Source: Motilibacter rhizosphaerae (lineage in GTDB: Bacteria > Actinomycetota > Actinomycetes > Motilibacterales > Motilibacteraceae). From it: DNA of 64,000 nucleotides. Positions 1-64,000 of this stretch are shown piece by piece. Below the pieces are notes generated by a model, which worked only from the letters and a program-made list of their open reading frames with translations, was not told the DNA's origin and ran no database searches. The stretch is taken from assembly GCF_004216915.1 (NCBI RefSeq), contig NZ_SGXD01000001.1, positions 682,001 to 746,000 on the forward strand, given 5' to 3'. A program made the translations under genes and the position numbers. The first letter of the stretch is position 1, and each line of letters opens with the position of its first letter.

Positions 1-60
1 GTGGTCCGACCTCGCCCGAGATGAGCGCCGCGACGGGTCCCGAGACGAGCAGGAGCGCGT

Positions 61-1512
61 GTGAGCGACCAGACCGGTGCCCCGCAGAGCGGTGGGGGCA
101 GCAGCAGCGTCGTCGAGACCGACGTCGTCGTCATCGGTGGTGGTCCGGCGGGCGAGAACGCCGCTGACCGCGCCGTCCAGGGCGGCTTGCAGGCCGTGCT
201 CGTCGAGGGTGAGCTGCTCGGGGGCGAGTGCTCCTACTGGGCGTGCATGCCGAGCAAGGCGCTGCTGCGCGACACCCAGGTGCTGAGCGAGGCCAGGGCC
301 CTGCCCGGCGCGCGCGCCGCCCTCAGCGGCCAGCTGGACGTGGCGGCGGTGCTCGCCCGGCGCACGTCGTTCACCTCGGACTGGGACGACGCGGGCCAGG
401 TGTCGTGGGCCGACGGCGCCGGCATCAGCGTCCTGCGCGGTCACGGCCGCCTCTCCGGGGAGCGCGAGGTCACGGTCGAGACGGCCGAGGGGGTCCGTAC
501 GCTGCGGGCGAGGCACGCCGTCGTCCTGGCCACCGGCTCGACGGCCGTGGTCCCCGGCACCTTCGCCGACGTGCAGCCGTGGACCAGCCGGGAGGCGACG
601 TCCGCCAAGGAGCCGCCCGCGAGCCTCGTCGTGGTCGGCGGCGGGGTCGTCGCCTGCGAGCTCGCACTGGCGTGGCAGGGGCTGGGCTCGACCGTCACGC
701 TGCTCGTCCGCGACCAGGGCCTCCTCGGCCGGCTGGAGCCCTTCGCCGGCGAGCTCGTCCTCGCGGGGCTGCGCGAGCACGGCGTCGACGTCCGGCTCGG
801 GGTCAGCGTCGAGTCCGCCCGCCGCGAGGACGGCGAGGTGGTCCTCGGGCTCGCCGGCGGCGGTGAGGTGCGCGCGGCGGAGGTGCTCGTCGCGACGGGC
901 CGGCGGCCGCGTACCCGCGACGTGGGGCTCGAGTCCGTCGGGATCGACCCGGAGCACGCCGTCGAGGTCGACGACACGCTGCGGGTCCCGGGCTCGGACT
1001 GGCTGTACGCCGTCGGAGACGTCAACGGCCGCAACCTGCTCACGCACATGGGCAAGTACCAGGCCCGGGCGTGCGGAGACGCGATCGCGGCGCGAGCGCG
1101 CGGCGAGCAGCTCACCGGCGAGCGCTGGGCGAGGACGTCCGCGAGCGCCGACGCCGCGGCGACCCCGTCGGTGGTGTTCACCGTGCCCGAGGTGGCGTCG
1201 GTGGGGCTGACCCTCGCCGAGGCCCAGTCCCGCGGCCTGCGCGTGCGCGCGGTCGACTACGAGCTGGGTTCCGTCGCCGGCGCCTCGCTGCTCGCCGACG
1301 GCTACTCCGGGACGGCGCGCCTGGTCGTCGACGAGGACCGGCGCGTCGTCGTGGGCGCGACGTTCGTCGGCGCGGGCGTCGCCGAGCTGCTCCACTCGGC
1401 CACCGTCGCCGTCGTCGGCGAGGTGCCGCTGGAGCGCCTGTGGCACGCGGTGCCGTCCTACCCGACCATGAGCGAGGTGTGGCTCCGGCTGCTGGAGGCG
1501 TACGGCCTCTAG
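61..1512 (+). CDS. FAD-dependent pyridine nucleotide-disulfide oxidoreductase
   Basis: Cytoplasmic flavoprotein of the dihydrolipoamide dehydrogenase/mercuric reductase superfamily (483 aa, normal length). The N-terminal FAD motif GGGPAGENAA (about residues 26-35) is followed by the redox pair in CSYWACMPSK, a C-x4-C disulfide. A second dinucleotide fold (VVVGGGVVACELA, about 190-202) binds NAD(P)H, ATGRRPRT and YAVGDVNG complete the FAD site, and a dimerisation domain ends the protein. The usual HPT of the active-site His-Glu pair reads YPTMSE, so the catalytic His of dihydrolipoamide dehydrogenases is replaced by Tyr, as in mercuric reductases; the Cys pair of MerA's C-terminus is absent. 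The GTG start follows an AGGAG box. No pathway neighbour is present, so the substrate is unknown. Confidence 0.85.
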   Translation: MSDQTGAPQSGGGSSSVVETDVVVIGGGPAGENAADRAVQGGLQAVLVEGELLGGECSYWACMPSKALLRDTQVLSEARALPGARAALSGQLDVAAVLARRTSFTSDWDDAGQVSWADGAGISVLRGHGRLSGEREVTVETAEGVRTLRARHAVVLATGSTAVVPGTFADVQPWTSREATSAKEPPASLVVVGGGVVACELALAWQGLGSTVTLLVRDQGLLGRLEPFAGELVLAGLREHGVDVRLGVSVESARREDGEVVLGLAGGGEVRAAEVLVATGRRPRTRDVGLESVGIDPEHAVEVDDTLRVPGSDWLYAVGDVNGRNLLTHMGKYQARACGDAIAARARGEQLTGERWARTSASADAAATPSVVFTVPEVASVGLTLAEAQSRGLRVRAVDYELGSVAGASLLADGYSGTARLVVDEDRRVVVGATFVGAGVAELLHSATVAVVGEVPLERLWHAVPSYPTMSEVWLRLLEAYGL

Positions 1513-1535
1513 GGTGCGGTAACCTCGCTCCTGCT

Positions 1536-1626
1536 GGAGGCGTCGCCTAGTCCGGTCTATGGCGCCCGCCTGCTAAGCGGGTTGAGGCCTACAAGCCTCT
1601 CGCGGGTTCAAATCCCGCCGCCTCCG
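1536..1626 (+). tRNA. tRNA-Ser(GCT)
   Basis: The acceptor arm GGAGGCG (1536-1542) pairs with CGCCTCC (1619-1625). The anticodon loop CTGCTAA gives anticodon GCT, reading AGC/AGU serine codons. A long variable arm with a GAGGC/GCCTC stem is typical of class II serine tRNAs. The T arm is GCGGG-TTCAAAT-CCCGC. The CCA end is not encoded. Confidence 0.95.
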
Positions 1627-1632
1627 CACCCC

Positions 1633-1668
1633 CCGGCCGTCGGGCACGATCGCGTGCCCGGCGGCCGG
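1633..1668 (+). terminator. Hairpin terminator after tRNA-Ser
   Basis: A 16-bp stem with a single T-G wobble and a 4-base ATCG loop lies 6 bases after the tRNA. There is no T-run, which is common in high-GC actinobacteria. It also separates the tRNA from the convergent transporter gene. Confidence 0.7.
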
Positions 1669-1699
1669 ACCCGTCTCTGCTCACCCCCGCCGCCCTCGG

Positions 1700-1749
1700 C
1701 GGTGATCATGCACGTCTCGCGCCGCCCCAGGTCCTGCATGATCACGGGG
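1700..1749. repeat. Inverted pair of the TGCATGATCAC repeat
   Basis: Two copies of a short motif (core TGCATGATCAC) face each other here: CGGTGATCATGCACGTC at 1700-1716 and GTCCTGCATGATCACGGGG at 1731-1749. The same motif occurs six times at 59341-59634. The last codons of the adjacent transporter gene run into the second copy. Confidence 0.7.
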
Positions 1750-3223
1750 GAGGAGCGGGCGCGGCGGCGGTCGGGCGGCGGCCGAGCAGGGCGAGCACCG
1801 CGGCGGCGGCACCGACGAGCCCCACCGCGCCCAGGCCCTCCACCACCGCGAGCGCGACGGCAGCGGCGCGGCCGGCCCGCTCCGGGTCCACCGCCACCGC
1901 GGCGGCGAGCGTCGTGCCGGCGCCGGGCGCGGCGTACCGGAAGAGCGCGAGGCTCGCGCTCCCCAGCACGGCGATCCCGAGCGCGCCGCCCAGCTCCGCC
2001 CCGGCCTCGGAGACGGCGGACGCCGCTCCGGCGCGGGAGACCGGTGCACTCGCCACGACCGCGTCGGTCGTGACGACGTAGACGGGCGCGAGGCCGACGG
2101 CGGCGACGACGCTGCTCCCGACGACGGCCGGCAGGCCGCCGCCCCACGGCAGCGACACCAGCACGCCGGATCCCACCGCTGACAGCACCAGGCCGGCCGC
2201 GAGCACGGGGACGCGGCCGACCCGGCGCAGGGCGAGCGGGCAGAGCAGCGAGCTGACGCCGTACGCCGCGGCCCCCGGCACGCCCCAGGCCGCCGCACGC
2301 AGGGCCGACATCCCCAGCACGAGCTGGAGGTACTGAGAGACGAGGACCTCCGTGGCGTAGAGCACGGCGAACGCCAGGGCGTTGACGCCGAGCGGGACCG
2401 CACTGCCCCGGCGGCGCAGCAGGTCGAGGTCGAGCAGCGGGTGCTCGAGGCGCGCCTGCCGCCGCAGGAACGCGACCCCGACCAGGACGCCCGCTGCCCC
2501 GGCCAGCGCGTACGCGGTGCGCACGCCGTCCTGCCCGGCCTGCTCGACGCCCCAGACGGCGGGCAGGACCGCCGCGAGGAGCAGCCCGACGCTCGGCAGG
2601 TCGACCCGGCGCGTGTGCGGCTCGCGCACCTCGGGGAGGACGACCGGGCCGAGGACGAGCAGCAGCGCCATCACGGGGACGGCGACGAGGAAGACCGCGC
2701 CCCACCACGCCGCCGCGAGCAGGACGCCACCGACCAGCGGCCCGACGACGCCGCCGAGGGCGAAGCTCGCGGCCCACACGCCCAGGGCGGCGGAGCGGCG
2801 GCCGGGGTCGGGGAACAGGGCGCGCACCAGCGAGAGCGTCGAGGGCATCAGCGTGGCGCCGGACGCGCCCAGCAGCAGGCGGGCGAGCACGAGCACCAGT
2901 GGCGACGAGGCGCTGGCGGCGAGCAGGGAGGCGAGCGCGAAGCACGCTCCGCCCCAGAGCAGCACCCTGCGCCGACCCACCCGGTCGCCGAGCGCACCCA
3001 TGGGGACGAGCAGGGCGGCCACGACCAGCGCGTAGCTGTCGACGATCCAGAGCAGCTCGGCTCCGCTGGGCCGGAGGTCGGCGCTGAGCGCGGGGACGGC
3101 GAGGTCGAGGACCTGGGCGTCCATCGAGACGACGAGGCAGGGGAGCACGAGGACGGCGAGCCCCGCCCACGCCCGCCGGTCGGACACCCGTGCGGACTCC
3201 GCCGGCGCCAGCTGGACGGCCAC
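1742..3223 (-). CDS. MFS transporter, DHA2/EmrB-QacA type
   Basis: Predicted 493-aa inner-membrane proton-coupled exporter with about 14 hydrophobic helices. Helix 1 carries the DHA2 signature region LVVSMDAQVLDLAVPAL, and the loop 2-3 motif A region reads GALGDRVGRRRVLL. Motif C-like glycines (GGVVGPLVGG) lie in helix 5, all features of drug:H+ antiporters. I chose the GTG at 3223 because AGGAGCAGGAGG precedes it; a GTG 11 codons upstream (3256) is possible. It is transcribed divergently from the CGNR-type regulator only about 80 bases away, which is a plausible repressor/exporter pair. The substrate cannot be told. Confidence 0.85.
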   Translation of the reverse strand: MAVQLAPAESARVSDRRAWAGLAVLVLPCLVVSMDAQVLDLAVPALSADLRPSGAELLWIVDSYALVVAALLVPMGALGDRVGRRRVLLWGGACFALASLLAASASSPLVLVLARLLLGASGATLMPSTLSLVRALFPDPGRRSAALGVWAASFALGGVVGPLVGGVLLAAAWWGAVFLVAVPVMALLLVLGPVVLPEVREPHTRRVDLPSVGLLLAAVLPAVWGVEQAGQDGVRTAYALAGAAGVLVGVAFLRRQARLEHPLLDLDLLRRRGSAVPLGVNALAFAVLYATEVLVSQYLQLVLGMSALRAAAWGVPGAAAYGVSSLLCPLALRRVGRVPVLAAGLVLSAVGSGVLVSLPWGGGLPAVVGSSVVAAVGLAPVYVVTTDAVVASAPVSRAGAASAVSEAGAELGGALGIAVLGSASLALFRYAAPGAGTTLAAAVAVDPERAGRAAAVALAVVEGLGAVGLVGAAAAVLALLGRRPTAAAPAPPP

Positions 3224-3289
3224 GGCGCACCTCCTGCTCCTCGTGACACCGACCACCGTCCATCACCGGTGTGACACCTGTCAACCGCT

Positions 3290-3295
3290 TATACT
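3290..3295 (+). promoter_or_regulatory. -10 element of the CGNR gene; leaderless start likely
   Basis: TATACT ends six bases before the ATG at 3302, so transcription would begin at or next to the start codon. The sequence GGTGTGA is repeated at about 3268 and 3296, flanking this element, and could be a shared operator for the divergent exporter gene. Confidence 0.45.
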
Positions 3296-3301
3296 GGTGT
3301 G

Positions 3302-3847
3302 ATGGACGACGGGACGCTGCTCCTGCAGGACTTCCTCAACACCCACGAGCACCAGGTCGCGGACGAGCGGGTGGGGACCCCGGCGGCGCTGGCGGAGTGG
3401 TTCGTGCAGCACGGCCTGCTGCCAGCGGGCGTCCGGCTGACCGCGGCGGACGTCGTCCTGGCGCACGACCTCCGCGAGGGCCTGCGCGAGCTCGTGCAGG
3501 CGCACGCCGGGCACGACGTCGACGAGGCCGGCCTCGCGCGGCTCGAGACCGCGCTCGCCTCCGTCCCCCTGCGCCTCGTGCCGGAGCACGACGGCCGGCT
3601 GCGGCTGCGAGCGACCGGCGCCCGGCCCGTCGACCTCGCGCTCGCCCGGCTGCTCGCCGCCGTCGCAGCGGCGCAGGAGGACGGCAGCTGGGAGCGGCTG
3701 AAGGTGTGCGCGCGCGACTCCTGCCGCTGGGCCTTCCTCGACACCTCGCGCAACCGCTCGGGGCGGTGGTGCTCGATGGCGGGGTGCGGCAACGTCGTCA
3801 AGACGAGGCGCGCCTACGCCCGGCGCACGGGCCGCGCCGCGCCCTGA
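3302..3847 (+). CDS. CGNR zinc-finger/ABATE-domain protein
   Basis: 181-aa protein of the ABATE plus CGNR family, which is common in actinobacteria and thought to act as stress-related transcription regulators. The N-terminal part begins DFLNTH, typical of the ABATE domain. The C-terminal zinc finger has Cys ligands in CARDSC and RWCSMAGCGN, followed by the eponymous CGN and basic VKTRRAYARR (CGNR reads CGNV here). The start could be the GTG at 3299 or the ATG at 3302; the ATG is preferred because of the TATACT box just upstream. It is divergent from the MFS exporter, so it may control it. DNA binding is inferred from the family only. Confidence 0.8.
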   Translation: MDDGTLLLQDFLNTHEHQVADERVGTPAALAEWFVQHGLLPAGVRLTAADVVLAHDLREGLRELVQAHAGHDVDEAGLARLETALASVPLRLVPEHDGRLRLRATGARPVDLALARLLAAVAAAQEDGSWERLKVCARDSCRWAFLDTSRNRSGRWCSMAGCGNVVKTRRAYARRTGRAAP

Positions 3848-3978
3848 GCGCTGCGCCGTCCGCGTGGTCGCACGGCCTGCCCCGTCCAGCGCACTCAGGT
3901 ACGCCGCGTGACTGCCGACACTCCGGGTAGTCGTGCCCGGGTCCTTCGACCTTCCCGGGCCCCTCCGGAAGGCTCTCC

Positions 3979-4638
3979 ATGGTCCAGACCGCTGGTACGC
4001 GGCCCGTCCGCGTCTTCCTGCTCGACGACCACGAGATCGTCCGCCGCGGCCTCCGCGACCTGCTCGAGAGCGACCCCTCCATCGAGGTCGTCGGCGAGGC
4101 GGGGACCGCGGCCGAGGCGCGCCGCGGCATCCTCGCGCTGCTCCCCGACGTGGCCGTGCTCGACGGGCGCCTGCCCGACGGCAGCGGCGTCGAGGTCGCG
4201 CGCGACGTGCGCTCCGCGCACCCCGAGATCCACGTGCTCATCCTCACGTCGTACGACGACGACGAGGCGCTGTTCGCCGCGCTCACGGCCGGCGCCTCGG
4301 GCTACCTGCTCAAGCAGATGCGCGGCGACGACCTGGTCGAGGCCGTGCACCGCGTCGCCGCCGGCCAGTCGCTGCTCGACCCCGCCGTCACGGCACGCGT
4401 CATCGACCGCCTGCGCGGAGGTGGCCGGCCGGACCGCCTCGGCAGCCTCACCGAGCAGGAGCGCCGCATCCTCGGCTACATCGCCGAGGGCATGACCAAC
4501 CGCGCGATCGCGGAGACCCTCGGCCTCGCCGAGAAGACGGTGAAGAACCACGTGTCGAGCATCCTCGGCAAGCTCGGGCTGGAGAGCCGCACGCAGGCCG
4601 CGATCTTCGCGACCAAGCACGTGCAGAAGAGCGCCTAG
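3979..4638 (+). CDS. NarL/FixJ-family response regulator
   Basis: 219-aa two-component regulator. The receiver domain (about 10-130) has the acidic pair D16/D17, phospho-acceptor D62 in VLDGRLPDGSG and Lys in YLLKQM. The C-terminal LuxR-type helix-turn-helix (LTEQERRILGYIAEGMTNRA, then a second helix with AEKTVKNHVSSILGKLG) binds DNA. The overall plan resembles DevR/DosR. No kinase is adjacent; the GAF-type histidine kinase at 13191-14738 is the nearest candidate partner. Its stop codon overlaps by four bases the stop of the convergent M50 protease gene, so there is no terminator between them. Confidence 0.9.
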   Translation: MVQTAGTRPVRVFLLDDHEIVRRGLRDLLESDPSIEVVGEAGTAAEARRGILALLPDVAVLDGRLPDGSGVEVARDVRSAHPEIHVLILTSYDDDEALFAALTAGASGYLLKQMRGDDLVEAVHRVAAGQSLLDPAVTARVIDRLRGGGRPDRLGSLTEQERRILGYIAEGMTNRAIAETLGLAEKTVKNHVSSILGKLGLESRTQAAIFATKHVQKSA

Positions 4639-5117
4639 GCGCGTACGGGTCCGGCGAGCGCGCGCGCCGCGTCCGTCCCCGGCAGCGGGAGCACGGACCC
4701 GAGCACGGCCACCGCGTCCGCGAGGGCGAGCACCTGCCCGTAGGTCCCCCACACGGCGCCTCGCGCGGTGAGCGCGAGCGGCACCGCGACCGCGAGGAGC
4801 GCCCCGCTCGCTGCAGGTCCTGCCAGGCAGGTCAGCGCATGGCCACGGGCATCGTGGGCGGGGGAGCGGCGTACCGCGGCGGAGACGAGCCCACGCACCA
4901 CCAGGCCGTGCACGCGGATGCCGTGCAGCCGGGCGGCCAGCGCATGGGCGCCCTCGTGCACGGCCGTCGAGGTCAGGACTGCCGCGAGCGCAGCCACTCC
5001 GCCGAGCATGGCGCGACTCCCCGCTCCGCGGACCAGCAGGGCGCCCGTGACTCCCGCGACGAGCATCGCGTGCTCCGCGACCGCGCGGCGGGTCAGCTGC
5101 AGCCGCGCCTCAGGCAC
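4635..5117 (-). CDS. Small M50-type intramembrane metalloprotease of the RiPP locus
   Basis: 160-aa membrane protein with about four hydrophobic segments. The motif VHEGAHALAA (HExxH) near residue 54 and the later GPAASG resemble the zinc site and NPxxG-like region of site-2 proteases. It is the last gene of the RiPP operon and its GTG start overlaps the end of the decarboxylase gene. The likely role is membrane-linked removal of the leader peptide or export, which is inference from position. It is shorter than typical site-2 proteases, and the second zinc-ligand motif (LDG-type) is only weakly recognisable as LPGTDAARA. Confidence 0.65.
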   Translation of the reverse strand: MPEARLQLTRRAVAEHAMLVAGVTGALLVRGAGSRAMLGGVAALAAVLTSTAVHEGAHALAARLHGIRVHGLVVRGLVSAAVRRSPAHDARGHALTCLAGPAASGALLAVAVPLALTARGAVWGTYGQVLALADAVAVLGSVLPLPGTDAARALAGPVRA

Positions 5118-5688
5118 TGACGGCCTCCCGCTCGCGCGACCACGCAGCCACCCAGCGGAGCACCTCGGTCAGCGGCGGCGTCGCCCCCTCGCCCGAGGAG
5201 CCGTCGGCGAGCGCGACCCCGTGCACTGGCGGGACGACGCCGATGCCGTCCGCGCGCAGCTGGTCGGCATTGCGCTGCACCACGGGCTTCCTCCACATGA
5301 CGTGGTTCATGCTCGGGACCACGACGACCGGGCAGGCCGCCGCGAGCACGGCGGCGCCGAGCAGGTCGGGAGCCGTCCCCGCGGCCGTCCGCGCCAGGAA
5401 GTCCGCCGTGGCAGGCAGGACGAGCAGCAGGTCCGCCCACGACGCGACCTCGACGTGGTCGACGGCGGGTGACGTGACCGGCCGTGCCTCGACCCCCAGC
5501 ACCTCCGCCCCGCTCATCACGGCCAACGCCCGGGGAGCCACGAACTGCGTGGCAGCAGGGGTGAGCACGACGCGCACCTCGGCGCCGAACAGCTGGCGCA
5601 GGGCGAGGACCTGCGTGGGGGTGTGCGCGGCGGAGATGGAGCCGGTGACCCCCAGCAGCACGCGACGTGGACAGGGCGGGAGGTGCAT
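5110..5688 (-). CDS. LanD-like flavoprotein cysteine decarboxylase
   Basis: 192-aa member of the homo-oligomeric flavin-containing Cys decarboxylase (HFCD) family. GVTGSISA near the N-terminus binds the FMN phosphate, VDHVEVASWAD contains the active-site His, PATA matches the PASANT position, and PSMNHVMW matches the family's PxMNxxMW signature. In RiPP pathways this enzyme oxidatively decarboxylates the C-terminal Cys of the precursor to an enethiol, the first step to aminovinyl-cysteine. The precursor at 8488-8685 ends in its only Cys, which fits exactly. Its ATG overlaps the upstream stop as ATGA, implying translational coupling. Confidence 0.85.
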   Translation of the reverse strand: MHLPPCPRRVLLGVTGSISAAHTPTQVLALRQLFGAEVRVVLTPAATQFVAPRALAVMSGAEVLGVEARPVTSPAVDHVEVASWADLLLVLPATADFLARTAAGTAPDLLGAAVLAAACPVVVVPSMNHVMWRKPVVQRNADQLRADGIGVVPPVHGVALADGSSGEGATPPLTEVLRWVAAWSREREAVSA

Positions 5689-6563
5689 CAGGGCTCCAGC
5701 GGGTCGTCGGGGCTAGGGGTCGGGCGCAGCGACGCGAGCAGCGGCGAGTCGAGCAGGGTCGCCGCGACCGCGTCCGCCGCGCGGACAGGGGCGCTGTCCG
5801 CGCCGAGCAGCGTCGCGAGCCGCAGGCGGTGGTCCACGACCTTGAGGAGCGCGGCCGCCTCCACCTGATACCAGGGCGGCGTCCCGCCGTGGCCGGCGAC
5901 GACCGCCCGGCTGCCCGCCAGCAGTCCCGCGGCCGTGCCCGGTGCGCCGGGCGCGACGAGCATCGCCAGCTCGAGCAGGTCCCCGAGCAGGTGCCCCAGG
6001 TCCCACCCGGCGGGAGCCGACGTCCCGCCGACCCACCAGGTGAGGACCGCCTGCCGCGCCGGTTCTCCACTCGCCGGGACGACGAGGTGCCCGAGGGCGG
6101 GCTGCCCGTGGACCGCCGTGCGAGCCGAGTCCGCGAGCAGCTCCAGTGCGTCTCGGACCGGGCCGACCAGGTCGCCCGGCAGCTCACGGGCTCGAGCGCG
6201 CACGCGGACGAGCGCGGGCGGCTCGGTGTCGCCGGTGGGCAGGTGGTCGGGTACCCCGGCCAGCAGTGCACCGAGGGCGCGGAGCACCTCCGCGTCCGGG
6301 AGTCCTCTGCCGGTCCGTATGTCGTCGGCGACCGTCGAGCCCGGCCAGGGGAGCGGGTGCGCCCAGCCGTCCCCGGCCGCCGCAGCAGCGACCGCGGACA
6401 CCGGGCCGCTGCGGAGGAGCGCCACCCGCGCGGCGTACGCGGCGGCGGGCGCCGGCGGCACCTGCCAGAGCTCGGGCGGAGCCGTCGCGACCGGAGCGTC
6501 GACGAGGAGGTGACGTGAGCCGGTGCTGACGAACACGCGCTGCAGCAACGGTTCTGTGCTCAC
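5688..6563 (-). CDS. Degenerate kinase-like RiPP protein (LxmX/TvaE-like, putative cyclase partner)
   Basis: 291-aa protein without a clear family by eye. The segment GWDLGHLLGDLLEL resembles RWDLGCLVGDLLFGWL in the kinase encoded two genes upstream. However, the kinase catalytic loop HGDLKSNN is replaced here by GHLVVPAS, so it looks like a catalytically dead relative. Class V lanthipeptide and thioamitide loci carry a third protein of this sort next to the kinase and the HopA1-like lyase, and it is thought to help dehydration or ring closure. The GTG start overlaps the preceding stop (GTGA). The function is inferred from position and the partial similarity. Confidence 0.55.
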   Translation of the reverse strand: MSTEPLLQRVFVSTGSRHLLVDAPVATAPPELWQVPPAPAAAYAARVALLRSGPVSAVAAAAAGDGWAHPLPWPGSTVADDIRTGRGLPDAEVLRALGALLAGVPDHLPTGDTEPPALVRVRARARELPGDLVGPVRDALELLADSARTAVHGQPALGHLVVPASGEPARQAVLTWWVGGTSAPAGWDLGHLLGDLLELAMLVAPGAPGTAAGLLAGSRAVVAGHGGTPPWYQVEAAALLKVVDHRLRLATLLGADSAPVRAADAVAATLLDSPLLASLRPTPSPDDPLEP

Positions 6564-7423
6564 CAGACCACCAGTTCGGACGAGCCCGGGTTGAGGTGGG
6601 GCGCGTCGAGGCGGATGCCCGCGGCGACGAGCGCGGCGCGGGCGGCGGCGTACCTCTCCTCGCTCGTGGCGCCGGCACCGGCCGCCAGCAGGCCCCGGGC
6701 GAGCAGCCCGCAGCGGTGCTGCCCGAAGCTCACCGGCCCGTGCTCCTGCGACGGGTCCTCCGCGACGGCGAGGCCGCGCGCCAGGCGCCTGGCGAGGGCC
6801 GGGACCCTGTCGTCCACGCCGGCCGCGAGCGCCGCGTGGGCGCCGCGCACGACCGGCCAGGCGGCGGGGAGGTCGCCCCGGTCGACGTAGAGCACCGCCG
6901 CGTCGGGGCGCGGGTACGCCGCCAGCGACGAGAGGACCTTGCAGGTGAAGCGCATCCCCAGCGCGTCCAGGCCGCCGACGAGGGCGTCGAGCAGCGCGGG
7001 CGCGGCGTCGGGGCGCACGGCGACGTAGGTGCGCACGAGCGACCCGCGGGCCAGCCCGGCCCGGCCGGACACGAGGAAGAAGCCCGGGGAGGCGTACGGC
7101 CGGGCGGTGGGGAAGCGGACGTCGAGCCCGCCGCCGGAGGAGGCGCGCACCTCGTCGAGGGAGGCGCGCAGCACGATCCCGCGGCGCTCCACGAGCAGCC
7201 CGGTGCTGTCGTGCCAGGCCCAGCCGGGCTCCCAGCAGGAGCGCCCGCCGTCCGCCCGCCGCAGGGCGGTCAGCAGCCCGGTGTCCGCCGCCGGGGCGGC
7301 CCCGGCCGCCTCGCCTTCACCGCCGAGGTAGTGGGTGCGGTACAGGTGGCGCGTCAGCCGCGGGAGGTCGTCGTCGCGGACGGGCTCGGCGGCCACGGCC
7401 CGCAGGAGGGTCTCGGTGCTCAC
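6560..7423 (-). CDS. HopA1-family putative phospho-Ser/Thr lyase (LxmY/TvaD-like)
   Basis: 287-aa protein. Features include HLYRTHYLGG near the N-terminus, RTYVAVRPDAAPALLDALV in the middle, the stretch FTCKVLSSLAAYPRPDAAVL, and the C-terminal LNPGSSELVVW. This layout matches the HopA1 effector-like proteins of class V lanthipeptide and thioamitide clusters, which remove phosphate from phosphorylated Ser/Thr to give dehydroamino acids. The GTG at 7423 is chosen because it overlaps the kinase stop codon as GTGA; longer readings upstream lie in another gene. Family assignment is by recollection of conserved segments, so alternatives remain. Confidence 0.65.
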   Translation of the reverse strand: MSTETLLRAVAAEPVRDDDLPRLTRHLYRTHYLGGEGEAAGAAPAADTGLLTALRRADGGRSCWEPGWAWHDSTGLLVERRGIVLRASLDEVRASSGGGLDVRFPTARPYASPGFFLVSGRAGLARGSLVRTYVAVRPDAAPALLDALVGGLDALGMRFTCKVLSSLAAYPRPDAAVLYVDRGDLPAAWPVVRGAHAALAAGVDDRVPALARRLARGLAVAEDPSQEHGPVSFGQHRCGLLARGLLAAGAGATSEERYAAARAALVAAGIRLDAPHLNPGSSELVVW

Positions 7424-8430
7424 AGCAGGGTGTCCCTCAGCTCGGCGGGGCGGCGCAGCAGCGAGCCTGCGACGTGGAGGCCGGCGAGCGCGAGCGCCGG
7501 CAGTGCTGGCGCGTGCATGGCGGCGGAAGCCGTGCGCTGCAGCAGGAACAGCGCGGCGTACCGGAGGCAGACGAGCTCGTCGTCGGCGGAGAGGTCCCGT
7601 CCGCCGGAGCGGTACGCGGCGAGCAGGCGCCGCACCCGGGTCTGCACGACGTCGAACGGCTCCCCGCTGGCGAGCCAGGAGTCGAGGGTGCCGCCGGCGC
7701 TGAAGCGCAGCCCGGCGAGCCACCCGAAGAGCAGGTCGCCCACCAGGCAGCCGAGGTCCCAGCGCCCGTCGCCCCAGCCGGCGGTCTCCCAGTCGATCAG
7801 CCGCACGGCCGAGGAACCTCTGCTGCAGAGGATGTTGTTGGACTTGAGGTCGCCGTGGACGAGCGTGTCACAGTGCCACTCGGCCACGAGCTCGGTGAGC
7901 GGCCCAGCGAGGCCGCGGGCGCGGACGGCTACCAGCAGCTCGGCGTAGCCGTCGGGGTAGCGCGCGAGCGTCCGGGGGGTCGGGGCGAGCAGGCCGTCGG
8001 TGACGCTGCGGGCGTGCTCGACGACGGGCAGGCCGCAGCGCGCCCCGCGTACGCCGTGGAGCGTGGCGAGCGTGCGCCCGAGCTCGTCCAGCACGTCCGG
8101 CCGAGCGGCGACGGCGACGTCGAGGGGGTCGTGGTCATTGAGGAACTCCGTCACCAGCAGGCGGTCCTCCGCGTCCACATGGAGGACGCGAGGGGCTACG
8201 GGGGGCGTGGGGAGGAGCCGGGCGACGGCGCGCAGCCGGCGGCCCTCGTCCACGACGTCGGCCGACCAGCCGCCCTCCGAGTCCTGCCGCGCCTGCTTGA
8301 CGAGCACGGCCGGCGCGGGCGCAGCCTGGGCCCGGTAGCACCAGCTGCGCTGGTGCAGCGGCTGCAGCGCGACGTCCGCGGCTGTCGGGACGAGGCCGTG
8401 CCGGCGGAGCACGGCGGTCGGGGCGGTCAT
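7420..8430 (-). CDS. APH-like kinase of the RiPP locus (LxmK/TvaC-like)
   Basis: 336-aa aminoglycoside-phosphotransferase-fold protein. LVKQARQ near residue 45 supplies the ATP-binding Lys, HGDLKSNNIL is the catalytic loop (Asp and Asn), and LIDWETAGWGD carries the metal-binding Asp. In class V lanthipeptide-type loci such a kinase phosphorylates precursor Ser/Thr before elimination by the HopA1-like protein. It is the first modification gene after the precursor, separated from it by a strong hairpin. Its stop overlaps the start of the lyase gene. A stand-alone antibiotic kinase is unlikely given this context. Confidence 0.75.
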   Translation of the reverse strand: MTAPTAVLRRHGLVPTAADVALQPLHQRSWCYRAQAAPAPAVLVKQARQDSEGGWSADVVDEGRRLRAVARLLPTPPVAPRVLHVDAEDRLLVTEFLNDHDPLDVAVAARPDVLDELGRTLATLHGVRGARCGLPVVEHARSVTDGLLAPTPRTLARYPDGYAELLVAVRARGLAGPLTELVAEWHCDTLVHGDLKSNNILCSRGSSAVRLIDWETAGWGDGRWDLGCLVGDLLFGWLAGLRFSAGGTLDSWLASGEPFDVVQTRVRRLLAAYRSGGRDLSADDELVCLRYAALFLLQRTASAAMHAPALPALALAGLHVAGSLLRRPAELRDTLL

Positions 8431-8451
8431 GGCAGGTCCTCGGGGATCGGG

Positions 8452-8482
8452 GTACGGCCCGGCGGGACCCGCCGGGCCGTAC
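8452..8482 (-). terminator. Hairpin between RiPP precursor and modification genes
   Basis: A perfect 14-bp stem (GTACGGCCCGGCGG with its complement) and a 3-base loop lies in the 57-base gap between the precursor stop and the kinase start. It is probably a partial terminator or RNA-stabilising hairpin that makes precursor mRNA more abundant than enzyme mRNA. Confidence 0.6.
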
Positions 8483-8487
8483 GCGCG

Positions 8488-8685
8488 TCAGCAGGAGACG
8501 GCGGTCGAGACCGTGTAGGTGAAGCCGATGGCCGCACCGAGCAGGGGGCTCGTGATGAACAGCGGGGTCATGGCGTCCTCGGTCGTCGCCTCGACCTCGG
8601 CACGTGCGCCGGCGAGCTCGGTGAAGGCGGCGCGCTCGGACTCGTCGCCGAACAGCGGGGAAGCGGACGGCTGGGAGACGGGCAT
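8488..8685 (-). CDS. RiPP precursor peptide with C-terminal Cys
   Basis: 65-residue peptide. The acidic, helix-prone N-terminal part (about 1-39, with FTELAGARAEVEA) looks like a leader. The rest (about 40-65) is hydrophobic and rich in Ser/Thr, with the only Cys as the last residue (C65) and the end reading TVSTAVSC. S60 lies five residues before C65, the spacing of the thioviridamide aminovinyl-cysteine ring. A good AGGAGG ribosome site precedes the ATG. The kinase, lyase and Cys-decarboxylase genes follow directly. The product is predicted to be a dehydrated peptide with one AviCys ring; the cleavage site and ring position are inference. Confidence 0.75.
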   Translation of the reverse strand: MPVSQPSASPLFGDESERAAFTELAGARAEVEATTEDAMTPLFITSPLLGAAIGFTYTVSTAVSC

Positions 8686-8801
8686 GGGGTCCTCCTCGGG
8701 TGGGCTGCGCCGCGCGGGTCGCGGTCACTGCCCAGGAGGAGCGGGCGTCGTCCGGTCTGATACTCGCTGGTAGCGGTCGCCCTTCCGGGCAGGCCCCTCC
8801 C

Positions 8802-9164
8802 TCACTGCGCCCGGCGCAGCACCTCTCCCGGAGCCTCCAGCCACGTGGTCTGGCCGGCCAGCAGGTACTTCGGGGGCGTCCAGCTGATGCGCACGCGCTG
8901 CGGGCGCACCTCGAGCAGCCAGCAGCGCTGCCACGTGCCGTCCTCGCCGCGCACCTCCCAGGGCTCCGCGAGCGCCGTCAGCCCGTGCTCCCGGACGTGG
9001 GCCTCCGCCTCCGCGGCGGTGGCGGCGGGCCCGCCGAGCGCGGCGCCGAACACCGTCTGGGGCTGCCAGCCCTCCGCCGCGCGGACGACGCGTCCCAGCA
9101 CCTCCCCGTCCTCCGGGCGCAGCACGTCGTGGTGGAGCGGCGGCTCGGCCGCGCTGCCGGTCAT
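8802..9164 (-). CDS. Hypothetical protein
   Basis: 120-aa soluble protein I do not recognise. It has several Trp residues (WQPQ, WEVRG, WQRCWLLEV, ISWTPP) and no membrane segment or signal peptide. Its ATG overlaps the end of the GntR gene as ATGA, so it is co-translated with that operon. The RiPP precursor starts 116 bases further downstream on the same strand, but a role in the peptide pathway is not shown. Confidence 0.6.
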   Translation of the reverse strand: MTGSAAEPPLHHDVLRPEDGEVLGRVVRAAEGWQPQTVFGAALGGPAATAAEAEAHVREHGLTALAEPWEVRGEDGTWQRCWLLEVRPQRVRISWTPPKYLLAGQTTWLEAPGEVLRRAQ

Positions 9165-9556
9165 GCCAGGGCCTCCGGCGGGTCCGCGGGAGCCAGCTTC
9201 TCGCGCAGGGCCGCCACGGCCTGGTCCTGGCTCGCGCCCGCGCGTCTCACGGCGCGGGCGTACGCCGCGGCTGCCTGCTCGAGGAGCGCGGCCGCCGCTC
9301 CCGACTCGACCGGCTCGGGTGCGGCGGCGACCGTCGTCCCGTGCCGCACGCGGCTGACGACGACGCCGGCGCTCTCCAGCTCGCGGTACGCCCGGGCGAC
9401 CGTCCCGGGCGCGAGGTCGAGGTCGACCGCGAGCTGCCGGATGCTGGGCAGGCGGTGGCCGACGGGGAGCGAGCCCGCGGCGACGAGGTCCGCGATCTGC
9501 GCGCGGAGCTGCTCGTACGGCGGGACCGGCGAGCCGCTGTCGACCTCGAGGATCAT
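9161..9556 (-). CDS. GntR-family regulator, short YtrA type
   Basis: 131-aa transcription regulator. The winged helix-turn-helix occupies residues 10-75 (PPYEQLRAQIADLVAAG, LPSIRQLAVDLDLAPGTVAR) and only a short Ala-rich helical tail follows, as in the YtrA subfamily, which usually represses a membrane transport operon. It sits between a multi-span membrane protein gene and a hypothetical gene, with ATGA overlaps on both sides. A 22-base inverted repeat in the promoter region at 10420-10441 is a candidate operator. Confidence 0.85.
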   Translation of the reverse strand: MILEVDSGSPVPPYEQLRAQIADLVAAGSLPVGHRLPSIRQLAVDLDLAPGTVARAYRELESAGVVVSRVRHGTTVAAAPEPVESGAAAALLEQAAAAYARAVRRAGASQDQAVAALREKLAPADPPEALA

Positions 9557-10386
9557 GCCGCCGCCTCGGCCCGCGCCCGGGCGTAGGGCTCCTCGGCGAA
9601 CTCGAGCGGCACCGAGCGCAGTCCGATCCCCCACCCGAGCAGCGCCGCGCCGAGCGTGACGAGGTCGGCGACGAGCCCGGGGACGTCGGGGTGCAGGCGT
9701 AGCAGCGACCCCAGCGCGATGCCGACCAGGGCGGTGCCCGTCCCGTGCAGCACGTGGACCGAGCGGTGACGCACCGCCTCGTCCGCGGCGAGCACGTCGG
9801 GCGCGAGGCCGCCCGGCTGTCGACGGGCGAGCGCGCGGCCCACGGCGGTGCGCACCAGCACGACGGTGGCCACGCTGACCACGGCCAGCGAGGCGCAGGG
9901 CACCAGCGCTTGACCGCCGAGCCGGCCCCAGGCGATGACGTCGAGCACCGCGGTCACCACCGCTGCGACCGCGAGGACCAGCGGGAGCGCGCTCACCCAG
10001 CCAGCGGCGTAGCGGCGGCGCTCGCGGGCGACGAGCGCGGCTCTCGCGCGCTCCGCGGAGGGCCCCGTGACGCGCCACTCCGCCAGGGCCGCCCCGACGA
10101 ACCAGCCGGCCAGGATCCAGGCCGTGTCCACGGAGGGGGTCCCGGTCGGGAGCCCCCGCCCGAGACCTACGGCCAGTCCGGCGACGGCACCCGCGGTCCG
10201 CCACCGCCGCGCGGTGGTGAGGTAGCGGACGACCACGGGACCGTTCTGCTCCGAGATCCCGAGCCTGCAGCGCTCGACGAAGCGGTCCAGGCGCCGGAAG
10301 GAGACCTCGGGCTCGGCCGAGTGCAGCAGGACCCCCCAGCAGACGAGCCAGACCACGAGGAGTCCGGTGACCACGGCGTCGTCCAC
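9553..10386 (-). CDS. Multi-span membrane protein in the GntR operon
   Basis: 277-aa integral membrane protein with about seven hydrophobic segments, starting with VVTGLLVVWLVCWGVLL and ending in a short basic/acidic tail. The family resembles DUF1648-type proteins often paired with YtrA-type GntR regulators, but I cannot name it firmly. The GTG at 10386 is preceded by AGGAGGA. It is the first gene of a three-gene overlapping operon and is divergent from the hypothetical at 10435. Confidence 0.7.
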   Translation of the reverse strand: MDDAVVTGLLVVWLVCWGVLLHSAEPEVSFRRLDRFVERCRLGISEQNGPVVVRYLTTARRWRTAGAVAGLAVGLGRGLPTGTPSVDTAWILAGWFVGAALAEWRVTGPSAERARAALVARERRRYAAGWVSALPLVLAVAAVVTAVLDVIAWGRLGGQALVPCASLAVVSVATVVLVRTAVGRALARRQPGGLAPDVLAADEAVRHRSVHVLHGTGTALVGIALGSLLRLHPDVPGLVADLVTLGAALLGWGIGLRSVPLEFAEEPYARARAEAAA

Positions 10387-10419
10387 GCGTCCTCCTCCTG
10401 GCGGACGCCGGCCGACCGC

Positions 10420-10441
10420 AGGACGAATGTACCAATGTCCT
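10420..10441. promoter_or_regulatory. Inverted repeat AGGAC-N12-GTCCT, candidate operator
   Basis: The repeat lies between the divergent GntR-operon gene and the plus-strand hypothetical, overlapping the latter's presumed ATG. The position is right for autoregulation by the GntR protein. The assignment is inference. Confidence 0.35.
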
Positions 10442-11541
10442 GCTACGTTGCGCACGTGCTCCAGACCGAGGACCCGCGCAGCCCGTACCGGGTGCGCGGC
10501 CTGTCCTGGACGACCTACCGGTACCTCGACCGCACGCAGGGCCGTCTGGGGCCTCGTGAGCGGCTCCTCACCAGGTGGACTGCTGCGCTCCTCCCGCTGC
10601 TCGCGCTGGGCGTCGGTGCTGCCCTCGCCGCCGTGCCCGCCCCCTCCCGTCCCCGAGTACCCGCCCCCACCGCTCGGGTGCTGGACGTCCAGGGCCTCCC
10701 AGCCACGCTCGTCGCTGGTCGGCACTACCGGGCTCGAGTCACGGTGGAGCTCGGCCGCACCTGGGTGCGGGAGTTCGGGCCGGCCTCCGTCCGGGTCCTC
10801 TCGAACCGGTTCGAGGAGCAGGACGGCGAGGGCGTGCCCACCCTCGCCCAGTCGTGCGCCGGCGAGGTGGCACCGGGAGGCCCTCCGCTCGTGCTGAGGT
10901 GCGACCTCACGCCGCCCTCCGACGGGTCCTTCGTGGTGCGGACCGAGGTCGTGCCCGGACAGCCGTACATCGAGGGCGGCGACCCTTCGACGTACTGGAC
11001 GCACCATGGCGGTTACCTCGTCACGCAGCCCGGTCCGGTGGCCCAGCGCGACCAGGTCCTCCCCGTCGGCGCGGGGAAGCCCCTGCCCCTGCGCGACCAC
11101 TGGGCGGGCTGCGCGGACTGGGACAGCGAGGACGTCCCGGTCTGGGACCAGGGGTTCACCGGCCAGGAGCTGGCTCGGCTGCCGTGGCCGGACGGGCCTC
11201 CCGTCGTCCTCGGGTGCGAGCGTGATGCGCTCCTCATCGGGAGCTGGGGGACGCAGGACCTGCCGCGCGAGTTCCGCGCGGACAACGAGGGTCCTGGCGT
11301 CATCGGCATCGCCCCGCGTGGGGCTGCGCGCATCACCGCCACCATGGACGACGGCACGCGCCTCCCCGTACGCCGCGTCGACCATCCCACGACGGAGCCG
11401 GCGCGCCGCTTCTTCGGGGTCCTGGTCCCGCACCGGTGGGTGCCCGGTCCCCGGGTCCCCAAGCCCGTCGTGGTGCTCCGCGCCTACGACGACCGCGGGA
11501 GGCTGCTCGCGACCGAGCGGGTGAGGCGCGACAGCTACTGA
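10435..11541 (+). CDS. Single-span membrane protein with extracytoplasmic domain, unknown function
   Basis: 368-aa protein. A basic N-terminal region (SWTTYRYLDRTQGRLGPRE) precedes one transmembrane helix at about 50-68 (LLPLLALGVGAALAAV), followed by a Pro-rich linker and an extracytoplasmic domain of about 290 residues. Cysteines occur in SCAGEVA, LRCDL, GCADW and GCERD and could form disulfides. I recognise no family. The start could be the ATG at 10435 or the GTG at 10456; there is no clear ribosome site, so the mRNA may be leaderless. It stands alone between the GntR operon and ppk2. Confidence 0.6.
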   Translation: MSCYVAHVLQTEDPRSPYRVRGLSWTTYRYLDRTQGRLGPRERLLTRWTAALLPLLALGVGAALAAVPAPSRPRVPAPTARVLDVQGLPATLVAGRHYRARVTVELGRTWVREFGPASVRVLSNRFEEQDGEGVPTLAQSCAGEVAPGGPPLVLRCDLTPPSDGSFVVRTEVVPGQPYIEGGDPSTYWTHHGGYLVTQPGPVAQRDQVLPVGAGKPLPLRDHWAGCADWDSEDVPVWDQGFTGQELARLPWPDGPPVVLGCERDALLIGSWGTQDLPREFRADNEGPGVIGIAPRGAARITATMDDGTRLPVRRVDHPTTEPARRFFGVLVPHRWVPGPRVPKPVVVLRAYDDRGRLLATERVRRDSY

Positions 11542-11611
11542 GTCGGTGAACATCCGCTGAACCGTCGTCGAGCCGGTGCAGCACCTGCCGACCACGGGGT
11601 ATGCAAGCCCC

Positions 11612-12538
11612 ATGGAGCAGCTGACCCAGGCCGCACTGCACGAGGAGCTCGAGCACCTGCGGGTCGACATCGACGACGAGGGCGAGCCGGTCCTCCTCCG
11701 TCCCGACGGCAGCGTCATCGACACGTGGCAGGAGGGCTACCCCTACCCCGAGCGGATGAGCCGCCAGGAGTACGAGAAGACCAAGCGCCAGCTCCAGATC
11801 GAGCTGCTCAAGCTGCAGAACTGGATCCGCGCGTCGGGCGAGCGGCTCGTCATCCTCTTCGAGGGGCGCGATGCCGCGGGCAAGGGCGGCACCATCAAGC
11901 GGTTCACCGAGCACCTGAACCCGCGCGCGGTGCGTGTCGTCGCGCTGGAGAAGCCCTCGGAGCGCGAGTCCACGCAGTGGTACTTCCAGCGCTACATCGC
12001 GCACCTGCCCGCCGCCGGCGAGATCGTCATGTTCGACCGCTCCTGGTACAACCGCGCGGGCGTCGAGCGGGTCATGGGCTTCGCGACGCCGGCCGAGTAC
12101 CTCGAGTTCATGCGGCAGGCACCGGAGCTCGAGCGGATGCTCGTGCGGTCCGGGATCAGCCTCGTAAAGCTGTGGTTCTCGGTGTCGAAGGCCGAGCAGC
12201 GCACGCGGTTCCTCATCCGCCAGGTCGACCCGGTGCGGCAGTGGAAGCTCTCGCCGATGGACATCGCGTCGCTCGACCGCTGGGACGACTACACCGAGGC
12301 GAAGGAGGCGATGTTCTTCTACACCGACACCGCCGACGCGCCGTGGACGGTGGTGAAGTCCAACGACAAGAAGCGCGCGCGGCTCGAGGCCATCCGGCAC
12401 GTGCTGTCGCGCTTCGAGTACGACGGCAAGGACCACGACGTGGTCGGCACTCCAGACCCGCTCGTCGTCGGTCCGGCGAGCGACGTCTACGAGGCCGAGG
12501 AGCGGGGGCGCTACCTCCCGCGCCTCAAGGGGTTCTAG
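11612..12538 (+). CDS. ppk2: PPK2-family polyphosphate kinase
   Basis: 308-aa cytosolic enzyme that uses polyphosphate to phosphorylate nucleoside diphosphates or monophosphates. The Walker A region is FEGRDAAGKGGTIK (about 90-103), the Walker B/lid region is DRSWYNRAGVERVMG, and KLWFSVSKAEQ and WDDYTEAKEAMF match the conserved C-terminal half. The length and single domain fit PPK2 class I. A TATGCA box lies six bases before the ATG, suggesting a leaderless transcript. The gene ends by overlapping the convergent DUF1349 stop codon. Confidence 0.9.
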   Translation: MEQLTQAALHEELEHLRVDIDDEGEPVLLRPDGSVIDTWQEGYPYPERMSRQEYEKTKRQLQIELLKLQNWIRASGERLVILFEGRDAAGKGGTIKRFTEHLNPRAVRVVALEKPSERESTQWYFQRYIAHLPAAGEIVMFDRSWYNRAGVERVMGFATPAEYLEFMRQAPELERMLVRSGISLVKLWFSVSKAEQRTRFLIRQVDPVRQWKLSPMDIASLDRWDDYTEAKEAMFFYTDTADAPWTVVKSNDKKRARLEAIRHVLSRFEYDGKDHDVVGTPDPLVVGPASDVYEAEERGRYLPRLKGF

Positions 12539-13134
12539 ACCCCCGACCGCAGGTCCGCCGGAGGCGCCGCGGTCAGCGCGACGTCCTCGAAGACCGCAGT
12601 GCACGCCTCGCCGGTGGGCGACTGCGCGAGGAAGCCGACCTGCGTCCCCGCGGCCGCCACGGGCAGGCGGAAGTGGCGCACGAAGTGCCAGTGCCCCCCG
12701 TCGAGGGAGTAGTGGAACGCGTAGGCCTCGCCGTTCCGCGACACGCGCAGGTGCACGGTCGTCCCCTCGACGACCACGGCGTTCGCGTCGTCCGAGTCGC
12801 CGCGCGTGACGACGGAGACGACCATCGGCTCGCCCTGCGGGGAGAACTCGAAGCAGAGCTTGGCCCACACCTCCTCGCTGCGGTGCAGGCAGAGGACTCC
12901 GGCGTCGAACGTCGAGCCGAACTCGACGGAGACCCGCGCTGACAGGGAGAAGTCGCCGTCGACGTCGAGGAGCAGCGCCGGTGCGGAGTGCTGCCGGCTG
13001 CCGCTGGCGGGGTCGTTGAACCAGTCCGTACGCGGTCCGGCCGTGAGCCGCACCGTGCCCGCCTGCTCGTCGACCGCGCTGTCGGCGGGGACGCCGTGGA
13101 GCCGGAGGTCACCCAGCGCGGGCAGGTCGGTCAT
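12535..13134 (-). CDS. DUF1349 domain protein
   Basis: 199-aa protein of the DUF1349 (yeast Ree1-like, concanavalin-type beta sandwich) family. The typical pattern is WFNDPASGS near residue 38, DFSLSARVSVEF, FDAGVLCLHRSEEVWAKLCF, and the HYSLDGGHW...VRHFRLP stretch. Members are often called regulation-of-enolase proteins, but no activity is established. The ATG at 13134 is internal to a longer frame and gives the usual family length. It is convergent with ppk2 and 56 bases downstream of the histidine kinase gene on the same strand. Confidence 0.8.
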   Translation of the reverse strand: MTDLPALGDLRLHGVPADSAVDEQAGTVRLTAGPRTDWFNDPASGSRQHSAPALLLDVDGDFSLSARVSVEFGSTFDAGVLCLHRSEEVWAKLCFEFSPQGEPMVVSVVTRGDSDDANAVVVEGTTVHLRVSRNGEAYAFHYSLDGGHWHFVRHFRLPVAAAGTQVGFLAQSPTGEACTAVFEDVALTAAPPADLRSGV

Positions 13135-13190
13135 GCGGCACCTCGGGCAGGGCTGGCGTACGGGCGAGGACACCGTAGCGAGCAGGCGGA

Positions 13191-14738
13191 TCAGCCCACG
13201 GGGAGGGGCACCCGCCACTCGAGCCGGGTGCCGCCCGAGGCGCGGGGGGAGACGGTGAGCCGCCCGCCCTGCTTCGTCGCGCGGGAGCGCATGTTGCGCA
13301 TGCCGCTGCCGTGCCGGTCCTCGACGTAGCCGCGGCCGTCGTCCTCCACGACGAGCACGACGTCGCGACCGACCTCGACGGTCACCGAGGCGGCGGTGGC
13401 ACCGGCGTGCTTCGCGACGTTGGACAGCGACTCTCGGAGCACGGCGAGCAGGTGCCCGGCGACCTCCTCCGGCACGCCCTCGGCGACCGGCCCGGACAGC
13501 GTGCAGGACACGGGGAACCCGAGCGGGCGCGCCGCCTCGTCGACGACGTCGCGCAGCTGCCCGCGCAGGTCCACGCTGTCGGGGCGCCGGTTCAGCTGGA
13601 AGATCGTGGTCCGGATCTCGCGGATGGTCTCGTCGAGGCTGTCGACCGCGCTGTCCAGCTTGGCGCGTACGCCGGCGTCGGCCTGGCGCGCCATCCCCTG
13701 CAGCTGCAGGCCGGTCGCGAACAGCCGTTGGATGACCAGGTCGTGCAGGTCGCGGGCGATCCGGTCGCGGTCCTCGAGCACGGCCAGCGCGGCCCGGTCG
13801 GACTGGGCGCGGGCGCGGTCGAGCGCGAGCGCGGCCGACCCGCCGAACGTCGTCGCGAGCGCCAGGTCGACCGTCGTGAAGTTCGGGGCGCCCGCCGGGC
13901 GGCTCAGCGCCAGCACGCCGCGGACGTCGTCGACGTTGCCGAGCGGCAGCAGGAGCGCGGGCCCGGGAGGGGCGTCGCCGCACAGCAGGTCGCCGCGCAG
14001 CTCAGCGGCGCCCGGCGGCGGGTCGTCCACGACGACGGCCTCGCCCTCGCTCAGCACCTGCCCGCAGAGGGTCCCGACGAGGGGGACGCGGTCGCCCTGC
14101 ACCTTCCCGGCCGTGCCGTCGCTGCTGGACACCACCTCGACGAGCAGCGCGTCGGGGCCGGCCGGCAGCAGGATCATGGCGAGCGAGGCGTCGGCCACGA
14201 CGCGGGCCCGGTCGGCGACGAGGCTCAGCTCGGCCTCCGGGTCCGAGTGGCCCAGCAGCGCCGAGCTCACCTCGGCGGTCGCCTCCAGCCACCGGCGGCG
14301 CTGCTCGGCCTGCTCGAGCAGGCGGGCGTTGCCGAGCGCGACCCCGGCCGCGGCGGCCAGCGCGTCCGCGACGGCCTCCGCGTCGCCGGGCGGGCAGGTG
14401 GAGCAGCGCAGCAGCAGCCGGCCCGAGGCCGTGCCGTGCACGAGCACCTGCCGCACGAGCGTCGCTCCGTCCGCGAGCAGCTCGGCCGCGGCCTGCGCGG
14501 CCTGCTCGCCGTCGGCCACCACCGCGTACGCCGTCCCGCGCGCGCTCGCGGCACCGAGGCTGCGCCCGTCGGGCGTCGTGAGCACGAGTGCCGCGGCACT
14601 CTCCCCGCGGGTGGAGGTCAGCTCGACCGCGGCGCGCGCGGCGCGGACCAGCACCGCGTCAGCGGTGAGCCCCGCGGTGATCCCGACGAGCGCGCGCACG
14701 AGCGCGGTGCGGGAGGCGTCGGTGGGGTTCTGCGGCAC
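13191..14738 (-). CDS. GAF-domain sensor histidine kinase, NarL-partner type
   Basis: 515-aa apparently soluble kinase with no membrane segments. The N-terminal 340 residues look like two GAF-type sensory domains (LLVEVVSSSDGTAG and VDLALATTFGGSAALALDRA). The HisKA_3 dimerisation motif RIARDLHDLVIQRLFATG holds the phospho-accepting His, and the ATPase domain has ESLSNVAKHAGA (N box) and VEDDGRGY (G1). The plan resembles DevS/DosT. The likely partner is a NarL-type regulator such as that at 3979-4638, though they are 8.5 kb apart. The GTG start has no strong ribosome site. It is divergent from cheA, but no link to chemotaxis is implied. Confidence 0.85.
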   Translation of the reverse strand: MPQNPTDASRTALVRALVGITAGLTADAVLVRAARAAVELTSTRGESAAALVLTTPDGRSLGAASARGTAYAVVADGEQAAQAAAELLADGATLVRQVLVHGTASGRLLLRCSTCPPGDAEAVADALAAAAGVALGNARLLEQAEQRRRWLEATAEVSSALLGHSDPEAELSLVADRARVVADASLAMILLPAGPDALLVEVVSSSDGTAGKVQGDRVPLVGTLCGQVLSEGEAVVVDDPPPGAAELRGDLLCGDAPPGPALLLPLGNVDDVRGVLALSRPAGAPNFTTVDLALATTFGGSAALALDRARAQSDRAALAVLEDRDRIARDLHDLVIQRLFATGLQLQGMARQADAGVRAKLDSAVDSLDETIREIRTTIFQLNRRPDSVDLRGQLRDVVDEAARPLGFPVSCTLSGPVAEGVPEEVAGHLLAVLRESLSNVAKHAGATAASVTVEVGRDVVLVVEDDGRGYVEDRHGSGMRNMRSRATKQGGRLTVSPRASGGTRLEWRVPLPVG

Positions 14739-14801
14739 GAGCGGTTCGTCGGCACGGGCGCCGCGCCACCTGACCGGCGGAACGAGGCCGGTGCAGAACG
14801 T

Positions 14802-14828
14802 TCAAGCAGACCCGGCAGCCGCCGATGA
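14802..14828 (+). promoter_or_regulatory. FliA (sigma28/WhiG)-type promoter of cheA
   Basis: TCAA, a 15-base spacer, then GCCGATGA. This matches the enterobacterial sigma28 pattern TAAA-N15-GCCGATAA in both spacing and -10. It lies about 100 bases upstream of the cheA ATG. Confidence 0.8.
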
Positions 14829-14929
14829 GGGATCCAGCGACGCGTGGCCGGCTGCGGAGGCTCCTGGTCGCCGCACCCGTACCGCTCTGCACCGAGTCTG
14901 CACAGAGCGCCCGACAGAGAAGGGGTCCG

Positions 14930-17371
14930 ATGGACGGCCTTGAAGGCATGGACGAGATCGTCCAGGAGTTCCTGGTCGAGAGCCACGAGAACCTGGACCA
15001 GCTGGACCGCGACCTCGTCGCGCTCGAGCAGCAGCCGGGGTCCCGCGACCTCCTCTCCAGCATCTTCCGCACCATCCACACGATCAAGGGCACGAGCGGC
15101 TTCCTGGCCTTCGGGAAGCTCGAGTCCCTGACGCACGTGGGGGAGAACCTGCTGAGCCGCCTGCGCGACGGCGAGCTCTCGATGACGCCGGCCTCGACCG
15201 ACGCGCTGCTGCGCATGGTCGACGACGTCCGCAAGCTGCTCTCGCGCATCGAGCAGGACGGCACCGAGGGCGACGTCGACGTGAGCGGCGCGGTCGCGCT
15301 CGTCGAGGCCTGCCTCACCGGCGCTGCTCCCGCTGCGCCCGCCGCTCCCGCCGAGGCCGTCGCCGAGCAGGCCGCGCCCGAGGCGCCGGCCGAGGCCGCC
15401 GCCGAGCAGGAGCCGCCCGCCCAGGAGGCGGCCGCGCCGGCGCCCAAGCGGCGTACGCGCAAGACCACCACGACCCGCCGGTCGGCCAAGGCGGCCGCCG
15501 AGCCCGTCCCCACGGAGGAGCCCGAGATGGTCGCTGAGAGCCCCGCGCCCGCCGCGGAGCCCGCGCCCGCCGCCAGCTCGGTCGCGCTCCACGCGGTCGA
15601 GACCGAGGCGAGCGTCGAGACCGGCAACCGCCGCAGCGCCGCCGACAGCACGATCCGCGTCGACGTCGACCAGCTCGACCTGCTGATGCGCCTCGTCGGC
15701 GAGCTGGTCCTCACCCGCAACCAGCTCATCCAGCGGGCGAGCAGCGACCACGACATGGACCTGCTGCGCATGACCCAGCGGCTCAACCTCGTGACGAGCG
15801 AGCTGCAGGAGGGCGTCATGAAGACGCGCATGCAGCCCATCGACCACCTCTGGTCGAAGCTCCCGCGCGTCGTCCGCGACCTGTCGAGCATGCTCGGCAA
15901 GCAGGTCTCGCTGGAGATGCACGGCAAGGAGACCGAGCTCGACCGCACGCTGCTCGAGGCGATCAAGGACCCGCTGACCCACATCGTCCGCAACTCGGTC
16001 GACCACGGCATCGAGTCGCCGGAGAAGCGCGTCGCCGCGGGCAAGACCGCGGTCGGCACCCTGCGCCTGCGCGCCTTCCACGAGGGCGGCCGCGTCGTCG
16101 TCGAGATCGCCGACGACGGTGCGGGCATCGACCCCGCGCGCATCGCGGCGAAGGCCGTCGAGCGCGGGCTGCTCACCCAGGCCCAGGCCGACGCGATGCC
16201 CGAGCGCGAGATCCTCAACCTCATCTTCAAGGCGGGCTTCTCCACCGCGGAGAAGATCACCAACGTCTCGGGTCGCGGCGTCGGCATGGACGTCGTGCGG
16301 ACCAACATCGAGAAGATCGGCGGCACCGTCGACCTCACCTCGACGGTCGGCCAGGGCGCGGTCTTCCGCCTGACGATCCCGCTCACGCTGGCGATCGTGC
16401 CGGCGCTGACCGTCGAGTGCTGCGGCGAGCGGTACGCCGTGCCGCAGATCTCGCTGCTGGAGGTCGTGAGCGTGGACGCGTCGCGCGGCACCGCCGCCGT
16501 CGAGCAGGTCTCGGGCGCGCCGGTCTACCGCCTGCGCGGCCGCCTCCTGCCGCTGGTCGACCTCGCCGACGTCCTCGGCCTCGAGGGCCGGCGCCGCGAC
16601 GGGCTGCTCAACATCGCGGTCCTGCAGTCGGAGGGGCGGACCTTCGGGCTCATCCTCGACCGCGTCCTGAACAGCGAGGAGATCGTCGTCAAGCCGCTGT
16701 CCTCGCGGCTCAAGGGCATCGGGGTCTACTCCGGCGCGACGATCCTCGGCGACGGCTCCGTCGCCCTCATCCTCGACATCCAGGCCCTCGCGGCCCGGAC
16801 GCTGCGCAGCGACGCGACCGAGCGGCTCAGCTCGATCGAGACCCAGGCGACCACGGTCGCGGAGGTCGAGCGCCTGCTCGTGGCCCAGGTCGCCGGCGAC
16901 CGCCGGGTGGCGATCCCGCTCGACATGGTCACGCGCCTCGAGGAGTTCCCGAGCGACAAGGTGCAGCACGTCGGCAGCCGCGAGGTCGTCGAGTACCGCG
17001 GCGAGATCCTCCCGCTGGTGCGCCTCTCGCAGCACCTCGGCTCGTACGACGACGGCACCCACGAGCGCCTGCCGATGATCGTGTCCTCGCGCGGCGGGCG
17101 CAGCGTCGCCCTCGTGGTCGACCGCATCGTCGACATCGTCGAGGAGGGCGTGAAGGCGCGCAGCGACGTCGACGACGTCGGCCTGCTCGGCTCCGCGCTG
17201 ATCCAGGAGCAGGTCATCGAGCTGCTCGACGTGCGCCAGGCCATCCTCTCGGCCGACCCGCACTTCCCGCTCGACCCGGAGCCCTACGCCTCGGCGAACG
17301 GCTTCGGTGCGGGCGAGGGCTTCGACCCCGCGGCCATCGCAGCCGCCGGCTTCGTGATGGAAGGGATCTGA
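14930..17371 (+). CDS. cheA: Chemotaxis histidine kinase CheA with two CheW-like domains
   Basis: 813-aa kinase that passes receptor signals to CheY and CheB. The P1 domain (1-110) carries phospho-accepting His50 in FRTIHTIKGTSGF. An Ala/Pro-rich linker (about 120-220) replaces a recognisable P2 domain. P3 (LDLLMRLVGELVLTRNQL), P4 ATPase (NSVDHGIE, DDGAGID, GRGVGMDVV) and a first CheW/P5 domain (YRLRGRLLPLVDLADVLGLE) follow. A second CheW-like domain fills about 650-790 (YRGEILPLVRLSQHL, then VALVVDRIVDIVEEGV), explaining the extra length. The ATG at 14930 has a GAGAAGGGG box. The cheW gene follows after one base. Confidence 0.95.
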   Translation: MDGLEGMDEIVQEFLVESHENLDQLDRDLVALEQQPGSRDLLSSIFRTIHTIKGTSGFLAFGKLESLTHVGENLLSRLRDGELSMTPASTDALLRMVDDVRKLLSRIEQDGTEGDVDVSGAVALVEACLTGAAPAAPAAPAEAVAEQAAPEAPAEAAAEQEPPAQEAAAPAPKRRTRKTTTTRRSAKAAAEPVPTEEPEMVAESPAPAAEPAPAASSVALHAVETEASVETGNRRSAADSTIRVDVDQLDLLMRLVGELVLTRNQLIQRASSDHDMDLLRMTQRLNLVTSELQEGVMKTRMQPIDHLWSKLPRVVRDLSSMLGKQVSLEMHGKETELDRTLLEAIKDPLTHIVRNSVDHGIESPEKRVAAGKTAVGTLRLRAFHEGGRVVVEIADDGAGIDPARIAAKAVERGLLTQAQADAMPEREILNLIFKAGFSTAEKITNVSGRGVGMDVVRTNIEKIGGTVDLTSTVGQGAVFRLTIPLTLAIVPALTVECCGERYAVPQISLLEVVSVDASRGTAAVEQVSGAPVYRLRGRLLPLVDLADVLGLEGRRRDGLLNIAVLQSEGRTFGLILDRVLNSEEIVVKPLSSRLKGIGVYSGATILGDGSVALILDIQALAARTLRSDATERLSSIETQATTVAEVERLLVAQVAGDRRVAIPLDMVTRLEEFPSDKVQHVGSREVVEYRGEILPLVRLSQHLGSYDDGTHERLPMIVSSRGGRSVALVVDRIVDIVEEGVKARSDVDDVGLLGSALIQEQVIELLDVRQAILSADPHFPLDPEPYASANGFGAGEGFDPAAIAAAGFVMEGI

Positions 17372-17372
17372 C

Positions 17373-17792
17373 ATGACCCAGCTGGCGACCTTCACCCTCG
17401 CCGACCACCTGTTCGGCGTCGAGGTGAGCCGCGTGCAGGAGGTGCTCCGCTACCAGCCCAGCACCAAGGTCTACCTCGCCCCCGAGGCGATCGGCGGCCT
17501 GATGAACCTCCGCGGCCAGGTGGTGACCTCGGTGGACCTGCGGCGCCGCCTCTCGCTGCAGCCGCGCACCCAGGACGCCGAGCCGATGAACGTCGTCGTC
17601 CGCGTGGACGGCGAGGTCGTGAGCCTGCTCGTCGACCAGATCGGGGACGTCGTGGACGTCGCGGACGACGTCTTCGAGACGCCGCCCTCCACCCTCAGCG
17701 CGGCGGAGCGGGAGCTCATCACCGGCGCGTACAAGCTGCAGGACCGGCTGCTGCTGGCCCTGGACATCGACAAGGCCGTCGACGTCGGCTGA
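17373..17792 (+). CDS. cheW: Chemotaxis coupling protein CheW
   Basis: 139-aa adaptor linking receptors to CheA. The protein is one CheW SH3-like domain: [20 protein letters not shown] at the start, then [39 protein letters not shown], and a final ALDIDKAV. The ATG follows the cheA stop directly, so the two are co-expressed. The glycine-rich NLRG turn that contacts receptor and kinase is intact. Confidence 0.95.
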
Positions 17793-17904
17793 CGGCCTCG
17801 CGCACCGACGTCGGCTGAGCGCCGACCCAGCCGAGCTGTCGTACGTCACCCCTCCTGACCACCCCCGCCCGCGCTCCGCGGCCCACCTCGAAGAGGTTCC
17901 CCTG

Positions 17905-19026
17905 ATGTCCCGTTCCTCCCTGTCGGTGCGGACGAAGATCGGCGCCCTGTCGGGCCTCGGTCTCGCCTCGACCGCCGTCTCCTCCTGGGTCGGCACCCAC
18001 TCCTCCGGCGCGGCCGTCTGGGCCGTCCTGGTCGTCTCGCTCGTCGTGCTGGCGGCGTACGGCGCCAGCCTCGCGAGCAGCATCGCCGGCTCGCTGGGCA
18101 AGGCCGTCGAGGCGCTCGACGCCCTCGCCGCCGGTGACCTGCGCACCACGCTCGAGGCCGACGGCGACGACGAGATCGGCCGCATGGCCGCCGCGATCGG
18201 CCGCGCCCAGACCGGCGTCGGCGAGCTCGTCCGCGCCGTCTCCGACTCGGCGAGCGGCCTCGCGGCCAACGCCCAGCAGCTGACGGCCGTCTCCTCGGAG
18301 ATCACGCACTCGGCCGACACCGCCTCGCAGCGCGCCGCCACCGTCGCCCAGGCCGCCAGCCTGGTCTCGCAGAGCGTCGCCACCGTCTCCACCGGCTCGG
18401 AGGAGATGGGCGCCTCGATCCGCGAGATCTCGGTCAACACCTCCGAGGCCGCCCGCGTCGCCGCCCAGGCGGTCGGCGTGGCCGAGGCCACCAACGCCAC
18501 GGTCGCCTCGCTCGGCGACTCGTCGCGCCAGATCGGCGACGTCGTCAAGGTCATCACCTCGATCGCCGAGCAGACCAACCTGCTGGCGCTCAACGCCACC
18601 ATCGAGGCCGCCCGTGCCGGCGAGGCCGGCAAGGGCTTCGCGGTCGTCGCCAACGAGGTCAAGGACCTCGCGCAGGAGACCTCCCGCGCCACCGAGGACA
18701 TCGTCCGCCGCGTCGAGGCCATCCAGGCCGACACCACCTCCGCGGTCGAGGCCATCGGCGAGATCGCGGCGATCATCGCCCGGATCAACGACTTCCAGAC
18801 CACGATCGCCTCGGCGGTCGAGGAGCAGAGCGCGACGACCGGCGAGATGGGCCGCAACGTCAACGAGGCCGCCTCGGCGACCGAGCAGATCGCCGACGGC
18901 ATCGGCGCCGTGGCCGCCAGCACCTCGGCGACCGCGCAGAGCGTGAACCAGGCGCGCACCTCCGCCGAGGAGCTCTCCCGGATGTCCGCGCAGCTGCAGT
19001 CGCTGGTCTCGCGCTTCAGCGTCTGA
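17905..19026 (+). CDS. Methyl-accepting chemotaxis protein without a large sensor domain
   Basis: 373-aa transducer. Two close hydrophobic stretches (about 12-30 and 36-58) form a membrane hairpin with almost no external loop, so there is no ligand-binding domain. A HAMP-like segment follows ([20 protein letters not shown]). The signalling domain has the highly conserved hairpin tip [20 protein letters not shown] and [16 protein letters not shown]. Signals must therefore be membrane-borne, internal or passed by another protein. It lies 112 bases after cheW and is followed by a strong terminator. No other transducer is in the window. Confidence 0.9.
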
Positions 19027-19047
19027 CCGCGCAGCCGCACCACCGGT

Positions 19048-19084
19048 CCCGAGGGGGACGCCCGACCTGGGCGTCCCCCTCGGG
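19048..19084 (+). terminator. Terminator after the cheA-cheW-mcp unit
   Basis: A perfect 16-bp stem (CCCGAGGGGGACGCCC) with a 5-base loop lies 22 bases after the mcp stop. No T-run follows. Confidence 0.8.
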
Positions 19085-19180
19085 GCGTTCGCGCTCCGTG
19101 ACCAGGCGTACGCGCTCCGCACTGTCCAAACCCCTCGTTGGGGGAGTGCGCCAGACGCACCGGCGGGGGAACCTTGGTCC

Positions 19181-20056
19181 ATGTACTCCCTGGTCAGCGC
19201 TCCCGTCCTCGGCTTCGACCTCGTCCGCCGCCCCGGTGGCGAGGAGGTCGCCGGTGTCCTCGCCACGGCCCTGGCCCTCGGGCCGGCCGACCTGCCCGCG
19301 CTCCTCGCCGCCGCCGGCCCCGAGGTCGACCGCGTCGGCGCGTGGGCCAACGTCACCCGCGTGACGCGCGACCAGGGCACGCTGCGCGGCGCTTCCGAGC
19401 AGGCCGCCGCGGCCGCTCCCGGCGCGGCCACCCTCGCCGCCCTGCGCCAGCTCGCGACGACGTCGATCGGCGGGCTCGACGACGTCATCACCTGCGTGCG
19501 GCACGACGTCTTCGACTGGACCTGGGCCGGGACCGGCACGCTGGCGGTGCAGGACGAGGCCGCCGGCCGCGCGGTGGGGGTCGTCTGCGACGCCGTCGCG
19601 GGCACGTACGCCGCGGCGATGCTGTCGACCGCCGACCGCGCCGTGCTGCTCGACCCGTGGCGCTCGGTCTGGGGCTCGCGCACCGCGCCGACCCTCGACC
19701 TGGGCCCCGCGGCGGGCGAGGTCACCGCTCTGCTCGACGCGCTGCGCGGGCTGTCCCCGGCGCAGCGCGAGGCCCTGCTGGGCGCCTCCGACCAGCACCG
19801 CGCCAGCACCCGCCCGTGGGCGCTCGCCGTGCACAACGCCTCCTGGGCCGCGCACCTCTCGGCGCGCACCCGCCCGGCCGCGGCGGCCCAGATGGCGGCC
19901 GTCCGCGCCGTCCGCGCCGCCGGCTTCTCCACCCCGCAGCTGGCCGGCGGGGTCTGGAACGCCGTCTCCGGCGCCGTGCACGCGATGGTCGTGGGCGACC
20001 TGCTGGCCGACGTCGACCTCGACGTGCTCACCGCTCCCGTCGCCGGGCTGGTCTGA
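19181..20056 (+). CDS. Hypothetical protein between mcp and cheB
   Basis: 291-aa soluble protein I do not recognise. It is Ala-rich and largely helical, with segments such as GLSPAQREALLGASDQH and WALAVHNASWAAHLSA, and no signal peptide or transmembrane helix. Codon use matches its neighbours. It is flanked by a strong hairpin terminator on each side, so it forms a single-gene unit inside the chemotaxis block. A link to chemotaxis rests only on position. Confidence 0.6.
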   Translation: MYSLVSAPVLGFDLVRRPGGEEVAGVLATALALGPADLPALLAAAGPEVDRVGAWANVTRVTRDQGTLRGASEQAAAAAPGAATLAALRQLATTSIGGLDDVITCVRHDVFDWTWAGTGTLAVQDEAAGRAVGVVCDAVAGTYAAAMLSTADRAVLLDPWRSVWGSRTAPTLDLGPAAGEVTALLDALRGLSPAQREALLGASDQHRASTRPWALAVHNASWAAHLSARTRPAAAAQMAAVRAVRAAGFSTPQLAGGVWNAVSGAVHAMVVGDLLADVDLDVLTAPVAGLV

Positions 20057-20096
20057 CTCCTCGCGCGGGCGCACAGCGCCCCCTCGCTCCACCCCC

Positions 20097-20128
20097 AGGG
20101 CCGGTCCTCCTCGCGGAGGGCCGGCCCT
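20097..20128 (+). terminator. Terminator before the cheB promoter
   Basis: A 14-bp stem (AGGGCCGGTCCTCC with one T-G wobble in the pairing) with a TCGC loop, 40 bases after the hypothetical gene. Confidence 0.75.
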
Positions 20129-20175
20129 CGGCGCGTCCTCACCCCTGCGGCCCACCCCACCACGTGACGAACTCC

Positions 20176-20202
20176 TCAAGGCCCCTGCCGCCACGTCGAT
20201 AG
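20176..20202 (+). promoter_or_regulatory. FliA-type promoter of the cheBRYX operon
   Basis: TCAA, a 15-base spacer, then GTCGATAG. The spacing is identical to that upstream of cheA and fliC1. The predicted start lies about 45 bases before the cheB ATG. Confidence 0.7.
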
Positions 20203-20255
20203 ACCTGCAACGGAGCGAGTGCTCCGCCTCGACCCCACGGGACGGAGGGCAGCGC

Positions 20256-21443
20256 ATGGCAGACATCCGTGTGCTCGTCGTCGATGACTCCGCGGTCGTG
20301 CGCCACATCGTCGCCCAGGTCCTCGAGACCGAGCAGGAGATCACCGTCGTCGGGACGGCCGCCAACGGCAGGCTGGCCCTCGACAAGATCGACGAGCTGC
20401 TCCCGGACGCGATCACGCTCGACATCGAGATGCCGGAGCTCGACGGGCTGGGCACGCTGAAGGCCCTGCGCCAGAAGCACCCGCGCATACCGGTCATCAT
20501 GTTCAGCACGCTGACGGAGCGGGGCGCCTCCAAGACCCTGGAGGCGCTCTCGCTCGGCGCCAGCGACTACGTCACCAAGCCCTCGAACACCACGGCGCTG
20601 ACGGACTCCGTCCGCAGCGTGCGCGAGCAGCTGGTGCCGAAGCTGCTCGGCCTCTGCGGCCGCACGCCCGTCGACCCCGGCCCGCGCCGGAGGACGGCTC
20701 CGGCCGCCTCGGCGCCGGTCGCCGGCGTCGTACGGCCGCGCACCCCGCTGGCCGGGCGCACGCCCCTGGCGAGCCAGGCCGCGCAGCAGGAGCCGGTGGT
20801 GGCTCCTCCGGGTCCCGCCGTCCCGCGCTCCACCGCGCGGCCCGAGATCGTCGCGATCGGCAGCTCCACCGGTGGTCCCGAGGCGCTCGCCAAGGTGCTC
20901 ACGGGGCTGCCCGCCAACCTCCGCGTCCCCGTGGTGGTCGTGCAGCACATGCCGCCGATCTTCACGCGGCTGCTCGCGGAGCGGCTCACGCGCACCAGCC
21001 CGCTCGAGGTGCGCGAGGCGGCGGAGGGCGACGTCCTCCGTCCCGGCCTCGTGCTCGTCGCGCCGGGCGACTTCCACATGGAGCTCAAGCGGGCTCCTGC
21101 CGGCACGGTGGTCCACCTGACCAGCGGGCCGCCCGAGAACTTCTGCCGCCCCGCGGTGGATGTGCTCTTCCGCAGCGTCGCAGCGACGTACGGCGGTGCG
21201 ACCCTCGCGGTCGTCCTGACCGGCATGGGCTCCGACGGGCGCAAGGGCGCGCAGTTCCTCAAGGCCAAGGGCGCGACCGTCCTGGCCCAGGACGAGGCGA
21301 CGTCCGTGGTCTGGGGGATGCCCGGTGCGGTCACGCACGCGGGCCTCGCCGACCAGGTCCTTCCGATCAGCGCCATCGCCGGCGCGGTGACCGATGCGGT
21401 GGGGAACGTCCCCCACCTCACAGCGATGGGGGTACGTCCATGA
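20256..21443 (+). CDS. cheB: Chemotaxis methylesterase/deamidase CheB
   Basis: 395-aa enzyme that demethylates transducers for adaptation. The receiver domain (1-120) has D10/D11 and phospho-acceptor D56 in ITLDIEMPELDG. A Pro/Ala-rich linker follows. The C-terminal esterase domain begins IVAIGSSTGGPEAL, with catalytic Ser in GSSTGG, His in VVQHMPPIFT and Asp in LTGMGSDGRKG. It heads the cheB-cheR-cheY-cheX-cheY run, and its stop overlaps the cheR start as ATGA. Confidence 0.95.
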   Translation: MADIRVLVVDDSAVVRHIVAQVLETEQEITVVGTAANGRLALDKIDELLPDAITLDIEMPELDGLGTLKALRQKHPRIPVIMFSTLTERGASKTLEALSLGASDYVTKPSNTTALTDSVRSVREQLVPKLLGLCGRTPVDPGPRRRTAPAASAPVAGVVRPRTPLAGRTPLASQAAQQEPVVAPPGPAVPRSTARPEIVAIGSSTGGPEALAKVLTGLPANLRVPVVVVQHMPPIFTRLLAERLTRTSPLEVREAAEGDVLRPGLVLVAPGDFHMELKRAPAGTVVHLTSGPPENFCRPAVDVLFRSVAATYGGATLAVVLTGMGSDGRKGAQFLKAKGATVLAQDEATSVVWGMPGAVTHAGLADQVLPISAIAGAVTDAVGNVPHLTAMGVRP

Positions 21444-22333
21444 CCACAGCACCGGCGCCGGTGCGGGGGCTCTCCCCCGCCGGGCGGCCGGCCTCGAACC
21501 TCAGCCCGGCAGCGTTCGACTGGGTCCGCGAGCTCGTGTACCGCGAGGCGGCCATCGTGCTCGAGCCGGGCAAGGAGTACCTCGTCGAGTCCCGGCTGCT
21601 GCCCCTGTCCCGCCAGGCGGGCAAGGACAGCGTGACCGCGTACGTCGAGGGTCTTCGGTTCGGCCGGGACGCGCGCGAGTCCGCGCGCGTCGTGGACGCG
21701 CTGACGACCAACGAGACGTCGTGGTTCCGGGACGGCTCGCCCTTCCGGGCGCTGCAGGACCAGCTCGTCCCCGAGGTGCTGGCGTCCGGTCGTCCCGACC
21801 GCACGCTGCGCATCTGGTCGGCGGCCTGCTCCAGCGGCCAGGAGCCGTACACCGTCGCCATGTCGGTGTCGGACGCGGTCCGCGCGGCGGGCTGGCGGCT
21901 CGAGATCCTCGCGACCGACATCTCCGAGGAGATGCTCGCGCGGGCGAAGGCCGGCCGCTACTCGCAGCTCGAGGTGAACCGGGGTCTTCCCGCTCCCCTG
22001 CTCGTCAAGCACTTCCACCGCGTGGGCACCGAGTGGGAGGTGGCTCCGGAGTTCCGGCAGTCCATCACCTTCCGGCGCATGAACCTCGCGGCGCCCTTCG
22101 GCGCGATGCCGCAGTTCGACATCGTGCTGCTCCGCAACGTCCTCATCTACTTCGACACACCGACCAAGCGGTCGATCCTCAAGCGTGTCGCGAGTTCGTT
22201 GCGCCCAGACGGTCATCTCCTGCTCGGAGGTGCCGAAACAACACTCGGCGTGGACGACGCGTGGGACCGCGTCCTCGTCTCAGGAGCGCCGGTCCACCGA
22301 CCGATCGCACAATCCGGAAGGAGAGGGGCCTGA
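21440..22333 (+). CDS. cheR: Chemotaxis methyltransferase CheR
   Basis: 297-aa SAM-dependent methyltransferase that methylates transducer glutamates. The N-terminal helical domain includes FDWVRELVYREAAIVLEPGK and DALTTNETSWFRD. The SAM-binding part reads RIWSAACSSGQEPYTVAMSV, ILATDISEEMLARAKAGRYS and FDIVLLRNVLIYFD, all standard CheR motifs. No pentapeptide-tether domain or TPR extension is present. It is translationally coupled to cheB. Confidence 0.95.
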   Translation: MTTAPAPVRGLSPAGRPASNLSPAAFDWVRELVYREAAIVLEPGKEYLVESRLLPLSRQAGKDSVTAYVEGLRFGRDARESARVVDALTTNETSWFRDGSPFRALQDQLVPEVLASGRPDRTLRIWSAACSSGQEPYTVAMSVSDAVRAAGWRLEILATDISEEMLARAKAGRYSQLEVNRGLPAPLLVKHFHRVGTEWEVAPEFRQSITFRRMNLAAPFGAMPQFDIVLLRNVLIYFDTPTKRSILKRVASSLRPDGHLLLGGAETTLGVDDAWDRVLVSGAPVHRPIAQSGRRGA

Positions 22334-22334
22334 C

Positions 22335-22724
22335 ATGCGCGCCCTCGTCATCGACGACTCGCGAGCGATGCGCACCATCTTGGGCCGCATCCTCGCCGCC
22401 CAGGGGTTCACGGTCTCCGACGCCGGCAACGGCCAGGAGGCGCTCGACGCCCTCACCGCGCTCCAGGCGCAGGGTGAGCTGCCGAGCCTCGCGCTGGTGG
22501 ACTGGAACATGCCCGTGATGGACGGACTGACGTTCGTCAAGGAGGTGCGCTCCCGCGCGGAGTACGCCTCGATCACGCTCATGATGGTGACGACGGAGAG
22601 CGAGCACGGCCAGATCGTGCGCGCCCTCGCCGCCGGCGCCCACGAGTACGTCATCAAGCCCTTCACCGCGGACGCCATCGCTGACAAGCTGGCCCTGCTC
22701 GGCCTGTCGACGGTGAACGCATGA
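22335..22724 (+). CDS. cheY: Single-domain response regulator, CheY type (first copy)
   Basis: 129-aa receiver protein. D7/D8, phospho-acceptor D56 (LVDWNMPVMDG), the Thr of MMVTTES and K108 (YVIKPF) are all in place. There is no output domain, so it should act on the motor switch or as a phosphate sink. It overlaps the start of cheX by four bases. A second CheY lies one gene downstream; which one binds FliM cannot be told from the sequence. Confidence 0.9.
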   Translation: MRALVIDDSRAMRTILGRILAAQGFTVSDAGNGQEALDALTALQAQGELPSLALVDWNMPVMDGLTFVKEVRSRAEYASITLMMVTTESEHGQIVRALAAGAHEYVIKPFTADAIADKLALLGLSTVNA

Positions 22725-23182
22725 CCGCCGTCATCGCCGACGAGGACATCCTCGGCATCGCGGGGGACCTGTGGTCCTCGTACCTCGGCGAGGAGGCGCT
22801 CCCGGCCATGCTGGGCACCCTCACGCCCGAGATCTCGTCCAACGTGTCGGTCTTCGGCGCCTGGAACGGCACCGTCGTCGTGGCCACCACGGCACGCGGC
22901 GCCCGCCTCGTCGGCTCCGCCCTCCTGGAGATCCCGGAGGACGAGCTGACCAAGGGCGACATCGACGACGCGGTCGGCGAGCTCGCCAACATCGTCGGCG
23001 GCAACGTGAAGAGCGTGCTGCCGGGGCCGAGCTCCCTGACGCTGCCGGTCGTCTCGCACGGCACGGTCGCCGTCAACGAGCGCGCCGCGGTCATCGTCGG
23101 CCAGGCCGCGCTCGAGTGGTGGGGCGAGGTCTTCGAGATCACGGTGTGGCACGGCCCCGCCTCCGAGGGTGGTGTCGGCTGA
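22721..23182 (+). CDS. cheX: CheX-type CheY-P phosphatase
   Basis: 153-aa member of the CheC/CheX/FliY family. The catalytic pair is E87 and N90 in GELANIVGGNVKS (E-x-x-N), preceded by the characteristic VGSALLEIPEDEL. CheX dephosphorylates CheY-P to end the signal. The single E-x-x-N motif and length fit CheX rather than CheC, which has two motifs. It is sandwiched between two cheY genes with overlapping or near-touching ends. Confidence 0.85.
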   Translation: MTAVIADEDILGIAGDLWSSYLGEEALPAMLGTLTPEISSNVSVFGAWNGTVVVATTARGARLVGSALLEIPEDELTKGDIDDAVGELANIVGGNVKSVLPGPSSLTLPVVSHGTVAVNERAAVIVGQAALEWWGEVFEITVWHGPASEGGVG

Positions 23183-23184
23183 CC

Positions 23185-23547
23185 ATGAAGATCCTCATCG
23201 CCGACGACAGCAAGGTGATGCGGCAGATCGTCACCCGCACGCTGCGCCAGGCCGGCTTCGACGGCCACGACGTCGTCGAGGCCGTCGACGGTGCTGACGC
23301 GTTCGAGAAGGTGAAGAGCGAGTCGCCGGACCTCGTCCTCAGCGACTGGAACATGCCCAACATGACGGGCATCGAGCTGCTCGCGCAGCTCCGCTCGACC
23401 GGGTCGAAGGTCAACTTCGGCTTCGTCACCTCCGAGACGTCCCAGGAGATGCGGGACCGCGCCGAGTCCTCGGGCGCGCTCTTCCTCATCGCCAAGCCCT
23501 TCACGCCCGAGGCCTTCCGCGAGGCCCTCGAGCCCGTCATCAAGTAG
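23185..23547 (+). CDS. Single-domain response regulator, CheY type (second copy)
   Basis: 120-aa receiver with D7/D8, phospho-acceptor D54 (VLSDWNMPNMTG), Thr-Ser in FVTSETS and K104 (LIAKPF). The sequence ends at the last receiver helix. It differs clearly from the first CheY, so the two are probably specialised, for instance one for the motor and one as a phosphate sink. The ATG is two bases after the cheX stop. Confidence 0.9.
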   Translation: MKILIADDSKVMRQIVTRTLRQAGFDGHDVVEAVDGADAFEKVKSESPDLVLSDWNMPNMTGIELLAQLRSTGSKVNFGFVTSETSQEMRDRAESSGALFLIAKPFTPEAFREALEPVIK

Positions 23548-23578
23548 CAGACCCACCCCCCTCGAACGGAACTGTCCC

Positions 23579-24061
23579 ATGTCCTCGATCAAGACGATCC
23601 CCAGCGAGAAGACCGTCCGTGACGCCCTGACGGGGCTGCTGTTCCGCAACTGCGACCTGGTCCTCGGCGGCCAGGTCGTGCACTCCGCCACGGAGCTCGC
23701 CACCACGGCGGAGTACGTCGACGGGATCGGGACGGCGGCGATCATCGTCGCCGACCTGTCCTTCTCGGCGTACGCCGGTGCCGCCATCGGCCTCGTCCCC
23801 AAGGGCGGCGCCGACGACTGCATCGACGAGAAGCAGCTCTTCCCGAACGTCAAGGAGAACTTCGACGAGGTGCTGAACGTGCTCGCGTCGATGTTCAACA
23901 ACCCGGGACAGCCGGCCGTGCGCCTGCACAAGACGTACGGGCTGCGCGAGCTGCCCCCGAACGACACGCTCCAGATGTCGCGCCAGACCGGCCGGCGCCT
24001 GGACCTCGTCGTCGACATCCAGGGCTACGGCAAGGGCGGCATCTCGATCGTCCTGATCTGA
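23579..24061 (+). CDS. Putative CheX/CheC-like protein of the chemotaxis operon
   Basis: 160-aa protein without an obvious family name. Two parts line up by eye with the CheX encoded two genes upstream: AYAGAAIGLVP here against RLVGSALLEIP there, and NFDEVLNVLASMFNNP against GELANIVGGNVKS. This keeps an E-x-x-N pair (E97, N100) with the same spacing as CheX. It may be a second CheY-P phosphatase or a non-catalytic relative. The C-terminal half (SRQTGRRLDLVVDIQGYG) is not shared. It lies 31 bases after cheY and before a strong terminator, so it is the last gene of the cheB operon. Confidence 0.6.
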   Translation: MSSIKTIPSEKTVRDALTGLLFRNCDLVLGGQVVHSATELATTAEYVDGIGTAAIIVADLSFSAYAGAAIGLVPKGGADDCIDEKQLFPNVKENFDEVLNVLASMFNNPGQPAVRLHKTYGLRELPPNDTLQMSRQTGRRLDLVVDIQGYGKGGISIVLI

Positions 24062-24076
24062 GCCGGTGCAGCACCG

Positions 24077-24110
24077 ACGGCCGCGGTCCCCCTCGGGGGG
24101 CCGCGGCCGT
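24077..24110. terminator. Bidirectional terminator between chemotaxis operon and csrA
   Basis: A stem of 10 perfect pairs (ACGGCCGCGG and its complement), extended by the inner TCCCCC/GGGGGG run, lies between two convergent operons. Confidence 0.85.
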
Positions 24111-24123
24111 CAGTGCGTCCGGC

Positions 24124-24381
24124 CTACTGCGCGGGCGGCGGCGGCCCGGGGCGGCCCTTGGCGATGCGCGCGGTCAGCGCGGCGATCGCGTCCTCGGGCG
24201 GGGCGGCGGCGGCGATGTTGGACGCCTGCAGCTCGCGGTAGACCTCCTCGCGGTGCACCTGGACGGTGCGCGGGGCGTCGATGCCGATGCGGACGACGTC
24301 ACCCCGCACCTCGAGGACGGTGATGGTGATGTCGTGCCCGATGATGACGCTCTCGCCGGCACGGCGGCTCAGGACCAGCAC
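24124..24381 (-). CDS. csrA: Carbon storage regulator CsrA (RNA-binding translational repressor)
   Basis: 85-aa CsrA. The protein begins [15 protein letters not shown] when read from the GTG at 24381, which is preceded by GGGAGGG; a TTG four codons earlier is less likely. The RNA-contact residues L4 and R44 (VHREEVY) are conserved. A Pro-rich tail of about 20 residues follows the usual fold. CsrA dimers bind A-N-GGA hairpin loops in mRNA leaders. Such loops occur in all five flagellin leaders in this window, and fliW lies next to it, as in the Bacillus circuit. It is the last gene of the flgN-flgK-flgL-fliW-csrA operon. Confidence 0.92.
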
Positions 24382-24454
24382 GGGCCCTCCCAACGGTCGC
24401 AGACGCGGGCGCCTCCGTGCGCCCGTCGCTCCGCATCCTAGGGACGCGGGGCCC

Positions 24455-24862
24455 TCAGGGCTGGAGCGGCGCGCGCAGCGGCAGGTCGGAGCCGGAGAGG
24501 ACGACCTGGGCGGCCTGGTGCGTGCGGGCGTGCACGACGATGGGGGCGAGCAGGTTGGCGGTCGCGTCCTCGATGCCCGTGGTGCAGGTGACGAGGAGCA
24601 GGACGAGCGCGTCCTCCTCGGACTCGAGGCCCAGCTCGGTCACCGCGTCGTCCGGCAGCTCGGGGGAGTAGTCCGGGAAGAAGGGCGCGGGCGGGACGGC
24701 CAGGAAGCGCAGCCCCTCGTCCTCGATCGAGCGCAGCGCGTAGACCAGGCCGGCGTCGTCGAGGGCGACGAGCGCGAAGTGCCGGGCCTCCGGGAAGCCC
24801 GGGAGGCCCTGCGAGAACACGAGCGCCCCGTCGAGGCCCTGCTGCACGGTCGGCACTGTCAT
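24455..24862 (-). CDS. fliW: Flagellar assembly factor FliW (CsrA antagonist)
   Basis: 135-aa beta-barrel protein that binds either flagellin or CsrA and so relieves CsrA repression when flagellin is exported. The family pattern is visible: [20 protein letters not shown] near the start, [20 protein letters not shown] in the middle, and [20 protein letters not shown] near the end. The ATG at 24862 begins MTVPTVQQ. It sits 43 bases after flgL and 73 bases before csrA, in the same order as in Bacillus. Confidence 0.92.
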
Positions 24863-24905
24863 GGGCCCATCGTGGCCGATGAGGGTCGTCAACGCGAGCA
24901 CCGGC

Positions 24906-25796
24906 TCACCGGAGGAAGTTGGTGAGCGAGAGCTGCAGCACCTTGCTGGCCGTGCTGAGCGCCGCCTGGTAGGAGACCTGCTGCAGCTGGAGGTCGACGG
25001 TCGCCTGGGCGATGTCGACGCCCTCGATGTCGCCCTGGGCTCGCTTCGCGTTGTCCACGCGGTCCTTCGCGGTCTGCTGGAGGCTGTCGAGGCGGTTGGT
25101 GCGCGCACCCACGCTGGAGCGCGAGAACCCGATGGTGGTGACCGCCGTGTCGAGCTTGGCCAGGTCGGCGTCGAGCTGCGTCGGGTCGGTCTTGAGGTGG
25201 TTGCTGATGTCGTCGAGGATGCCGAAGACCGACGTCGGGCCGCTGCCGAACGTCTGGACGCCGTCGGTGTCGACGCGCACCGAGACCCCGTCGGCGGCGA
25301 CGCGGTTCACCGACCCGCTGTCGCCGATGTACGTGCCGGTCGAGTCGAAGGCCGCGGAGCCCGAGGTCGTGCCGCCGAAGATCGGGCGGCCGAGGTACTG
25401 GCGGTTGGCGTTGTTGAGGATGCCGGCGCGCAACTGGTCGATCTGGTCCGCGATCGCCCTGCGGGCGTTGGGGTCGCTGTTGCCGGTCGACTTGCCCTGC
25501 ACCGTCAGGGTGCGGGCGTCGCGCACGGACTGCTGGATGTCGCCCAGGGCGGTGTCCGCGGCGTCGAGCCAGTCGATGCCGTCGGCGGCGCTGTCGGCGT
25601 ACTGCTGGTACTGCGAGGCCTCGCTCCGGTAGCCCATCGAGCTGATGGCGCCCGACGGGTTGTCCGAGGGACGGCTGATCGTCTTGCCGCTCGAGAGCTG
25701 CTCCTGGGTCCGGCTGTAGCGGTCCAGGTTGCTCTGGATCCCCGCGAGACTGGTGTTCGCGAGGTGCGCGTAGGTGACGCGGCTCATCCCGACCAT
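24906..25796 (-). CDS. flgL: Flagellar hook-associated protein 3, FlgL
   Basis: 296-aa hook-filament junction protein. It begins VTYAHLANTSLAGIQSNLDR and keeps the flagellin-like N-terminal helix with SRPSDNPSGAISSMGYRSEA. The C-terminal helix reads LQQVSYQAALSTASKVLQLS and ends LTNFLR. The ATG at 25796 has GGTGAG upstream; a second ATG three codons in is possible. It follows flgK by two bases. Confidence 0.92.
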   Translation of the reverse strand: MVGMSRVTYAHLANTSLAGIQSNLDRYSRTQEQLSSGKTISRPSDNPSGAISSMGYRSEASQYQQYADSAADGIDWLDAADTALGDIQQSVRDARTLTVQGKSTGNSDPNARRAIADQIDQLRAGILNNANRQYLGRPIFGGTTSGSAAFDSTGTYIGDSGSVNRVAADGVSVRVDTDGVQTFGSGPTSVFGILDDISNHLKTDPTQLDADLAKLDTAVTTIGFSRSSVGARTNRLDSLQQTAKDRVDNAKRAQGDIEGVDIAQATVDLQLQQVSYQAALSTASKVLQLSLTNFLR

Positions 25797-25798
25797 GT

Positions 25799-27202
25799 TC
25801 AGCTCACCATCTGGATCAGGGTGTTGATCGTGCTGTCGATCGTGGTCATCACCTTGGCCGCGGCCTCGTAGCCGCGCTGGAACGCCAGCACGTTGGTCAT
25901 CTCCTCGTCGGTGTCGACGCCCGAGGTGGTGGTCATCGCGTCGTCGGCCTTGGCCGCGACGTCCTTGCGCGTCGCGAAGCGCTGCTGCGCCGCCGCGGAC
26001 TCGACGCCGAGGCCGCTGATCATCGTCTTGTAGGAGTTCACCGGGGAGCTCGTCGAGGTCGACAGCGCGGCGATGCGGGTCGCCATGCCGCCGTCGAGGT
26101 TGCCGCCGGGGTTGGCGCTCGCGGCGATCTGGTCGGCGGTGACGACCACCTTGATGTTCGCGGCGGTGACGGACGTCGTGCCGTCGTTGGTGCCGAAGTA
26201 GTCGCGCCCGTCGCCGCCGGGGACGTCGGGGCCGTTGGTGAGGTCGTAGCCCTGGCGGTGCAGGGTGTTCACCTGGTTCGCGAGGTCGGCGGCGAAGCCG
26301 TCGAGCTGGGCCTTGTAGCGCGGGATCGTGTCGGTGAGGGCCGTGACGATGCCGTGGACGTCGCCGCCGCTGAGCGGGACCGTGCTGCCGTCGTTGGTGT
26401 AGACGATCTTCACGGGGGTCGTGGTCGCGTCCGAGGGCACCGAGGCGCCCTGGATGCCGAGGGTCAGCGCGTTGCTCCCGGACACGAGCGCCGAGCCGCC
26501 GAGCATGACGTCGACCGAGCCGTCCTTGCCCGGGCGGGCGGTGACGCCGATGGCGTCGCTCAGCTTGAGCACGAGGGCGTCGCGCTTGTCGGCCAGCTCG
26601 TTCGACGGCACCCCGCCGGCGGTGTTGAACTGGATCGCCTTGTTGAGGTTGGCGATCTCGGTGGTGGTCGCGTTGACGTCCGCGACCGAGGTCGTCAGCG
26701 TCTGGCGCAGGTTGCTCCACTGCTGGTCGAGGTTGCCGGCGGCGTCGTGGAGCTTGTCCGCCACGCCCTGGCCGCTCTCCACGACAGCCTGGCGCATCGA
26801 CCCGCCGGGGTTCTGCGAGAGGTTCGTGAACGACTTGAAGAAGTCCTGCATGGTCTTCGCGATGCCGGTGTCGGACGGCTCCGGGACCGCGTCCTCGATG
26901 TCGCTGAGCGTCTGCTGCGCACGGTCGGAGCTGGCGAGGTTGCCGTGCTCGATCTGCTGGCGCACCGCGTAGAAGTCGTCGCGGATGCGGCTCACGTCGG
27001 TGACGGCGACGCCGCCGCCGGTGCCGTCGTACGTCGAGAACAGCGCGGGGACCGAGGGCCCGGCGACCGAGTTCATGTCGACGCGCTGGCGCGAGTAGCC
27101 CGGCGTGTTGGCGTTGGCGATGTTCTGGCCGGTGACGTCGAGCGCCCGCCGCTGGGCGACGAGCGAGGAGTACGCCGTGTTGATGGAGCCGAAGGTGCTC
27201 AT
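25799..27202 (-). CDS. flgK: Flagellar hook-associated protein 1, FlgK
   Basis: 467-aa junction protein. The rod-type N-terminal motif LDVTGQNIANANTPGYSRQR and the C-terminal TNVLAFQRGYEAAAKVMTTI are the conserved coiled-coil ends shared with hook and rod proteins; the middle is variable. The start codon overlaps the flgN stop by one base (TGATG). Confidence 0.95.
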   Translation of the reverse strand: MSTFGSINTAYSSLVAQRRALDVTGQNIANANTPGYSRQRVDMNSVAGPSVPALFSTYDGTGGGVAVTDVSRIRDDFYAVRQQIEHGNLASSDRAQQTLSDIEDAVPEPSDTGIAKTMQDFFKSFTNLSQNPGGSMRQAVVESGQGVADKLHDAAGNLDQQWSNLRQTLTTSVADVNATTTEIANLNKAIQFNTAGGVPSNELADKRDALVLKLSDAIGVTARPGKDGSVDVMLGGSALVSGSNALTLGIQGASVPSDATTTPVKIVYTNDGSTVPLSGGDVHGIVTALTDTIPRYKAQLDGFAADLANQVNTLHRQGYDLTNGPDVPGGDGRDYFGTNDGTTSVTAANIKVVVTADQIAASANPGGNLDGGMATRIAALSTSTSSPVNSYKTMISGLGVESAAAQQRFATRKDVAAKADDAMTTTSGVDTDEEMTNVLAFQRGYEAAAKVMTTIDSTINTLIQMVS

Positions 27203-27684
27203 CAGATGGCCTCGTCGACGAGCCTCGTGTAGCGCCCGACGCTGACCGGCGCGCCCGCGGCGGTGTACGTCTCGGTGCCGTCGCCGAAGCCGAGGAGGGC
27301 CTCGCGGGTCGCCCGGAACCCGGCGGTGAGCAGCTCGCGGTTCATGTCGGCCATCGCCTGGATCCCGGCGGTGGCGGTGAGGAACGCCTGCCGGTGCTCA
27401 AGGAGCAGCCCGCGCCACGGCTCGGGCGCGGCCTCGGCCAGCTCGCGCAGGCTCGGCCCGCTCGGCAGGCCCAGCTCGGCGGCGGCGGCGTCGACCTGGA
27501 CGGCGCGGAGGAGCTCGGCCTTGCGGACCTCCTCCAGCACCATCTCGACCTCCTTGGTCGAGCGCGCCAGCCAGCGCGACCGCCCGGAGGCGAGCACCAG
27601 CTGCTCCTCCTCGAGCTTGAACAGGAGCAGCTCGAGCAGCTCCCGCTCACGCCACAGCGTGCTCGAGACCCCGGCCAGGCTCAT
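27202..27684 (-). CDS. flgN: FlgN-type chaperone for FlgK/FlgL
   Basis: 160-aa helical protein with a FlgN-like pattern: LWRERELLELLLFKLEEEQL at the N-terminus, then KEVEMVLEEVRKAELLRAVQ, and a distal helix MADMNRELLTAGFRATREAL. FlgN escorts the junction proteins to the export gate. The ATG at 27684 follows AGGAGGG. It heads the flgN-flgK-flgL-fliW-csrA operon, the usual gene order. Confidence 0.85.
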   Translation of the reverse strand: MSLAGVSSTLWRERELLELLLFKLEEEQLVLASGRSRWLARSTKEVEMVLEEVRKAELLRAVQVDAAAAELGLPSGPSLRELAEAAPEPWRGLLLEHRQAFLTATAGIQAMADMNRELLTAGFRATREALLGFGDGTETYTAAGAPVSVGRYTRLVDEAI

Positions 27685-27721
27685 GCGCCGTCCCTCCTGC
27701 TCGTCCTGCTCTTCCCAGTCC

Positions 27722-27748
27722 CCTTCGGCACCACGGCAGGGCACCTGA
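27722..27748 (-). promoter_or_regulatory. FliA-type promoter of flgN-flgKL-fliW-csrA
   Basis: On the minus strand: TCAG, a 15-base spacer, then GCCGAAGG, ending 37 bases before the flgN ATG. It has the same spacing as the cheA and fliC1 promoters. Confidence 0.65.
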
Positions 27749-27859
27749 GGAGATCCACCCTCCCTCCTCGGCAGGGGACCCCCGGGACCTTCGTCCTACT
27801 CGATAGGGGGAACTGCGCTCCAGCGTTAGCCCGAGAGGGGGGTTCTGCGTTTCCGCTGC

Positions 27860-27887
27860 TCAAGCACCTCAGGCGCAGGGCCCGAAG
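27860..27887 (+). promoter_or_regulatory. FliA-type promoter of fliA (autoregulation)
   Basis: TCAA, a 16-base spacer (15 if read as GGCCCGAA), then GCCCGAAG. The -10 ends eight bases before the fliA ATG, so the transcript would be leaderless. Confidence 0.55.
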
Positions 27888-27895
27888 CCCCGGCC

Positions 27896-28765
27896 ATGAC
27901 CGCAACGCACGGACGCGCCTCCCTCGAGGACGAGCTCTGCCGCGAGCACCTCCCGCTCGTCGGCTACCTCGTCAACGAGATCCTCGGTCGTCTCCCCTCC
28001 CATGTGAACCGCGACGAGCTGACCTCGGCGGGCCTCGCAGCCCTCGCCCAGGCCGCCCGCTCCTACGACGACTCGCGCAGCGTGCCCTTCGCGCGCTTCG
28101 CCTCCACCCGCATCCGCGGCGCCCTCATCGACGAGCTGCGCAGCTACGACTGGGCCAGCCGGTCCGTACGCTCCCGCGCCCGCAAGCGCGACCGTGCGGA
28201 GGAGGAGCTGACCGCCGTCCTCGGGCGCACCCCCACCCCGCAGGAGGTCGCGGCTCACCTCGGTGTCGCCGTCGACGAGCTCGAGGCCGTGGACGAGGAC
28301 GTCCAGCGCGCCGTCGTCCTGAGCCTGCAGGGCTTCTCCGACGCCGGCACCCTCGACGAGGTCGTCAGCGTCCACGAGCCCGCGCCGGACGAGATGATCG
28401 TCCACCGCGAGAAGGTGGGCTACCTCTACGACGCGATCGAGGTCCTCCCGGACCGGCTGAAGACCGTCGTGGTGCGCTACTTCTTCGAGGAGCGCCCGAT
28501 GACCGAGATCGCCGCGGAGCTCGGCGTCAGCGAGTCCCGCGTCTCGCAGATGCGCGGCGAGGCGCTGGCCCTGCTCAAGGACGGCATGAACGCCCAGCTC
28601 GAGCCGACCATGGTCGAGCAGTCCGACCGTCCGGGCGGGTGCGCGGCACGGCGCCGCGAGGCGTACTTCGCCGAGGTCGCGACCCGCAGCGACTACCGCA
28701 GCCGGCTCTCCGGCCGCGTGCCGTCGTACGCCACCACGACGTACGCGCGGGTGGCCTCCGCCTGA
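27896..28765 (+). CDS. fliA: Flagellar sigma factor FliA (sigma28/WhiG family)
   Basis: 289-aa sigma factor. Region 2 has LVGYLVNEILGRLPSHVNRD and FARFASTRIRGALIDELRSY, region 3 has LGRTPTPQEVAAHLGVAVDE, and region 4 ends with MTEIAAELGVSESRVSQMRG, a clear helix-turn-helix for the -35 element. About 50 extra residues after region 4 (Arg/Ser/Tyr-rich) are unusual for FliA. A self-type promoter directly precedes the start. No anti-sigma FlgM gene is visible in the window. It is divergent from the flgN operon. Confidence 0.93.
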   Translation: MTATHGRASLEDELCREHLPLVGYLVNEILGRLPSHVNRDELTSAGLAALAQAARSYDDSRSVPFARFASTRIRGALIDELRSYDWASRSVRSRARKRDRAEEELTAVLGRTPTPQEVAAHLGVAVDELEAVDEDVQRAVVLSLQGFSDAGTLDEVVSVHEPAPDEMIVHREKVGYLYDAIEVLPDRLKTVVVRYFFEERPMTEIAAELGVSESRVSQMRGEALALLKDGMNAQLEPTMVEQSDRPGGCAARRREAYFAEVATRSDYRSRLSGRVPSYATTTYARVASA

Positions 28766-28880
28766 CCCCCCACCGGGGCGGCATCGCGACGCTGCGTGCG
28801 TCCGCGGTGCCGCTCCGGCGTCGGTGCGCCGGGGCGTGCCCTAGTGTTGGACCGCTTCCGGCTGCGACGAAGGGGCTCGC

Positions 28881-29699
28881 GTGCACAACCACCTCATCCA
28901 GAGCCGGGCGCTGCTCGAGCAGGTCGCGCTCGAGGGGGCCCGCGGGGTCTACGTCGGCGACGACACCGTGCTGTGCCGCGTCCTCGGCATCTACCACTCC
29001 TACGTCGACGGCCGTGACGTCAGCGTCGCCCAGCACCTCATCATGAACGGCTACTGGGAGTCGTGGATCACGCTCGCCATGGCGCGCGCGCTCCAGCCGG
29101 GCATGAGGGCCGTCGACGTCGGCGCCAACCTCGGCTACTTCTCGCTGCTCATGGCGGACGCCGTCGGGCCGCAGGGCAAGGTGCTCGCCTTCGAGCCGCA
29201 GGAGCGCTACGCCGGCCTGGTCGGCCGCTCGCTGCGCGCCAACGGGTTCCACGTCCAGGCCGAGGTGCGCCAGCAGGCCGTGTCGTCCGAGAAGGGGTCG
29301 CTGGACCTCCTCGTGCCGGAGGACTTCTTCGGCAGCGCCTCGGTGGCGGCCAGCTTCGAGGACTACTCGACGACCTCGACGACCGTCGAGGCCGTCACCC
29401 TCGACGAGGCGCTCGCCGACTGGGAGAGCGTCGACCTCATCAAGATCGACGTCGAGGGCGCGGAGTACGCCGTCTGGCAGGGGATGGCCGACGTGCGCCG
29501 CCGCTCGCCGGACCTCGCGATCGTCCTCGAGTTCAACGCCAGCTCCTACGACGACCCGCAGGGGTTCCTCGACGAGGTGCGCGGCGAGGGCTTCGCGACG
29601 TACGAGATCGCCACCGACGGGGGCCTCGCGCCGTTCGTCGACGCGGAGGTCGTCTCCCGCGCGGACTTCTCCATGCTCTGGCTCTCGCGCGAGGACTGA
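28881..29699 (+). CDS. FkbM-family methyltransferase
   Basis: 272-aa SAM-dependent methyltransferase. The SAM site is AVDVGANLGYFSLLMADAVG, followed by VLAFEPQERYAGLVGRSL. The FkbM hallmark DLIKIDVEGAEYAVWQGM comes near the C-terminal third. FkbM enzymes usually O-methylate sugars. Its position between the flagellar sigma factor and two glycosyltransferases suggests methylation of a flagellin glycan, which is inference. The GTG at 28881 lacks a clear ribosome site. Confidence 0.85.
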   Translation: MHNHLIQSRALLEQVALEGARGVYVGDDTVLCRVLGIYHSYVDGRDVSVAQHLIMNGYWESWITLAMARALQPGMRAVDVGANLGYFSLLMADAVGPQGKVLAFEPQERYAGLVGRSLRANGFHVQAEVRQQAVSSEKGSLDLLVPEDFFGSASVAASFEDYSTTSTTVEAVTLDEALADWESVDLIKIDVEGAEYAVWQGMADVRRRSPDLAIVLEFNASSYDDPQGFLDEVRGEGFATYEIATDGGLAPFVDAEVVSRADFSMLWLSRED

Positions 29700-29714
29700 C
29701 CCCGAGCGCGGGGC

Positions 29715-29741
29715 TCAAGAGGTCCGCTGCTCCGTCCGAGT
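29715..29741 (+). promoter_or_regulatory. FliA-type promoter of the tandem glycosyltransferase gene
   Basis: TCAA, a 15-base spacer, then GTCCGAGT, ending eight bases before the ATG at 29750. The transcript would be leaderless. Confidence 0.5.
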
Positions 29742-29749
29742 GATGGAGC

Positions 29750-32491
29750 ATGACGAGCGACCTCGTGCTCAACCTCGGCGCGTCGGCCGAACCGAAGCTC
29801 ACCTGGCTCGGCCCGATGCGCAACTTCAGCGGCTTCGGCGACGAGATGCGCCACTACGTGCTGGGGCTGCGCGACCGCGGGCACGCCGTGCGCGCCCTGC
29901 CCGTCGCGGACTCGCCGAAGTACATGGCCGGGCTGTCGCCCACGCTGCGGGCGCGCCTCGACGCCGCCGTCGCCGAGCCGGCCCAGGACTGGCCCGTCCT
30001 CGTCCAGCACCTCCAGCCGCACACCCTGCGCCACTACGCGGGCGTCGGCTACTACGTCGGCCGCACGATGTTCGAGACGACGTCGCTGCCCGCCGGCTGG
30101 GCCGAGCAGGCCAACGGCATGGACGAGCTCTGGGTGCCGAGCGAGTTCAACGTCCAGACCTTCCGCGACGCCGGCGTCACCATCCCGATCCACGTCGTGC
30201 CGGAGGGCGTCAGCACCACCCGCTTCCGCCCGGGCCTGCGCCCCCTCGTCACCGAGGGCCTGCGCGGCACCGTCTTCCTCTCCGTCTTCGAGTGGAGCTC
30301 GCGCAAGGGCTGGGACGTGCTGCTGCGCGCCTGGGCCGAGGCGTTCGGGCCCGAGGACGACGTCACGCTGCTGCTCCGCTCCTACCCGCTGAGCCACACC
30401 TCCGCGCGGCAGGACGAGATCAGCCAGCGCGTCGACGCGTACCTCGCCACGCTGGGGCGCACCCGCGCGGACGTCGCCCCGATCGTCGTGCTCGACCAGT
30501 TCGTGGACGACCGGGAGATGCCGCGGCTCTACGCCTCCGCCACCGCGTACGTCGGTCCCAGCCGCGGCGAGGGCTGGGGGCGGCCCTACCTCGAGGCCAT
30601 GGCCACCGGCCTGCCGACCATCGCCACGCGCTGGAGCGGCAACCTCGCCTTCATGGACGACACCAACTCCCTGCTCGTCGACATCGACGGGCTGGAGACG
30701 GTCCCCGCCGACGACGAGATCGCGTTCTTCCGCGGGCAGCAGTGGGCCAGCCCCAGCGTCGCGAGCCTCGTCGGGCACCTGCGCTGGGTCGCCGCCGAAC
30801 CCGCGGCCGCCGCCGCGCTCGGCGCCCGGGCCCGTGAGGACGTCGTCGCGCGCTGGACCTGGGAGAAGGCGGTCGACGTCGCCGAGCAGCGCTTCCTCGC
30901 GATCCGCGAGCACCTCACCCGGCCGCGCCCGCACGCCCCCGGCGGCCCGCGCGTGCGCTGGGTCGGCGAGCAGTTCCAGCACACCAGCCTCAGCCTCGTG
31001 AACCGCGCCGTCGTGAGCCGCCTGCTCGACCGCGTCGACGTCGAGTGCCGCACGGTCGAGCGGCCGGCCGTCGACCCGTACGCACCGGAGCTCGCCGCCC
31101 TCGCCTCCACCGTCGGCCCCGTGCTCGACGGCGACCCGCAGGTCGAGGTGCGGCACCAGTGGCCGCCGGACTGGTCAGCCCCGGAGCACCAGGGCGCGCT
31201 CGTCGCCATCCAGCCGTGGGAGTACGGCGGCCTGCCCGACGCCTGGGTCGAGGGCATGGCCGCGGTGGACGAGGCCTGGGTGCCGACGACCTTCGTGCGC
31301 GACTGCTACGTCGCGTCCGGCGTCCCGGCAGCGAAGGTCCACGTCGTCCCCAACGGCGTCGACGTCGACGCCTTCTCCCCGCAGGGCGAGGCGCTGGCGC
31401 TGCGCACCACGAAGGGCACGAAGCTGCTCTTCGTCGGCGGCACCATCCACCGCAAGGGCATCGACGTGCTGGTCGCCGCGTACCTGCGCGAGTTCACCCG
31501 CGACGACGACGTCTGCCTCGTCGTGAAGACCTTCGGCTCCGGCTCGGTCTACCGCGGGCAGGACATGGACGAGCGGCTCCGCCAGCTCGCCGCCGACCCG
31601 TCGCTGCCCGAGATCGAGGTCATCGACCGCGAGCTCGAGCCGCACGAGCTGCCGATGCTCTACCGCGCCTGCGACGTGCTGGTGCACCCGTACCGCGGGG
31701 AGGGCTTCGGCCTGCCCATCGCCGAGGCCATGGCGTGCGGGCTGCCCGTCGTCGTCACGGGGGCCGGCGCCGCCGTGGACTTCTGCGACGCGGAGACGGC
31801 GTACCTCGTCCCGGCGGAGCCGCAGGCCCTCTCGGGCACGGGGCTGCCGGAGAGCCGGACGGGCTACTTCCTGTACGAGCCCGACGGCGACGCGCTGGCC
31901 CGCACGCTGCGCCACGTCGTCGAGCACCCGGCGGAGGCCGCCGTGCGTGCGGCCGCCGGCCGCTCGCGCATCGTCCGTGACTTCAGCTGGGAGCGCGTCG
32001 CCGGCCTCGTGGCAGGCCGCCTCGCGGCCCTGGCCGCCGCGCCCGCGACGCGCCTGCGCCCCCTGGGCCTGGAGCTCGACACGCAGGGCAAGCACACCTT
32101 CGGGCTGCTGCCCGACTGGACCACCTCCGCCCCGGACGAGGCGCTGCGCACGTTCGTCGCGGCGTTCACGCCCGCGGACGAGGTCTGCCTCGCCGTGTGG
32201 ATCGACCCGTCGTCCTCCGACGACGAGCTGGACCGCATCGAGGAGCGGCTGCGCGCGGCGGTCGAGGCGGGGACGGCCGACGGGCACGAGTGCCCGGACA
32301 TCCTGCTCGTCACCGACGCGCTGCGCCCGGGCGAGCTGGACCGCTTCTACCGCTCGGTCGACGTCGCCCTGACCTCCGCGCCGGCGCAAGCGGCGCTCGC
32401 GACCTCCGTGGGCACCCCGCTGCTCGTGCGCCCCGGGCAGGAGGCGCTGCGCGCGTCGCTGGCCCAGCGCCGCGTCCCCGCGGGGGTCTGA
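29750..32491 (+). CDS. Large glycosyltransferase with two GT4-type domains
   Basis: 913-aa cytoplasmic protein containing two GT-B fold glycosyltransferase units. The first (about 1-385) has the E-x7-E motif in EGWGRPYLEAMATGLPTIAT. The second (about 395-765) has KVHVVPNGVDVDAFSP, LLFVGGTIHRKGIDVLV and EGFGLPIAEAMACGLPVVVT. A C-terminal tail of about 140 residues resembles half of another nucleotide-sugar domain. It lies between fliA and the flagellins under a FliA-type promoter, so flagellin O-glycosylation is the likely role. Donor and acceptor are unknown. Confidence 0.85.
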   Translation: MTSDLVLNLGASAEPKLTWLGPMRNFSGFGDEMRHYVLGLRDRGHAVRALPVADSPKYMAGLSPTLRARLDAAVAEPAQDWPVLVQHLQPHTLRHYAGVGYYVGRTMFETTSLPAGWAEQANGMDELWVPSEFNVQTFRDAGVTIPIHVVPEGVSTTRFRPGLRPLVTEGLRGTVFLSVFEWSSRKGWDVLLRAWAEAFGPEDDVTLLLRSYPLSHTSARQDEISQRVDAYLATLGRTRADVAPIVVLDQFVDDREMPRLYASATAYVGPSRGEGWGRPYLEAMATGLPTIATRWSGNLAFMDDTNSLLVDIDGLETVPADDEIAFFRGQQWASPSVASLVGHLRWVAAEPAAAAALGARAREDVVARWTWEKAVDVAEQRFLAIREHLTRPRPHAPGGPRVRWVGEQFQHTSLSLVNRAVVSRLLDRVDVECRTVERPAVDPYAPELAALASTVGPVLDGDPQVEVRHQWPPDWSAPEHQGALVAIQPWEYGGLPDAWVEGMAAVDEAWVPTTFVRDCYVASGVPAAKVHVVPNGVDVDAFSPQGEALALRTTKGTKLLFVGGTIHRKGIDVLVAAYLREFTRDDDVCLVVKTFGSGSVYRGQDMDERLRQLAADPSLPEIEVIDRELEPHELPMLYRACDVLVHPYRGEGFGLPIAEAMACGLPVVVTGAGAAVDFCDAETAYLVPAEPQALSGTGLPESRTGYFLYEPDGDALARTLRHVVEHPAEAAVRAAAGRSRIVRDFSWERVAGLVAGRLAALAAAPATRLRPLGLELDTQGKHTFGLLPDWTTSAPDEALRTFVAAFTPADEVCLAVWIDPSSSDDELDRIEERLRAAVEAGTADGHECPDILLVTDALRPGELDRFYRSVDVALTSAPAQAALATSVGTPLLVRPGQEALRASLAQRRVPAGV

Positions 32492-32499
32492 GCAGCGGG

Positions 32500-32528
32500 C
32501 TTTAGCCCGGACGGGTGAGTGCCGATGC
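32500..32528 (+). promoter_or_regulatory. Possible FliA-type promoter of the GT2 gene
   Basis: CTTTAG followed by GCCGATGC with one base more spacing than usual. The -10 ends seven bases before the ATG at 32536. This is weaker than the other sites because the -35 deviates. Confidence 0.35.
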
Positions 32529-32535
32529 ACTCCCC

Positions 32536-34689
32536 ATGAGACGCAGTCCGGCCTCCGTCGTCGTCGTCGCTGCTCCCGGCCCCGAGGGCCGCGCCCGTGC
32601 GGACTTCCTGGTCCGCGGGCTGCGGCCCTCGCTGGGCGTCCGCGACGAGGTGGTGCTCGTCGCGGACGGGACGCCCGCGGGCGACGCGCTCGCCGCGGTC
32701 GGCGGGGGCTCGCTCGCCGCCCGGCGCGACACGGGCGTCCGGCTCGCCACCCGCGACGTCGTCGTCCTCGTCTGCGCCGACTCGGTCGCGCCGAAGCACG
32801 CCATCGACCCCCTCGTCGCCGCGCTCGACTCCGGCGCGATCGCCGCGGGACCCGTCCACGACCTGGGTACGGGCCGGCAGGGCCTGACGCCGCCGCTGCC
32901 CGCGCTGGCCTCCGCGCAGGAGCTGCGCGAGTGGACCGCGCGCTGGCACGACGAGCACCGCGGCGGCCGGCTCGGGGTCGAGGACCTCGGGGAGGGCGTG
33001 CTCGCCGCGCGCCGCGCGCACCTGCAGGCCGTCGGCTGCCGCGAGGGCGTCGTCCAGCGGCTGCTGGCGGCGGAGGGCGCTGGCGCCCTGGGCCCGGCGG
33101 TCGTCGTGCAGGACTCGGTGTGGCACCACCGCGGAGCCCCGGGCTGCGCGCTCCCGCCCTCCCCGCAGCCGCTGCTCAGCATCGTCATGATCGTCAAGGA
33201 CGAGGAGAAGGCGCTGCCCTCCTCGCTCGCCTCGCTCGCCGGCCTCGGGGACGAGGTCGTGGTCTACGACACCGGCTCGAGCGACGGCACGGTCGAGATC
33301 GCGCGGGCGATGGGCGCCCGGGTCGTGCAGGGCTACTGGGACGACCACTTCGGCGACGCCCGCAACCGCGGCCTCGCGCACGCGCGCGGCCGCTGGTTCC
33401 TCCAGGTCGACGCCGACGAGCAGTTCACCGGCGACGCCGCGAGCCTGCGCGCGCAGCTCGAGGTCGCGACCGACCCGACGTTCATGGTCGACGTCGAGAG
33501 CCAGACCGAGAGCGGGTTCGGCACGACGTACTGCACGCCGCTGCGCCGGATCGGGCTGCGCGAGGACTGCTGGTTCCTCGGCCGGCTGCACGAGCAGATC
33601 GCGCTGCGGGCCGGGGGCGTCCCGCCCTCGAGCGTCCTGCGCGACGGCCGCCTGCTGCACTCGGGCTACCTCGCGAGCACCGCGGCGGACAAGGACAAGC
33701 GGACCCGCAACCTGCGCCTGGCCGAGCTCGCGACCGCCGACGAGGCGGGGGACCTGCCGCGCGGGGTCGTGCTGTGCAACCTCGCCCGCTCGCAGCGCTT
33801 CGCCGGCGACAACGAGGGCGTGCTCGCCACCGCCGCCGAGGCGTGGGAGGCCGAGCACACGAGCGTGAGCCGGCGCGACCTCTGCGCCACGGCCGCGACG
33901 GCCGCCGCCGTCCTCGAGCGCTACGCCGAGGCGGAGCTCTGGTGCGACCGGCTCGAGGAGCAGGGCGTCCCGCTCCGCGCCGCCGAGACGCGCGCCGTCG
34001 TGCTCCTCGCCCAGGAGCGCTGGCTCGAGTGCCTCGAGGCCGTGCGGCGCATCCCGGACAGCGGGTGGGACCGCGGCGATGTGCGCGAGATCAAGCGCTC
34101 CGGCTCGATCGTGGTCGAGCTCAAGGCCCTGGTCTCGCTCGGCCGCTACGACGAGGCGGTCGACCGCCTCCTCCGCGTGGTGCGTGCCGGCGAGCTCAAC
34201 GTCTGCCTGCCGGACGTGCTCGAGCTCTTCCACTCCGCCCCCGCACGCCTGCGCGAGTACGCGACCGACCTCCCCGAGGAGCTGCTGCTCCCCACGCTCG
34301 CCGAGGTCCGCACCGTGCCCGTCGACCGGGCCGACACCTTCCTCGACGCGCTCTACACCGCCGGGCGCCGCCAGGCCGCCGTCGTGGCCGCCGCCGCCCC
34401 CGTCGCCCCGCACCTCCCGCTGCCGCGTGCCGTCGAGTGGAGCCTGCGGCTGCGCGCGGCCGGCGACCCCGGCTCCTGCCCGCTCGTGCGCATCGCCCGC
34501 GCGCCGGAGCGCAGCCCCCGCGACCGCGTGCTCGCGGCGGCGCTCGTCATGGAGTCGTTCGCGGACGAGACCGTGCTGCCGCAGTTCCTCGAGGCGGCCG
34601 AGCTCGTGCCGGACGCCCAGGCCGACGCCGTGGGCAAGGAGCTGCGCCTGCTGGCGCCCCTCACGGCTGCCCGCCTGCTCGCCGTCTGA
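32536..34689 (+). CDS. GT2-family glycosyltransferase with long helical-repeat C-terminus
   Basis: 717-aa protein if read from the ATG at 32536 (724 from the GTG at 32515). An N-terminal GT2-like remnant of about 200 residues precedes the active domain, which has SIVMIVKDEEKALPSSLASL, VVVYDTGSSDGTVEIARAMG, DARNRGLAHARGRWFLQVDA with the DxD site DADEQF, and CWFLGRLHEQI. The second half is helical and TPR-like (NLARSQRFAGDNEGVLATAA). Proteins of this build glycosylate repeated protein acceptors. The position directly upstream of five flagellin genes suggests flagellin as substrate. It is paralogous to the smaller enzyme at 42859-43860. Confidence 0.85.
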   Translation: MRRSPASVVVVAAPGPEGRARADFLVRGLRPSLGVRDEVVLVADGTPAGDALAAVGGGSLAARRDTGVRLATRDVVVLVCADSVAPKHAIDPLVAALDSGAIAAGPVHDLGTGRQGLTPPLPALASAQELREWTARWHDEHRGGRLGVEDLGEGVLAARRAHLQAVGCREGVVQRLLAAEGAGALGPAVVVQDSVWHHRGAPGCALPPSPQPLLSIVMIVKDEEKALPSSLASLAGLGDEVVVYDTGSSDGTVEIARAMGARVVQGYWDDHFGDARNRGLAHARGRWFLQVDADEQFTGDAASLRAQLEVATDPTFMVDVESQTESGFGTTYCTPLRRIGLREDCWFLGRLHEQIALRAGGVPPSSVLRDGRLLHSGYLASTAADKDKRTRNLRLAELATADEAGDLPRGVVLCNLARSQRFAGDNEGVLATAAEAWEAEHTSVSRRDLCATAATAAAVLERYAEAELWCDRLEEQGVPLRAAETRAVVLLAQERWLECLEAVRRIPDSGWDRGDVREIKRSGSIVVELKALVSLGRYDEAVDRLLRVVRAGELNVCLPDVLELFHSAPARLREYATDLPEELLLPTLAEVRTVPVDRADTFLDALYTAGRRQAAVVAAAAPVAPHLPLPRAVEWSLRLRAAGDPGSCPLVRIARAPERSPRDRVLAAALVMESFADETVLPQFLEAAELVPDAQADAVGKELRLLAPLTAARLLAV

Positions 34690-34752
34690 ACGACGTCTGA
34701 CCAGGGGCGTCACCCGATCAGGGGAACCCCGGACGGCCTAGTGCGCCGTCAC

Positions 34753-34779
34753 TCAAGTGGAGCAGCGTTGCGCCGATGA
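34753..34779 (+). promoter_or_regulatory. FliA-type promoter of fliC1
   Basis: TCAA, a 15-base spacer, then GCCGATGA. It is the best match of all flagellin promoters here. The predicted start is about 50 bases before the ATG, just upstream of the leader hairpin. Confidence 0.85.
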
Positions 34780-34790
34780 GGTGAATGTCC

Positions 34791-34816
34791 CGCCCGGACC
34801 ACGGACGGACCGGGTG
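34791..34816 (+). promoter_or_regulatory. Leader hairpin with ACGGAC loop, predicted CsrA site (fliC1)
   Basis: A ten-pair stem (one A-A mismatch) closes a six-base loop ACGGAC at 34801-34806. The loop GGA lies 34 bases before the ATG. The loop matches the CsrA consensus A-N-GGA presented in a hexaloop. Confidence 0.7.
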
Positions 34817-34836
34817 CCCTACCCCAGGAGGAAGTC

Positions 34837-35655
34837 ATGTCGCTCCGCGTCAACCAGAACATCGCGGCCATGAACGCCTACCGCAACCTCTCGGTGACGG
34901 ACGGCCAGATGAGCAAGTCGCTGGAGAAGCTCTCCAGCGGCTACCGCATCAACCGGGCAGCTGACGACGCGGCCGGCCTGTCGATCTCGGAGAACCTGCG
35001 CTCGCAGGTCGGTGGGCTCAAGGTCGCGGTCCGCAACGCGCAGGACGGCATCTCGGTCGTGCAGACGGCTGAAGGTGCGCTGACCGAGACCCACGCGATC
35101 CTGCAGCGCATGCGTGACCTCGCCGTCCAGGCGTCGAACACCGGCTCGCAGGACTCGACGGCCCGCGCGGCCGCCGACACCGAGGTCACCCAGCTGACGG
35201 CGGAGCTCGACCGCATCGCGAGCTCGACGAAGTTCGGCAGCCAGGTGCTGCTGAGCGGCTCGTTCTCGGGTGCGTTCCAGGTCGGCGCCAACGCCGGTGA
35301 CCTCATCACGATCTCGGTCAACACGCCGATGACCTCGGCCGGGCTGGGCATCAGCGGCGTCAGCATGCTGAACTCGGCCTCCGCCTCGCTCGCCAGCATC
35401 GATTCCGCCATCGCCGCAGTCTCGACGACCCGAGCCAACCTCGGTGCGTACCAGAACCGCTTCGAGCACACGATCAACAACCTCAACGTCGCGGTCGAGA
35501 ACCTCTCGGCCTCGGAGTCGCGCATCCGCGACACCGACATGGCGCAGGAGATGGTGTCCTTCACCCGCTCGCAGATCCTCACCCAGGCCGGCACGTCGAT
35601 GCTGTCCCAGGCGAACCAGTCGACGCAGGGCGTCCTCAGCCTCCTGAAGGGCTAG
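34837..35655 (+). CDS. fliC1: Flagellin, copy 1
   Basis: 272-aa filament protein consisting of D0/D1 helices and a very short middle, so no D2/D3 surface domains. The N-terminus is MSLRVNQNIAAMNAYRNLSV, with the conserved SGYRINRAADDAAGLSISEN. The C-terminus has NRFEHTINNLNVAVENLSAS, ESRIRDTDMAQEMVSFTRSQ and ends SLLKG. It differs from the other four mainly in the middle and in VNQN rather than VNTN near the start. It has its own promoter, hairpin leader, AGGAGG site and terminator. It has the best promoter of the five, so it may be the main filament protein. Confidence 0.97.
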   Translation: MSLRVNQNIAAMNAYRNLSVTDGQMSKSLEKLSSGYRINRAADDAAGLSISENLRSQVGGLKVAVRNAQDGISVVQTAEGALTETHAILQRMRDLAVQASNTGSQDSTARAAADTEVTQLTAELDRIASSTKFGSQVLLSGSFSGAFQVGANAGDLITISVNTPMTSAGLGISGVSMLNSASASLASIDSAIAAVSTTRANLGAYQNRFEHTINNLNVAVENLSASESRIRDTDMAQEMVSFTRSQILTQAGTSMLSQANQSTQGVLSLLKG

Positions 35656-35679
35656 TCCCCGCCTGAGCTCGTAGCACCC

Positions 35680-35715
35680 CCGAAGGGGCCCGGTCTGCTG
35701 ACCGGGCCCCTTCGG
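35680..35715 (+). terminator. Terminator of fliC1
   Basis: A perfect 15-bp stem (CCGAAGGGGCCCGGT) with loop CTGCTG, 24 bases after the stop codon. Confidence 0.85.
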
Positions 35716-35800
35716 CGTGCCCGGCCGGCCTGGGCGCAGCTCCTCCGGGAGAGGATCACCCGGGTGCAGCAGCGACGGGGGTGGCGCAGTGGGCCACTGC

Positions 35801-35837
35801 GCCGATCTGGAGTGCGATCGACCTAGGGAAGGGTCGA
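35801..35837 (+). promoter_or_regulatory. fliC2 -10 element and CsrA-type leader hairpin
   Basis: GCCGATCT at 35801-35808 lies 55 bases before the ATG, like the other flagellin -10 elements; no TCAA -35 is visible. The hairpin at 35818-35837 has a seven-pair stem (one T-G wobble) and loop AGGGAA at 35825-35830, fitting A-N-GGA with the GGA 36 bases before the ATG. Confidence 0.6.
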
Positions 35838-35862
35838 GCAGTCAGCTCCAGGAGGACCCGTC

Positions 35863-36678
35863 ATGTCGCTTCGCGTGAACACCAACATCGCGGCGATGAA
35901 CGCGTACCGGAACCTGCAGGGTACGGACTCGCAGATGAGCAAGTCGCTGGAGAAGCTCTCCAGCGGCTACCGCATCAACCGCGCCGCCGACGACGCGGCC
36001 GGCCTCTCCATCTCGGAGAACCTGCGCTCGCAGACCGGTGGCCTCAAGGTCGCCGTCCGCAACGCGCAGGACGGCATCTCGGTCGTGCAGACGGCGGAAG
36101 GTGCGCTCACCGAGACCCACGCGATCCTGCAGCGCATGCGCGACCTCGCCGTGCAGTCGTCCAACACCGGCTCGCAGGACTCGGCCGCGCGCACCGCTGC
36201 CGACACCGAGGTCACGCAGCTCTCGGCCGAGCTGGACCGCATCGCGAGCACGACGAAGTTCGGCAGCCAGGCGCTGCTGACCGGCTCGTTCTCGGGCACG
36301 TTCCAGGTCGGTGCCAACAGCGGCGAGACCATCACCGTCTCGGTCACCACCGCCATGTCGTCCTCGGGCCTGGGCGTCAGCGGCGTCAGCCTGCTGAACT
36401 CCGCGTCCGCGGCGATCTCGAGCATCGACTCGGCGATCTCGGCCGTGTCGACCGCTCGCGCGAACCTCGGTGCGTACCAGAACCGGTTCGAGCACACCAT
36501 CAACAACCTCAACGTCGCGGTCGAGAACCTCTCGGCCTCGGAGTCGCGCATCCGCGACACCGACATGGCGTCGGAGATGGTGTCCTTCACCCGCGCGCAG
36601 ATCCTCACCCAGGCCGGCACCTCGATGCTGTCCCAGGCGAACCAGTCCAGCCAGGGCGTGCTCAGCCTCCTGCGCTAG
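35863..36678 (+). CDS. fliC2: Flagellin, copy 2
   Basis: 271-aa flagellin with the same short D0/D1-only plan. It is closest to copies 4 and 5: the middle reads SSTKFGSQALL with SGSFSGTFQVGANSGETITV in that part of the chain. The C-terminus reads MASEMVSFTRAQILTQAGTS and ends SLLR. It is preceded by CAGGAGGA and followed by a hairpin terminator, so it is expressed as a single gene. The promoter lacks a recognisable -35, suggesting lower or different expression from copy 1. Confidence 0.97.
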   Translation: MSLRVNTNIAAMNAYRNLQGTDSQMSKSLEKLSSGYRINRAADDAAGLSISENLRSQTGGLKVAVRNAQDGISVVQTAEGALTETHAILQRMRDLAVQSSNTGSQDSAARTAADTEVTQLSAELDRIASTTKFGSQALLTGSFSGTFQVGANSGETITVSVTTAMSSSGLGVSGVSLLNSASAAISSIDSAISAVSTARANLGAYQNRFEHTINNLNVAVENLSASESRIRDTDMASEMVSFTRAQILTQAGTSMLSQANQSSQGVLSLLR

Positions 36679-36722
36679 CAGGTAGCTGCCGCTCCACGCG
36701 GACCACCCCGTCCCCCGGAGGA

Positions 36723-36758
36723 GGTACGCGGCAGGGCCCTCGCGGCCCTCCGCGTACC
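36723..36758 (+). terminator. Terminator of fliC2
   Basis: The arms GGTACGCGG and CCGCGTACC, with an inner AGGGCC/GGCCCT stem, form about 15 pairs around a CTCGC loop. Confidence 0.75.
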
Positions 36759-36773
36759 CCTCGCGGGGGAAGA

Positions 36774-36799
36774 GCGTCACTCGGCCGGATGAGTGACGC
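36774..36799. repeat. Inverted repeat upstream of fliC3
   Basis: Perfect nine-base arms, GCGTCACTC and GAGTGACGC, are separated by eight bases. It ends about 30 bases upstream of the fliC3 -10 element and is a candidate activator site. Related single GCGTCAC-C/T-C half-sites occur before fliC1, fliC4, fliC5 and flgB. Confidence 0.5.
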
Positions 36800-36827
36800 C
36801 CATTCGGCGCAGCCACACCGCGGTCCT

Positions 36828-36865
36828 CCCGATGAGGAGGTCAGCTGACCCACGGACGGGTCGGT
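36828..36865 (+). promoter_or_regulatory. fliC3 -10 element and CsrA-type leader hairpin
   Basis: CCCGATGA at 36828-36835 lies 55 bases before the ATG. The hairpin at 36844-36865 has an eight-pair stem and loop ACGGAC at 36852-36857, with the GGA 36 bases before the ATG. The ribosome site AAGGAGG (36875-36881) itself also reads A-N-GGA, a possible second CsrA contact. Confidence 0.7.
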
Positions 36866-36889
36866 GACCATCTCAAGGAGGAACCCCCC

Positions 36890-37705
36890 ATGTCGCTCCG
36901 CGTGAACACCAACATCGCCGCGATGAACGCGTACCGCAACCTCACCGCGACCGACTCGATGATGAGCAAGTCGCTCGAGAAGCTCTCCAGCGGCTACCGC
37001 ATCAACCGGGCAGCTGACGACGCGGCCGGCCTGTCGATCTCGGAGAACCTGCGCTCGCAGGTCGGTGGCCTGAAGGTCGCGGTCCGCAACGCGCAGGACG
37101 GCATCTCGGTCGTGCAGACGGCGGAAGGTGCGCTGACCGAGACCCACGCGATCCTGCAGCGCATGCGTGACCTCGCCGTCCAGGCGTCGAACACCGGCTC
37201 GCAGGACTCGACGGCGCGGACCGCCGCCGACACCGAGGTCACCCAGCTCACGGCGGAGCTCGACCGCATCGCCACCTCGACGAAGTTCGGCAACCAGGTC
37301 CTGCTCGCGGGCTCGTTCTCCGGTGCCTTCCAGGTCGGCGCCAACGCCGGCGAGCTGATCACCATCTCGGTGAGCACCCCGATGACGGCGTCCGGCCTGG
37401 GCGTCAACGGCGTCAGCCTGCTGAACTCGGCCTCGTCCGCGCTCGCCAACATCGACTCGGCGATCTCGGCCGTGTCGACCGCTCGCGCGAACCTCGGTGC
37501 CTACCAGAACCGCTTCGAGCACACGATCAACAACCTCAACGTCGCCGTGGAGAACCTGTCCGCGTCGGAGTCGCGCATCCGTGACACCGACATGGCGCAG
37601 GAGATGGTGTCCTTCACCCGGTCGCAGATCCTCACCCAGGCCGGCACCTCGATGCTGTCCCAGGCGAACCAGTCGAGCCAGGGCGTGCTCAGCCTGCTGA
37701 AGTAG
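36890..37705 (+). CDS. fliC3: Flagellin, copy 3
   Basis: 271-aa flagellin, most like copy 1 in its middle (SSTKFGSQ region reads TSTKFGNQVLLAGSFSGAFQ) and in the MAQEMVSFTRSQ end. The D0/D1 helices are almost identical to the other copies. It ends SLLK. The AAGGAGG ribosome site is followed by a run of C before the ATG. It forms its own transcription unit, closed by the most classical terminator of the set. Confidence 0.97.
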   Translation: MSLRVNTNIAAMNAYRNLTATDSMMSKSLEKLSSGYRINRAADDAAGLSISENLRSQVGGLKVAVRNAQDGISVVQTAEGALTETHAILQRMRDLAVQASNTGSQDSTARTAADTEVTQLTAELDRIATSTKFGNQVLLAGSFSGAFQVGANAGELITISVSTPMTASGLGVNGVSLLNSASSALANIDSAISAVSTARANLGAYQNRFEHTINNLNVAVENLSASESRIRDTDMAQEMVSFTRSQILTQAGTSMLSQANQSSQGVLSLLK

Positions 37706-37726
37706 CACGCGCTCCTCCTGAACCCT

Positions 37727-37768
37727 CCCTGACGGGGCCCGGCACATGCCGGGCCCCGTCAGGGTTTT
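37727..37768 (+). terminator. Terminator of fliC3
   Basis: An 18-bp perfect stem with a very short loop is followed by TTTT, a classical intrinsic terminator and rare at this GC content. Confidence 0.92.
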
Positions 37769-37830
37769 CGTGCCTCTCGAGAGCCACGGGTGCGGTGCTC
37801 GGCGTCACCCGTACGGCCGTCACCCGAGTG

Positions 37831-37870
37831 GCCCGCACCCGTTCAGCCCGCACCCGTTCAGCCCGCACAC
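37831..37870. repeat. Short direct repeats upstream of fliC4
   Basis: CCCGCACCCGTTCAG occurs twice in tandem and a third partial copy follows. The fliC4 upstream region is longer than those of its siblings because of this block. The function is unknown. Confidence 0.5.
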
Positions 37871-37915
37871 AGGCGGATGAGCGATCGGGATTCCTCGCAT
37901 CCAGACCCTCACGGC

Positions 37916-37952
37916 TCCGATGGAATGGCAACCGACCCACGGACGGGTCGGT
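37916..37952 (+). promoter_or_regulatory. fliC4 -10 element and CsrA-type leader hairpin
   Basis: TCCGATGG at 37916-37923 lies 53 bases before the ATG. The hairpin at 37931-37952 has a perfect eight-pair stem (ACCGACCC) and loop ACGGAC at 37939-37944, with the GGA 35 bases before the ATG. The ribosome site is AAGGAGG. Confidence 0.72.
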
Positions 37953-37975
37953 AGACACTCAAGGAGGAACCCCCC

Positions 37976-38791
37976 ATGTCGCTTCGCGTGAACACCAACA
38001 TCGCGGCGATGAACGCGTACCGCAACCTCAACGCGACCGACTCGCAGATGAGCAAGTCGCTCGAGAAGCTCTCCAGCGGCTACCGCATCAACCGCGCCGC
38101 CGACGACGCCGCGGGCCTGTCGATCTCGGAGAACCTGCGCTCGCAGGTCGGTGGCCTCAAGGTCGCCGTCCGCAACGCGCAGGACGGCATCTCGGTCGTG
38201 CAGACGGCGGAAGGTGCGCTCACCGAGACCCACGCCATCCTGCAGCGCATGCGCGACCTCGCCGTCCAGTCGTCCAACACCGGCTCGCAGGACTCGGCCG
38301 CCCGCACCGCTGCCGACACCGAGGTCACGCAGCTCACGGCCGAGCTGGACCGCATCGCGACGACGACGAAGTTCGGCAGCCAGGCGCTGCTGACCGGCTC
38401 GTTCTCCGGCACGTTCCAGGTCGGCGCCAACAGCGGCGAGACCATCACCGTGTCGGTCACCACGGCCATGTCGTCCTCGGGCCTGGGTGTCGGCAGCGTC
38501 AGCCTGCTGAACTCCGCGTCCGCCGCCATCTCGACCATCGACTCGGCGATCTCCGCCGTGTCGACCGCCCGTGCGAGCCTCGGTGCGTACCAGAACCGCT
38601 TCGAGCACACCATCAACAACCTCAACGTCGCGGTCGAGAACCTCTCGGCCTCGGAGTCGCGCATCCGCGACACCGACATGGCGGCCGAGATGGTGTCCTT
38701 CACCCGCTCGCAGATCCTCACCCAGGCCGGCACCTCGATGCTGTCCCAGGCGAACCAGTCGAGCCAGGGCGTCCTCAGCCTCCTGCGCTAG
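37976..38791 (+). CDS. fliC4: Flagellin, copy 4
   Basis: 271-aa flagellin of the short type. The middle matches copies 2 and 5 (TTTKFGSQALLTGSFSGTFQ), with a distinctive GLGVGSVSLLNSASAA stretch. The C-terminus has MAAEMVSFTRSQ and ends SLLR. Ribosome site, leader hairpin and terminator are its own. The near-identity of the ends across all five copies suggests recent duplication or gene conversion. Confidence 0.97.
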   Translation: MSLRVNTNIAAMNAYRNLNATDSQMSKSLEKLSSGYRINRAADDAAGLSISENLRSQVGGLKVAVRNAQDGISVVQTAEGALTETHAILQRMRDLAVQSSNTGSQDSAARTAADTEVTQLTAELDRIATTTKFGSQALLTGSFSGTFQVGANSGETITVSVTTAMSSSGLGVGSVSLLNSASAAISTIDSAISAVSTARASLGAYQNRFEHTINNLNVAVENLSASESRIRDTDMAAEMVSFTRSQILTQAGTSMLSQANQSSQGVLSLLR

Positions 38792-38812
38792 TAGGCAGTA
38801 GCGACGCGACCA

Positions 38813-38847
38813 CTGCGGGGCCCGGCACCATGTGCCGGGCCCCGCAG
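38813..38847 (+). terminator. Terminator of fliC4
   Basis: A perfect 16-bp stem (CTGCGGGGCCCGGCAC) with a CAT loop, 21 bases after the stop. Confidence 0.88.
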
Positions 38848-38954
38848 TCGTCGTTCCGGCTGCGCCGGCGCCGGCGTCACCCACCCGGCCCAGCAGGGGC
38901 CTGAGATCCCACTCGTGTGCAGCAAGCCACGGACTGGGGACGTGCGGATGAGGT

Positions 38955-38992
38955 GCCGATGAGGAGGTCACTCCACCCATGGAAGGGTGGGG
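38955..38992 (+). promoter_or_regulatory. fliC5 -10 element and CsrA-type leader hairpin
   Basis: GCCGATGA at 38955-38962 lies 55 bases before the ATG, but no TCAA -35 is at the right distance. The hairpin at 38971-38992 has an eight-pair stem (one T-G) and loop ATGGAA at 38979-38984, with the GGA 36 bases before the ATG. The ribosome site is AAGGAGG. Confidence 0.68.
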
Positions 38993-39016
38993 ATCGTCCT
39001 CAAGGAGGGACCCGCC

Positions 39017-39832
39017 ATGTCGCTTCGCGTGAACACCAACATCGCGGCGATGAACGCGTACCGGAACCTGCAGGGTACCGATTCGCAGATGAGCAAGTCG
39101 CTGGAGAAGCTCTCCAGCGGCTACCGCATCAACCGGGCCGCGGATGACGCCGCGGGCCTGTCCATCTCGGAGAACCTGCGCTCGCAGACCGGGGGCCTCA
39201 AGGTCGCCGTCCGCAACGCGCAGGACGGCATCTCGGTCGTGCAGACGGCTGAAGGTGCGCTCACCGAGACGCACGCCATCCTGCAGCGCATGCGTGACCT
39301 CGCCGTCCAGGCGTCGAACACGGGCTCGCAGGACTCCTCCGCCCGCACCGCTGCCGACACCGAGGTCACGCAGCTCTCGGCGGAGCTGGACCGGATCGCG
39401 ACGACGACGAAGTTCGGCAGCCAGGCGCTGCTGACGGGCTCGTTCTCCGGCACGTTCCAGGTGGGTGCCAACAGCGGCGAGACCATCACCGTCTCGGTCT
39501 CGACGGCCATGTCGTCCTCGGGCCTGGGTGTCAGCAGCGTCAGCCTGCTGAACTCGGCGTCCGCGGCGATCGCCAACATCGACTCGGCGATCTCCGCCGT
39601 GTCGACCGCCCGCGCGAACCTCGGTGCGTACCAGAACCGGTTCGAGCACACCATCAACAACCTCAACGTCGCCGTTGAGAACCTGTCCGCGTCGGAGTCG
39701 CGCATCCGTGACACCGACATGGCGTCGGAGATGGTGAACTTCACCCGCGCGCAGATCCTCACCCAGGCCGGCACGTCGATGCTGTCCCAGGCGAACCAGT
39801 CGAGCCAGGGCGTCCTCAGCCTCCTGCGCTAG
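39017..39832 (+). CDS. fliC5: Flagellin, copy 5
   Basis: 271-aa flagellin. I chose the ATG at 39017 because it follows AAGGAGG and gives MSLRVNTNIAAMNAYRNLQG like the others; an earlier GTG adds ten unrelated residues. It is closest to copy 2. A difference is MASEMVNFTRAQ (Asn in place of Ser) near the C-terminus. It ends SLLR. It is followed by a long hairpin and then the FlaG-like/fliD genes. Confidence 0.97.
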   Translation: MSLRVNTNIAAMNAYRNLQGTDSQMSKSLEKLSSGYRINRAADDAAGLSISENLRSQTGGLKVAVRNAQDGISVVQTAEGALTETHAILQRMRDLAVQASNTGSQDSSARTAADTEVTQLSAELDRIATTTKFGSQALLTGSFSGTFQVGANSGETITVSVSTAMSSSGLGVSSVSLLNSASAAIANIDSAISAVSTARANLGAYQNRFEHTINNLNVAVENLSASESRIRDTDMASEMVNFTRAQILTQAGTSMLSQANQSSQGVLSLLR

Positions 39833-39879
39833 CAGGTAGGCACGCAGCAGCGAGGCTGCAGGTCCCGAGGACGGGGTGA

Positions 39880-39915
39880 CGGGGTGGGGCGCCGGGCGAC
39901 CGGTGCCCCACCCCG
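39880..39915 (+). terminator. Terminator of fliC5
   Basis: The arms CGGGGTGGGGC and GCCCCACCCCG, with an inner GCCGG/CCGGT stem, give about 16 pairs around a GCGA loop. Confidence 0.75.
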
Positions 39916-39981
39916 ACCGCCCAGGCGGGTACGGCCGTCCGGCCGCACCCGGGAGGCACGACGGTCGGGGGAGGAGCGCAG

Positions 39982-40377
39982 ATGGTGGACCCGGTGGACG
40001 CCGTCGGCCGACTCGTGCCCGGCTACACGCCCGGCGAGCTCTGGTCGGAGCGGCGCAGGGGTACGGACCCGACCACCTCCGCGGAGGCGGGCGGTCAGGC
40101 GGGCAAGGAGCAGGGGAGACCCGCGCGCGACGCCCGTGCGGGTGCGAAGGGGACGGAGGACACGACGGCGAAGCCGCCCGTGCAGGAGCCGTCGCGCCCC
40201 GACATCGAGATCACGCGTCGCCAGGGCAAGGACGGCGGTCCGTCCACCAATGTGGTGACAGTGCTCAACCCCGAGACGGGGAAGCCGATCTACCAGTCAC
40301 CGCCCGAGGGCGTGCTGGTGATGCTGGAGTCCGCGCTCTGGCGGTTGAGGAAGAAGGAGACCGACGATGTCCAGTAG
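39982..40377 (+). CDS. FlaG-like protein upstream of fliD
   Basis: 131-aa protein. The first 85 residues are polar, Gly/Arg/Glu-rich and probably disordered. The end reads NVVTVLNPETGKPIYQSPPE followed by GVLVMLESALWRLRKK, the layout of FlaG C-termini (V-x-V-x-D/N-x-x-TG-x-x-I-x-Q-x-P-x-E). FlaG affects filament length in other bacteria and usually precedes fliD, as here. Its last codons overlap the fliD start by 11 bases. Assignment is by pattern and position. Confidence 0.65.
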   Translation: MVDPVDAVGRLVPGYTPGELWSERRRGTDPTTSAEAGGQAGKEQGRPARDARAGAKGTEDTTAKPPVQEPSRPDIEITRRQGKDGGPSTNVVTVLNPETGKPIYQSPPEGVLVMLESALWRLRKKETDDVQ

Positions 40378-41944
40378 TGTCGACGGCCTGGTCAGCGGCC
40401 TCGACACGTCCGGGCTGATCAACCAGCTCATGCAGGTCGAGTCGGCGACGCAGACGCGGCTCAAGACGCGCGTCACCACCGAGCAGAAGGCCGTGTCGGC
40501 CTACCAGTCGGTGAACACCGCGATGACCTCGCTGCTCACGGCCTCGAAGGCGATGAGCTCGGACACCTCCCTCAGCGTCTTCAAGTCGACCTCCGACAGC
40601 GACAACGTCACCGCGTCGGCCGACGCCACGGCGTACGAGGGCAGCTTCTCCTTCACCGTGAAGCAGTCGGCCAAGAACGAGGTCCAGCTCTCCGCGCAGT
40701 CCTTCACGGACCTCAGCGCGGCGGCGACGACCGGACCGGTCAAGGTCGTCTTCGGCTCCGACCCCACGGCCACGCCCAAGGCCACGCTGACCCCCCGCGA
40801 CAGCAGCCTCGGGGCGCTCGTCGACGCGATCAACCAGAGCCCCGACCTCGGCGTCCGCGCGGCGGCGATCAGGACCAGCGACGGGACCTACCGCCTGCAG
40901 GTCCAGAGCTCGGCGACCGGTGCGGCCAGCCAGTTCTCCCTCAGTGGGCTCACGCAGACCATGAACCGGTCGCAGCCCGCCCAGGACGCGCAGATCACGC
41001 TCGCCGGCGACGCGACCGCCGTCGTCAGCTCCCCGACGAACACCTTCACCAACGTCGTCCCCGGCCTGACCTTCACCGTCAAGCCCGGGACGACCGCCGG
41101 CACCAACGTCACGGTCTCGACCGCGCGCGACACGTCGGGCATCGCCGACAACATGCAGAAGATGATCGACGCGGCCAACTCCGCGATGAACCAGATCAAG
41201 ACGCAGACGGCGTACAACACCAGCACCAACACCGGCTCCGCGCTCACCGGCGACTTCACCGTCCGCCAGCTGCAGCAGCAGATCCTCAGTGCGATCAGCA
41301 GCTCGTCCACCAACGGCCTGACGGCGAGCGACATCGGCATCAAGAGCGACCAGACCGGCACGATCAGCTTCGACCGGACGAAGTTCCTCGACACCCTGGC
41401 GAAGAACCCGGCCGGGGTGAAGCAGATGCTCGGGGTCAGCGCCACGTCGAGCACTCCCGGGATCAGCCTCGGCGGCAGCAACGAGCGGACCCTGCCCGGG
41501 ACGTACGCCGTGACCTACAACCCGCCGGCCGGTGGGTCGACCGACGCGACCGGCTCGGTCACCGTCAACGGGACCTCCGTCGCGGTCCGCGGCAGCGGCA
41601 GCTCGCTCACCGTCACCGACCTCGGCTCCCCGGCCAGCGGGCTCGTCGTCAAGGGCGGGCTCACCGCGGCGAGCGGGACGCTCACCGTCAGCGGCGGCCT
41701 CGCGCAGCGGCTGGCGAACCTCGCCCAGACCGCCACCGACTCGACCTCCGGGACGATCACCCAGGCGATCACCGGGCGCAACAGCAACATCAAGGACCTC
41801 AACGACCAGATCTCCGCCTGGGACACCGAGCTCGCCCTGAAGAAGACCTCCCTGCAGTCGCAGTACAGCGGCCTCGAGGTCTCGCTGGGCAAGCTCAAGG
41901 ACCAGAGCACCTGGCTCGCCGGCCAGCTCGCCGGGTTGCGCTGA
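40367..41944 (+). CDS. fliD: Flagellar filament cap protein FliD
   Basis: 525-aa secreted cap protein (HAP2). The N-terminus MSSSVDGLVSGLDTSGLINQ followed by MQVESATQTRL is the typical FliD start. The central part is rich in Thr/Ser beta repeats, and the C-terminal coiled coil contains NIKDLNDQISAWDTELALKK and LSLGKLKDQSTWLAGQL-like heptads. It is followed by fliS, the flagellin chaperone, as in most flagellar clusters. Confidence 0.93.
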   Translation: MSSSVDGLVSGLDTSGLINQLMQVESATQTRLKTRVTTEQKAVSAYQSVNTAMTSLLTASKAMSSDTSLSVFKSTSDSDNVTASADATAYEGSFSFTVKQSAKNEVQLSAQSFTDLSAAATTGPVKVVFGSDPTATPKATLTPRDSSLGALVDAINQSPDLGVRAAAIRTSDGTYRLQVQSSATGAASQFSLSGLTQTMNRSQPAQDAQITLAGDATAVVSSPTNTFTNVVPGLTFTVKPGTTAGTNVTVSTARDTSGIADNMQKMIDAANSAMNQIKTQTAYNTSTNTGSALTGDFTVRQLQQQILSAISSSSTNGLTASDIGIKSDQTGTISFDRTKFLDTLAKNPAGVKQMLGVSATSSTPGISLGGSNERTLPGTYAVTYNPPAGGSTDATGSVTVNGTSVAVRGSGSSLTVTDLGSPASGLVVKGGLTAASGTLTVSGGLAQRLANLAQTATDSTSGTITQAITGRNSNIKDLNDQISAWDTELALKKTSLQSQYSGLEVSLGKLKDQSTWLAGQLAGLR

Positions 41945-42006
41945 CGCCCAGCCCGCGCCTCCCGCTCGACCTCCCCCTGCTCCACCGAACTCCGTGAGGA
42001 CCGCCG

Positions 42007-42405
42007 ATGTACGCCACCGCCTCTCGCCGCTACGCGGACGAGGGAGTGCTCACCGCCTCCCCGGCGCGCCTCCTCACCATGCTCTACGACCGCCTCGTGC
42101 TCGACCTGCAGCGCGGCGAGCTCGCCCAGCGCTCCGGTGACGTGGCGACCGCGAACAAGGAGCTCACGCACGCGCAGGACATCATCAGCGAGCTGCGCAA
42201 CTCGCTGCGCATGGACACCTGGTCCGGCGCGCCCGGGCTCGCCTCGCTCTACAACTGGTGGCTCAACGAGCTGGTCGGCGCGAACATCCGCCGCGACCCC
42301 GAGCGGGTGGCTCAGGTCCGCAAGCAGGTCGAGCCGCTGCGCGACGCGTGGCACGAGGCGCTGCGGATGACCACGGCGTCCGCGCCCACCTCCGCCTCGG
42401 CCTGA
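42007..42405 (+). CDS. fliS: Flagellin chaperone FliS
   Basis: 132-aa four-helix chaperone that keeps flagellin unpolymerised in the cytoplasm. It begins with YATASRRYADEGVLTASPAR and LLTMLYDRLVLDLQRGELA, the flagellin-binding helices, and ends with NWWLNELVGANIRRDPERVA. The ATG follows GTGAGGACCGCCG. In FliW/CsrA systems FliS cooperates in delivering flagellin to the export gate. Confidence 0.92.
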   Translation: MYATASRRYADEGVLTASPARLLTMLYDRLVLDLQRGELAQRSGDVATANKELTHAQDIISELRNSLRMDTWSGAPGLASLYNWWLNELVGANIRRDPERVAQVRKQVEPLRDAWHEALRMTTASAPTSASA

Positions 42406-42460
42406 CCGCGCGCGACCCAGACCCAGAACGACCAGCCACTCGAGACACGGGACCTCCTCC

Positions 42461-42853
42461 ATGCCGCCGGACACCTCCCCGCAGACCGCACCGGTCCCCC
42501 GACCGCGTGCGGGTGCCGGCGCGGTGCCGCACGACCAGCCCGACTGGCACGGGCTGTGGGTGGAGGCCCTCGACGAGCTCGAGCTCGAGGTCGACCGTGC
42601 CGAGGCGCTGCTGCGCGCGGACCACCTGCCCGGCTCGGCCCTGCCCGGCACGGGTGCGTGGCGTCCCCCGTCGCTGCCGCCGATCCCGCCCGACCTCGTC
42701 GACCGCGCCCGCGGCATCCACGCGCGCCAGCTCGACATCGCCTCCGGCATGACCCGCCGCCTCGGCGACCTGGCCAAGCAGGCCACGCTCACGGGGAAGC
42801 TCGAGACCGGGCGCGAGCGCCCGCGTCCGCTCCTCGTCGACCGGGCCTGCTGA
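42461..42853 (+). CDS. FliT-like hypothetical protein
   Basis: 130-aa protein with a Pro-rich N-terminus (about 1-28) and helices WHGLWVEALDELELEVDRAE and DRARGIHARQLDIASGMTRR. Size, helical content and position directly after fliS match the FliD chaperone FliT or its actinobacterial counterpart, but sequence similarity is not recognisable by eye. It ends 5 bases before the next glycosyltransferase gene. Confidence 0.55.
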   Translation: MPPDTSPQTAPVPRPRAGAGAVPHDQPDWHGLWVEALDELELEVDRAEALLRADHLPGSALPGTGAWRPPSLPPIPPDLVDRARGIHARQLDIASGMTRRLGDLAKQATLTGKLETGRERPRPLLVDRAC

Positions 42854-42858
42854 CGACC

Positions 42859-43860
42859 GTGGCCCCCCTCGCCGTCGTCCTCATCGTCAAGGACGAGGAG
42901 TCCCGCCTGGCGGGCGCCCTCGCCTCGCTCGCGCCACTGCGCAGCGCCGGGCTCGTCGACCTCGTGCGCGTGCACGACACCGGGTCGCGCGACGCCACGG
43001 TCGCGGTCGCCCGCGCCGCCGGGGCGGACGTGACCGCGGGGGAGTGGGAGGGCAGCTTCGCCGCGGCCCGCACCGCCGCGCTCGCGGGCGTCGACCGGCC
43101 GTGGGTCCTCAGCCTCGACGCCGACGAGCGCGTCCACGCCGACCCGGCGGCGCTGGCCGCGCTGCTCGGCGCCGTGCCGGCCGACCTGCTCACCGTCGAG
43201 ATCGCCAACCGCTCCAGCGAGGGCGACTACCGGCACCGCGCGGAGCGGCTCTTCCGCCCCGAACGGGCCCGGTGGGAGGGTCGCGTGCACGAGCACCTCG
43301 TGCCGACCGCGGCGCCGTCCCTGCGGACCGCCGCCGCGCCCGCCGGCGTCGTGCGCCTCGAGCACGAGGGCTACAGCGGCGCCGCGGTGCGCGTGGAGAA
43401 GTGCCTGCGCAACGCCGAGCTCGCCCGCCGCGAGCTCGAGGACCTGCTGGGGGCGCGCAACGCCGACCCCGCGGCCGTCGCCCGGGTCCTGCTCGACCTG
43501 GGCCGCAGCTGCGCCGGCGCCGAGCGCCCGCAGGAGGCCGTCGACGCCTTCGAGGCGCTGCGCGAGACCGCGCCCGGGACGACCGAGGCGCTGCAGGGCA
43601 CCGACGCACTGGCCCGGCTGCTGCTCGGCGCCGGCATGGACGAGGTCGTGCTCGTGCTGGTGGCCGAGCTGCGCGAGGCGGGGGCGGCCCCCGCGTACTG
43701 CGACTGGCTCGAGGCCCAGGCGCGCGCCCAGCTCGGCGAGGTGGCGACCGCGGCCCGGCTGCTCCGCGGCGTCCACGAGGTCGTCGACACCGCCGGGCGC
43801 ATCCTGCCGGCCGAGCGGCTGCGCGAGCTGCGCGGCCTGGTGGAGCAGCTCGCCGCCTAG
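42859..43860 (+). CDS. GT2-family glycosyltransferase in the flagellar operon
   Basis: 333-aa protein, GTG start at 42859. The catalytic part has AVVLIVKDEESRLAGALASL, VRVHDTGSRDATVAVARAAG and LSLDADERVHAD (DxD-type site), with RWEGRVHEHLVPTA further on. The second half is helical and TPR-like (VLLDLGRSCAGAERPQEAVD). It is a smaller paralogue of the enzyme at 32536-34689. It lies downstream of fliS and upstream of the flgB promoter, so modification of flagellin or of the cap is likely. Confidence 0.8.
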   Translation: MAPLAVVLIVKDEESRLAGALASLAPLRSAGLVDLVRVHDTGSRDATVAVARAAGADVTAGEWEGSFAAARTAALAGVDRPWVLSLDADERVHADPAALAALLGAVPADLLTVEIANRSSEGDYRHRAERLFRPERARWEGRVHEHLVPTAAPSLRTAAAPAGVVRLEHEGYSGAAVRVEKCLRNAELARRELEDLLGARNADPAAVARVLLDLGRSCAGAERPQEAVDAFEALRETAPGTTEALQGTDALARLLLGAGMDEVVLVLVAELREAGAAPAYCDWLEAQARAQLGEVATAARLLRGVHEVVDTAGRILPAERLRELRGLVEQLAA

Positions 43861-43933
43861 CGGGGCGGCGCGCGTGTCCAGCGCGACACGCCGGGAGCGG
43901 GGACGACCGCCCGAACGAGTGCATCGTTCCTGC

Positions 43934-43960
43934 TCAAGAGGCCCGGCAGGGGGCCCGAAG
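43934..43960 (+). promoter_or_regulatory. FliA-type promoter of the flgB-fliK operon
   Basis: TCAA, a 15-base spacer, then GCCCGAAG. The same -10 octamer precedes fliA. A GCGTCACTC half-site lies between it and flgB at about 44005. Confidence 0.5.
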
Positions 43961-44035
43961 CACTCCTCGAGCACGGACTGCTCGATCGGACCAGCCAAGG
44001 ACAGGCGTCACTCCCCCGCTAGGAGTAGCCCCGCC

Positions 44036-44386
44036 GTGTTCGACGACGTCACCAACGTGGCCTTGCGCAGCGCCCTCGACGGCCTCGCGATGCGTCAGCG
44101 TACGACGGCTGACAACATCGCCAACATCCAGACGCCGCACTTCCTGGCTGGCAAGGTCCAGTTCGAGGACGCGCTGCGCCAGGCGGTCTCGGACGGCGAC
44201 ACCGCCGAGGTCGGCGGGGCTACGGGCAGCATCGCGCGCTCCATCGAGCCGACCCGCGAGGACGGCAACAACGTCAACCTCGACGAGGAGACGCTGACCG
44301 CGCAGAAGACGCAGATGTCCTACTCGCTGATGCTCCGGGCGGTCGACGACCAGTTCGGCGTCCTCAAGACCTCGATCTCCGGCTGA
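44036..44386 (+). CDS. flgB: Flagellar proximal rod protein FlgB
   Basis: 116-aa periplasm-side rod component. The rod motif is present as [20 protein letters not shown], with [11 protein letters not shown] and the C-terminal helix [20 protein letters not shown]. The GTG at 44036 follows AGGAG. It overlaps flgC by one base (TGATG). It is the first gene of the basal-body operon. Confidence 0.93.
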
Positions 44387-44793
44387 TGGGCCTCTTCAAC
44401 GCCATCGACACGGCGTCCAGCGGCGTGACCGTCGACCGCAAGTGGCTCGACGCGGTCAGCGACAACATCTCGAACATCAACACCGCGCGCCGCACGAGCG
44501 AGAACGCCTTCCAGGCGCGGTACGTCGTGGCGCAGGCCGTCGACTACGGCACGGGCACCGGCGGCGTGCAGGTCGGCGGCATCGCCCTCGGCAGCGCGCA
44601 GGGCCGGCTGGTCCAGGACCCGAGCAACCCGCTCGCCGACGCCGACGGCTACGTCCGCATGCCCGACATCGACCTCAGCAGCCAGATGGTCCAGCTGATG
44701 ATGGCGCAGCGCGGCTACCAGGCGAACCTCGCGACCGTCGACCGGGCGGCCGAGGCGTACAAGGAAGCGATCGGGGTCGGGAAGGGCATATGA
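44386..44793 (+). CDS. flgC: Flagellar proximal rod protein FlgC
   Basis: 135-aa rod protein. It begins [20 protein letters not shown] and has [20 protein letters not shown], the FlgC form of the rod motif, plus the C-terminal [20 protein letters not shown]. It overlaps fliE as ATGA. Confidence 0.94.
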
Positions 44794-45116
44794 GCATCCC
44801 CGCGATCGGCGCGCTCGCCGGGCTCGGGTCCTCCCTGGGCACCGGCGCGGCGACCGCCCCCACCACCGCGACGCCGCAGGTCTCCGGGCCGTCGGGCACG
44901 TCCTTCGGGGACCTGCTCGCGAAGGGCCTGCAGGACGTGCAGGACGCCCAGACGAAGCAGGACGGCCTCGCCGTCAAGGCGGCGACGGGCGACCTGCAGG
45001 ACGTGCACGACTACACGATCGCCGCGAGCGAGGCGAAGCTCGCGACCCAGCTGACGGTCGCGCTGCGTGACAAGGCCGTCAGCGCCTTCAACGAGATCAT
45101 GAGGATGCAGGCCTGA
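44790..45116 (+). CDS. fliE: Flagellar hook-basal body protein FliE
   Basis: 108-aa protein linking the MS ring to the rod. After an Ala/Thr-rich start it has [20 protein letters not shown] and ends with [20 protein letters not shown] followed by MRMQA, the classic FliE C-terminus. The overlap with flgC and the one-base contact with fliF indicate coupled translation. Confidence 0.93.
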
Positions 45117-46765
45117 TGCCGAAGAAGTCTGCGCGTCTGCGCTCCGTGGCCGACCGGCCGTGGAAGGCGTTCATGTCCTTCACGCCCGGCCAGCGCGCGG
45201 TGACCGTCGTCGCGGCGATGGCGCTCCTGCTGGGCGGCTTCTTCATCGCCCGCTGGTCCTCCGCGCCCCAGATGAGCCCGCTGTTCTCCGCGCTGTCCGC
45301 CAAGGACTCCGCTGCCATCAGCGCGAAGCTGGACGGCGAGAAGGTCTCCTACTCGTACGCCGACAACGGCTCCACGATCATGGTCCCCGCCGCCAAGGTC
45401 GACGCCCTGCGCGTCGCGATGGCCGGGGCCGGCCTGCCGGCCGACGACCCGACCGGCGGCAACGTCTCCGTGCTTCCGAAGGTCTCCTCGACCTCGCCGA
45501 AGGCCCTGCAGGACGTCGCCCTGCAGCAGGCGGCGGAGCAGGAGCTCGGCAAGACCCTCGGCGTCATCGACGGCGTCGACACCGCGATCGTCCACCTGGC
45601 GGTCCCGCAGCAGGACGTCTTCGCCGACGACAACAGCAAGACCACGGCCAGCGTCCTCGTGAAGATGCAGCAGGGCACGGCGCTGAGCTCGGGCCAGGTG
45701 CGCGCGATGCAGAACCTCGTGGCCTCCTCCGTGCCGAACCTCGCTCCCACCGACGTCTCGGTGACGGACGCGACGACGGGCCGGCTGCTCAGCGGCGACG
45801 CCACCAGCGGCGCCGGCTCGGACGACGCCACCTCGGCGACCTCGTCCTTCGAGGACAAGGAGTCCGCGAAGCTGCAGTCGATGCTCGACAGCCTCGTCGG
45901 GCCGGGCAACGCGGTCGTCCAGGTGAACGCCGACCTCAACTTCGACCAGACGCTGCGCGACAGCACGTCCTACGTCCAGCCCACGCCGGCCGTGTCCCCG
46001 ACGTCGATCTCGACGGACATCGAGAAGTACACCGGCAACGGCGACGCGGTCAGCGGCGTCCTCGGCCCGGACAACATCGGGGTCAACACCGGCGGTACGG
46101 GGGCCGCGGCGGCCTCGCCCAACACGTACTCCCACGAGAAGAGCACGGCGAACTCGCCGGTCGACGTCGTCAAGGAGACGACCAAGGTCGCCGTCGGGAC
46201 GCCCAAGCGGCTGAGCATCGCCGTGCTGCTCAACAAGAACGCCGCCAACCAGCCGCAGGTCGCCGACGTGCAGAAGCTCGTCACCGACGCGGCCGGGCTG
46301 CAGACGGCGCGCGGTGACACGGTCACGGTGTCGAGCATCGCGTTCGACAAGTCCGCCGCGTCGACCGCCACCACCGCGCTCAAGGCGGCTGCGGCAGCGA
46401 AGAAGCAGGCAGCCCTCATGGGCTACGTCAAGACCGGCGGCCTCGTGCTCGTCCTGCTCATGACGCTGCTGCTGACCTGGCTCAAGGCGCGCAAGCACCG
46501 CAACCGCACACCGTTCTCCAAGGCCGAGCTGGAGCGCCTCGACGAGCTCGAGCAGCGCAACTCCGAGCTCGAGGCGGAGAACCAGCGCCTCGCGCTCGAA
46601 GGGGCGAGCAAGCACCTCGCCCTCGAGGCGAGCCCGGAAGCCGAGGGCGGCCCGAGCAACGAGGACTTCATCAAGGTGCGTGACGAGATCACCGACCTCG
46701 TCGAGCACCAGCCCGACGAGGTGGCCCAGCTGCTCCGCGGCTGGCTCGCCGACCGGAGGGGCTGA
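45116..46765 (+). CDS. fliF: Flagellar MS-ring protein FliF
   Basis: 549-aa inner-membrane ring protein. Transmembrane helix 1 (about 24-46) and helix 2 (about 433-455, TGGLVLVLLMTLLLTWL) flank the periplasmic domains. SYADNGSTIMVPAAKVDALR and DVALQQAAEQELGKTLGVID are typical ring-building segments. The cytoplasmic tail that holds FliG (DEITDLVEHQPDEVAQLLRG) is intact and followed directly by fliG. Confidence 0.95.
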   Translation: MPKKSARLRSVADRPWKAFMSFTPGQRAVTVVAAMALLLGGFFIARWSSAPQMSPLFSALSAKDSAAISAKLDGEKVSYSYADNGSTIMVPAAKVDALRVAMAGAGLPADDPTGGNVSVLPKVSSTSPKALQDVALQQAAEQELGKTLGVIDGVDTAIVHLAVPQQDVFADDNSKTTASVLVKMQQGTALSSGQVRAMQNLVASSVPNLAPTDVSVTDATTGRLLSGDATSGAGSDDATSATSSFEDKESAKLQSMLDSLVGPGNAVVQVNADLNFDQTLRDSTSYVQPTPAVSPTSISTDIEKYTGNGDAVSGVLGPDNIGVNTGGTGAAAASPNTYSHEKSTANSPVDVVKETTKVAVGTPKRLSIAVLLNKNAANQPQVADVQKLVTDAAGLQTARGDTVTVSSIAFDKSAASTATTALKAAAAAKKQAALMGYVKTGGLVLVLLMTLLLTWLKARKHRNRTPFSKAELERLDELEQRNSELEAENQRLALEGASKHLALEASPEAEGGPSNEDFIKVRDEITDLVEHQPDEVAQLLRGWLADRRG

Positions 46766-46767
46766 CC

Positions 46768-47775
46768 GTGCCCGAGCTGAGCGGTCTGCAGAAGACCGCC
46801 GTCCTCATGGTGGGCATGGGGCCCGAGGCCTCGGCCAAGGTGCTGTCCCACCTGCGCGAGTCCGAGGTGGAGCAGATCACCGCGGAGATCCTCCGCATGC
46901 GCGAGATCGAGCAGGACACCGCGCGCGACGTCTTCGAGGAGTTCCACGGGATCGTCAAGGCGAAGTCGTTCGTCGCCCAGGGCGGCACCGACTTCGCCCG
47001 CGAGCTGCTCTCGATGAGCCTCGGGGTCGAGAAGGCCGTGGAGCTGATGAACCGGCTCACCGCGGCCTTCGCGGAGACGCCGTTCCACTTCCTCAGCCGG
47101 GCCGACCCCCGCCAGCTCATCTCGTTCCTCCAGGACGAGCACCCGCAGGTGATCGCGCTGGTGCTGGCCCACCTCACGGCCGACATGGCCTCGGTGGTGC
47201 TGGGCGGCCTCCCGCCGGAGCTGCAGAGCGAGGTCGCGCACCGCATCGCCGTCATGGACCGCACCTCGCCCGAGGTCGTGCGCCAGGTCGAGGACATGCT
47301 GAAGAAGAAGCTGTCCTCGGTGCTCCAGCCCTCCGAGCTGTCGACCGTCGGCGGCCTCCAGCCCCTCGTCGACATCATCAACCGCGCCGACCGCTCCACG
47401 GAGCGGCTCATCCTCGAGGGGCTCGAGTCGCGCGACCGCGCGCTCGCCGAGGAGATCCGCAGCAAGATGTTCATGTTCGAGGACATCGTGCAGCTGGACG
47501 ACAAGTCGATCCAGCTCGTGCTGCGCGAGGTCCAGTCCAGCGAGCTCGCGACCTCCCTCAAGGGCGTCAGCCAGGAGGTGCGCATGAAGATCATGAAGAA
47601 CCTCTCCGAGCGCGCCGCGCAGAACCTCGCTGACGAGGTCGAGATGCTCGGCCCGGTCCGCCTGAAGCAGGTCGAGGAGGGCCAGGCCAAGATCCTCCAG
47701 GTCATCCGCAAGCTGGAGGAGAGCGGCCAGCTCGTCATCCGCCGCGCGGGGGGTGACGATGAGTTCGTCGACTGA
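46768..47775 (+). CDS. fliG: Flagellar motor switch protein FliG
   Basis: 335-aa rotor protein. The N-terminal domain begins LSGLQKTAVLMVGMGPEASA, and the middle has the EHPQ motif (FLQDEHPQVIALVLAHL). The C-terminal torque helix carries the charged FMFEDIVQLDDKSIQLVLRE and RMKIMKNLSERAAQNLADEV. The GTG start is two bases after the fliF stop. Confidence 0.95.
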   Translation: MPELSGLQKTAVLMVGMGPEASAKVLSHLRESEVEQITAEILRMREIEQDTARDVFEEFHGIVKAKSFVAQGGTDFARELLSMSLGVEKAVELMNRLTAAFAETPFHFLSRADPRQLISFLQDEHPQVIALVLAHLTADMASVVLGGLPPELQSEVAHRIAVMDRTSPEVVRQVEDMLKKKLSSVLQPSELSTVGGLQPLVDIINRADRSTERLILEGLESRDRALAEEIRSKMFMFEDIVQLDDKSIQLVLREVQSSELATSLKGVSQEVRMKIMKNLSERAAQNLADEVEMLGPVRLKQVEEGQAKILQVIRKLEESGQLVIRRAGGDDEFVD

Positions 47776-48457
47776 GCAGCCGTTCGTCGCGATGTCGGCC
47801 TCGGACGTGTCCACCGTCGTGCTGCCCGGGGTCCCCCTGCGCGGTGCGCAGGCCGGGACCGTGCGCTCCGCGGGGATCGGGCAGCGGCTGACCGCTCCCG
47901 TCCTCTCGCCGGACCAGGCCCGCGAGGCCGCCCGCTCCGAGGGGTACGCCGTCGGCTGGGCCGCCGGCATGCGCGAGGCCGCCGCCGCCGTGCAGGCGCA
48001 GGTGCTCGCGGCGCAGCAGGAGCACGCGGCGGTGCGCGCCGCGTACGCCGCCCGCGTGGAGGCCGCCCTCGGCGCGCTCGAGCGCGCCGGCGTCGAGCTC
48101 GCCACGCGCGCGCTGCCGCTGGTCGAGGAGGTCGCCGACGCCATCACCGCCGGCGGGTACGCGGTGGCGGAGGCCGTCGTCGGCCGCGAGCTGCAGCAGG
48201 TGGCGCCCGGCCCCGACGCCGTGCGGCGCGTGCTCGCGCAGGCGCCGACGGGGCGCCCGGTGCTCGTGCGCCTGGCGCCGGAGGACGTGGAGGCCGTGCT
48301 GGCGCTCGGCGACGAGCTGGTCGGCGGGCGGGAGGTGCAGCTGGTCGCGGACCCCTCCCTCAGGTCCGGTGACGCGGTGGCCGAATGCGACTACACGACC
48401 ATCGACGCCCGCATCGGCCACGCCCTGGCCCGGGTGAAGGAGATCCTCGCGCCGTGA
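47759..48457 (+). CDS. fliH: Flagellar export regulator FliH
   Basis: 232-aa protein that escorts the FliI ATPase. It has the GxxxG-like stretch EGYAVGWAAGMREAAAAV and a long Ala-rich coiled coil, then the V-type ATPase E-subunit-like end (RLAPEDVEAVLALGDEL, DYTTIDARIGHALARVKEIL). The ATG at 47759 is preferred; a GTG two codons upstream is possible. It overlaps fliG by 17 bases and fliI as GTGA. Confidence 0.85.
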   Translation: MSSSTEQPFVAMSASDVSTVVLPGVPLRGAQAGTVRSAGIGQRLTAPVLSPDQAREAARSEGYAVGWAAGMREAAAAVQAQVLAAQQEHAAVRAAYAARVEAALGALERAGVELATRALPLVEEVADAITAGGYAVAEAVVGRELQQVAPGPDAVRRVLAQAPTGRPVLVRLAPEDVEAVLALGDELVGGREVQLVADPSLRSGDAVAECDYTTIDARIGHALARVKEILAP

Positions 48458-49779
48458 CCCTGTTGGCCCCCTCCCGGCTCGCCCCGCTGTTCGGGGCGGC
48501 CGCGGCCGCCGCGACCCCCACGCGCACCGGCCGGGTGGCGCGGGTCGTCGGCCTCGAGGTCGGGGTGGGCGGGGTCGACGCCGCAGTGGGCGACGTCCTG
48601 GAGATCGCCACCGGCGGCCCGGAGCCCCTGCAGGCGGAGGTCGTCGCGCTCGGCGACGGCACGCTCTCGTGCACCCCGCTGGGCCCGATGACCGGCATCC
48701 GCGTCGGCGCGCCCGTCGTCGCGACCGGCGGCCCGCTGCGCGTCCCCGTCGGCCCCCAGCTGCTCGGCCGCGTCCTCGACGGGCTCGGCCGCCCGCTCGA
48801 CGGCGGCCCCGACCTGGACGGGCTCCCGACCGCCGTCGTCGACGGCGTCGCGCCGCACCCGCTGCTGCGCGCGCGCGTGGACCGCCCGGTCTCGCTCGGC
48901 GTGCGGGCCGTCGACACCATGACCCCGATCGGCCGCGGGCAGCGCATGGGCATCTTCGCCGGCTCCGGCGTCGGCAAGTCCTCGCTGCTCTCGATGATCG
49001 CCCGCGGCACCGAGGCGCAGGTCAGCGTCGTCGCCCTCGTCGGCGAGCGCGGCCGCGAGGTGCGCGAGTTCCTCGAGAACGACCTCGGTCCCGAGGGCCT
49101 GGCCCGCTCCGTCGTCGTCATCGCGACCAGCGACCAGCCGCCGATGGTGCGCCTGCGCGCGGCGTTCGTCGCCACCCGCATCGCCGAGGAGTTCCGCGAC
49201 GCCGGCGCCGACGTCGTGCTGATGATGGACTCGCTGACCCGCGTCGCCATGGCGCAGCGCGAGGTCGGCCTGTCCTCGGGCGAGCCGCCGACGACCAAGG
49301 GCTACCCGCCGAGCACGTTCGCGCTGCTGCCGCGGCTGCTCGAGCGCGCCGGGCCGGGGGAGCGGGGCTCGATCACCGGGCTCTACACCGTCCTCGTCGA
49401 CGGCGACGACCACAACGAGCCCATCGCCGACGCCGCGCGCTCGATCCTCGACGGCCACCTCGTGCTCACCCGCCGGCTGGCCACCGCGGGGCACTTCCCC
49501 TCGATCGACGTCCTCGACTCGATCAGCCGCGTCGCCGGTGCCGTCACGACGCCGCAGCAGAAGGCCGCGGCGGGGGAGCTGCGCCGGCTGCTCGCGGCGT
49601 ACCGCGACGCCAAGGACCTCATCGAGATCGGCGCGTACGCCGCCGGCACCAACCCCGATGTCGACCGCGCGGTCGCGCTCATGCCGCACGCCGACGCCTT
49701 CCTGCGCCAGGCCATGCACGACGTCACCCCCGCGCCGCTCGCCTGGGAGCAGCTGCAGGCCCTCGTGACGGGCGGCTGA
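48454..49779 (+). CDS. fliI: Flagellum-specific ATPase FliI
   Basis: 441-aa export ATPase related to the F1 beta subunit. Walker A is GIFAGSGVGKSSLLSMIARG, Walker B is VVLMMDSLTRVAMAQREVGL, and the EPPTTKGYPPSTFALLPRLL element follows. LGRVLDGLGRPLDG is the conserved entry to the nucleotide domain. The GTG start overlaps the fliH stop. Confidence 0.95.
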   Translation: MTLLAPSRLAPLFGAAAAAATPTRTGRVARVVGLEVGVGGVDAAVGDVLEIATGGPEPLQAEVVALGDGTLSCTPLGPMTGIRVGAPVVATGGPLRVPVGPQLLGRVLDGLGRPLDGGPDLDGLPTAVVDGVAPHPLLRARVDRPVSLGVRAVDTMTPIGRGQRMGIFAGSGVGKSSLLSMIARGTEAQVSVVALVGERGREVREFLENDLGPEGLARSVVVIATSDQPPMVRLRAAFVATRIAEEFRDAGADVVLMMDSLTRVAMAQREVGLSSGEPPTTKGYPPSTFALLPRLLERAGPGERGSITGLYTVLVDGDDHNEPIADAARSILDGHLVLTRRLATAGHFPSIDVLDSISRVAGAVTTPQQKAAAGELRRLLAAYRDAKDLIEIGAYAAGTNPDVDRAVALMPHADAFLRQAMHDVTPAPLAWEQLQALVTGG

Positions 49780-49780
49780 G

Positions 49781-50209
49781 GTGGCCGCCCGCTCCCCGCT
49801 CGCCACGCTGCTGCGCATCCGCCGGCTGCAGAAGGACATGGCCCGCGCCGAGGCCCTGACCGCCCAGGCGCACGCGCTGCTCGCCGAGCACAACGCCACC
49901 GAGCGCGAGGCCAGCGTCGCCCGCTCCCACCCGCTCGACGGCAACCCGCAGGCCTTCGCCGCGAGCGTCGCCGCCGGTCGCGCCCTGGCCGCCGAGGCCT
50001 TCGCCGCGCGCCGCGCGCACGCCGAGGCGCAGGCGGTCGTGCAGCAGCGCCTCGCCGAGCTGGCCGAGGCCCAGCAGCGCGAGGACGGCGTCGAGCGCGT
50101 GGTCGAGCGCCACGAGGAGGCGGCCCGCGCCGCCGACGAGCGCAAGGTGGCCGCCGAGCGCGACGACCTCGCCGCCCAGTCGTTCCTGCGCCGGAGGGAG
50201 GAGCCGTGA
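49781..50209 (+). CDS. fliJ: Flagellar export chaperone FliJ
   Basis: 142-aa protein, almost entirely one helical coiled coil (LATLLRIRRLQKDMARAEAL, QRLAELAEAQQREDGVERVV, SFLRRREE). This composition and the place after fliI define FliJ, the gamma-subunit-like stalk of the export ATPase. Sequence conservation is low, so the call rests largely on position. Confidence 0.85.
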   Translation: MAARSPLATLLRIRRLQKDMARAEALTAQAHALLAEHNATEREASVARSHPLDGNPQAFAASVAAGRALAAEAFAARRAHAEAQAVVQQRLAELAEAQQREDGVERVVERHEEAARAADERKVAAERDDLAAQSFLRRREEP

Positions 50210-51225
50210 GCGTCCCCACCATGGAGCCGAGCGGGCTCGCCCAGGTGCAGAGCCGCATGGCCGCGCTGCAGGCGCAGCTCGGCGGCGCGCCCCAGGCCGC
50301 GTCGGTGTCGACCAGCGACAGCTCGACGGGCACCTTCGCCGACTCGCTGAGCGACGCGCTCGGGACGTCCGGGACCGACGCGTCCGCGGCGACCGGCACC
50401 ACGGCGACCGGGACGGTGACGCCGGCGACGCCCGCGACCCCCACCACGCCCTCGGCGCTCGGCCAGCAGGCGGTCGAGCTGGCCAAGGGCTACGTCGGCG
50501 TCCCGTACCTCTGGGGCGGCACCGACCCCAGCAAGGGCCTCGACTGCTCCGGCCTCGTCCAGCTCGTCTACGGCAAGCTCGGCGTCGACCTGCCGCGCGT
50601 CAGCCGCGACCAGGCCACCGTGGGCACGCCCGTGGCCGACCTCAGCCAGGCCCAGCCCGGCGACCTGCTCTTCTTCCACACCCCCGTCTCGCACGTCGGC
50701 ATCTACGCCGGCGGCGGGAAGATGGTGGAGGCGCCGCGTACGGGCAAGGACGTGCAGGTCGTCGACGTCTACGCCACGCCGACCGCGATCCGCCGGGTGA
50801 CGGGGCTGCCGCAGGCTCCGGCCGCTGCTCCGGCGGCTTCCGGGACGCCGTACGCCGACCTCTTCCGCACCGCGGGCGCCAGCGCGGGCGTGTCCCCGCA
50901 GCTGCTCGCCGCCGTCGCCAAGGTCGAGTCCGGTTACCGGCCGGACGCCGTCAGCCCGGCCGGCGCGGAGGGGCTCATGCAGCTCATGCCGTCCACGGCG
51001 GCGGGCCTCGGGGTGGACCCGACCAACCCGGCGCAGGCGGTGCAGGGCGCGGCGAAGCTGCTCTCCGGCTACCTCAAGGACTACGCCGGGGACGTCGACG
51101 AGGCTCTCGCGGCCTACGACGCCGGTCCGGCCGCGGTCCGGAAGCACGGCGGGGTGCCGCCGTACGCCGAGACCCGCGCGTACGTCCAGAAGGTCCGCTC
51201 CGCACTCGACGAGGTGAGCTTGTGA
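50206..51225 (+). CDS. Two-domain peptidoglycan hydrolase (NlpC/P60 plus lytic transglycosylase)
   Basis: 339-aa protein. An NlpC/P60 endopeptidase domain (about 85-200) has catalytic Cys in GLDCSGLVQLVYGKLG and His in SHVGIYAGGGKMVEA. A lytic transglycosylase domain (about 225-335) has the catalytic Glu in VAKVESGYRPDAVSPAG, then GLMQLMPSTAAGLGV and EALAAYDAGPAAV. No signal peptide is visible, so export by the flagellar system itself is likely. It takes the place of FlgJ, cutting the wall for rod passage. It overlaps fliJ and fliK by four bases each. Confidence 0.88.
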   Translation: MSVPTMEPSGLAQVQSRMAALQAQLGGAPQAASVSTSDSSTGTFADSLSDALGTSGTDASAATGTTATGTVTPATPATPTTPSALGQQAVELAKGYVGVPYLWGGTDPSKGLDCSGLVQLVYGKLGVDLPRVSRDQATVGTPVADLSQAQPGDLLFFHTPVSHVGIYAGGGKMVEAPRTGKDVQVVDVYATPTAIRRVTGLPQAPAAAPAASGTPYADLFRTAGASAGVSPQLLAAVAKVESGYRPDAVSPAGAEGLMQLMPSTAAGLGVDPTNPAQAVQGAAKLLSGYLKDYAGDVDEALAAYDAGPAAVRKHGGVPPYAETRAYVQKVRSALDEVSL

Positions 51226-53165
51226 GTCCGCTGCCGCTCCCGCTGCTGCCCGCAGCGCCGGCCGCTCCCGCGCAGGCTCCCGCCGCTGCCCGCCCTGCCG
51301 CCGCCCGCCCCGCGGCCGCCCGCTCCGACCGCGCGGTCGGCGACGAGGCACCCGAGGTCGAGGGCACGTCGGCGCGGCGGACCGCCCGCACCGCGCGCGC
51401 CCGGGGTGCCGGCCCTGCCGAGACCTCCACCGACGACGGGCAGGACTTCGCCGACCTCGTGGCCGCGGCCATGGGCGCCGGGGCTCCGGACGCGCCTGCC
51501 GCTGCATCGACGGCTCCCTCGCCCGCGCCGGTGGCGCAGGCACCCGCGGCGAACCCGGTGCTCGTGCCCGGCGTCCTGCCGGGAGCGGTGCCGGCTCCTG
51601 CCGCCGCCGCCCCCGCGGCTGCCCCGGCCCCCTCCTCGCCCGCGGCGGCGGTGTCCCCGGCTGCTCCTGCCGCTCCTGCCGCTCCTGCTGCCGCCGCCCC
51701 GGCCGGTGCGCCGGCGGTCCCGACGGCAGCGCCCGCCCTTCCGGTGCCTGCTGCTGCGCCCGCTCCTGCTCCTGCCGCTGCTGCGCCCGTCCTCCCGACG
51801 GGTCCGCTGCCCGCCGTCGCGGCGGTCCCCTCGCCGCGCGCCTCCGGTGCTCCTGCCGCCGTCGCCCCGACGACGGCCCCGCCCGCCCCCTCCCCGCCCA
51901 CGCCCTCCCCGGGCACGACGGGCCCGGTGACGACGGCTGCCGTGACGACGAGCCCGGTGACGACGGCTGCCGTGACGACGAGCCCGGTGACGACGGCTGC
52001 CGTGACGACGAGCCCGCTGACGGCGGCTCCGTCCTCGGAGGCGGGCCGCCGCGTACCCGGCCCCGTGCTGGCGACCACCGCGCCCGCGGCACCCCAGGAC
52101 GCCGTTGCCGTGCCGGTCCCGCTGCCGCTCCCGCGCGCGTCGGTCGCGCTCGCGCCGGCACAGCCCGCGACGCCGACGCCTGCTGCTGCGGCGCCTGCTG
52201 CTGCGACGCCTTCTCCTGCCGGGACGACGGCTCCGGCGGCCCCGACCCCGACGCCCGTGGCTCCGCTGGACCCCGCTGCGCCGTCCCGGCCGCAGCACCC
52301 CCTCCCCGAGCCCGTCCCTGCGGCCGTGACGGCTCCGGCCGCGGCTCCGACCACCGCGCCCGCTGCGGCAGCCGCGGCGCCGCCCACCACTCCTGCCGAC
52401 CAGCCGGCGCCGGCGGCGGCAGCCGCGCCTCCCGCTCCGGCGGGGGAGTACGCCGCGCTCGCCGCCGCGCGCCACCCCGGCTCCGGCGGGCAGGCGGACG
52501 GGCAGGGCGGCCCCGGCTCCGGGCGGTCCGACGACCCGAGCGGTGGCAGCGCCCCGGCTCCCGCCGTGGACACCGCCGCGCAGCCCGACGCCGCGCAGCA
52601 GCCGCTGCCGCCCTCCGCGCTCCCCGCGCCGACGGGCGTCGCGGCCCCCGTCCTCGCCGCCACCCCGCACTCGGCGGAGGCGCGGCGTACCGCTGCGCTC
52701 GTGACACCCCAGCTCGTCGCCGCGCTGGCGCCCGTACGCGCCGGTGCCGACGGTTCGCACCGCATGGTCGTCGAGCTGCACCCGGGTGACCTGGGCGTCG
52801 TCCAGGTCGTCGCGGAGCTGCGGGACGGCGCGCTGCACGTGCAGCTCAACGGGGCGAGCGAGCTCGGCCGCGACACGCTGCGGGCGACGGCGGACGAGCT
52901 GCGCCGCGAGCTGGAGGGGACCGGGCTGGCCTCGGTCTCGGTCGACGTGGGCGACACCACCACCGGGGACCAGCTGCGGCAGGGCTCGTGGCAGGGGCTC
53001 CCCGACGGGCTCGGTGGGCGCTCGGGCGGCGGCTCGACGGACGGCTCCTCCCGGCGTACTCCTTCCGGGGGACGGCAGGACGACGGGGATCACTCCGAGG
53101 TGTCCTCAAGCCGCACGTCAGGGGCGTCGAACCCAGTGCGTGACGGTCTCGACATCTCGGTCTGA
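51222..53165 (+). CDS. fliK: Flagellar hook-length control protein FliK
   Basis: 647-aa secreted ruler protein. About 400 residues are nearly pure Ala/Pro/Thr low-complexity sequence, expected of an extended molecular ruler. The C-terminal switch domain (about 500-580) has MVVELHPGDLGVVQVVAELR followed by DGALHVQLNG and LRRELEGTGLASVSVDV, the Flg_hook pattern. It contains an exact 30-base tandem repeat (see separate entry). The GTG start overlaps the hydrolase stop. Confidence 0.85.
   Translation: MSPLPLPLLPAAPAAPAQAPAAARPAAARPAAARSDRAVGDEAPEVEGTSARRTARTARARGAGPAETSTDDGQDFADLVAAAMGAGAPDAPAAASTAPSPAPVAQAPAANPVLVPGVLPGAVPAPAAAAPAAAPAPSSPAAAVSPAAPAAPAAPAAAAPAGAPAVPTAAPALPVPAAAPAPAPAAAAPVLPTGPLPAVAAVPSPRASGAPAAVAPTTAPPAPSPPTPSPGTTGPVTTAAVTTSPVTTAAVTTSPVTTAAVTTSPLTAAPSSEAGRRVPGPVLATTAPAAPQDAVAVPVPLPLPRASVALAPAQPATPTPAAAAPAAATPSPAGTTAPAAPTPTPVAPLDPAAPSRPQHPLPEPVPAAVTAPAAAPTTAPAAAAAAPPTTPADQPAPAAAAAPPAPAGEYAALAAARHPGSGGQADGQGGPGSGRSDDPSGGSAPAPAVDTAAQPDAAQQPLPPSALPAPTGVAAPVLAATPHSAEARRTAALVTPQLVAALAPVRAGADGSHRMVVELHPGDLGVVQVVAELRDGALHVQLNGASELGRDTLRATADELRRELEGTGLASVSVDVGDTTTGDQLRQGSWQGLPDGLGGRSGGGSTDGSSRRTPSGGRQDDGDHSEVSSSRTSGASNPVRDGLDISV
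51931..52020 (+). repeat. 30-base tandem repeat within fliK
   Basis: Three copies of a 30-base unit encode PVTTAAVTTS three times; only one base near the end of the third copy differs. Copy-number change would alter the ruler length in steps of ten residues. Confidence 0.85.
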
Positions 53166-53177
53166 GGGGAGAGCAGC

Positions 53178-53633
53178 ATGACGGGCGCAGCGACGGGCTA
53201 CACCCCGGTCAGTGCGGTCGGCGGCTCGTTGAGCCTCGCGAACGCGACGGCGACGACGAAGGCGGCCGAGGCCGCATCGGGCAGCACGCTCGACAAGGAC
53301 GCCTTCCTCAAGCTCCTCGTGGCCCAGCTGAAGTACCAGGACCCGAGCAAGCCGATGGACTCGGACCAGTTCATGGCGCAGACCGCGCAGTTCACCTCGG
53401 TCGAGAAGCTCGAGGCGCTCAACACGACGCAGTCCTCGATGCTGCAGTCGCAGAACTACCTGGCGGCCAGCTCGCTGGTCGGCCAGACGATCACGTACCC
53501 CACGGCGGACAACACCGATGCCACGGGCGTCGTGACCTCCGCTGTCTTCAGCTCCGATGGACCGGTGCTGCGTGTCGGTGACAAGGACGTGCCCCTCACT
53601 GCAGTCAAGTCGGTGGCGCAGACCAAGGCCTAG
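53178..53633 (+). CDS. flgD: Flagellar hook capping protein FlgD
   Basis: 151-aa scaffold for hook assembly. The conserved part LDKDAFLKLLVAQLKYQDPS and KPMDSDQFMAQTAQFTSVEK is exact for FlgD N-termini. The C-terminal Ig-like part is short (MDGPVLRVGDKDVPLTAVKS-like), as in gram-positives. An ATG with GGGGAGAG upstream follows fliK by 12 bases. Confidence 0.93.
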   Translation: MTGAATGYTPVSAVGGSLSLANATATTKAAEAASGSTLDKDAFLKLLVAQLKYQDPSKPMDSDQFMAQTAQFTSVEKLEALNTTQSSMLQSQNYLAASSLVGQTITYPTADNTDATGVVTSAVFSSDGPVLRVGDKDVPLTAVKSVAQTKA

Positions 53634-53689
53634 GCCGGCGTCCGCACCACCCACCCGACCACGGCACACCGCCGTCCAGGAGAAAACCC

Positions 53690-54988
53690 ATGCTCCGCTC
53701 ACTCTTCACCGGCATCAGCGGGCTCAAGGCCCACCAGACGATGCTGGACGTCGTCGGCAACAACATCGCCAACGTCAACACCGCCGGCTACAAGAGCTCG
53801 TCCGCCGTCTTCGAGGACACGATGAGCCAGATGCTGCGCGCAGCAGGCGCTCCTCAGGGCACCTCGGGTGGTACCAACCCCGCCCAGGTCGGCCTCGGCG
53901 TCCGTGTCGCGGGCATCTCGACCAACTTCAGCCAGGGCTCGACCCAGAGCACCGGGCGCAGCACCGACCTCTCCATCTCGGGTGACGGCTTCTTCGTCAC
54001 GAAGCAGGGCGGCGAGGACCTCTACACCCGCGCCGGTTCGTTCAACTTCGACGCCAACGGCAACCTCGTCACCAACGGCGGCGCCTTCGTGCAGGGCTGG
54101 ACCGCCGACGCGACAGGCAAGGTCGACCCCAACGGTCCCGTGGGCAACATCGCGATCCCGACCGGGACGCTGCTCGCGCCGAGCGAGACCCTGCACACGG
54201 GCTTCAAGGGCAACCTCGTCGCCGGTGCGGGCGCCACTCCGGTGACCGCCCGCCAGACGTTCTACGACCCCCAGGGTGTGGCGCACGACGTGGTCTACAC
54301 GCTGACCAAGGCGACGGCCACCTCGACCCCGGCCGCTCCGGCCGCCTCGACCGGCAACGACGGCTGGAACGTCGCCGTCACCATCGACGGCAACGCCGTC
54401 GCCGGCAGCAACCTCTCGCAGCAGCAGCTGCAGTTCAGCAACACCACCGGCCAGCTCGCCTCGCCGGCGGCGACGGGCACGCCCGCGAAGGCGGCCTTCA
54501 CGCTCACCGTCCCGTGGGGCAGCGGCAGTGCGACGCCGCCCACCAACGTGGTGTCGATCGACGTGACCAACGTCCGCGAGTTCGGCGGTGACGGCACGTT
54601 CGAGGCGACCCAGCCCGACGGCTCCACCTCGGGCACGCTGTCCGGCTTCAACATCAACCCGGACGGCACGGTCATCGGGGTGTTCAGCAACGGGCTCAAG
54701 CAGCCCCTCGCGAAGATCGCGCTGGCCAACTTCAACAACCCGCCCGGCCTCGAGAAGGTCGGCAGCACGGCCTTCCGCAGCACCGTGAACTCCGGGCTCC
54801 CCGAGCTCGGGTCCGCCGGCGCCGGCGGCCGCGGTGCGCTGCAGTCCAACACCCTCGAGATGTCCAACGTCGACCTCGCGACGGAGTTCACGGGGCTCAT
54901 CATCGCCCAGCGCGGGTTCCAGGCGAACTCGAAGGTCATCACCACCAGCGACGACATCCTCCAGCAGCTCGTCAACATGAAGCAGTAG
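53690..54988 (+). CDS. flgE: Flagellar hook protein FlgE
   Basis: 432-aa hook subunit. It begins MLRSLFTGISGLKAHQTMLD, then VVGNNIANVNTAGYKSSSAV. SISGDGFFVTKQGG and LYTRAGSFNFDANGNLVTNG are standard FlgE segments. The C-terminus has SNVDLATEFTGLIIAQRGFQ. It is the last gene of the flgB operon, closed by a strong terminator. Confidence 0.95.
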   Translation: MLRSLFTGISGLKAHQTMLDVVGNNIANVNTAGYKSSSAVFEDTMSQMLRAAGAPQGTSGGTNPAQVGLGVRVAGISTNFSQGSTQSTGRSTDLSISGDGFFVTKQGGEDLYTRAGSFNFDANGNLVTNGGAFVQGWTADATGKVDPNGPVGNIAIPTGTLLAPSETLHTGFKGNLVAGAGATPVTARQTFYDPQGVAHDVVYTLTKATATSTPAAPAASTGNDGWNVAVTIDGNAVAGSNLSQQQLQFSNTTGQLASPAATGTPAKAAFTLTVPWGSGSATPPTNVVSIDVTNVREFGGDGTFEATQPDGSTSGTLSGFNINPDGTVIGVFSNGLKQPLAKIALANFNNPPGLEKVGSTAFRSTVNSGLPELGSAGAGGRGALQSNTLEMSNVDLATEFTGLIIAQRGFQANSKVITTSDDILQQLVNMKQ

Positions 54989-55003
54989 TCCTCCCCCTGC
55001 TGA

Positions 55004-55041
55004 CCGCGGGCCCTCCCACCGACCGGTGGGAGGGCCCGCGG
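55004..55041 (+). terminator. Terminator after flgE
   Basis: A perfect 17-bp stem (CCGCGGGCCCTCCCACC) with a GACC loop, 15 bases after the flgE stop. Confidence 0.88.
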
Positions 55042-55073
55042 TGCGTCCGGGGTGCGCCAGCGTGCCTGGTTCC

Positions 55074-55100
55074 TCAGACCCGGGACTTCCGGGCCGATCG
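55074..55100 (+). promoter_or_regulatory. FliA-type promoter of flbD-motA-motB
   Basis: TCAG, a 15-base spacer, then GCCGATCG, about 50 bases before the flbD ATG and just after the flgE terminator. Confidence 0.7.
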
Positions 55101-55150
55101 GGAGGTGTCACACGTACGGGCCGCACGCGGCCACGAGGGAGGGAGGCAGG

Positions 55151-55483
55151 ATGATCGTGCTGACCAGGCTCAACGGCCAGGCGTTCGCGCTCAACCCGGA
55201 CCTCATCGAGCGCGCCGAGGCGACGCCGGACACGGTGGTCACGCTCGTCGACGGGAAGAAGTACGTCGTCGGGGAGTCCGTGCGCGAGGTCGTCGTGCTG
55301 GTGCGCAACTTCCGCGCCGGCGTCATCTCCACGGCGCAGGCCATGGAGGACCAGGCCGGCCGTGAGCAGGCGGGTCGTGAGCACGCGGGTCGTGAGCAGG
55401 CCGCCCGGCGTCCGGTGCCGCAGCCGCGCGACGACGAGCACGCGTACGCGCAGGTCGTGCCGCTGCCCATGAGGGAGAGCTGA
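55151..55483 (+). CDS. flbD: FlbD-family flagellar protein
   Basis: 110-aa protein. The first 65 residues match the small FlbD family (MIVLTRLNGQAFALNPDLIE, then RAEATPDTVVTLVDGKKYVV). The tail of about 45 residues has degenerate five-residue repeats (GREQA, GREHA) and is not part of the family. FlbD commonly precedes motA, as here; its function is unsettled. The ATG follows GGGAGGGAGGCAGG and the gene ends three bases before motA. Confidence 0.85.
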   Translation: MIVLTRLNGQAFALNPDLIERAEATPDTVVTLVDGKKYVVGESVREVVVLVRNFRAGVISTAQAMEDQAGREQAGREHAGREQAARRPVPQPRDDEHAYAQVVPLPMRES

Positions 55484-55486
55484 GCG

Positions 55487-56263
55487 ATGGATCCCGCAGC
55501 GCTCGCTGGCATCGGTCTGGCCTTCGTGGCCATCATCGGCGCCAACGTCATGGAGGGCGGCAACCCCGCCGCGCTCGCGGCGCCGCCCGCCCTCGTGCTC
55601 GTCTTCTGCGGCACGATCGGCGCGTGCCTCGCCGGCGGTGTCCTGAAGGACACCATCGGGGCGATCCAGGCGCTCATCAAGGCCCTGACGGCGAAGGCCG
55701 TCGACTCCACCGCCGCGGTCGACGAGATCGTCACGCTGGCCGAGCGCGCGCGCCGCGAGGGCCTGCTCGCGCTGGAGGACGCCGCCAAGTCCATCGAGAA
55801 CGCCTTCCTCAAGAAGGGTCTCCAGATGGCGATCGACGGCACCGACCCCGAGGAGCTCCGCGAGATCCTCGAGGCCGAGGTGACGGCGAAGAAGGCCGGC
55901 GACAAGGTGTTCGCCAAGTGGTTCACCGACGCCGGTGCGTACGGTCCGACCATCGGCATCATCGGTACGGTCATGGGCCTCGTCCACGTGCTCGAGAACC
56001 TCAGTCAGCCCGACAAGCTCGGCCACCTCATCGCCGGCGCGTTCATCGCGACGCTGTGGGGCGTGCTCTCGGCCAACGTGCTGTGGTTCCCCATCAGCAA
56101 GCGCATCGCGCGCGTCTCGGAGCTCGAGCTCGCGCAGATGGAGCTCGTCATCGAGGGGATCCTCGCGATCCAGGCCGGGTCGAACCCGCGCGTGGTGGCG
56201 CAGAAGCTCAAGTCCCTCATCCCGGGTGGCGGCGACGCCGCGGCGGAGAAGAAGGCGGCCTGA
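55487..56263 (+). CDS. motA: Flagellar stator protein MotA
   Basis: 258-aa membrane protein with four predicted helices. The cytoplasmic loop includes RARREGLLALEDAAKSIENA. The third and fourth helices hold GAYGPTIGIIGTVMGLVHVL and GHLIAGAFIATLWGVLSANV, the conserved proline-bearing MotA segments. With MotB it forms the ion channel that drives rotation. It is followed by motB after three bases. Confidence 0.95.
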   Translation: MDPAALAGIGLAFVAIIGANVMEGGNPAALAAPPALVLVFCGTIGACLAGGVLKDTIGAIQALIKALTAKAVDSTAAVDEIVTLAERARREGLLALEDAAKSIENAFLKKGLQMAIDGTDPEELREILEAEVTAKKAGDKVFAKWFTDAGAYGPTIGIIGTVMGLVHVLENLSQPDKLGHLIAGAFIATLWGVLSANVLWFPISKRIARVSELELAQMELVIEGILAIQAGSNPRVVAQKLKSLIPGGGDAAAEKKAA

Positions 56264-56266
56264 CCC

Positions 56267-57373
56267 ATGAGCGGCGGCGGTGGCGGCCACGGTGGCGGCG
56301 GTGGGAAGAAGCACAAGAAGCACGAGGAGGAGGAGCACGAGAACCACGAGCGCTGGCTGGTCAGCTACGCCGACATGCTCACCCTGCTGTTCGTGCTCTT
56401 CGTCGTGCTCTTCGCCATCAGCTCCGTCGACCAGAAGAAGTTCGCTGCGCTGAAGGACGGTCTGGCGCAGGGCTTCGGTGCGCCGCTGACCGCGATGGAC
56501 GGCGGGCAGGGCCCGCTGAACGACAAGGGCACCGACCCGCAGCCGCTCGACGTCATGAGCTCGGTGGAGACGCCGAAGCAGGCGGGCGACGCGGGCCCGG
56601 GTACACCCAACGCGACGACGAAGGTCTCGCAGGCCGCGCTCGAGGCCGCCAAGAAGGTGCTGGCCAAGGAGGACTACGCCAAGCTGAAGGCGGAGGAGCA
56701 GCAGCTCGAGCAGCTGCAGCAGAAGGTCCAGGCGGCGATCGCCAAGAACGGCCTGCAGAACACCGTGACGACGCGGTTCAACTCGCAGGGCCTCGTCGTG
56801 TCGATCGTCAGCAGCAACGTCACGTTCGCGCCCAACAAGGCGAGCCTGACGCCGCAGGGCGCGAAGATCCTCTCGACGCTCGCCCCCGTGCTCAAGGACA
56901 TCGACAACGACCTCGAGATCGCCGGCAACACCGACACGACGAAGTCCCACCCGGTCGGGTGGGAGAACGAGTGGCAGCTGTCGGCGGAGCGCGCGGTGTC
57001 GGTGGTGACGTACCTCGACGAGGTGGCGCACGTGCCGCACGACCGGCTCGCGCCCGTCGGCAACGGGGACACCGACCCCATCGCGGACCCCGCGAAGGTG
57101 GCGGGCGCGGACGCGCTCAACCGGCGGGTCGACATCACCGCGCTCTACACCTCGCGCAAGGACCCGCTGGACAAGGTGGACTCGGGCACGTCCGGGGCGG
57201 CGAGCGCGTCCGGGCCGTCGGGCGCGTCGGGCGCGTCGGGCGCGTCCGAGGGGGGAGCGTCGGCGGAGCCGTCCAGCGGCTCGCCCGACGGCACGTCCAC
57301 CGAGTCCGGCACCGAGGTGCCGTGGAACCAGGAGTCGACACCGGAGCCGAGCGGCTCCACGAACGGCCACTGA
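56267..57373 (+). CDS. motB: Flagellar stator protein MotB
   Basis: 368-aa peptidoglycan-anchored stator. A Gly/His/Lys-rich cytoplasmic start precedes RWLVSYADMLTLLFVLFVVL, whose Asp is the ion-binding residue. The OmpA-like domain (about 160-290) has NVTFAPNKASLTPQGAKILS, ISGNTDTT-like and ALNRRVDITA motifs. A Ser/Gly/Glu-rich tail of about 70 residues extends beyond it and is unusual. A strong hairpin terminator follows. Confidence 0.93.
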   Translation: MSGGGGGHGGGGGKKHKKHEEEEHENHERWLVSYADMLTLLFVLFVVLFAISSVDQKKFAALKDGLAQGFGAPLTAMDGGQGPLNDKGTDPQPLDVMSSVETPKQAGDAGPGTPNATTKVSQAALEAAKKVLAKEDYAKLKAEEQQLEQLQQKVQAAIAKNGLQNTVTTRFNSQGLVVSIVSSNVTFAPNKASLTPQGAKILSTLAPVLKDIDNDLEIAGNTDTTKSHPVGWENEWQLSAERAVSVVTYLDEVAHVPHDRLAPVGNGDTDPIADPAKVAGADALNRRVDITALYTSRKDPLDKVDSGTSGAASASGPSGASGASGASEGGASAEPSSGSPDGTSTESGTEVPWNQESTPEPSGSTNGH

Positions 57374-57381
57374 GCAGGCGC

Positions 57382-57422
57382 ACCGCGAGCCCCGTCCGGC
57401 TGGAGCCGGCGGGGCTTGCGGT
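57382..57422. terminator. Bidirectional terminator between motB and the HNH gene
   Basis: About 19 pairs with one bulged T (57395) and a GG turn, located between two convergent genes. Confidence 0.85.
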
Positions 57423-57489
57423 CGTTCGCCGCTCGTGCGCGGAGCCGGCCGTCTCGCCGCGGTCATGGCCGGGCGCGGCCGTGCGTGGG

Positions 57490-58989
57490 TCAGGCGGCGC
57501 AGGGTTGGGCTTCTGGCCGTGTTTCGTAGACCCGGCCGAGGGGTGTTCGGTGGGCGATGGTGCCGTCGGGGAGGGGGGTGGTGGTCCAGCCCCACCAGGT
57601 CTTGAGGTTGTGATGCAGCCGGCACCGGGGGCAGAGGTTGCGGCAGGTGGTGTGGCCGCCGCCCGGGTCGTCGAGATCGCCAGTGCCTGGAGCTTCGTGG
57701 TTGAAGGGCACGGTGTGGTCGACGTCGCAGCGGCTCGCCGGGACCGAGCACGTCGGGTGCCCGCAGTGCAGCCACAGCGCCGTCACCCGTGCGCGCTGGG
57801 CTGCGGTGGGTTGGTAGCGGAGTCGGTGGAGGTCCAACAGCCGGCCGTCGGGGTCGGTGATCGCGAGCTGCCAGGTCCCGTCGCTCGCGAGCAGGCGGCC
57901 GAGGTCGGCGGGGATCGGGCCGTGACCCATCAGGTGAGCGGGGTCCTCGGCGAGGCCGAGGAGCGTGGCGGCGGAGATCTGCACCTGCACCGCGACCGGC
58001 GCCGCCGTCCTTCTCAGCGCAGGGAGGAAGTCGCCGTCCGCGGTCGGGTCGAGCAGCACGGAGCACACCGCGACGAGCGCGTCGGCGCGTGACCCGGCCC
58101 TCGCCCCGAACCCGCGGTCGACGGTGGGCAGGTCGCGGGCGATCCGGTCGAGCGCGCCGCACACGACCTGCGCCTCGTCGGCGGTGAGCAGGGCACGGAT
58201 CTCCGCCATCCCGTCGGGCAGCGAGGTGATCCGGACGGCGCGCTGCTGCACGGCGTCGGCGTGCCGCTCCGCCGCGCCGCGGGGGTCGAGCTTGGCGACC
58301 GCGCGGCGCAGGTCGCGGCGCAGCTCGCTGACCGTCCGCTCCGGGGCGCGGCGCAGCACCGCCGCCTCGAGCGCTGGGATGGACTCGTCGGCCAGCACGG
58401 ACGCCTCGTCGACCACCACCCGGGCGTGGGCGGGGGAGAGGTGGCCCTCGGTGAGCAGCCACCGCGTACCCGGGTGGCGGCTCGTCAGCAGCAGCGCGCC
58501 GTCCACCATCGCGGCGGTACCGCGCTCGGTCATCCGCAGCGCGAGCGCCATCTCCGCCCGCGCGGACGCCTTCGCCCCACCACCTCGTGCAGCGCCCGGC
58601 ACGGTCTTCGCGGTAGCCGTCGTGATCTGCCCGTAGGCCGAGGCGATCAGCTCCGCCTTGACCGCGGCCGCGACAGACTCCACCCGCGCGCACGCCTGCA
58701 CCAGCGCCAGCCGAGCGTCGGCGAGGACCACGGACTCCGGCCGTGGCGCCGTCGCACCCGTACCGCCGAGCGCCCCATCAGACAGGGTCGGTTCGCCGGC
58801 GAGCGCCCACGACCGCAGCAGACCCTCGTCGCGACTCAGCTGCTGCACCAGCGACAGCAGCATCGGCCCCGCGGCGACCTGCTCCAACGCCCTCGCGAAC
58901 GGCAGCCCCGGTCCGGGCAGCGCAACGACCCCGGGCACGGGGCGGACGGGCAACCCGTTGCTCCGCCCAGGACCGTTGTTCGAACGCAA
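57490..58989 (-). CDS. DUF222/HNH nuclease domain protein (13E12-like)
   Basis: 499-aa protein of the actinobacterial DUF222-HNH family. The DUF222 part (about 60-330) contains LVQACARVESVAAAVKAELI and TEGHLSPAHARVVVDEASVL. The HNH site near the C-terminus has CDVDHTVPFNH and CPRCRLHHNLKTWWGW. The TTG at 58989 is chosen because TAGTAT lies six bases upstream and no nearer start fits; the TTG itself sits inside a LexA-type box. In mycobacteria several members of this family are DNA-damage induced. Their role is not established. It interrupts the flagellar cluster after motB. Confidence 0.85.
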   Translation of the reverse strand: MRSNNGPGRSNGLPVRPVPGVVALPGPGLPFARALEQVAAGPMLLSLVQQLSRDEGLLRSWALAGEPTLSDGALGGTGATAPRPESVVLADARLALVQACARVESVAAAVKAELIASAYGQITTATAKTVPGAARGGGAKASARAEMALALRMTERGTAAMVDGALLLTSRHPGTRWLLTEGHLSPAHARVVVDEASVLADESIPALEAAVLRRAPERTVSELRRDLRRAVAKLDPRGAAERHADAVQQRAVRITSLPDGMAEIRALLTADEAQVVCGALDRIARDLPTVDRGFGARAGSRADALVAVCSVLLDPTADGDFLPALRRTAAPVAVQVQISAATLLGLAEDPAHLMGHGPIPADLGRLLASDGTWQLAITDPDGRLLDLHRLRYQPTAAQRARVTALWLHCGHPTCSVPASRCDVDHTVPFNHEAPGTGDLDDPGGGHTTCRNLCPRCRLHHNLKTWWGWTTTPLPDGTIAHRTPLGRVYETRPEAQPCAA

Positions 58990-58996
58990 GTTCGAA
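58979..58996. promoter_or_regulatory. SOS (LexA) box of the DUF222/HNH gene
   Basis: The perfect palindrome TTCGAAC-N4-GTTCGAA matches the gram-positive LexA box CGAAC-N4-GTTCG. It covers the presumed start codon and abuts the TAGTAT -10, so LexA binding would block initiation directly. Confidence 0.8.
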
Positions 58997-59719
58997 TACT
59001 ACTCCGACGAGACGGGCGGAGCAAGGGCTGCGGAAGGTGGAGGCAACCCGACGCTTGGGGGCGCCGCGCCGGGGTTCCCGGGCCCGTCGGCTCCCGCGGC
59101 CTCGAAAGGCACCTCGTCCCGCCCGCAGTACCCGCTCGGCGAGTCACCGCCGGAGGGGAGGGGGTGGTCACCGCTTGGTGACAGAGGTGCCGCTGGGGCC
59201 CTGGCCGTGCCCCCCGCACCATCTGGCCGCCTGCTGACGGTGCGCGAGCGCTGCGCCCTCGCCAGCTCCCGCCGTTCACGGAGGGCGCTGCCCGCGGGAA
59301 CCGCGACCGCGGATCCCCGGAGCGGCGATGACGCCCAAGATCTGCATGATCACGAGGAAGGGGTGGCCCCAGGACGTGCATGATCGCGGCAGGGTCGGTT
59401 CGGCGCCTCGCCGCGGCGCCAAGCCCCGGGACCCGCGCCCCCGCCGCGGGGATGACGCCCACAACGTGCATGATCACGGGGCAAGCAGCTCCCCAAGAAG
59501 CGCATGATCACGGGAGGGTCGGTGGTGGCCCCACGCCGGCGCCGAGCCCCTGCTCCTGGTCCCGCCTCCCGCCCTGCCCAGGACGTGCATGATCACGGGG
59601 ACGGGGTGGCCGCCAGGACGTGCATGATCACGGCAGGGTCGGTCGGGTGATCGCCGCGCGGGTCGGCTGGTCGAGGGCGCGCTACCCCCGACCTTCCTCT
59701 CTACCCCCGCCCCTCCTCG
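58997..59719. other. Intergenic region without recognisable genes
   Basis: About 720 bases lie between the HNH gene and the lacI gene. The first 340 bases show no coding signal or motif I can name. The second half holds six copies of the CGTGCATGATCACGG motif. The last part is C-rich and made of short direct repeats that run into the 3' end of lacI. Open frames here look like GC-driven shadows. Confidence 0.6.
59341..59634. repeat. Cluster of six CGTGCATGATCACGG motifs
   Basis: Copies start near 59341, 59372, 59464, 59499, 59581 and 59616, all in the same orientation and with irregular spacing (32-92 bases). The core TGCATGATCACG varies at one or two bases. An inverted pair lies 57 kb away at 1700-1749. 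No cas genes and no regular spacing, so this is not CRISPR. Confidence 0.8.
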
Positions 59720-59770
59720 CTACTCCCGACCTTCCTCGCTACCCCGCCCCTCCTCGCTACTCCCGCCCCG
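59690..59770. repeat. C-rich direct repeats at the lacI 3' end
   Basis: The units CTCCTCGCTACTCCCG and CTTCCTCGCTACCCCG alternate. They encode the odd SSEEGRGSEEGRE tail of the LacI protein, so the stop codon of that gene lies in repetitive DNA. Confidence 0.6.
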
Positions 59771-60820
59771 CGTGCTCTGCCGCGGCACGAGCGCGTAGTC
59801 CACGAGGATCTCCTCCCCCCGGCCCGTACGCGCCCCCTCCACGCGTCCGAGCAGGCGGTCCACGGCCTCGCGGGCGATTGCGGCCTTATCGGGCGAGACC
59901 GTGCTGATGGTCGGGTTCGAGTAGCGGCCGTCCTCGATGTCGTCGTAGCCCACGACCGCGACGTCGTCCGGCACGCGCAGGCCGACGCGGTGCAGGACGT
60001 GCACGGCGCCGAGGGCGACGAGGTCGCTGTAGGCGAAGACCGCGTCGGGCGGGTCGGGGAGCGCGAGCAGGGCCTCCATCGCCCGCGCCCCGTCGGCCCG
60101 GTTGAAGCGCGGGGTCTGCACGACGAGCGACTCGTCGACGGGCAGGCCGGCCTCGGCCAGCGCCTGCCGGTAGCCCTCGGTGCGCCGCTGGGCGGCCTCG
60201 CCGGTGCGGTACGGCTGGTCGCCGATCGCCGCGATGCGGCGCCGGCCGCAGGCCACGAGGTGGCGCACCGCGTCGCGCGACGCGGCGACGTCGTCGATGC
60301 CGACGTGGTCGAAGCCCCCGTCGGAGCTGCGCTCGCCGAGCACGACGAGCGGGAGCGCCTGGTCGCGGTCGCGCAGCTCGTCCTGGGAGAGGCCGAGCGG
60401 GCTGAACAGCATGCCGTCGTAGCGCAGCCCCCTGCTCCTGCGCCGCAGCAGCGCGGCCTCGTGCCGCGGGTCGCCGTCGGTCTGGTCGATGAGCACGTCG
60501 TAGCCGCGGGTGCGCGCACGCGGGATCACGGCCTGGAGCAGCTCCGAGAAGTACGGCGTGTCGAGGTACGGCACCACCACGAGGATCTGGCCCGACCGGC
60601 CGTTGGCGAGGCTGCGCGCCAGCAGGTTCGGCTGGTAGTCCAGCTGCGCCAGTGCGCGCTCGACCTTGGCGCGGGTGTCGGGCGTGACCCGGGCGTACCC
60701 GTTGACGACGTTCGACACCGTGCGGGGCGACACGCCGGCCAGCTCGGCGACGTCGCGCAGGGTGGGGTCGCGCACCGCGGGGGCGGGCACGAGCCGGTCC
60801 TCGCGCGGCGTGGCGCTCAC
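59720..60820 (-). CDS. LacI-family transcription regulator of the sugar ABC operon
   Basis: 366-aa repressor. The DNA-binding part has TLRDVAELAGVSPRTVSNVV and NGYARVTPDTRAKVERAL, with the hinge helix QPNLLARSLAN. The periplasmic-binding-protein-like domain (LVVVPYLDTPYFSELLQAVI, VFAYSDLVALGAVHVLHRVG, VVGYDDIEDGRYSNPTISTV) senses a sugar. The GTG at 60820 follows GGAGGA. The last 13 residues are Glu/Gly/Ser repeats. It is divergent from the ABC operon, with operator-like palindromes between. Confidence 0.9.
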   Translation of the reverse strand: MSATPREDRLVPAPAVRDPTLRDVAELAGVSPRTVSNVVNGYARVTPDTRAKVERALAQLDYQPNLLARSLANGRSGQILVVVPYLDTPYFSELLQAVIPRARTRGYDVLIDQTDGDPRHEAALLRRRSRGLRYDGMLFSPLGLSQDELRDRDQALPLVVLGERSSDGGFDHVGIDDVAASRDAVRHLVACGRRRIAAIGDQPYRTGEAAQRRTEGYRQALAEAGLPVDESLVVQTPRFNRADGARAMEALLALPDPPDAVFAYSDLVALGAVHVLHRVGLRVPDDVAVVGYDDIEDGRYSNPTISTVSPDKAAIAREAVDRLLGRVEGARTGRGEEILVDYALVPRQSTRGGSSEEGRGSEEGRE

Positions 60821-60890
60821 GGGCGGCTCCTCCGTCGGGGGTGCCGCGGGCCGCGGCGGGTCACGATGCAGAAACGTTAGCGGACAGGTC

Positions 60891-60904
60891 TTGCAGCGGT
60901 GCAA
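60891..60904. promoter_or_regulatory. LacI-type operator 1
   Basis: TTGCAGCGGTGCAA is an imperfect palindrome (12 of 14 positions symmetric) between lacI and the ABC operon, 34 bases centre-to-centre from operator 2. Confidence 0.6.
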
Positions 60905-60923
60905 AATCCGCGGCACACTCGCT

Positions 60924-60939
60924 TTTGCAGCGCCGCAAA
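60924..60939. promoter_or_regulatory. LacI-type operator 2
   Basis: TTTGCAGCGCCGCAAA is a near-perfect palindrome with a central CG pair, as typical for LacI-family sites. Confidence 0.65.
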
Positions 60940-61024
60940 GCGCGGAGCGCAGGAGGGGGACCAGGGCCTCCTCGGCGGTGCAGCACGTTCCGACCCTTCC
61001 GGCCCGCCTGGGCCACGGCTTCAT

Positions 61025-61039
61025 TTGGTAGCGCTAACA
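61025..61039. promoter_or_regulatory. LacI-type operator 3 near the operon start
   Basis: TTGGTAGCGCTAACA contains the palindromic TAGCGCTA core found at many LacI-family operators. It lies 24 bases before the binding-protein ATG. Confidence 0.65.
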
Positions 61040-61062
61040 TGCGCGTCGACAGGAGGAAGTCC

Positions 61063-62469
61063 ATGAGCAAGCAGCGACGCTTGTCCCCCCGCGGAGCCGC
61101 AGGGCGCGCGCTGGTCGGCGTGGTCGCGCTCGGCGCGCTCGCCACCGGCTGCAGCAGCGGCGCGAGCTCCACCAGCACCACCGCTGCAGGCGGCTCGGCC
61201 GCGCCGGCAGCGAGCTCGGCCGGAGCGGCGAGCACCGGCAGCGGGGGCGCCCCCGGTGCCGTGCACATCAAGGTCTGGGCGTGGTACCCCGAGTTCAAGA
61301 GCGTCGTGGACGCGTTCAACGCCTCGCACAAGGACATCCAGGTCGACTGGACCAACGTCGGCACCGGCCCCGACCAGTACGCCAAGCTGAAGACGGCGTT
61401 CAAGGCCGGTAGCGGAGCGCCGGACGTCGCCATGGTGGAGTTCCAGGAGCTCCCGAGCTTCGAGATCCTCGGCAAGCTGACGGACATGGGCAAGTACGGC
61501 GCGAACGACGACAAGTCGCTCTACGCCGACTGGGCGTGGACGCAGGCGACCGACGGCGACAAGGTCTACGCGATCCCGGTCGACGGCGGCCCCATGGCGC
61601 TGATGTACCGCAAGGACCTCTTCGACAAGTACCAGATCCCGGTCCCGAAGACGTGGGACGAGTACGCCGCCGATGCCGCGAAGATCCACGCCGCCGACTC
61701 GAAGGCCTACATCGCCAGCTTCGGCAAGGACGGCGGCTGGATCAACGGGCTGATGTGGCAGGCGGGCTGCAAGCCCTACACGTACTCCTTCAACACGGCC
61801 AAGGACACCGTCGGGGTCAACCTGACGGCACCCGCCTGCAAGAAGGTCTTCGACTACTACGGCGACCTGGAGAAGAAGGGGCTGTTCGGCAAGGACCCGT
61901 TCTTCACCGCGGACATGAACGCCGCCCTGGACAGCGGGAAGTACTGGACGTGGGCGTCCGCGGGCTGGACCCCCGGCTACCTCGCCGGCTCGCTGAAGAA
62001 GACCGCCGGCAAGTGGGCCGTGGCGCCGATGCCGCAGTGGACCGCCGGTGGCACGGCCAACTCCGACTGGGGCGGCTCGACGTTCACCGTGACGACCCAG
62101 ACCAAGCACCCGAAGGAGGCGACCATCGTCGCGCGGGAGCTGTTCGGGAAGTCGCAGGCGGCCTGGGACATCGGCGTCAACAAGGCGTTCCTCTACCCGC
62201 TGGTCAAGCAGGTCGCCGACTCGCCGGCCTTCACCGACAAGGCGTACGACTTCTTCGGCGGTCAGAAGGTCAACCAGATCTACGTCCCCGCCTCCAACGG
62301 CATCGGTGACTTCCAGTACTCCCCGTTCCAGGACTTCGTCTTCAGCACGCTGAACGACAACTCGGCGGCGGCGCTCGCCGGCAAGAAGGACTGGTCCTCG
62401 GTGCTGGACGACACGCAGAAGACGATCAGCGACTACGCGAAGCAGCAGGGCTTCAAGGTCACCCAGTAG
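61063..62469 (+). CDS. Sugar ABC transporter substrate-binding lipoprotein
   Basis: 468-aa family 1 solute-binding protein. A basic N-terminus and hydrophobic stretch precede the lipobox LATGC (about residues 26-30), then a Ser/Ala/Gly linker. HIKVWAWYPEFKSVVDAFNA starts the mature fold, with MALMYRKDLFDKYQIPVPKT and WDEYAADAAKIHAADSK in typical places. The ATG at 61063 follows AGGAGGA; an ATG eight codons upstream lacks such a site. It captures a carbohydrate outside the membrane for the two permeases downstream. The sugar is unknown. Confidence 0.92.
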   Translation: MSKQRRLSPRGAAGRALVGVVALGALATGCSSGASSTSTTAAGGSAAPAASSAGAASTGSGGAPGAVHIKVWAWYPEFKSVVDAFNASHKDIQVDWTNVGTGPDQYAKLKTAFKAGSGAPDVAMVEFQELPSFEILGKLTDMGKYGANDDKSLYADWAWTQATDGDKVYAIPVDGGPMALMYRKDLFDKYQIPVPKTWDEYAADAAKIHAADSKAYIASFGKDGGWINGLMWQAGCKPYTYSFNTAKDTVGVNLTAPACKKVFDYYGDLEKKGLFGKDPFFTADMNAALDSGKYWTWASAGWTPGYLAGSLKKTAGKWAVAPMPQWTAGGTANSDWGGSTFTVTTQTKHPKEATIVARELFGKSQAAWDIGVNKAFLYPLVKQVADSPAFTDKAYDFFGGQKVNQIYVPASNGIGDFQYSPFQDFVFSTLNDNSAAALAGKKDWSSVLDDTQKTISDYAKQQGFKVTQ

Positions 62470-62476
62470 CCCCGGC

Positions 62477-62511
62477 GCGGGCGGCAGCGGACGACCGCCG
62501 CTGCCGCCCGC
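62477..62511 (+). terminator. Hairpin between binding-protein and permease genes
   Basis: A perfect 14-bp stem (GCGGGCGGCAGCGG) with a 7-base loop in the 80-base gap. As in other sugar operons, it probably raises binding-protein expression relative to the permeases. Confidence 0.6.
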
Positions 62512-62549
62512 AGACGCCGAAGAAGCCCCGTCCTCGAGGAGGAGGTCCC

Positions 62550-63509
62550 ATGAGCTCGACCCTGCGAGCCCCGGTCGAGGCCGCACCGCCCGCCCGGCCC
62601 GCGGCACCTGCGCAAGCCCGGCGTCGCCCGTCCCACCAGCGGCGCCAGTCCCTGGCCGGCGTGCTGTTCGTCCTGCCGTTCCTCGTCGTCGTGGTGGTCT
62701 TCCTGGCGCTGCCGCTGGGCTTCGCGCTCTGGCTGAGCCTCCACACCTCGAGCCTGGCGCTGGGCGACCACTTCAGCGGGCTCGACAACTACCGGCAGGC
62801 CTTCACCGACCCGGTGTTCCTCGCCGGCGTCCGGCGGGTCGTGCTGTTCGGCGTCGTCCAGATCCCCGTGATGCTGGGCATCGCGCTCGCCGGCGCCCTC
62901 GCGCTCGATGCGATCAGCACCCGCATGGCGACGGTCTACCGCTTCATCGCCTTCATGCCGTACGCCGTCCCCGCCGTCATCGGCGCGCTCATGTGGGGCT
63001 TCCTCTACAGCAAGACGTTCGGCCCCTTCGCCGGCGTGGGCAAGCTCCTCGGTGGCGGCCCGCTCGACTTCTTCGGCGGCTCGCTGCTCCTGGCGTCGCT
63101 CGGGAACATCGTGACCTGGGCCTGGACCGGCTACAACATGATCGTGCTGTACGCCGCGCTGCAGGGAGTCCCGCGCGAGATGTACGAGGCCGCCGTCCTG
63201 GACGGCGCGTCCCACGTGCAGATCGCCCTGCGGGTGAAGGTGCCGGCGATCCGGCAGGCGCTCTCGCTGGCGGTCATCTTCACGGTCATCGGCACCATGC
63301 AGTTCTTCACGGAGCCCTCGATCATGGCGCGCTTCGCGCCGGACATCGACGCGGGCTACACCCCGAACCTCTACGCCTACGCCCAGGCCTTCCGGTTCTC
63401 GGCCTTCAACTACTCGGCCGCGATCTCGTTCACGCTCGGCCTCGTGGTGTTCGTCATCTCCTACGCGTTCGTCTTCGTCAACCGCAGAAGGGCGGCCCGG
63501 ACGCCGTGA
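62550..63509 (+). CDS. Sugar ABC transporter permease, MalF type
   Basis: 319-aa inner-membrane permease with six predicted helices after a Pro/Arg-rich N-terminus of about 30 residues. The EAA loop that docks the ATPase reads EMYEAAVLDGASHVQIALRV, followed by KVPAIRQ. The ATG follows GAGGAGGAGG. It overlaps the second permease gene as GTGA. Confidence 0.92.
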   Translation: MSSTLRAPVEAAPPARPAAPAQARRRPSHQRRQSLAGVLFVLPFLVVVVVFLALPLGFALWLSLHTSSLALGDHFSGLDNYRQAFTDPVFLAGVRRVVLFGVVQIPVMLGIALAGALALDAISTRMATVYRFIAFMPYAVPAVIGALMWGFLYSKTFGPFAGVGKLLGGGPLDFFGGSLLLASLGNIVTWAWTGYNMIVLYAALQGVPREMYEAAVLDGASHVQIALRVKVPAIRQALSLAVIFTVIGTMQFFTEPSIMARFAPDIDAGYTPNLYAYAQAFRFSAFNYSAAISFTLGLVVFVISYAFVFVNRRRAARTP

Positions 63510-64000
63510 CCATCACCAGTGCCCCCAGCCGGCGCCGCCCGCTCTCGGAGCCGCGTACGCGCCTCGCCCACACGCTGATGGCGGTCGGCGTGCTCTACTT
63601 CGCCGTGCCGCTGGTGTGGATCGTCATCGCGGCGACCAAGAGCCAGCCGGACCTGCTCTCGACGCCGGCGCTGTCGTTCTCGACGAAGTTCAACCTGTTC
63701 TCGAACCTCCACGACCTGTTCGCGGAGGAGAACGGGATCTACGGCCGCTGGCTGCTCAACACCGCGCTCTACGCCGGCGGCGGTGCCGTGGGCGCCACGG
63801 TGCTCTCGGCGCTCGCGGGCTACGGCCTGGCCCGGTTCTCGTTCCCGGGCAAGCAGTTCTTCGAGAGCGCGCTGCTCGGCATGGTCATGGTGCCGGCGAC
63901 CGCGCTCGTGCTGCCGACGTACCTCCTCCTCTCGCACCTGCACCTGGTCGACACGGTCTGGGCGGTGATCCTGCCGTCGCTGCTCTCGCCGTTCGGGACC
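63506..64000 (+). CDS. Sugar ABC transporter permease, MalG type (cut by window end)
   Basis: Partial gene with 165 codons visible, starting at the GTG that overlaps the MalF-type stop. It has LAHTLMAVGVLYFAVPLVWI as the first helix, LLNTALYAGGGAVGATVLSA, and LAGYGLARFSFPGKQFFES, typical of MalG/CUT1 permeases. The EAA loop and the C-terminus lie beyond the window. It would pair with the MalF-type protein. Confidence 0.88.
   Translation, partial: MTITSAPSRRRPLSEPRTRLAHTLMAVGVLYFAVPLVWIVIAATKSQPDLLSTPALSFSTKFNLFSNLHDLFAEENGIYGRWLLNTALYAGGGAVGATVLSALAGYGLARFSFPGKQFFESALLGMVMVPATALVLPTYLLLSHLHLVDTVWAVILPSLLSPFGT

Follow-up and report, generated by a model that had tools for sequence, protein, structure and literature searches.

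The flaA leader of Campylobacter jejuni, on which CsrA action has been proven by footprint and mutation, is a short sigma-28 leader that carries two hairpins with ANGGA loops, the second of them on the ribosome site with 21 nt between the GGAs; FliW serves as antagonist, and the stems show compensatory changes among species (PMC4894983). The hexaloop of this footprinted leader, ANGGAN, is also that of the RsmE NMR structures (PMC7652899); the best-studied RNAs of the RsmE/CsrA type are gamma-proteobacterial sRNAs and mRNAs (PMC7652899). In the Hag–FliW–CsrA system of Bacillus subtilis, fliW and csrA are adjacent, CsrA is of the FliW type with a C-terminal extension, and the hag leader holds two sites, one over the ribosome site. 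For Actinobacteria, a 2008 report on Kineococcus radiotolerans placed csrA in a motility island and proposed CsrA control of flagellin, resting on a 9-of-12 match to hag BS2 at the ribosome site of one gene (PMC2587704); the part of that paper drawn on here makes no mention of a hairpin, covariation, fliW or a survey (PMC2587704).

The locus considered here lies in a 64,000-nt stretch of Motilibacter rhizosphaerae DNA (referred to hereafter as the window), which contains five flagellin genes, as opposed to the main flaA of Campylobacter, and the gene array flgK–flgL–fliW–csrA (Table 1). The placement of fliW directly upstream of csrA matches B. subtilis and differs from Campylobacter, where the two are apart. 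An earlier note on this DNA had pointed to the presence of both genes and to an intact Leu4 and Arg44 in the csrA product, and both observations hold. Alignment of this protein with Bacillus and Geobacillus CsrA (1t3o and 5dmb chains) extends through residues 71–73, whereas that with gamma-proteobacterial CsrA ends at 53–56; judged by these alignments, it is a CsrA with the FliW-type C-terminal extension.

Table 1. Positions of the flagellin leader elements, the flagellin genes and the fliW–csrA region within the window.
Feature	Position	Strand	Details
csrA (85 aa, GTG start)	24124..24381	-	PF02599, E 4.5e-23
Sixth hairpin, GGGCGC[ACGGAG]GCGCCC	24403..24428	-	R2 25.0 bits, fourth best in window
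fliW (135 aa)	24455..24862	-	PF02623, E 4.9e-33
CCGAT box upstream of fliC1	34773..34777	+	sigma-28-like -10 element
fliC1 leader hairpin	34791..34816	+	loop ACGGAC at 34801-34806; R1 49.8 bits
Flagellin fliC1	34837..35655	+	
fliC2 leader hairpin	35815..35840	+	loop AGGGAA at 35825-35830; closing pair U-G; R1 32.7 bits
Flagellin fliC2	35863..36678	+	
fliC3 leader hairpin	36842..36867	+	loop ACGGAC at 36852-36857; R1 47.6 bits
fliC3 ribosome site AAGGAGG (A-N-GGA)	~36873..36883 (approximate)	+	proposed second CsrA contact
Flagellin fliC3	36890..37705	+	
fliC4 leader hairpin	37929..37954	+	loop ACGGAC at 37939-37944; R1 48.0 bits
Flagellin fliC4	37976..38791	+	
fliC5 leader hairpin	38969..38994	+	loop ATGGAA at 38979-38984; R1 40.6 bits
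Flagellin fliC5	39017..39832	+	

All five flagellin leaders contain a hairpin with an A-N-GGA-N hexaloop, and the minimum-free-energy fold of every one of them includes it. The stems comprise 7–9 pairs in these folds (9 around one A-A mismatch, 7, 7, 8 and 8 for fliC1–5), such that the 7–10 pairs claimed by the earlier note were slightly generous, while the stated distance of 34–36 nt from the start of the loop GGA to the ATG is borne out (34, 36, 36, 35 and 36 nt, in the same order). Compensating changes between copies, likewise part of that description, are two-sided at three positions (G-C to A-U, G-C to C-G and C-G to U-A). Counterparts of the fliC1 CCGAT box precede the other four genes (35802, 36829, 37917 and 38956), all five boxes lying 22–28 nt 5′ of the loop. 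The fold energy of the five leaders is unremarkable for such GC-rich DNA (z from +0.8 to -1.6); the significance of the hairpins derives from their recurrence across leaders. Rfam gave no credible match for any leader hairpin, at gathering score or at E up to 1; the relaxed threshold returned microRNA and snoRNA matches alone, which we took as chance. Elsewhere in the same genome, the next R1 matches (E 0.04–0.05) have neither a good ANGGAN loop nor a recognisable flagellar gene downstream, and were treated as noise.

That recurrence reaches well past this locus. Among 107 non-redundant actinobacterial flagellin leaders, mostly of one class, an ANGGAN loop with a good stem is present in 104 (shuffled leaders: mean 0.46, maximum 2), and in 97 ANGGAN ranked first among the hexaloops of an unsupervised scan. 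Any other A-N-XYZ-N loop occurs at most once in the same set; the sequences counted are relatives rather than independent samples, so that p-values are optimistic. The five genes of the window are close tandem paralogues and might have inherited their leaders by recent duplication, in which case the likeness would carry no meaning. This account is already contradicted, and we leave it next to no probability: the stems differ with compensation even within the five, the same loop occurs in other genera, families and classes, and its presence in 104 of 107 non-redundant leaders means that local duplication does not account for the hairpin.

The manner in which these elements vary informs on the nature of the constraint. 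Covariation across relatives' leaders, proposed earlier as a check, scored 0.534 against 0.151 for shuffled leaders, and sliding the pairing partners gave no more than 0.17; two-sided changes affect 9 of 10 stem pairs. The earlier note had also envisaged relatives with csrA and fliW that lack the loop while their stems drift; the opposite was found, in that the loop stays constant while the stems vary with compensation. The hairpins display 57 different 7-nt left arms, G-U pairs among their stems, and a C-G pair closing the loop in 95 of 96 cases, as in the RsmE/CsrA target element; fliC2 has U-G. An inverted repeat just 3′ of a sigma-28-type promoter might also be bound as DNA by a transcription factor, given that inverted repeats are typical operators and that the distance to the promoter box is fixed. 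We give this very little credence, since an operator would conserve its half-sites rather than let them vary with compensation, G-U pairs occur in the stems, and the central six bases are asymmetric and in a single orientation (the reverse-complement loop is found in 0 of 107 leaders).

A second feature of these leaders lies at the ribosome site, where a GGA is present in all five flagellins of the window. The sequence AAGGAGG in fliC3–5 conforms to A-N-GGA, as had been noted, while the CCAGGAGG of fliC1–2 does not fit. Across actinobacterial loci, an A at position -2 of the ribosome-site GGA is found in 81 of 103 flagellins (79%) as against 73 of 338 other genes of the same loci (22%), a bias that persists where position -1 is not A (24/24 flagellins, 45/223 other genes). 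A ribosome-site hairpin with a GGA loop (5–6 nt) is likewise enriched (61/103 flagellins versus 19/279). These comparisons support A-N-GGA in ribosome sites as a probable second CsrA contact. In the window itself, no more than 3 pairs enclose the ribosome-site GGA; in contrast to C. jejuni, the upstream hairpin is the sole strong one here and leaves the second GGA mostly outside any pairing, whereas both hairpins are seen in other actinobacterial classes. Among 52 leaders from those classes, 27 have the upstream ANGGAN hairpin (0.6 in shuffled sequence), 35 place the ribosome site inside an ANGGAN hexaloop of its own (1.7 shuffled), and 44 have one or the other.

Hairpins at the 5′ end are known to protect mRNA, and those described here sit about 22–24 nt 3′ of the CCGAT box, hence near the transcript 5′ end. 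A generic hairpin that stabilizes or insulates the flagellin mRNA, or provides ribosome standby, with no loop-specific protein, is nonetheless unlikely: structure alone needs no invariant A-N-GGA loop and C-G closing pair amid freely changing stems, and this explanation leaves unaccounted for both the A-N-GGA bias of the ribosome site and the relocation of this loop to the ribosome site that other classes show.

As to which protein reads the loop, FliW merits consideration (or another RNA-binding protein), in that fliW is present in the window and FliW shifts the Bacillus hag leader, with weak reported binding (PMC6529632). That affinity is reported as 500-fold weaker than for CsrA (PMC6529632), the L4/R44 surface of CsrA is intact here, and a hexaloop with CANGGANG is what defines the CsrA/RsmE element, with the same loop and the same contacted A and GGA bases (PMC7652899); FliW as main reader is therefore quite improbable. 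We favour CsrA, because every testable sequence-based consequence of that reading came out as predicted, and assign a probability of nearly 0.9 to a CsrA–FliW brake acting on all five flagellins through the leader hairpin and the ribosome-site GGA. Under this model, each flagellin mRNA would start near its sigma-28-type promoter (CCGAT box), placing at about the 5′ end a hairpin with the CANGGANG hexaloop, a type of element that CsrA/RsmE binds, and the second GGA, within the ribosome site, roughly 20–26 nt further 3′. The two faces of a CsrA dimer would make one contact each, at the loop of the hairpin and at the ribosome site, and would thereby block initiation and repress translation of the five flagellins together; upon flagellin export, FliW would be freed and would take CsrA off, as in Bacillus.

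Flagellin, fliW and csrA co-occur tightly across genomes. Among flagellin-bearing genomes, csrA was present in 46 of the 50 covered by one survey and in 76 of the 80 covered by another; since it is in nearly all of them, csrA presence against hairpin presence is a confounded test, and the co-occurrence of hairpin and csrA cannot be separated from the presence of flagellin. Of 395 class genomes, 38 yield strong leader-model matches (E <= 1e-6), and 37 of those 38 are fliW-positive; the hairpin is absent from the only two flagellin homologues, both probably foreign, that were found in genomes lacking csrA and fliW. Exceptions exist in the form of flagellins without the hairpin despite csrA in the genome (L008:7001, L049:7001, L080 and, in G046, a genome of the same genus, one of the four flagellins). 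The weak R1 matches inspected in class genomes (E about 1e-5 to 1e-2) combined chance hits with a small number of plausible targets. In some lineages the element may extend to flbD (L175, L176), fliS (L032) and perhaps a chemotaxis receptor gene (L187).

A sixth hairpin, absent from the earlier note, lies 37 nt upstream of the csrA start and suggests a candidate autoregulatory site, through which CsrA may limit its own synthesis much as it would that of flagellin. This element is sporadic in relatives (8 of 58 csrA leaders versus 0.25 shuffled), and a genome of the same genus keeps the stem with a loop that has no GGA.

Taken against the known systems, the resemblance to C. jejuni flaA extends to the short sigma-28 leader, CANGGANG-like hexaloops, a predicted FliW antagonist and compensatory changes among species (PMC4894983), and that to B. 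subtilis hag to two leader sites, one over the ribosome site. The differences from B. subtilis lie in phylum, flagellin number and independent stem sequences, and those from the gamma-proteobacterial RNAs in one hairpin per flagellin leader; control and partner switch are predicted here from sequence. We consider that the flagellin brake of Bacillus and Campylobacter very probably operates in Actinobacteria too, the hairpin case being a strongly supported addition, on sequence grounds, to the CsrA–FliW control known in those two genera. The distribution of the element further suggests that such control is ancestral to flagellated Actinobacteria. A broader reading, which we put forward tentatively and hold to be possible rather than probable, is of a phylum-wide cis-regulatory RNA family outside Rfam that couples flagellin to CsrA–FliW, acts as an mRNA sponge and in some lineages has further targets (csrA, flbD, fliS and perhaps a chemotaxis receptor gene). 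If true, the five flagellin mRNAs would soak up CsrA as a sponge, linking all the flagellins with one another and releasing further targets, an effect reported for Campylobacter flaA. The probable brake on flagellin itself would carry an experimentally established circuit, only guessed at for this phylum in the literature found, to the whole of it. For motile Actinobacteria, the zoospore-forming genera among them, it supplies a sharply defined RNA element open to testing, with a covariance model usable for finding more CsrA targets.

All five flagellin leaders of the window (fliC1–fliC5) carry, as the earlier note had claimed, a hairpin with a six-base A-N-GGA-N loop (ANGGAN) of the type bound by CsrA/RsmE (ACGGAC, AGGGAA, ACGGAC, ACGGAC and ATGGAA, in gene order), with the loop GGA starting 34, 36, 36, 35 and 36 nt before the ATG. 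The hairpin is present in the minimum-free-energy structure of every leader, with stems of 9 (one A-A mismatch), 7, 7, 8 and 8 pairs; of the 7–10 pairs originally described, the lower part of the range stands and the upper limit does not. The fold energy of the five leaders is nothing unusual relative to comparably GC-rich sequence, and energy is therefore no evidence for the hairpin.

For leader comparison, we fetched 80 genome loci that encode proteins related to the window flagellin (among them loci of Dactylosporangium, Actinoplanes, Planomonospora, Kineosporia, Geodermatophilus, Blastococcus, Modestobacter, Nocardioides, Cellulomonas, Georgenia and Pseudokineococcus). A search directed at the loop found the hairpin in 106 of 109 flagellin leaders, window ones included; since this count targeted the loop itself, an unbiased repeat left the loop sequence free, and ANGGAN was the best hexaloop hairpin in 97 of 107 non-redundant leaders. 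Scored against a stem threshold, it is present in 104 of the 107, whereas 100 shuffled sets average 0.46 and never exceed 2; no alternative A-N-XYZ-N loop occurs more than once, and the reverse-complement loop is never seen. When loop size was freed as well, ANGGAN was the top hairpin in 42, because the A-U or adjacent bases frequently allow a smaller loop to be drawn with that GGA inside it. Almost all of the 101 matches to a hairpin-only model (R2) in 1.07 Mb of relatives' loci are flagellin leaders; Rfam gave no credible match. One divergent Modestobacter flagellin (L049:7001) keeps the stem and has lost the GGA (loop ACGGCT), unlike the two other flagellins of that locus.

Covariation argues for the stem. 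In a 96-sequence hairpin alignment, the 10-pair stem scores 0.534, compared with 0.151 when shuffled and no more than 0.17 when partners are slid; two-sided changes fill 243 cells (108 shuffled) and are seen at 9 of the 10 pairs, the left arm exists in 57 different versions, and 95 of 96 sequences close the loop with C-G, the sole U-G being that of window fliC2. The loop A and GGA are invariant here by selection, and the free-loop scan of 107 leaders shows the same without selection. The covariation check proposed earlier thus returned a fixed loop on a stem that drifts with compensation, the opposite of the loss of the loop and free stem drift in csrA/fliW-bearing relatives that was to count against CsrA control. 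A DNA operator is argued against by the asymmetric, one-stranded loop and the G-U pairs, which favor RNA. In stems from Geodermatophilus, Blastococcus and Modestobacter (L016–L062), an internal mismatch, A-A or CA/CA, is conserved two pairs beneath an intact loop.

Upstream of the loop, 83 of 106 leaders have a CCGAT/CCGAA box (interquartile distance 22–24 nt) resembling a sigma-28 −10 element; with this box so short a way upstream, the hairpin is expected at the 5′ end of the flagellin transcript, whose start we infer. Directly 5′ of the window flagellins, two large genes resemble glycosyltransferases in translation and could possibly serve flagellin glycosylation.

Features of the flagellin–csrA region (window positions)
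Feature	Position	CCGAT/CCGAA box	Strand	Remark
csrA	24124–24381		minus	GTG start
Sixth hairpin	24403–24428		minus	GGGCGC[ACGGAG]GCGCCC, between fliW and csrA; R2 match
fliW	24455–24862		minus	
Two putative glycosyltransferase genes	29750–34689			
fliC1 start	34837	34773	plus	
fliC2 start	35863	35802	plus	
fliC3 start	36890	36829	plus	
fliC4 start	37976	37917	plus	
fliC5 start	39017	38956	plus	

Window fliW and csrA come after flgK and flgL, all on one strand, and CsrA does keep both L4 and R44. In a class sample of 395 genomes, FliW occurs in 51, flagellin N-domains in 59 (a count that takes in the hook protein FlgL) and strong leader-model matches (E ≤ 1e-6) in 38, 37 of them fliW-positive and the lone exception an 80% complete assembly. 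csrA is found in 46 of the 50 genomes of the fetched loci; in a second set of 80 genomes, most of them flagellated, 76 have it. Six fliW-positive genomes (G012, G022, G113, G220, G271 and G334) were missed or weak in the fast scan and have the hairpin on direct reading, so absence from the 395-genome scan is not proof of absence. Two complete large genomes of one genus (G269, locus L168; G378, locus L167) have flagellin homologues with no hairpin before the gene and neither fliW nor csrA; this shared absence is only suggestive, because these homologues may be foreign genes.

The second A-N-GGA contact proposed at the ribosome site fits fliC3–5 and not fliC1–2, and the window's GGA hairpins there are weak (1–3 pairs). 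Across the loci, an A stands two bases before the ribosome-site GGA in 81/103 flagellins versus 73/338 other genes and, among sites whose GGA follows a base other than A, in 24/24 versus 45/223; the sequences are related, which inflates p-values, although the 24 are spread over several genera. Hairpins with 5–6 nt GGA loops at this site occur in 61/103 flagellins versus 19/279 other genes, and GGA-to-GGA spacing over all leaders has a median of 30 nt and a minimum of 21. A phylum-wide search added 52 non-redundant flagellin leaders, all from other classes: 27 have an upstream ANGGAN hairpin of unrelated stem (shuffled mean 0.6), 35 hold the ribosome site inside an ANGGAN hexaloop with at least 3 pairs (1.7 with shuffled flanks), as in GAGATC[AAGGAG]GATCTC, and 44 show at least one of the two. 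The position of the GGA loop therefore varies: upstream, at the ribosome site, or in both places.

A sixth window hairpin, absent from the earlier note, lies 37 nt before the csrA start and is R2's fourth best window match (25.0 bits, above fliC5 and fliC2). Such a hairpin in the csrA leader suggests CsrA autoregulation, which is plausible in this strain through this candidate site. Among relatives the hairpin occurs sporadically (8 of 58 csrA leaders, window counted, versus 0.25 shuffled), and autoregulation is judged not to be a conserved feature of the system; a same-genus genome (G046) retains the stem with a loop lacking GGA, and Nocardioides-type csrA genes (L053–L082), with a −10-like TAnnnT box immediately before the start codon, look leaderless.

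Further candidate targets were named from translations. Two genomes belonging to one genus (L175, G313; L176, G048) have the hairpin and CCGAT box ahead of flbD, which suggests flbD as a CsrA target, and at L032:4423–4448 both precede a gene reading as the flagellin chaperone fliS; a possible AGGGAC hairpin follows a CCGAT box before a chemotaxis receptor gene (L187, G271:C20:44473–44529). In two species (L177, G336; L178, G195), a mini-flagellin of 113–118 aa, comprising only flagellin-like N- and C-terminal pieces, lies directly upstream of a full flagellin and has an intact hairpin leader; it may be a copy in decay or act as a FliW decoy. Genes at L161–L163 (G259, G369, G307) pair a flagellin-like start (MGLRI..S) with low-complexity sequence; L161 and L162 have an ANGGAN loop ahead of the start, and the genome of L163 has a leader-model match.

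Proof that CsrA and FliW control flagellin exists for Bacillus and Campylobacter. Footprints and mutants have shown the C. jejuni flaA leader to share this architecture, with two CANGGANG-like hexaloops at 21-nt spacing, the second on the ribosome site (PMC4894983). On the basis of a ribosome-site match, a 2008 genome paper suggested that CsrA controls the Kineococcus flagellin (PMC2587704); a 2015 survey counted Actinobacteria with the phyla possibly using FliW (PMC4682653); and, in the passages found, a 2023 paper on actinobacterial flagella mentions CsrA and FliW solely as queries of its searches (PMC10746217). Our literature search found no description of this hairpin, or of its covariation, in Actinobacteria. 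Comparative sequence evidence strongly supports the view that actinobacterial flagellin leaders would join the known CsrA–FliW control of flagellin.
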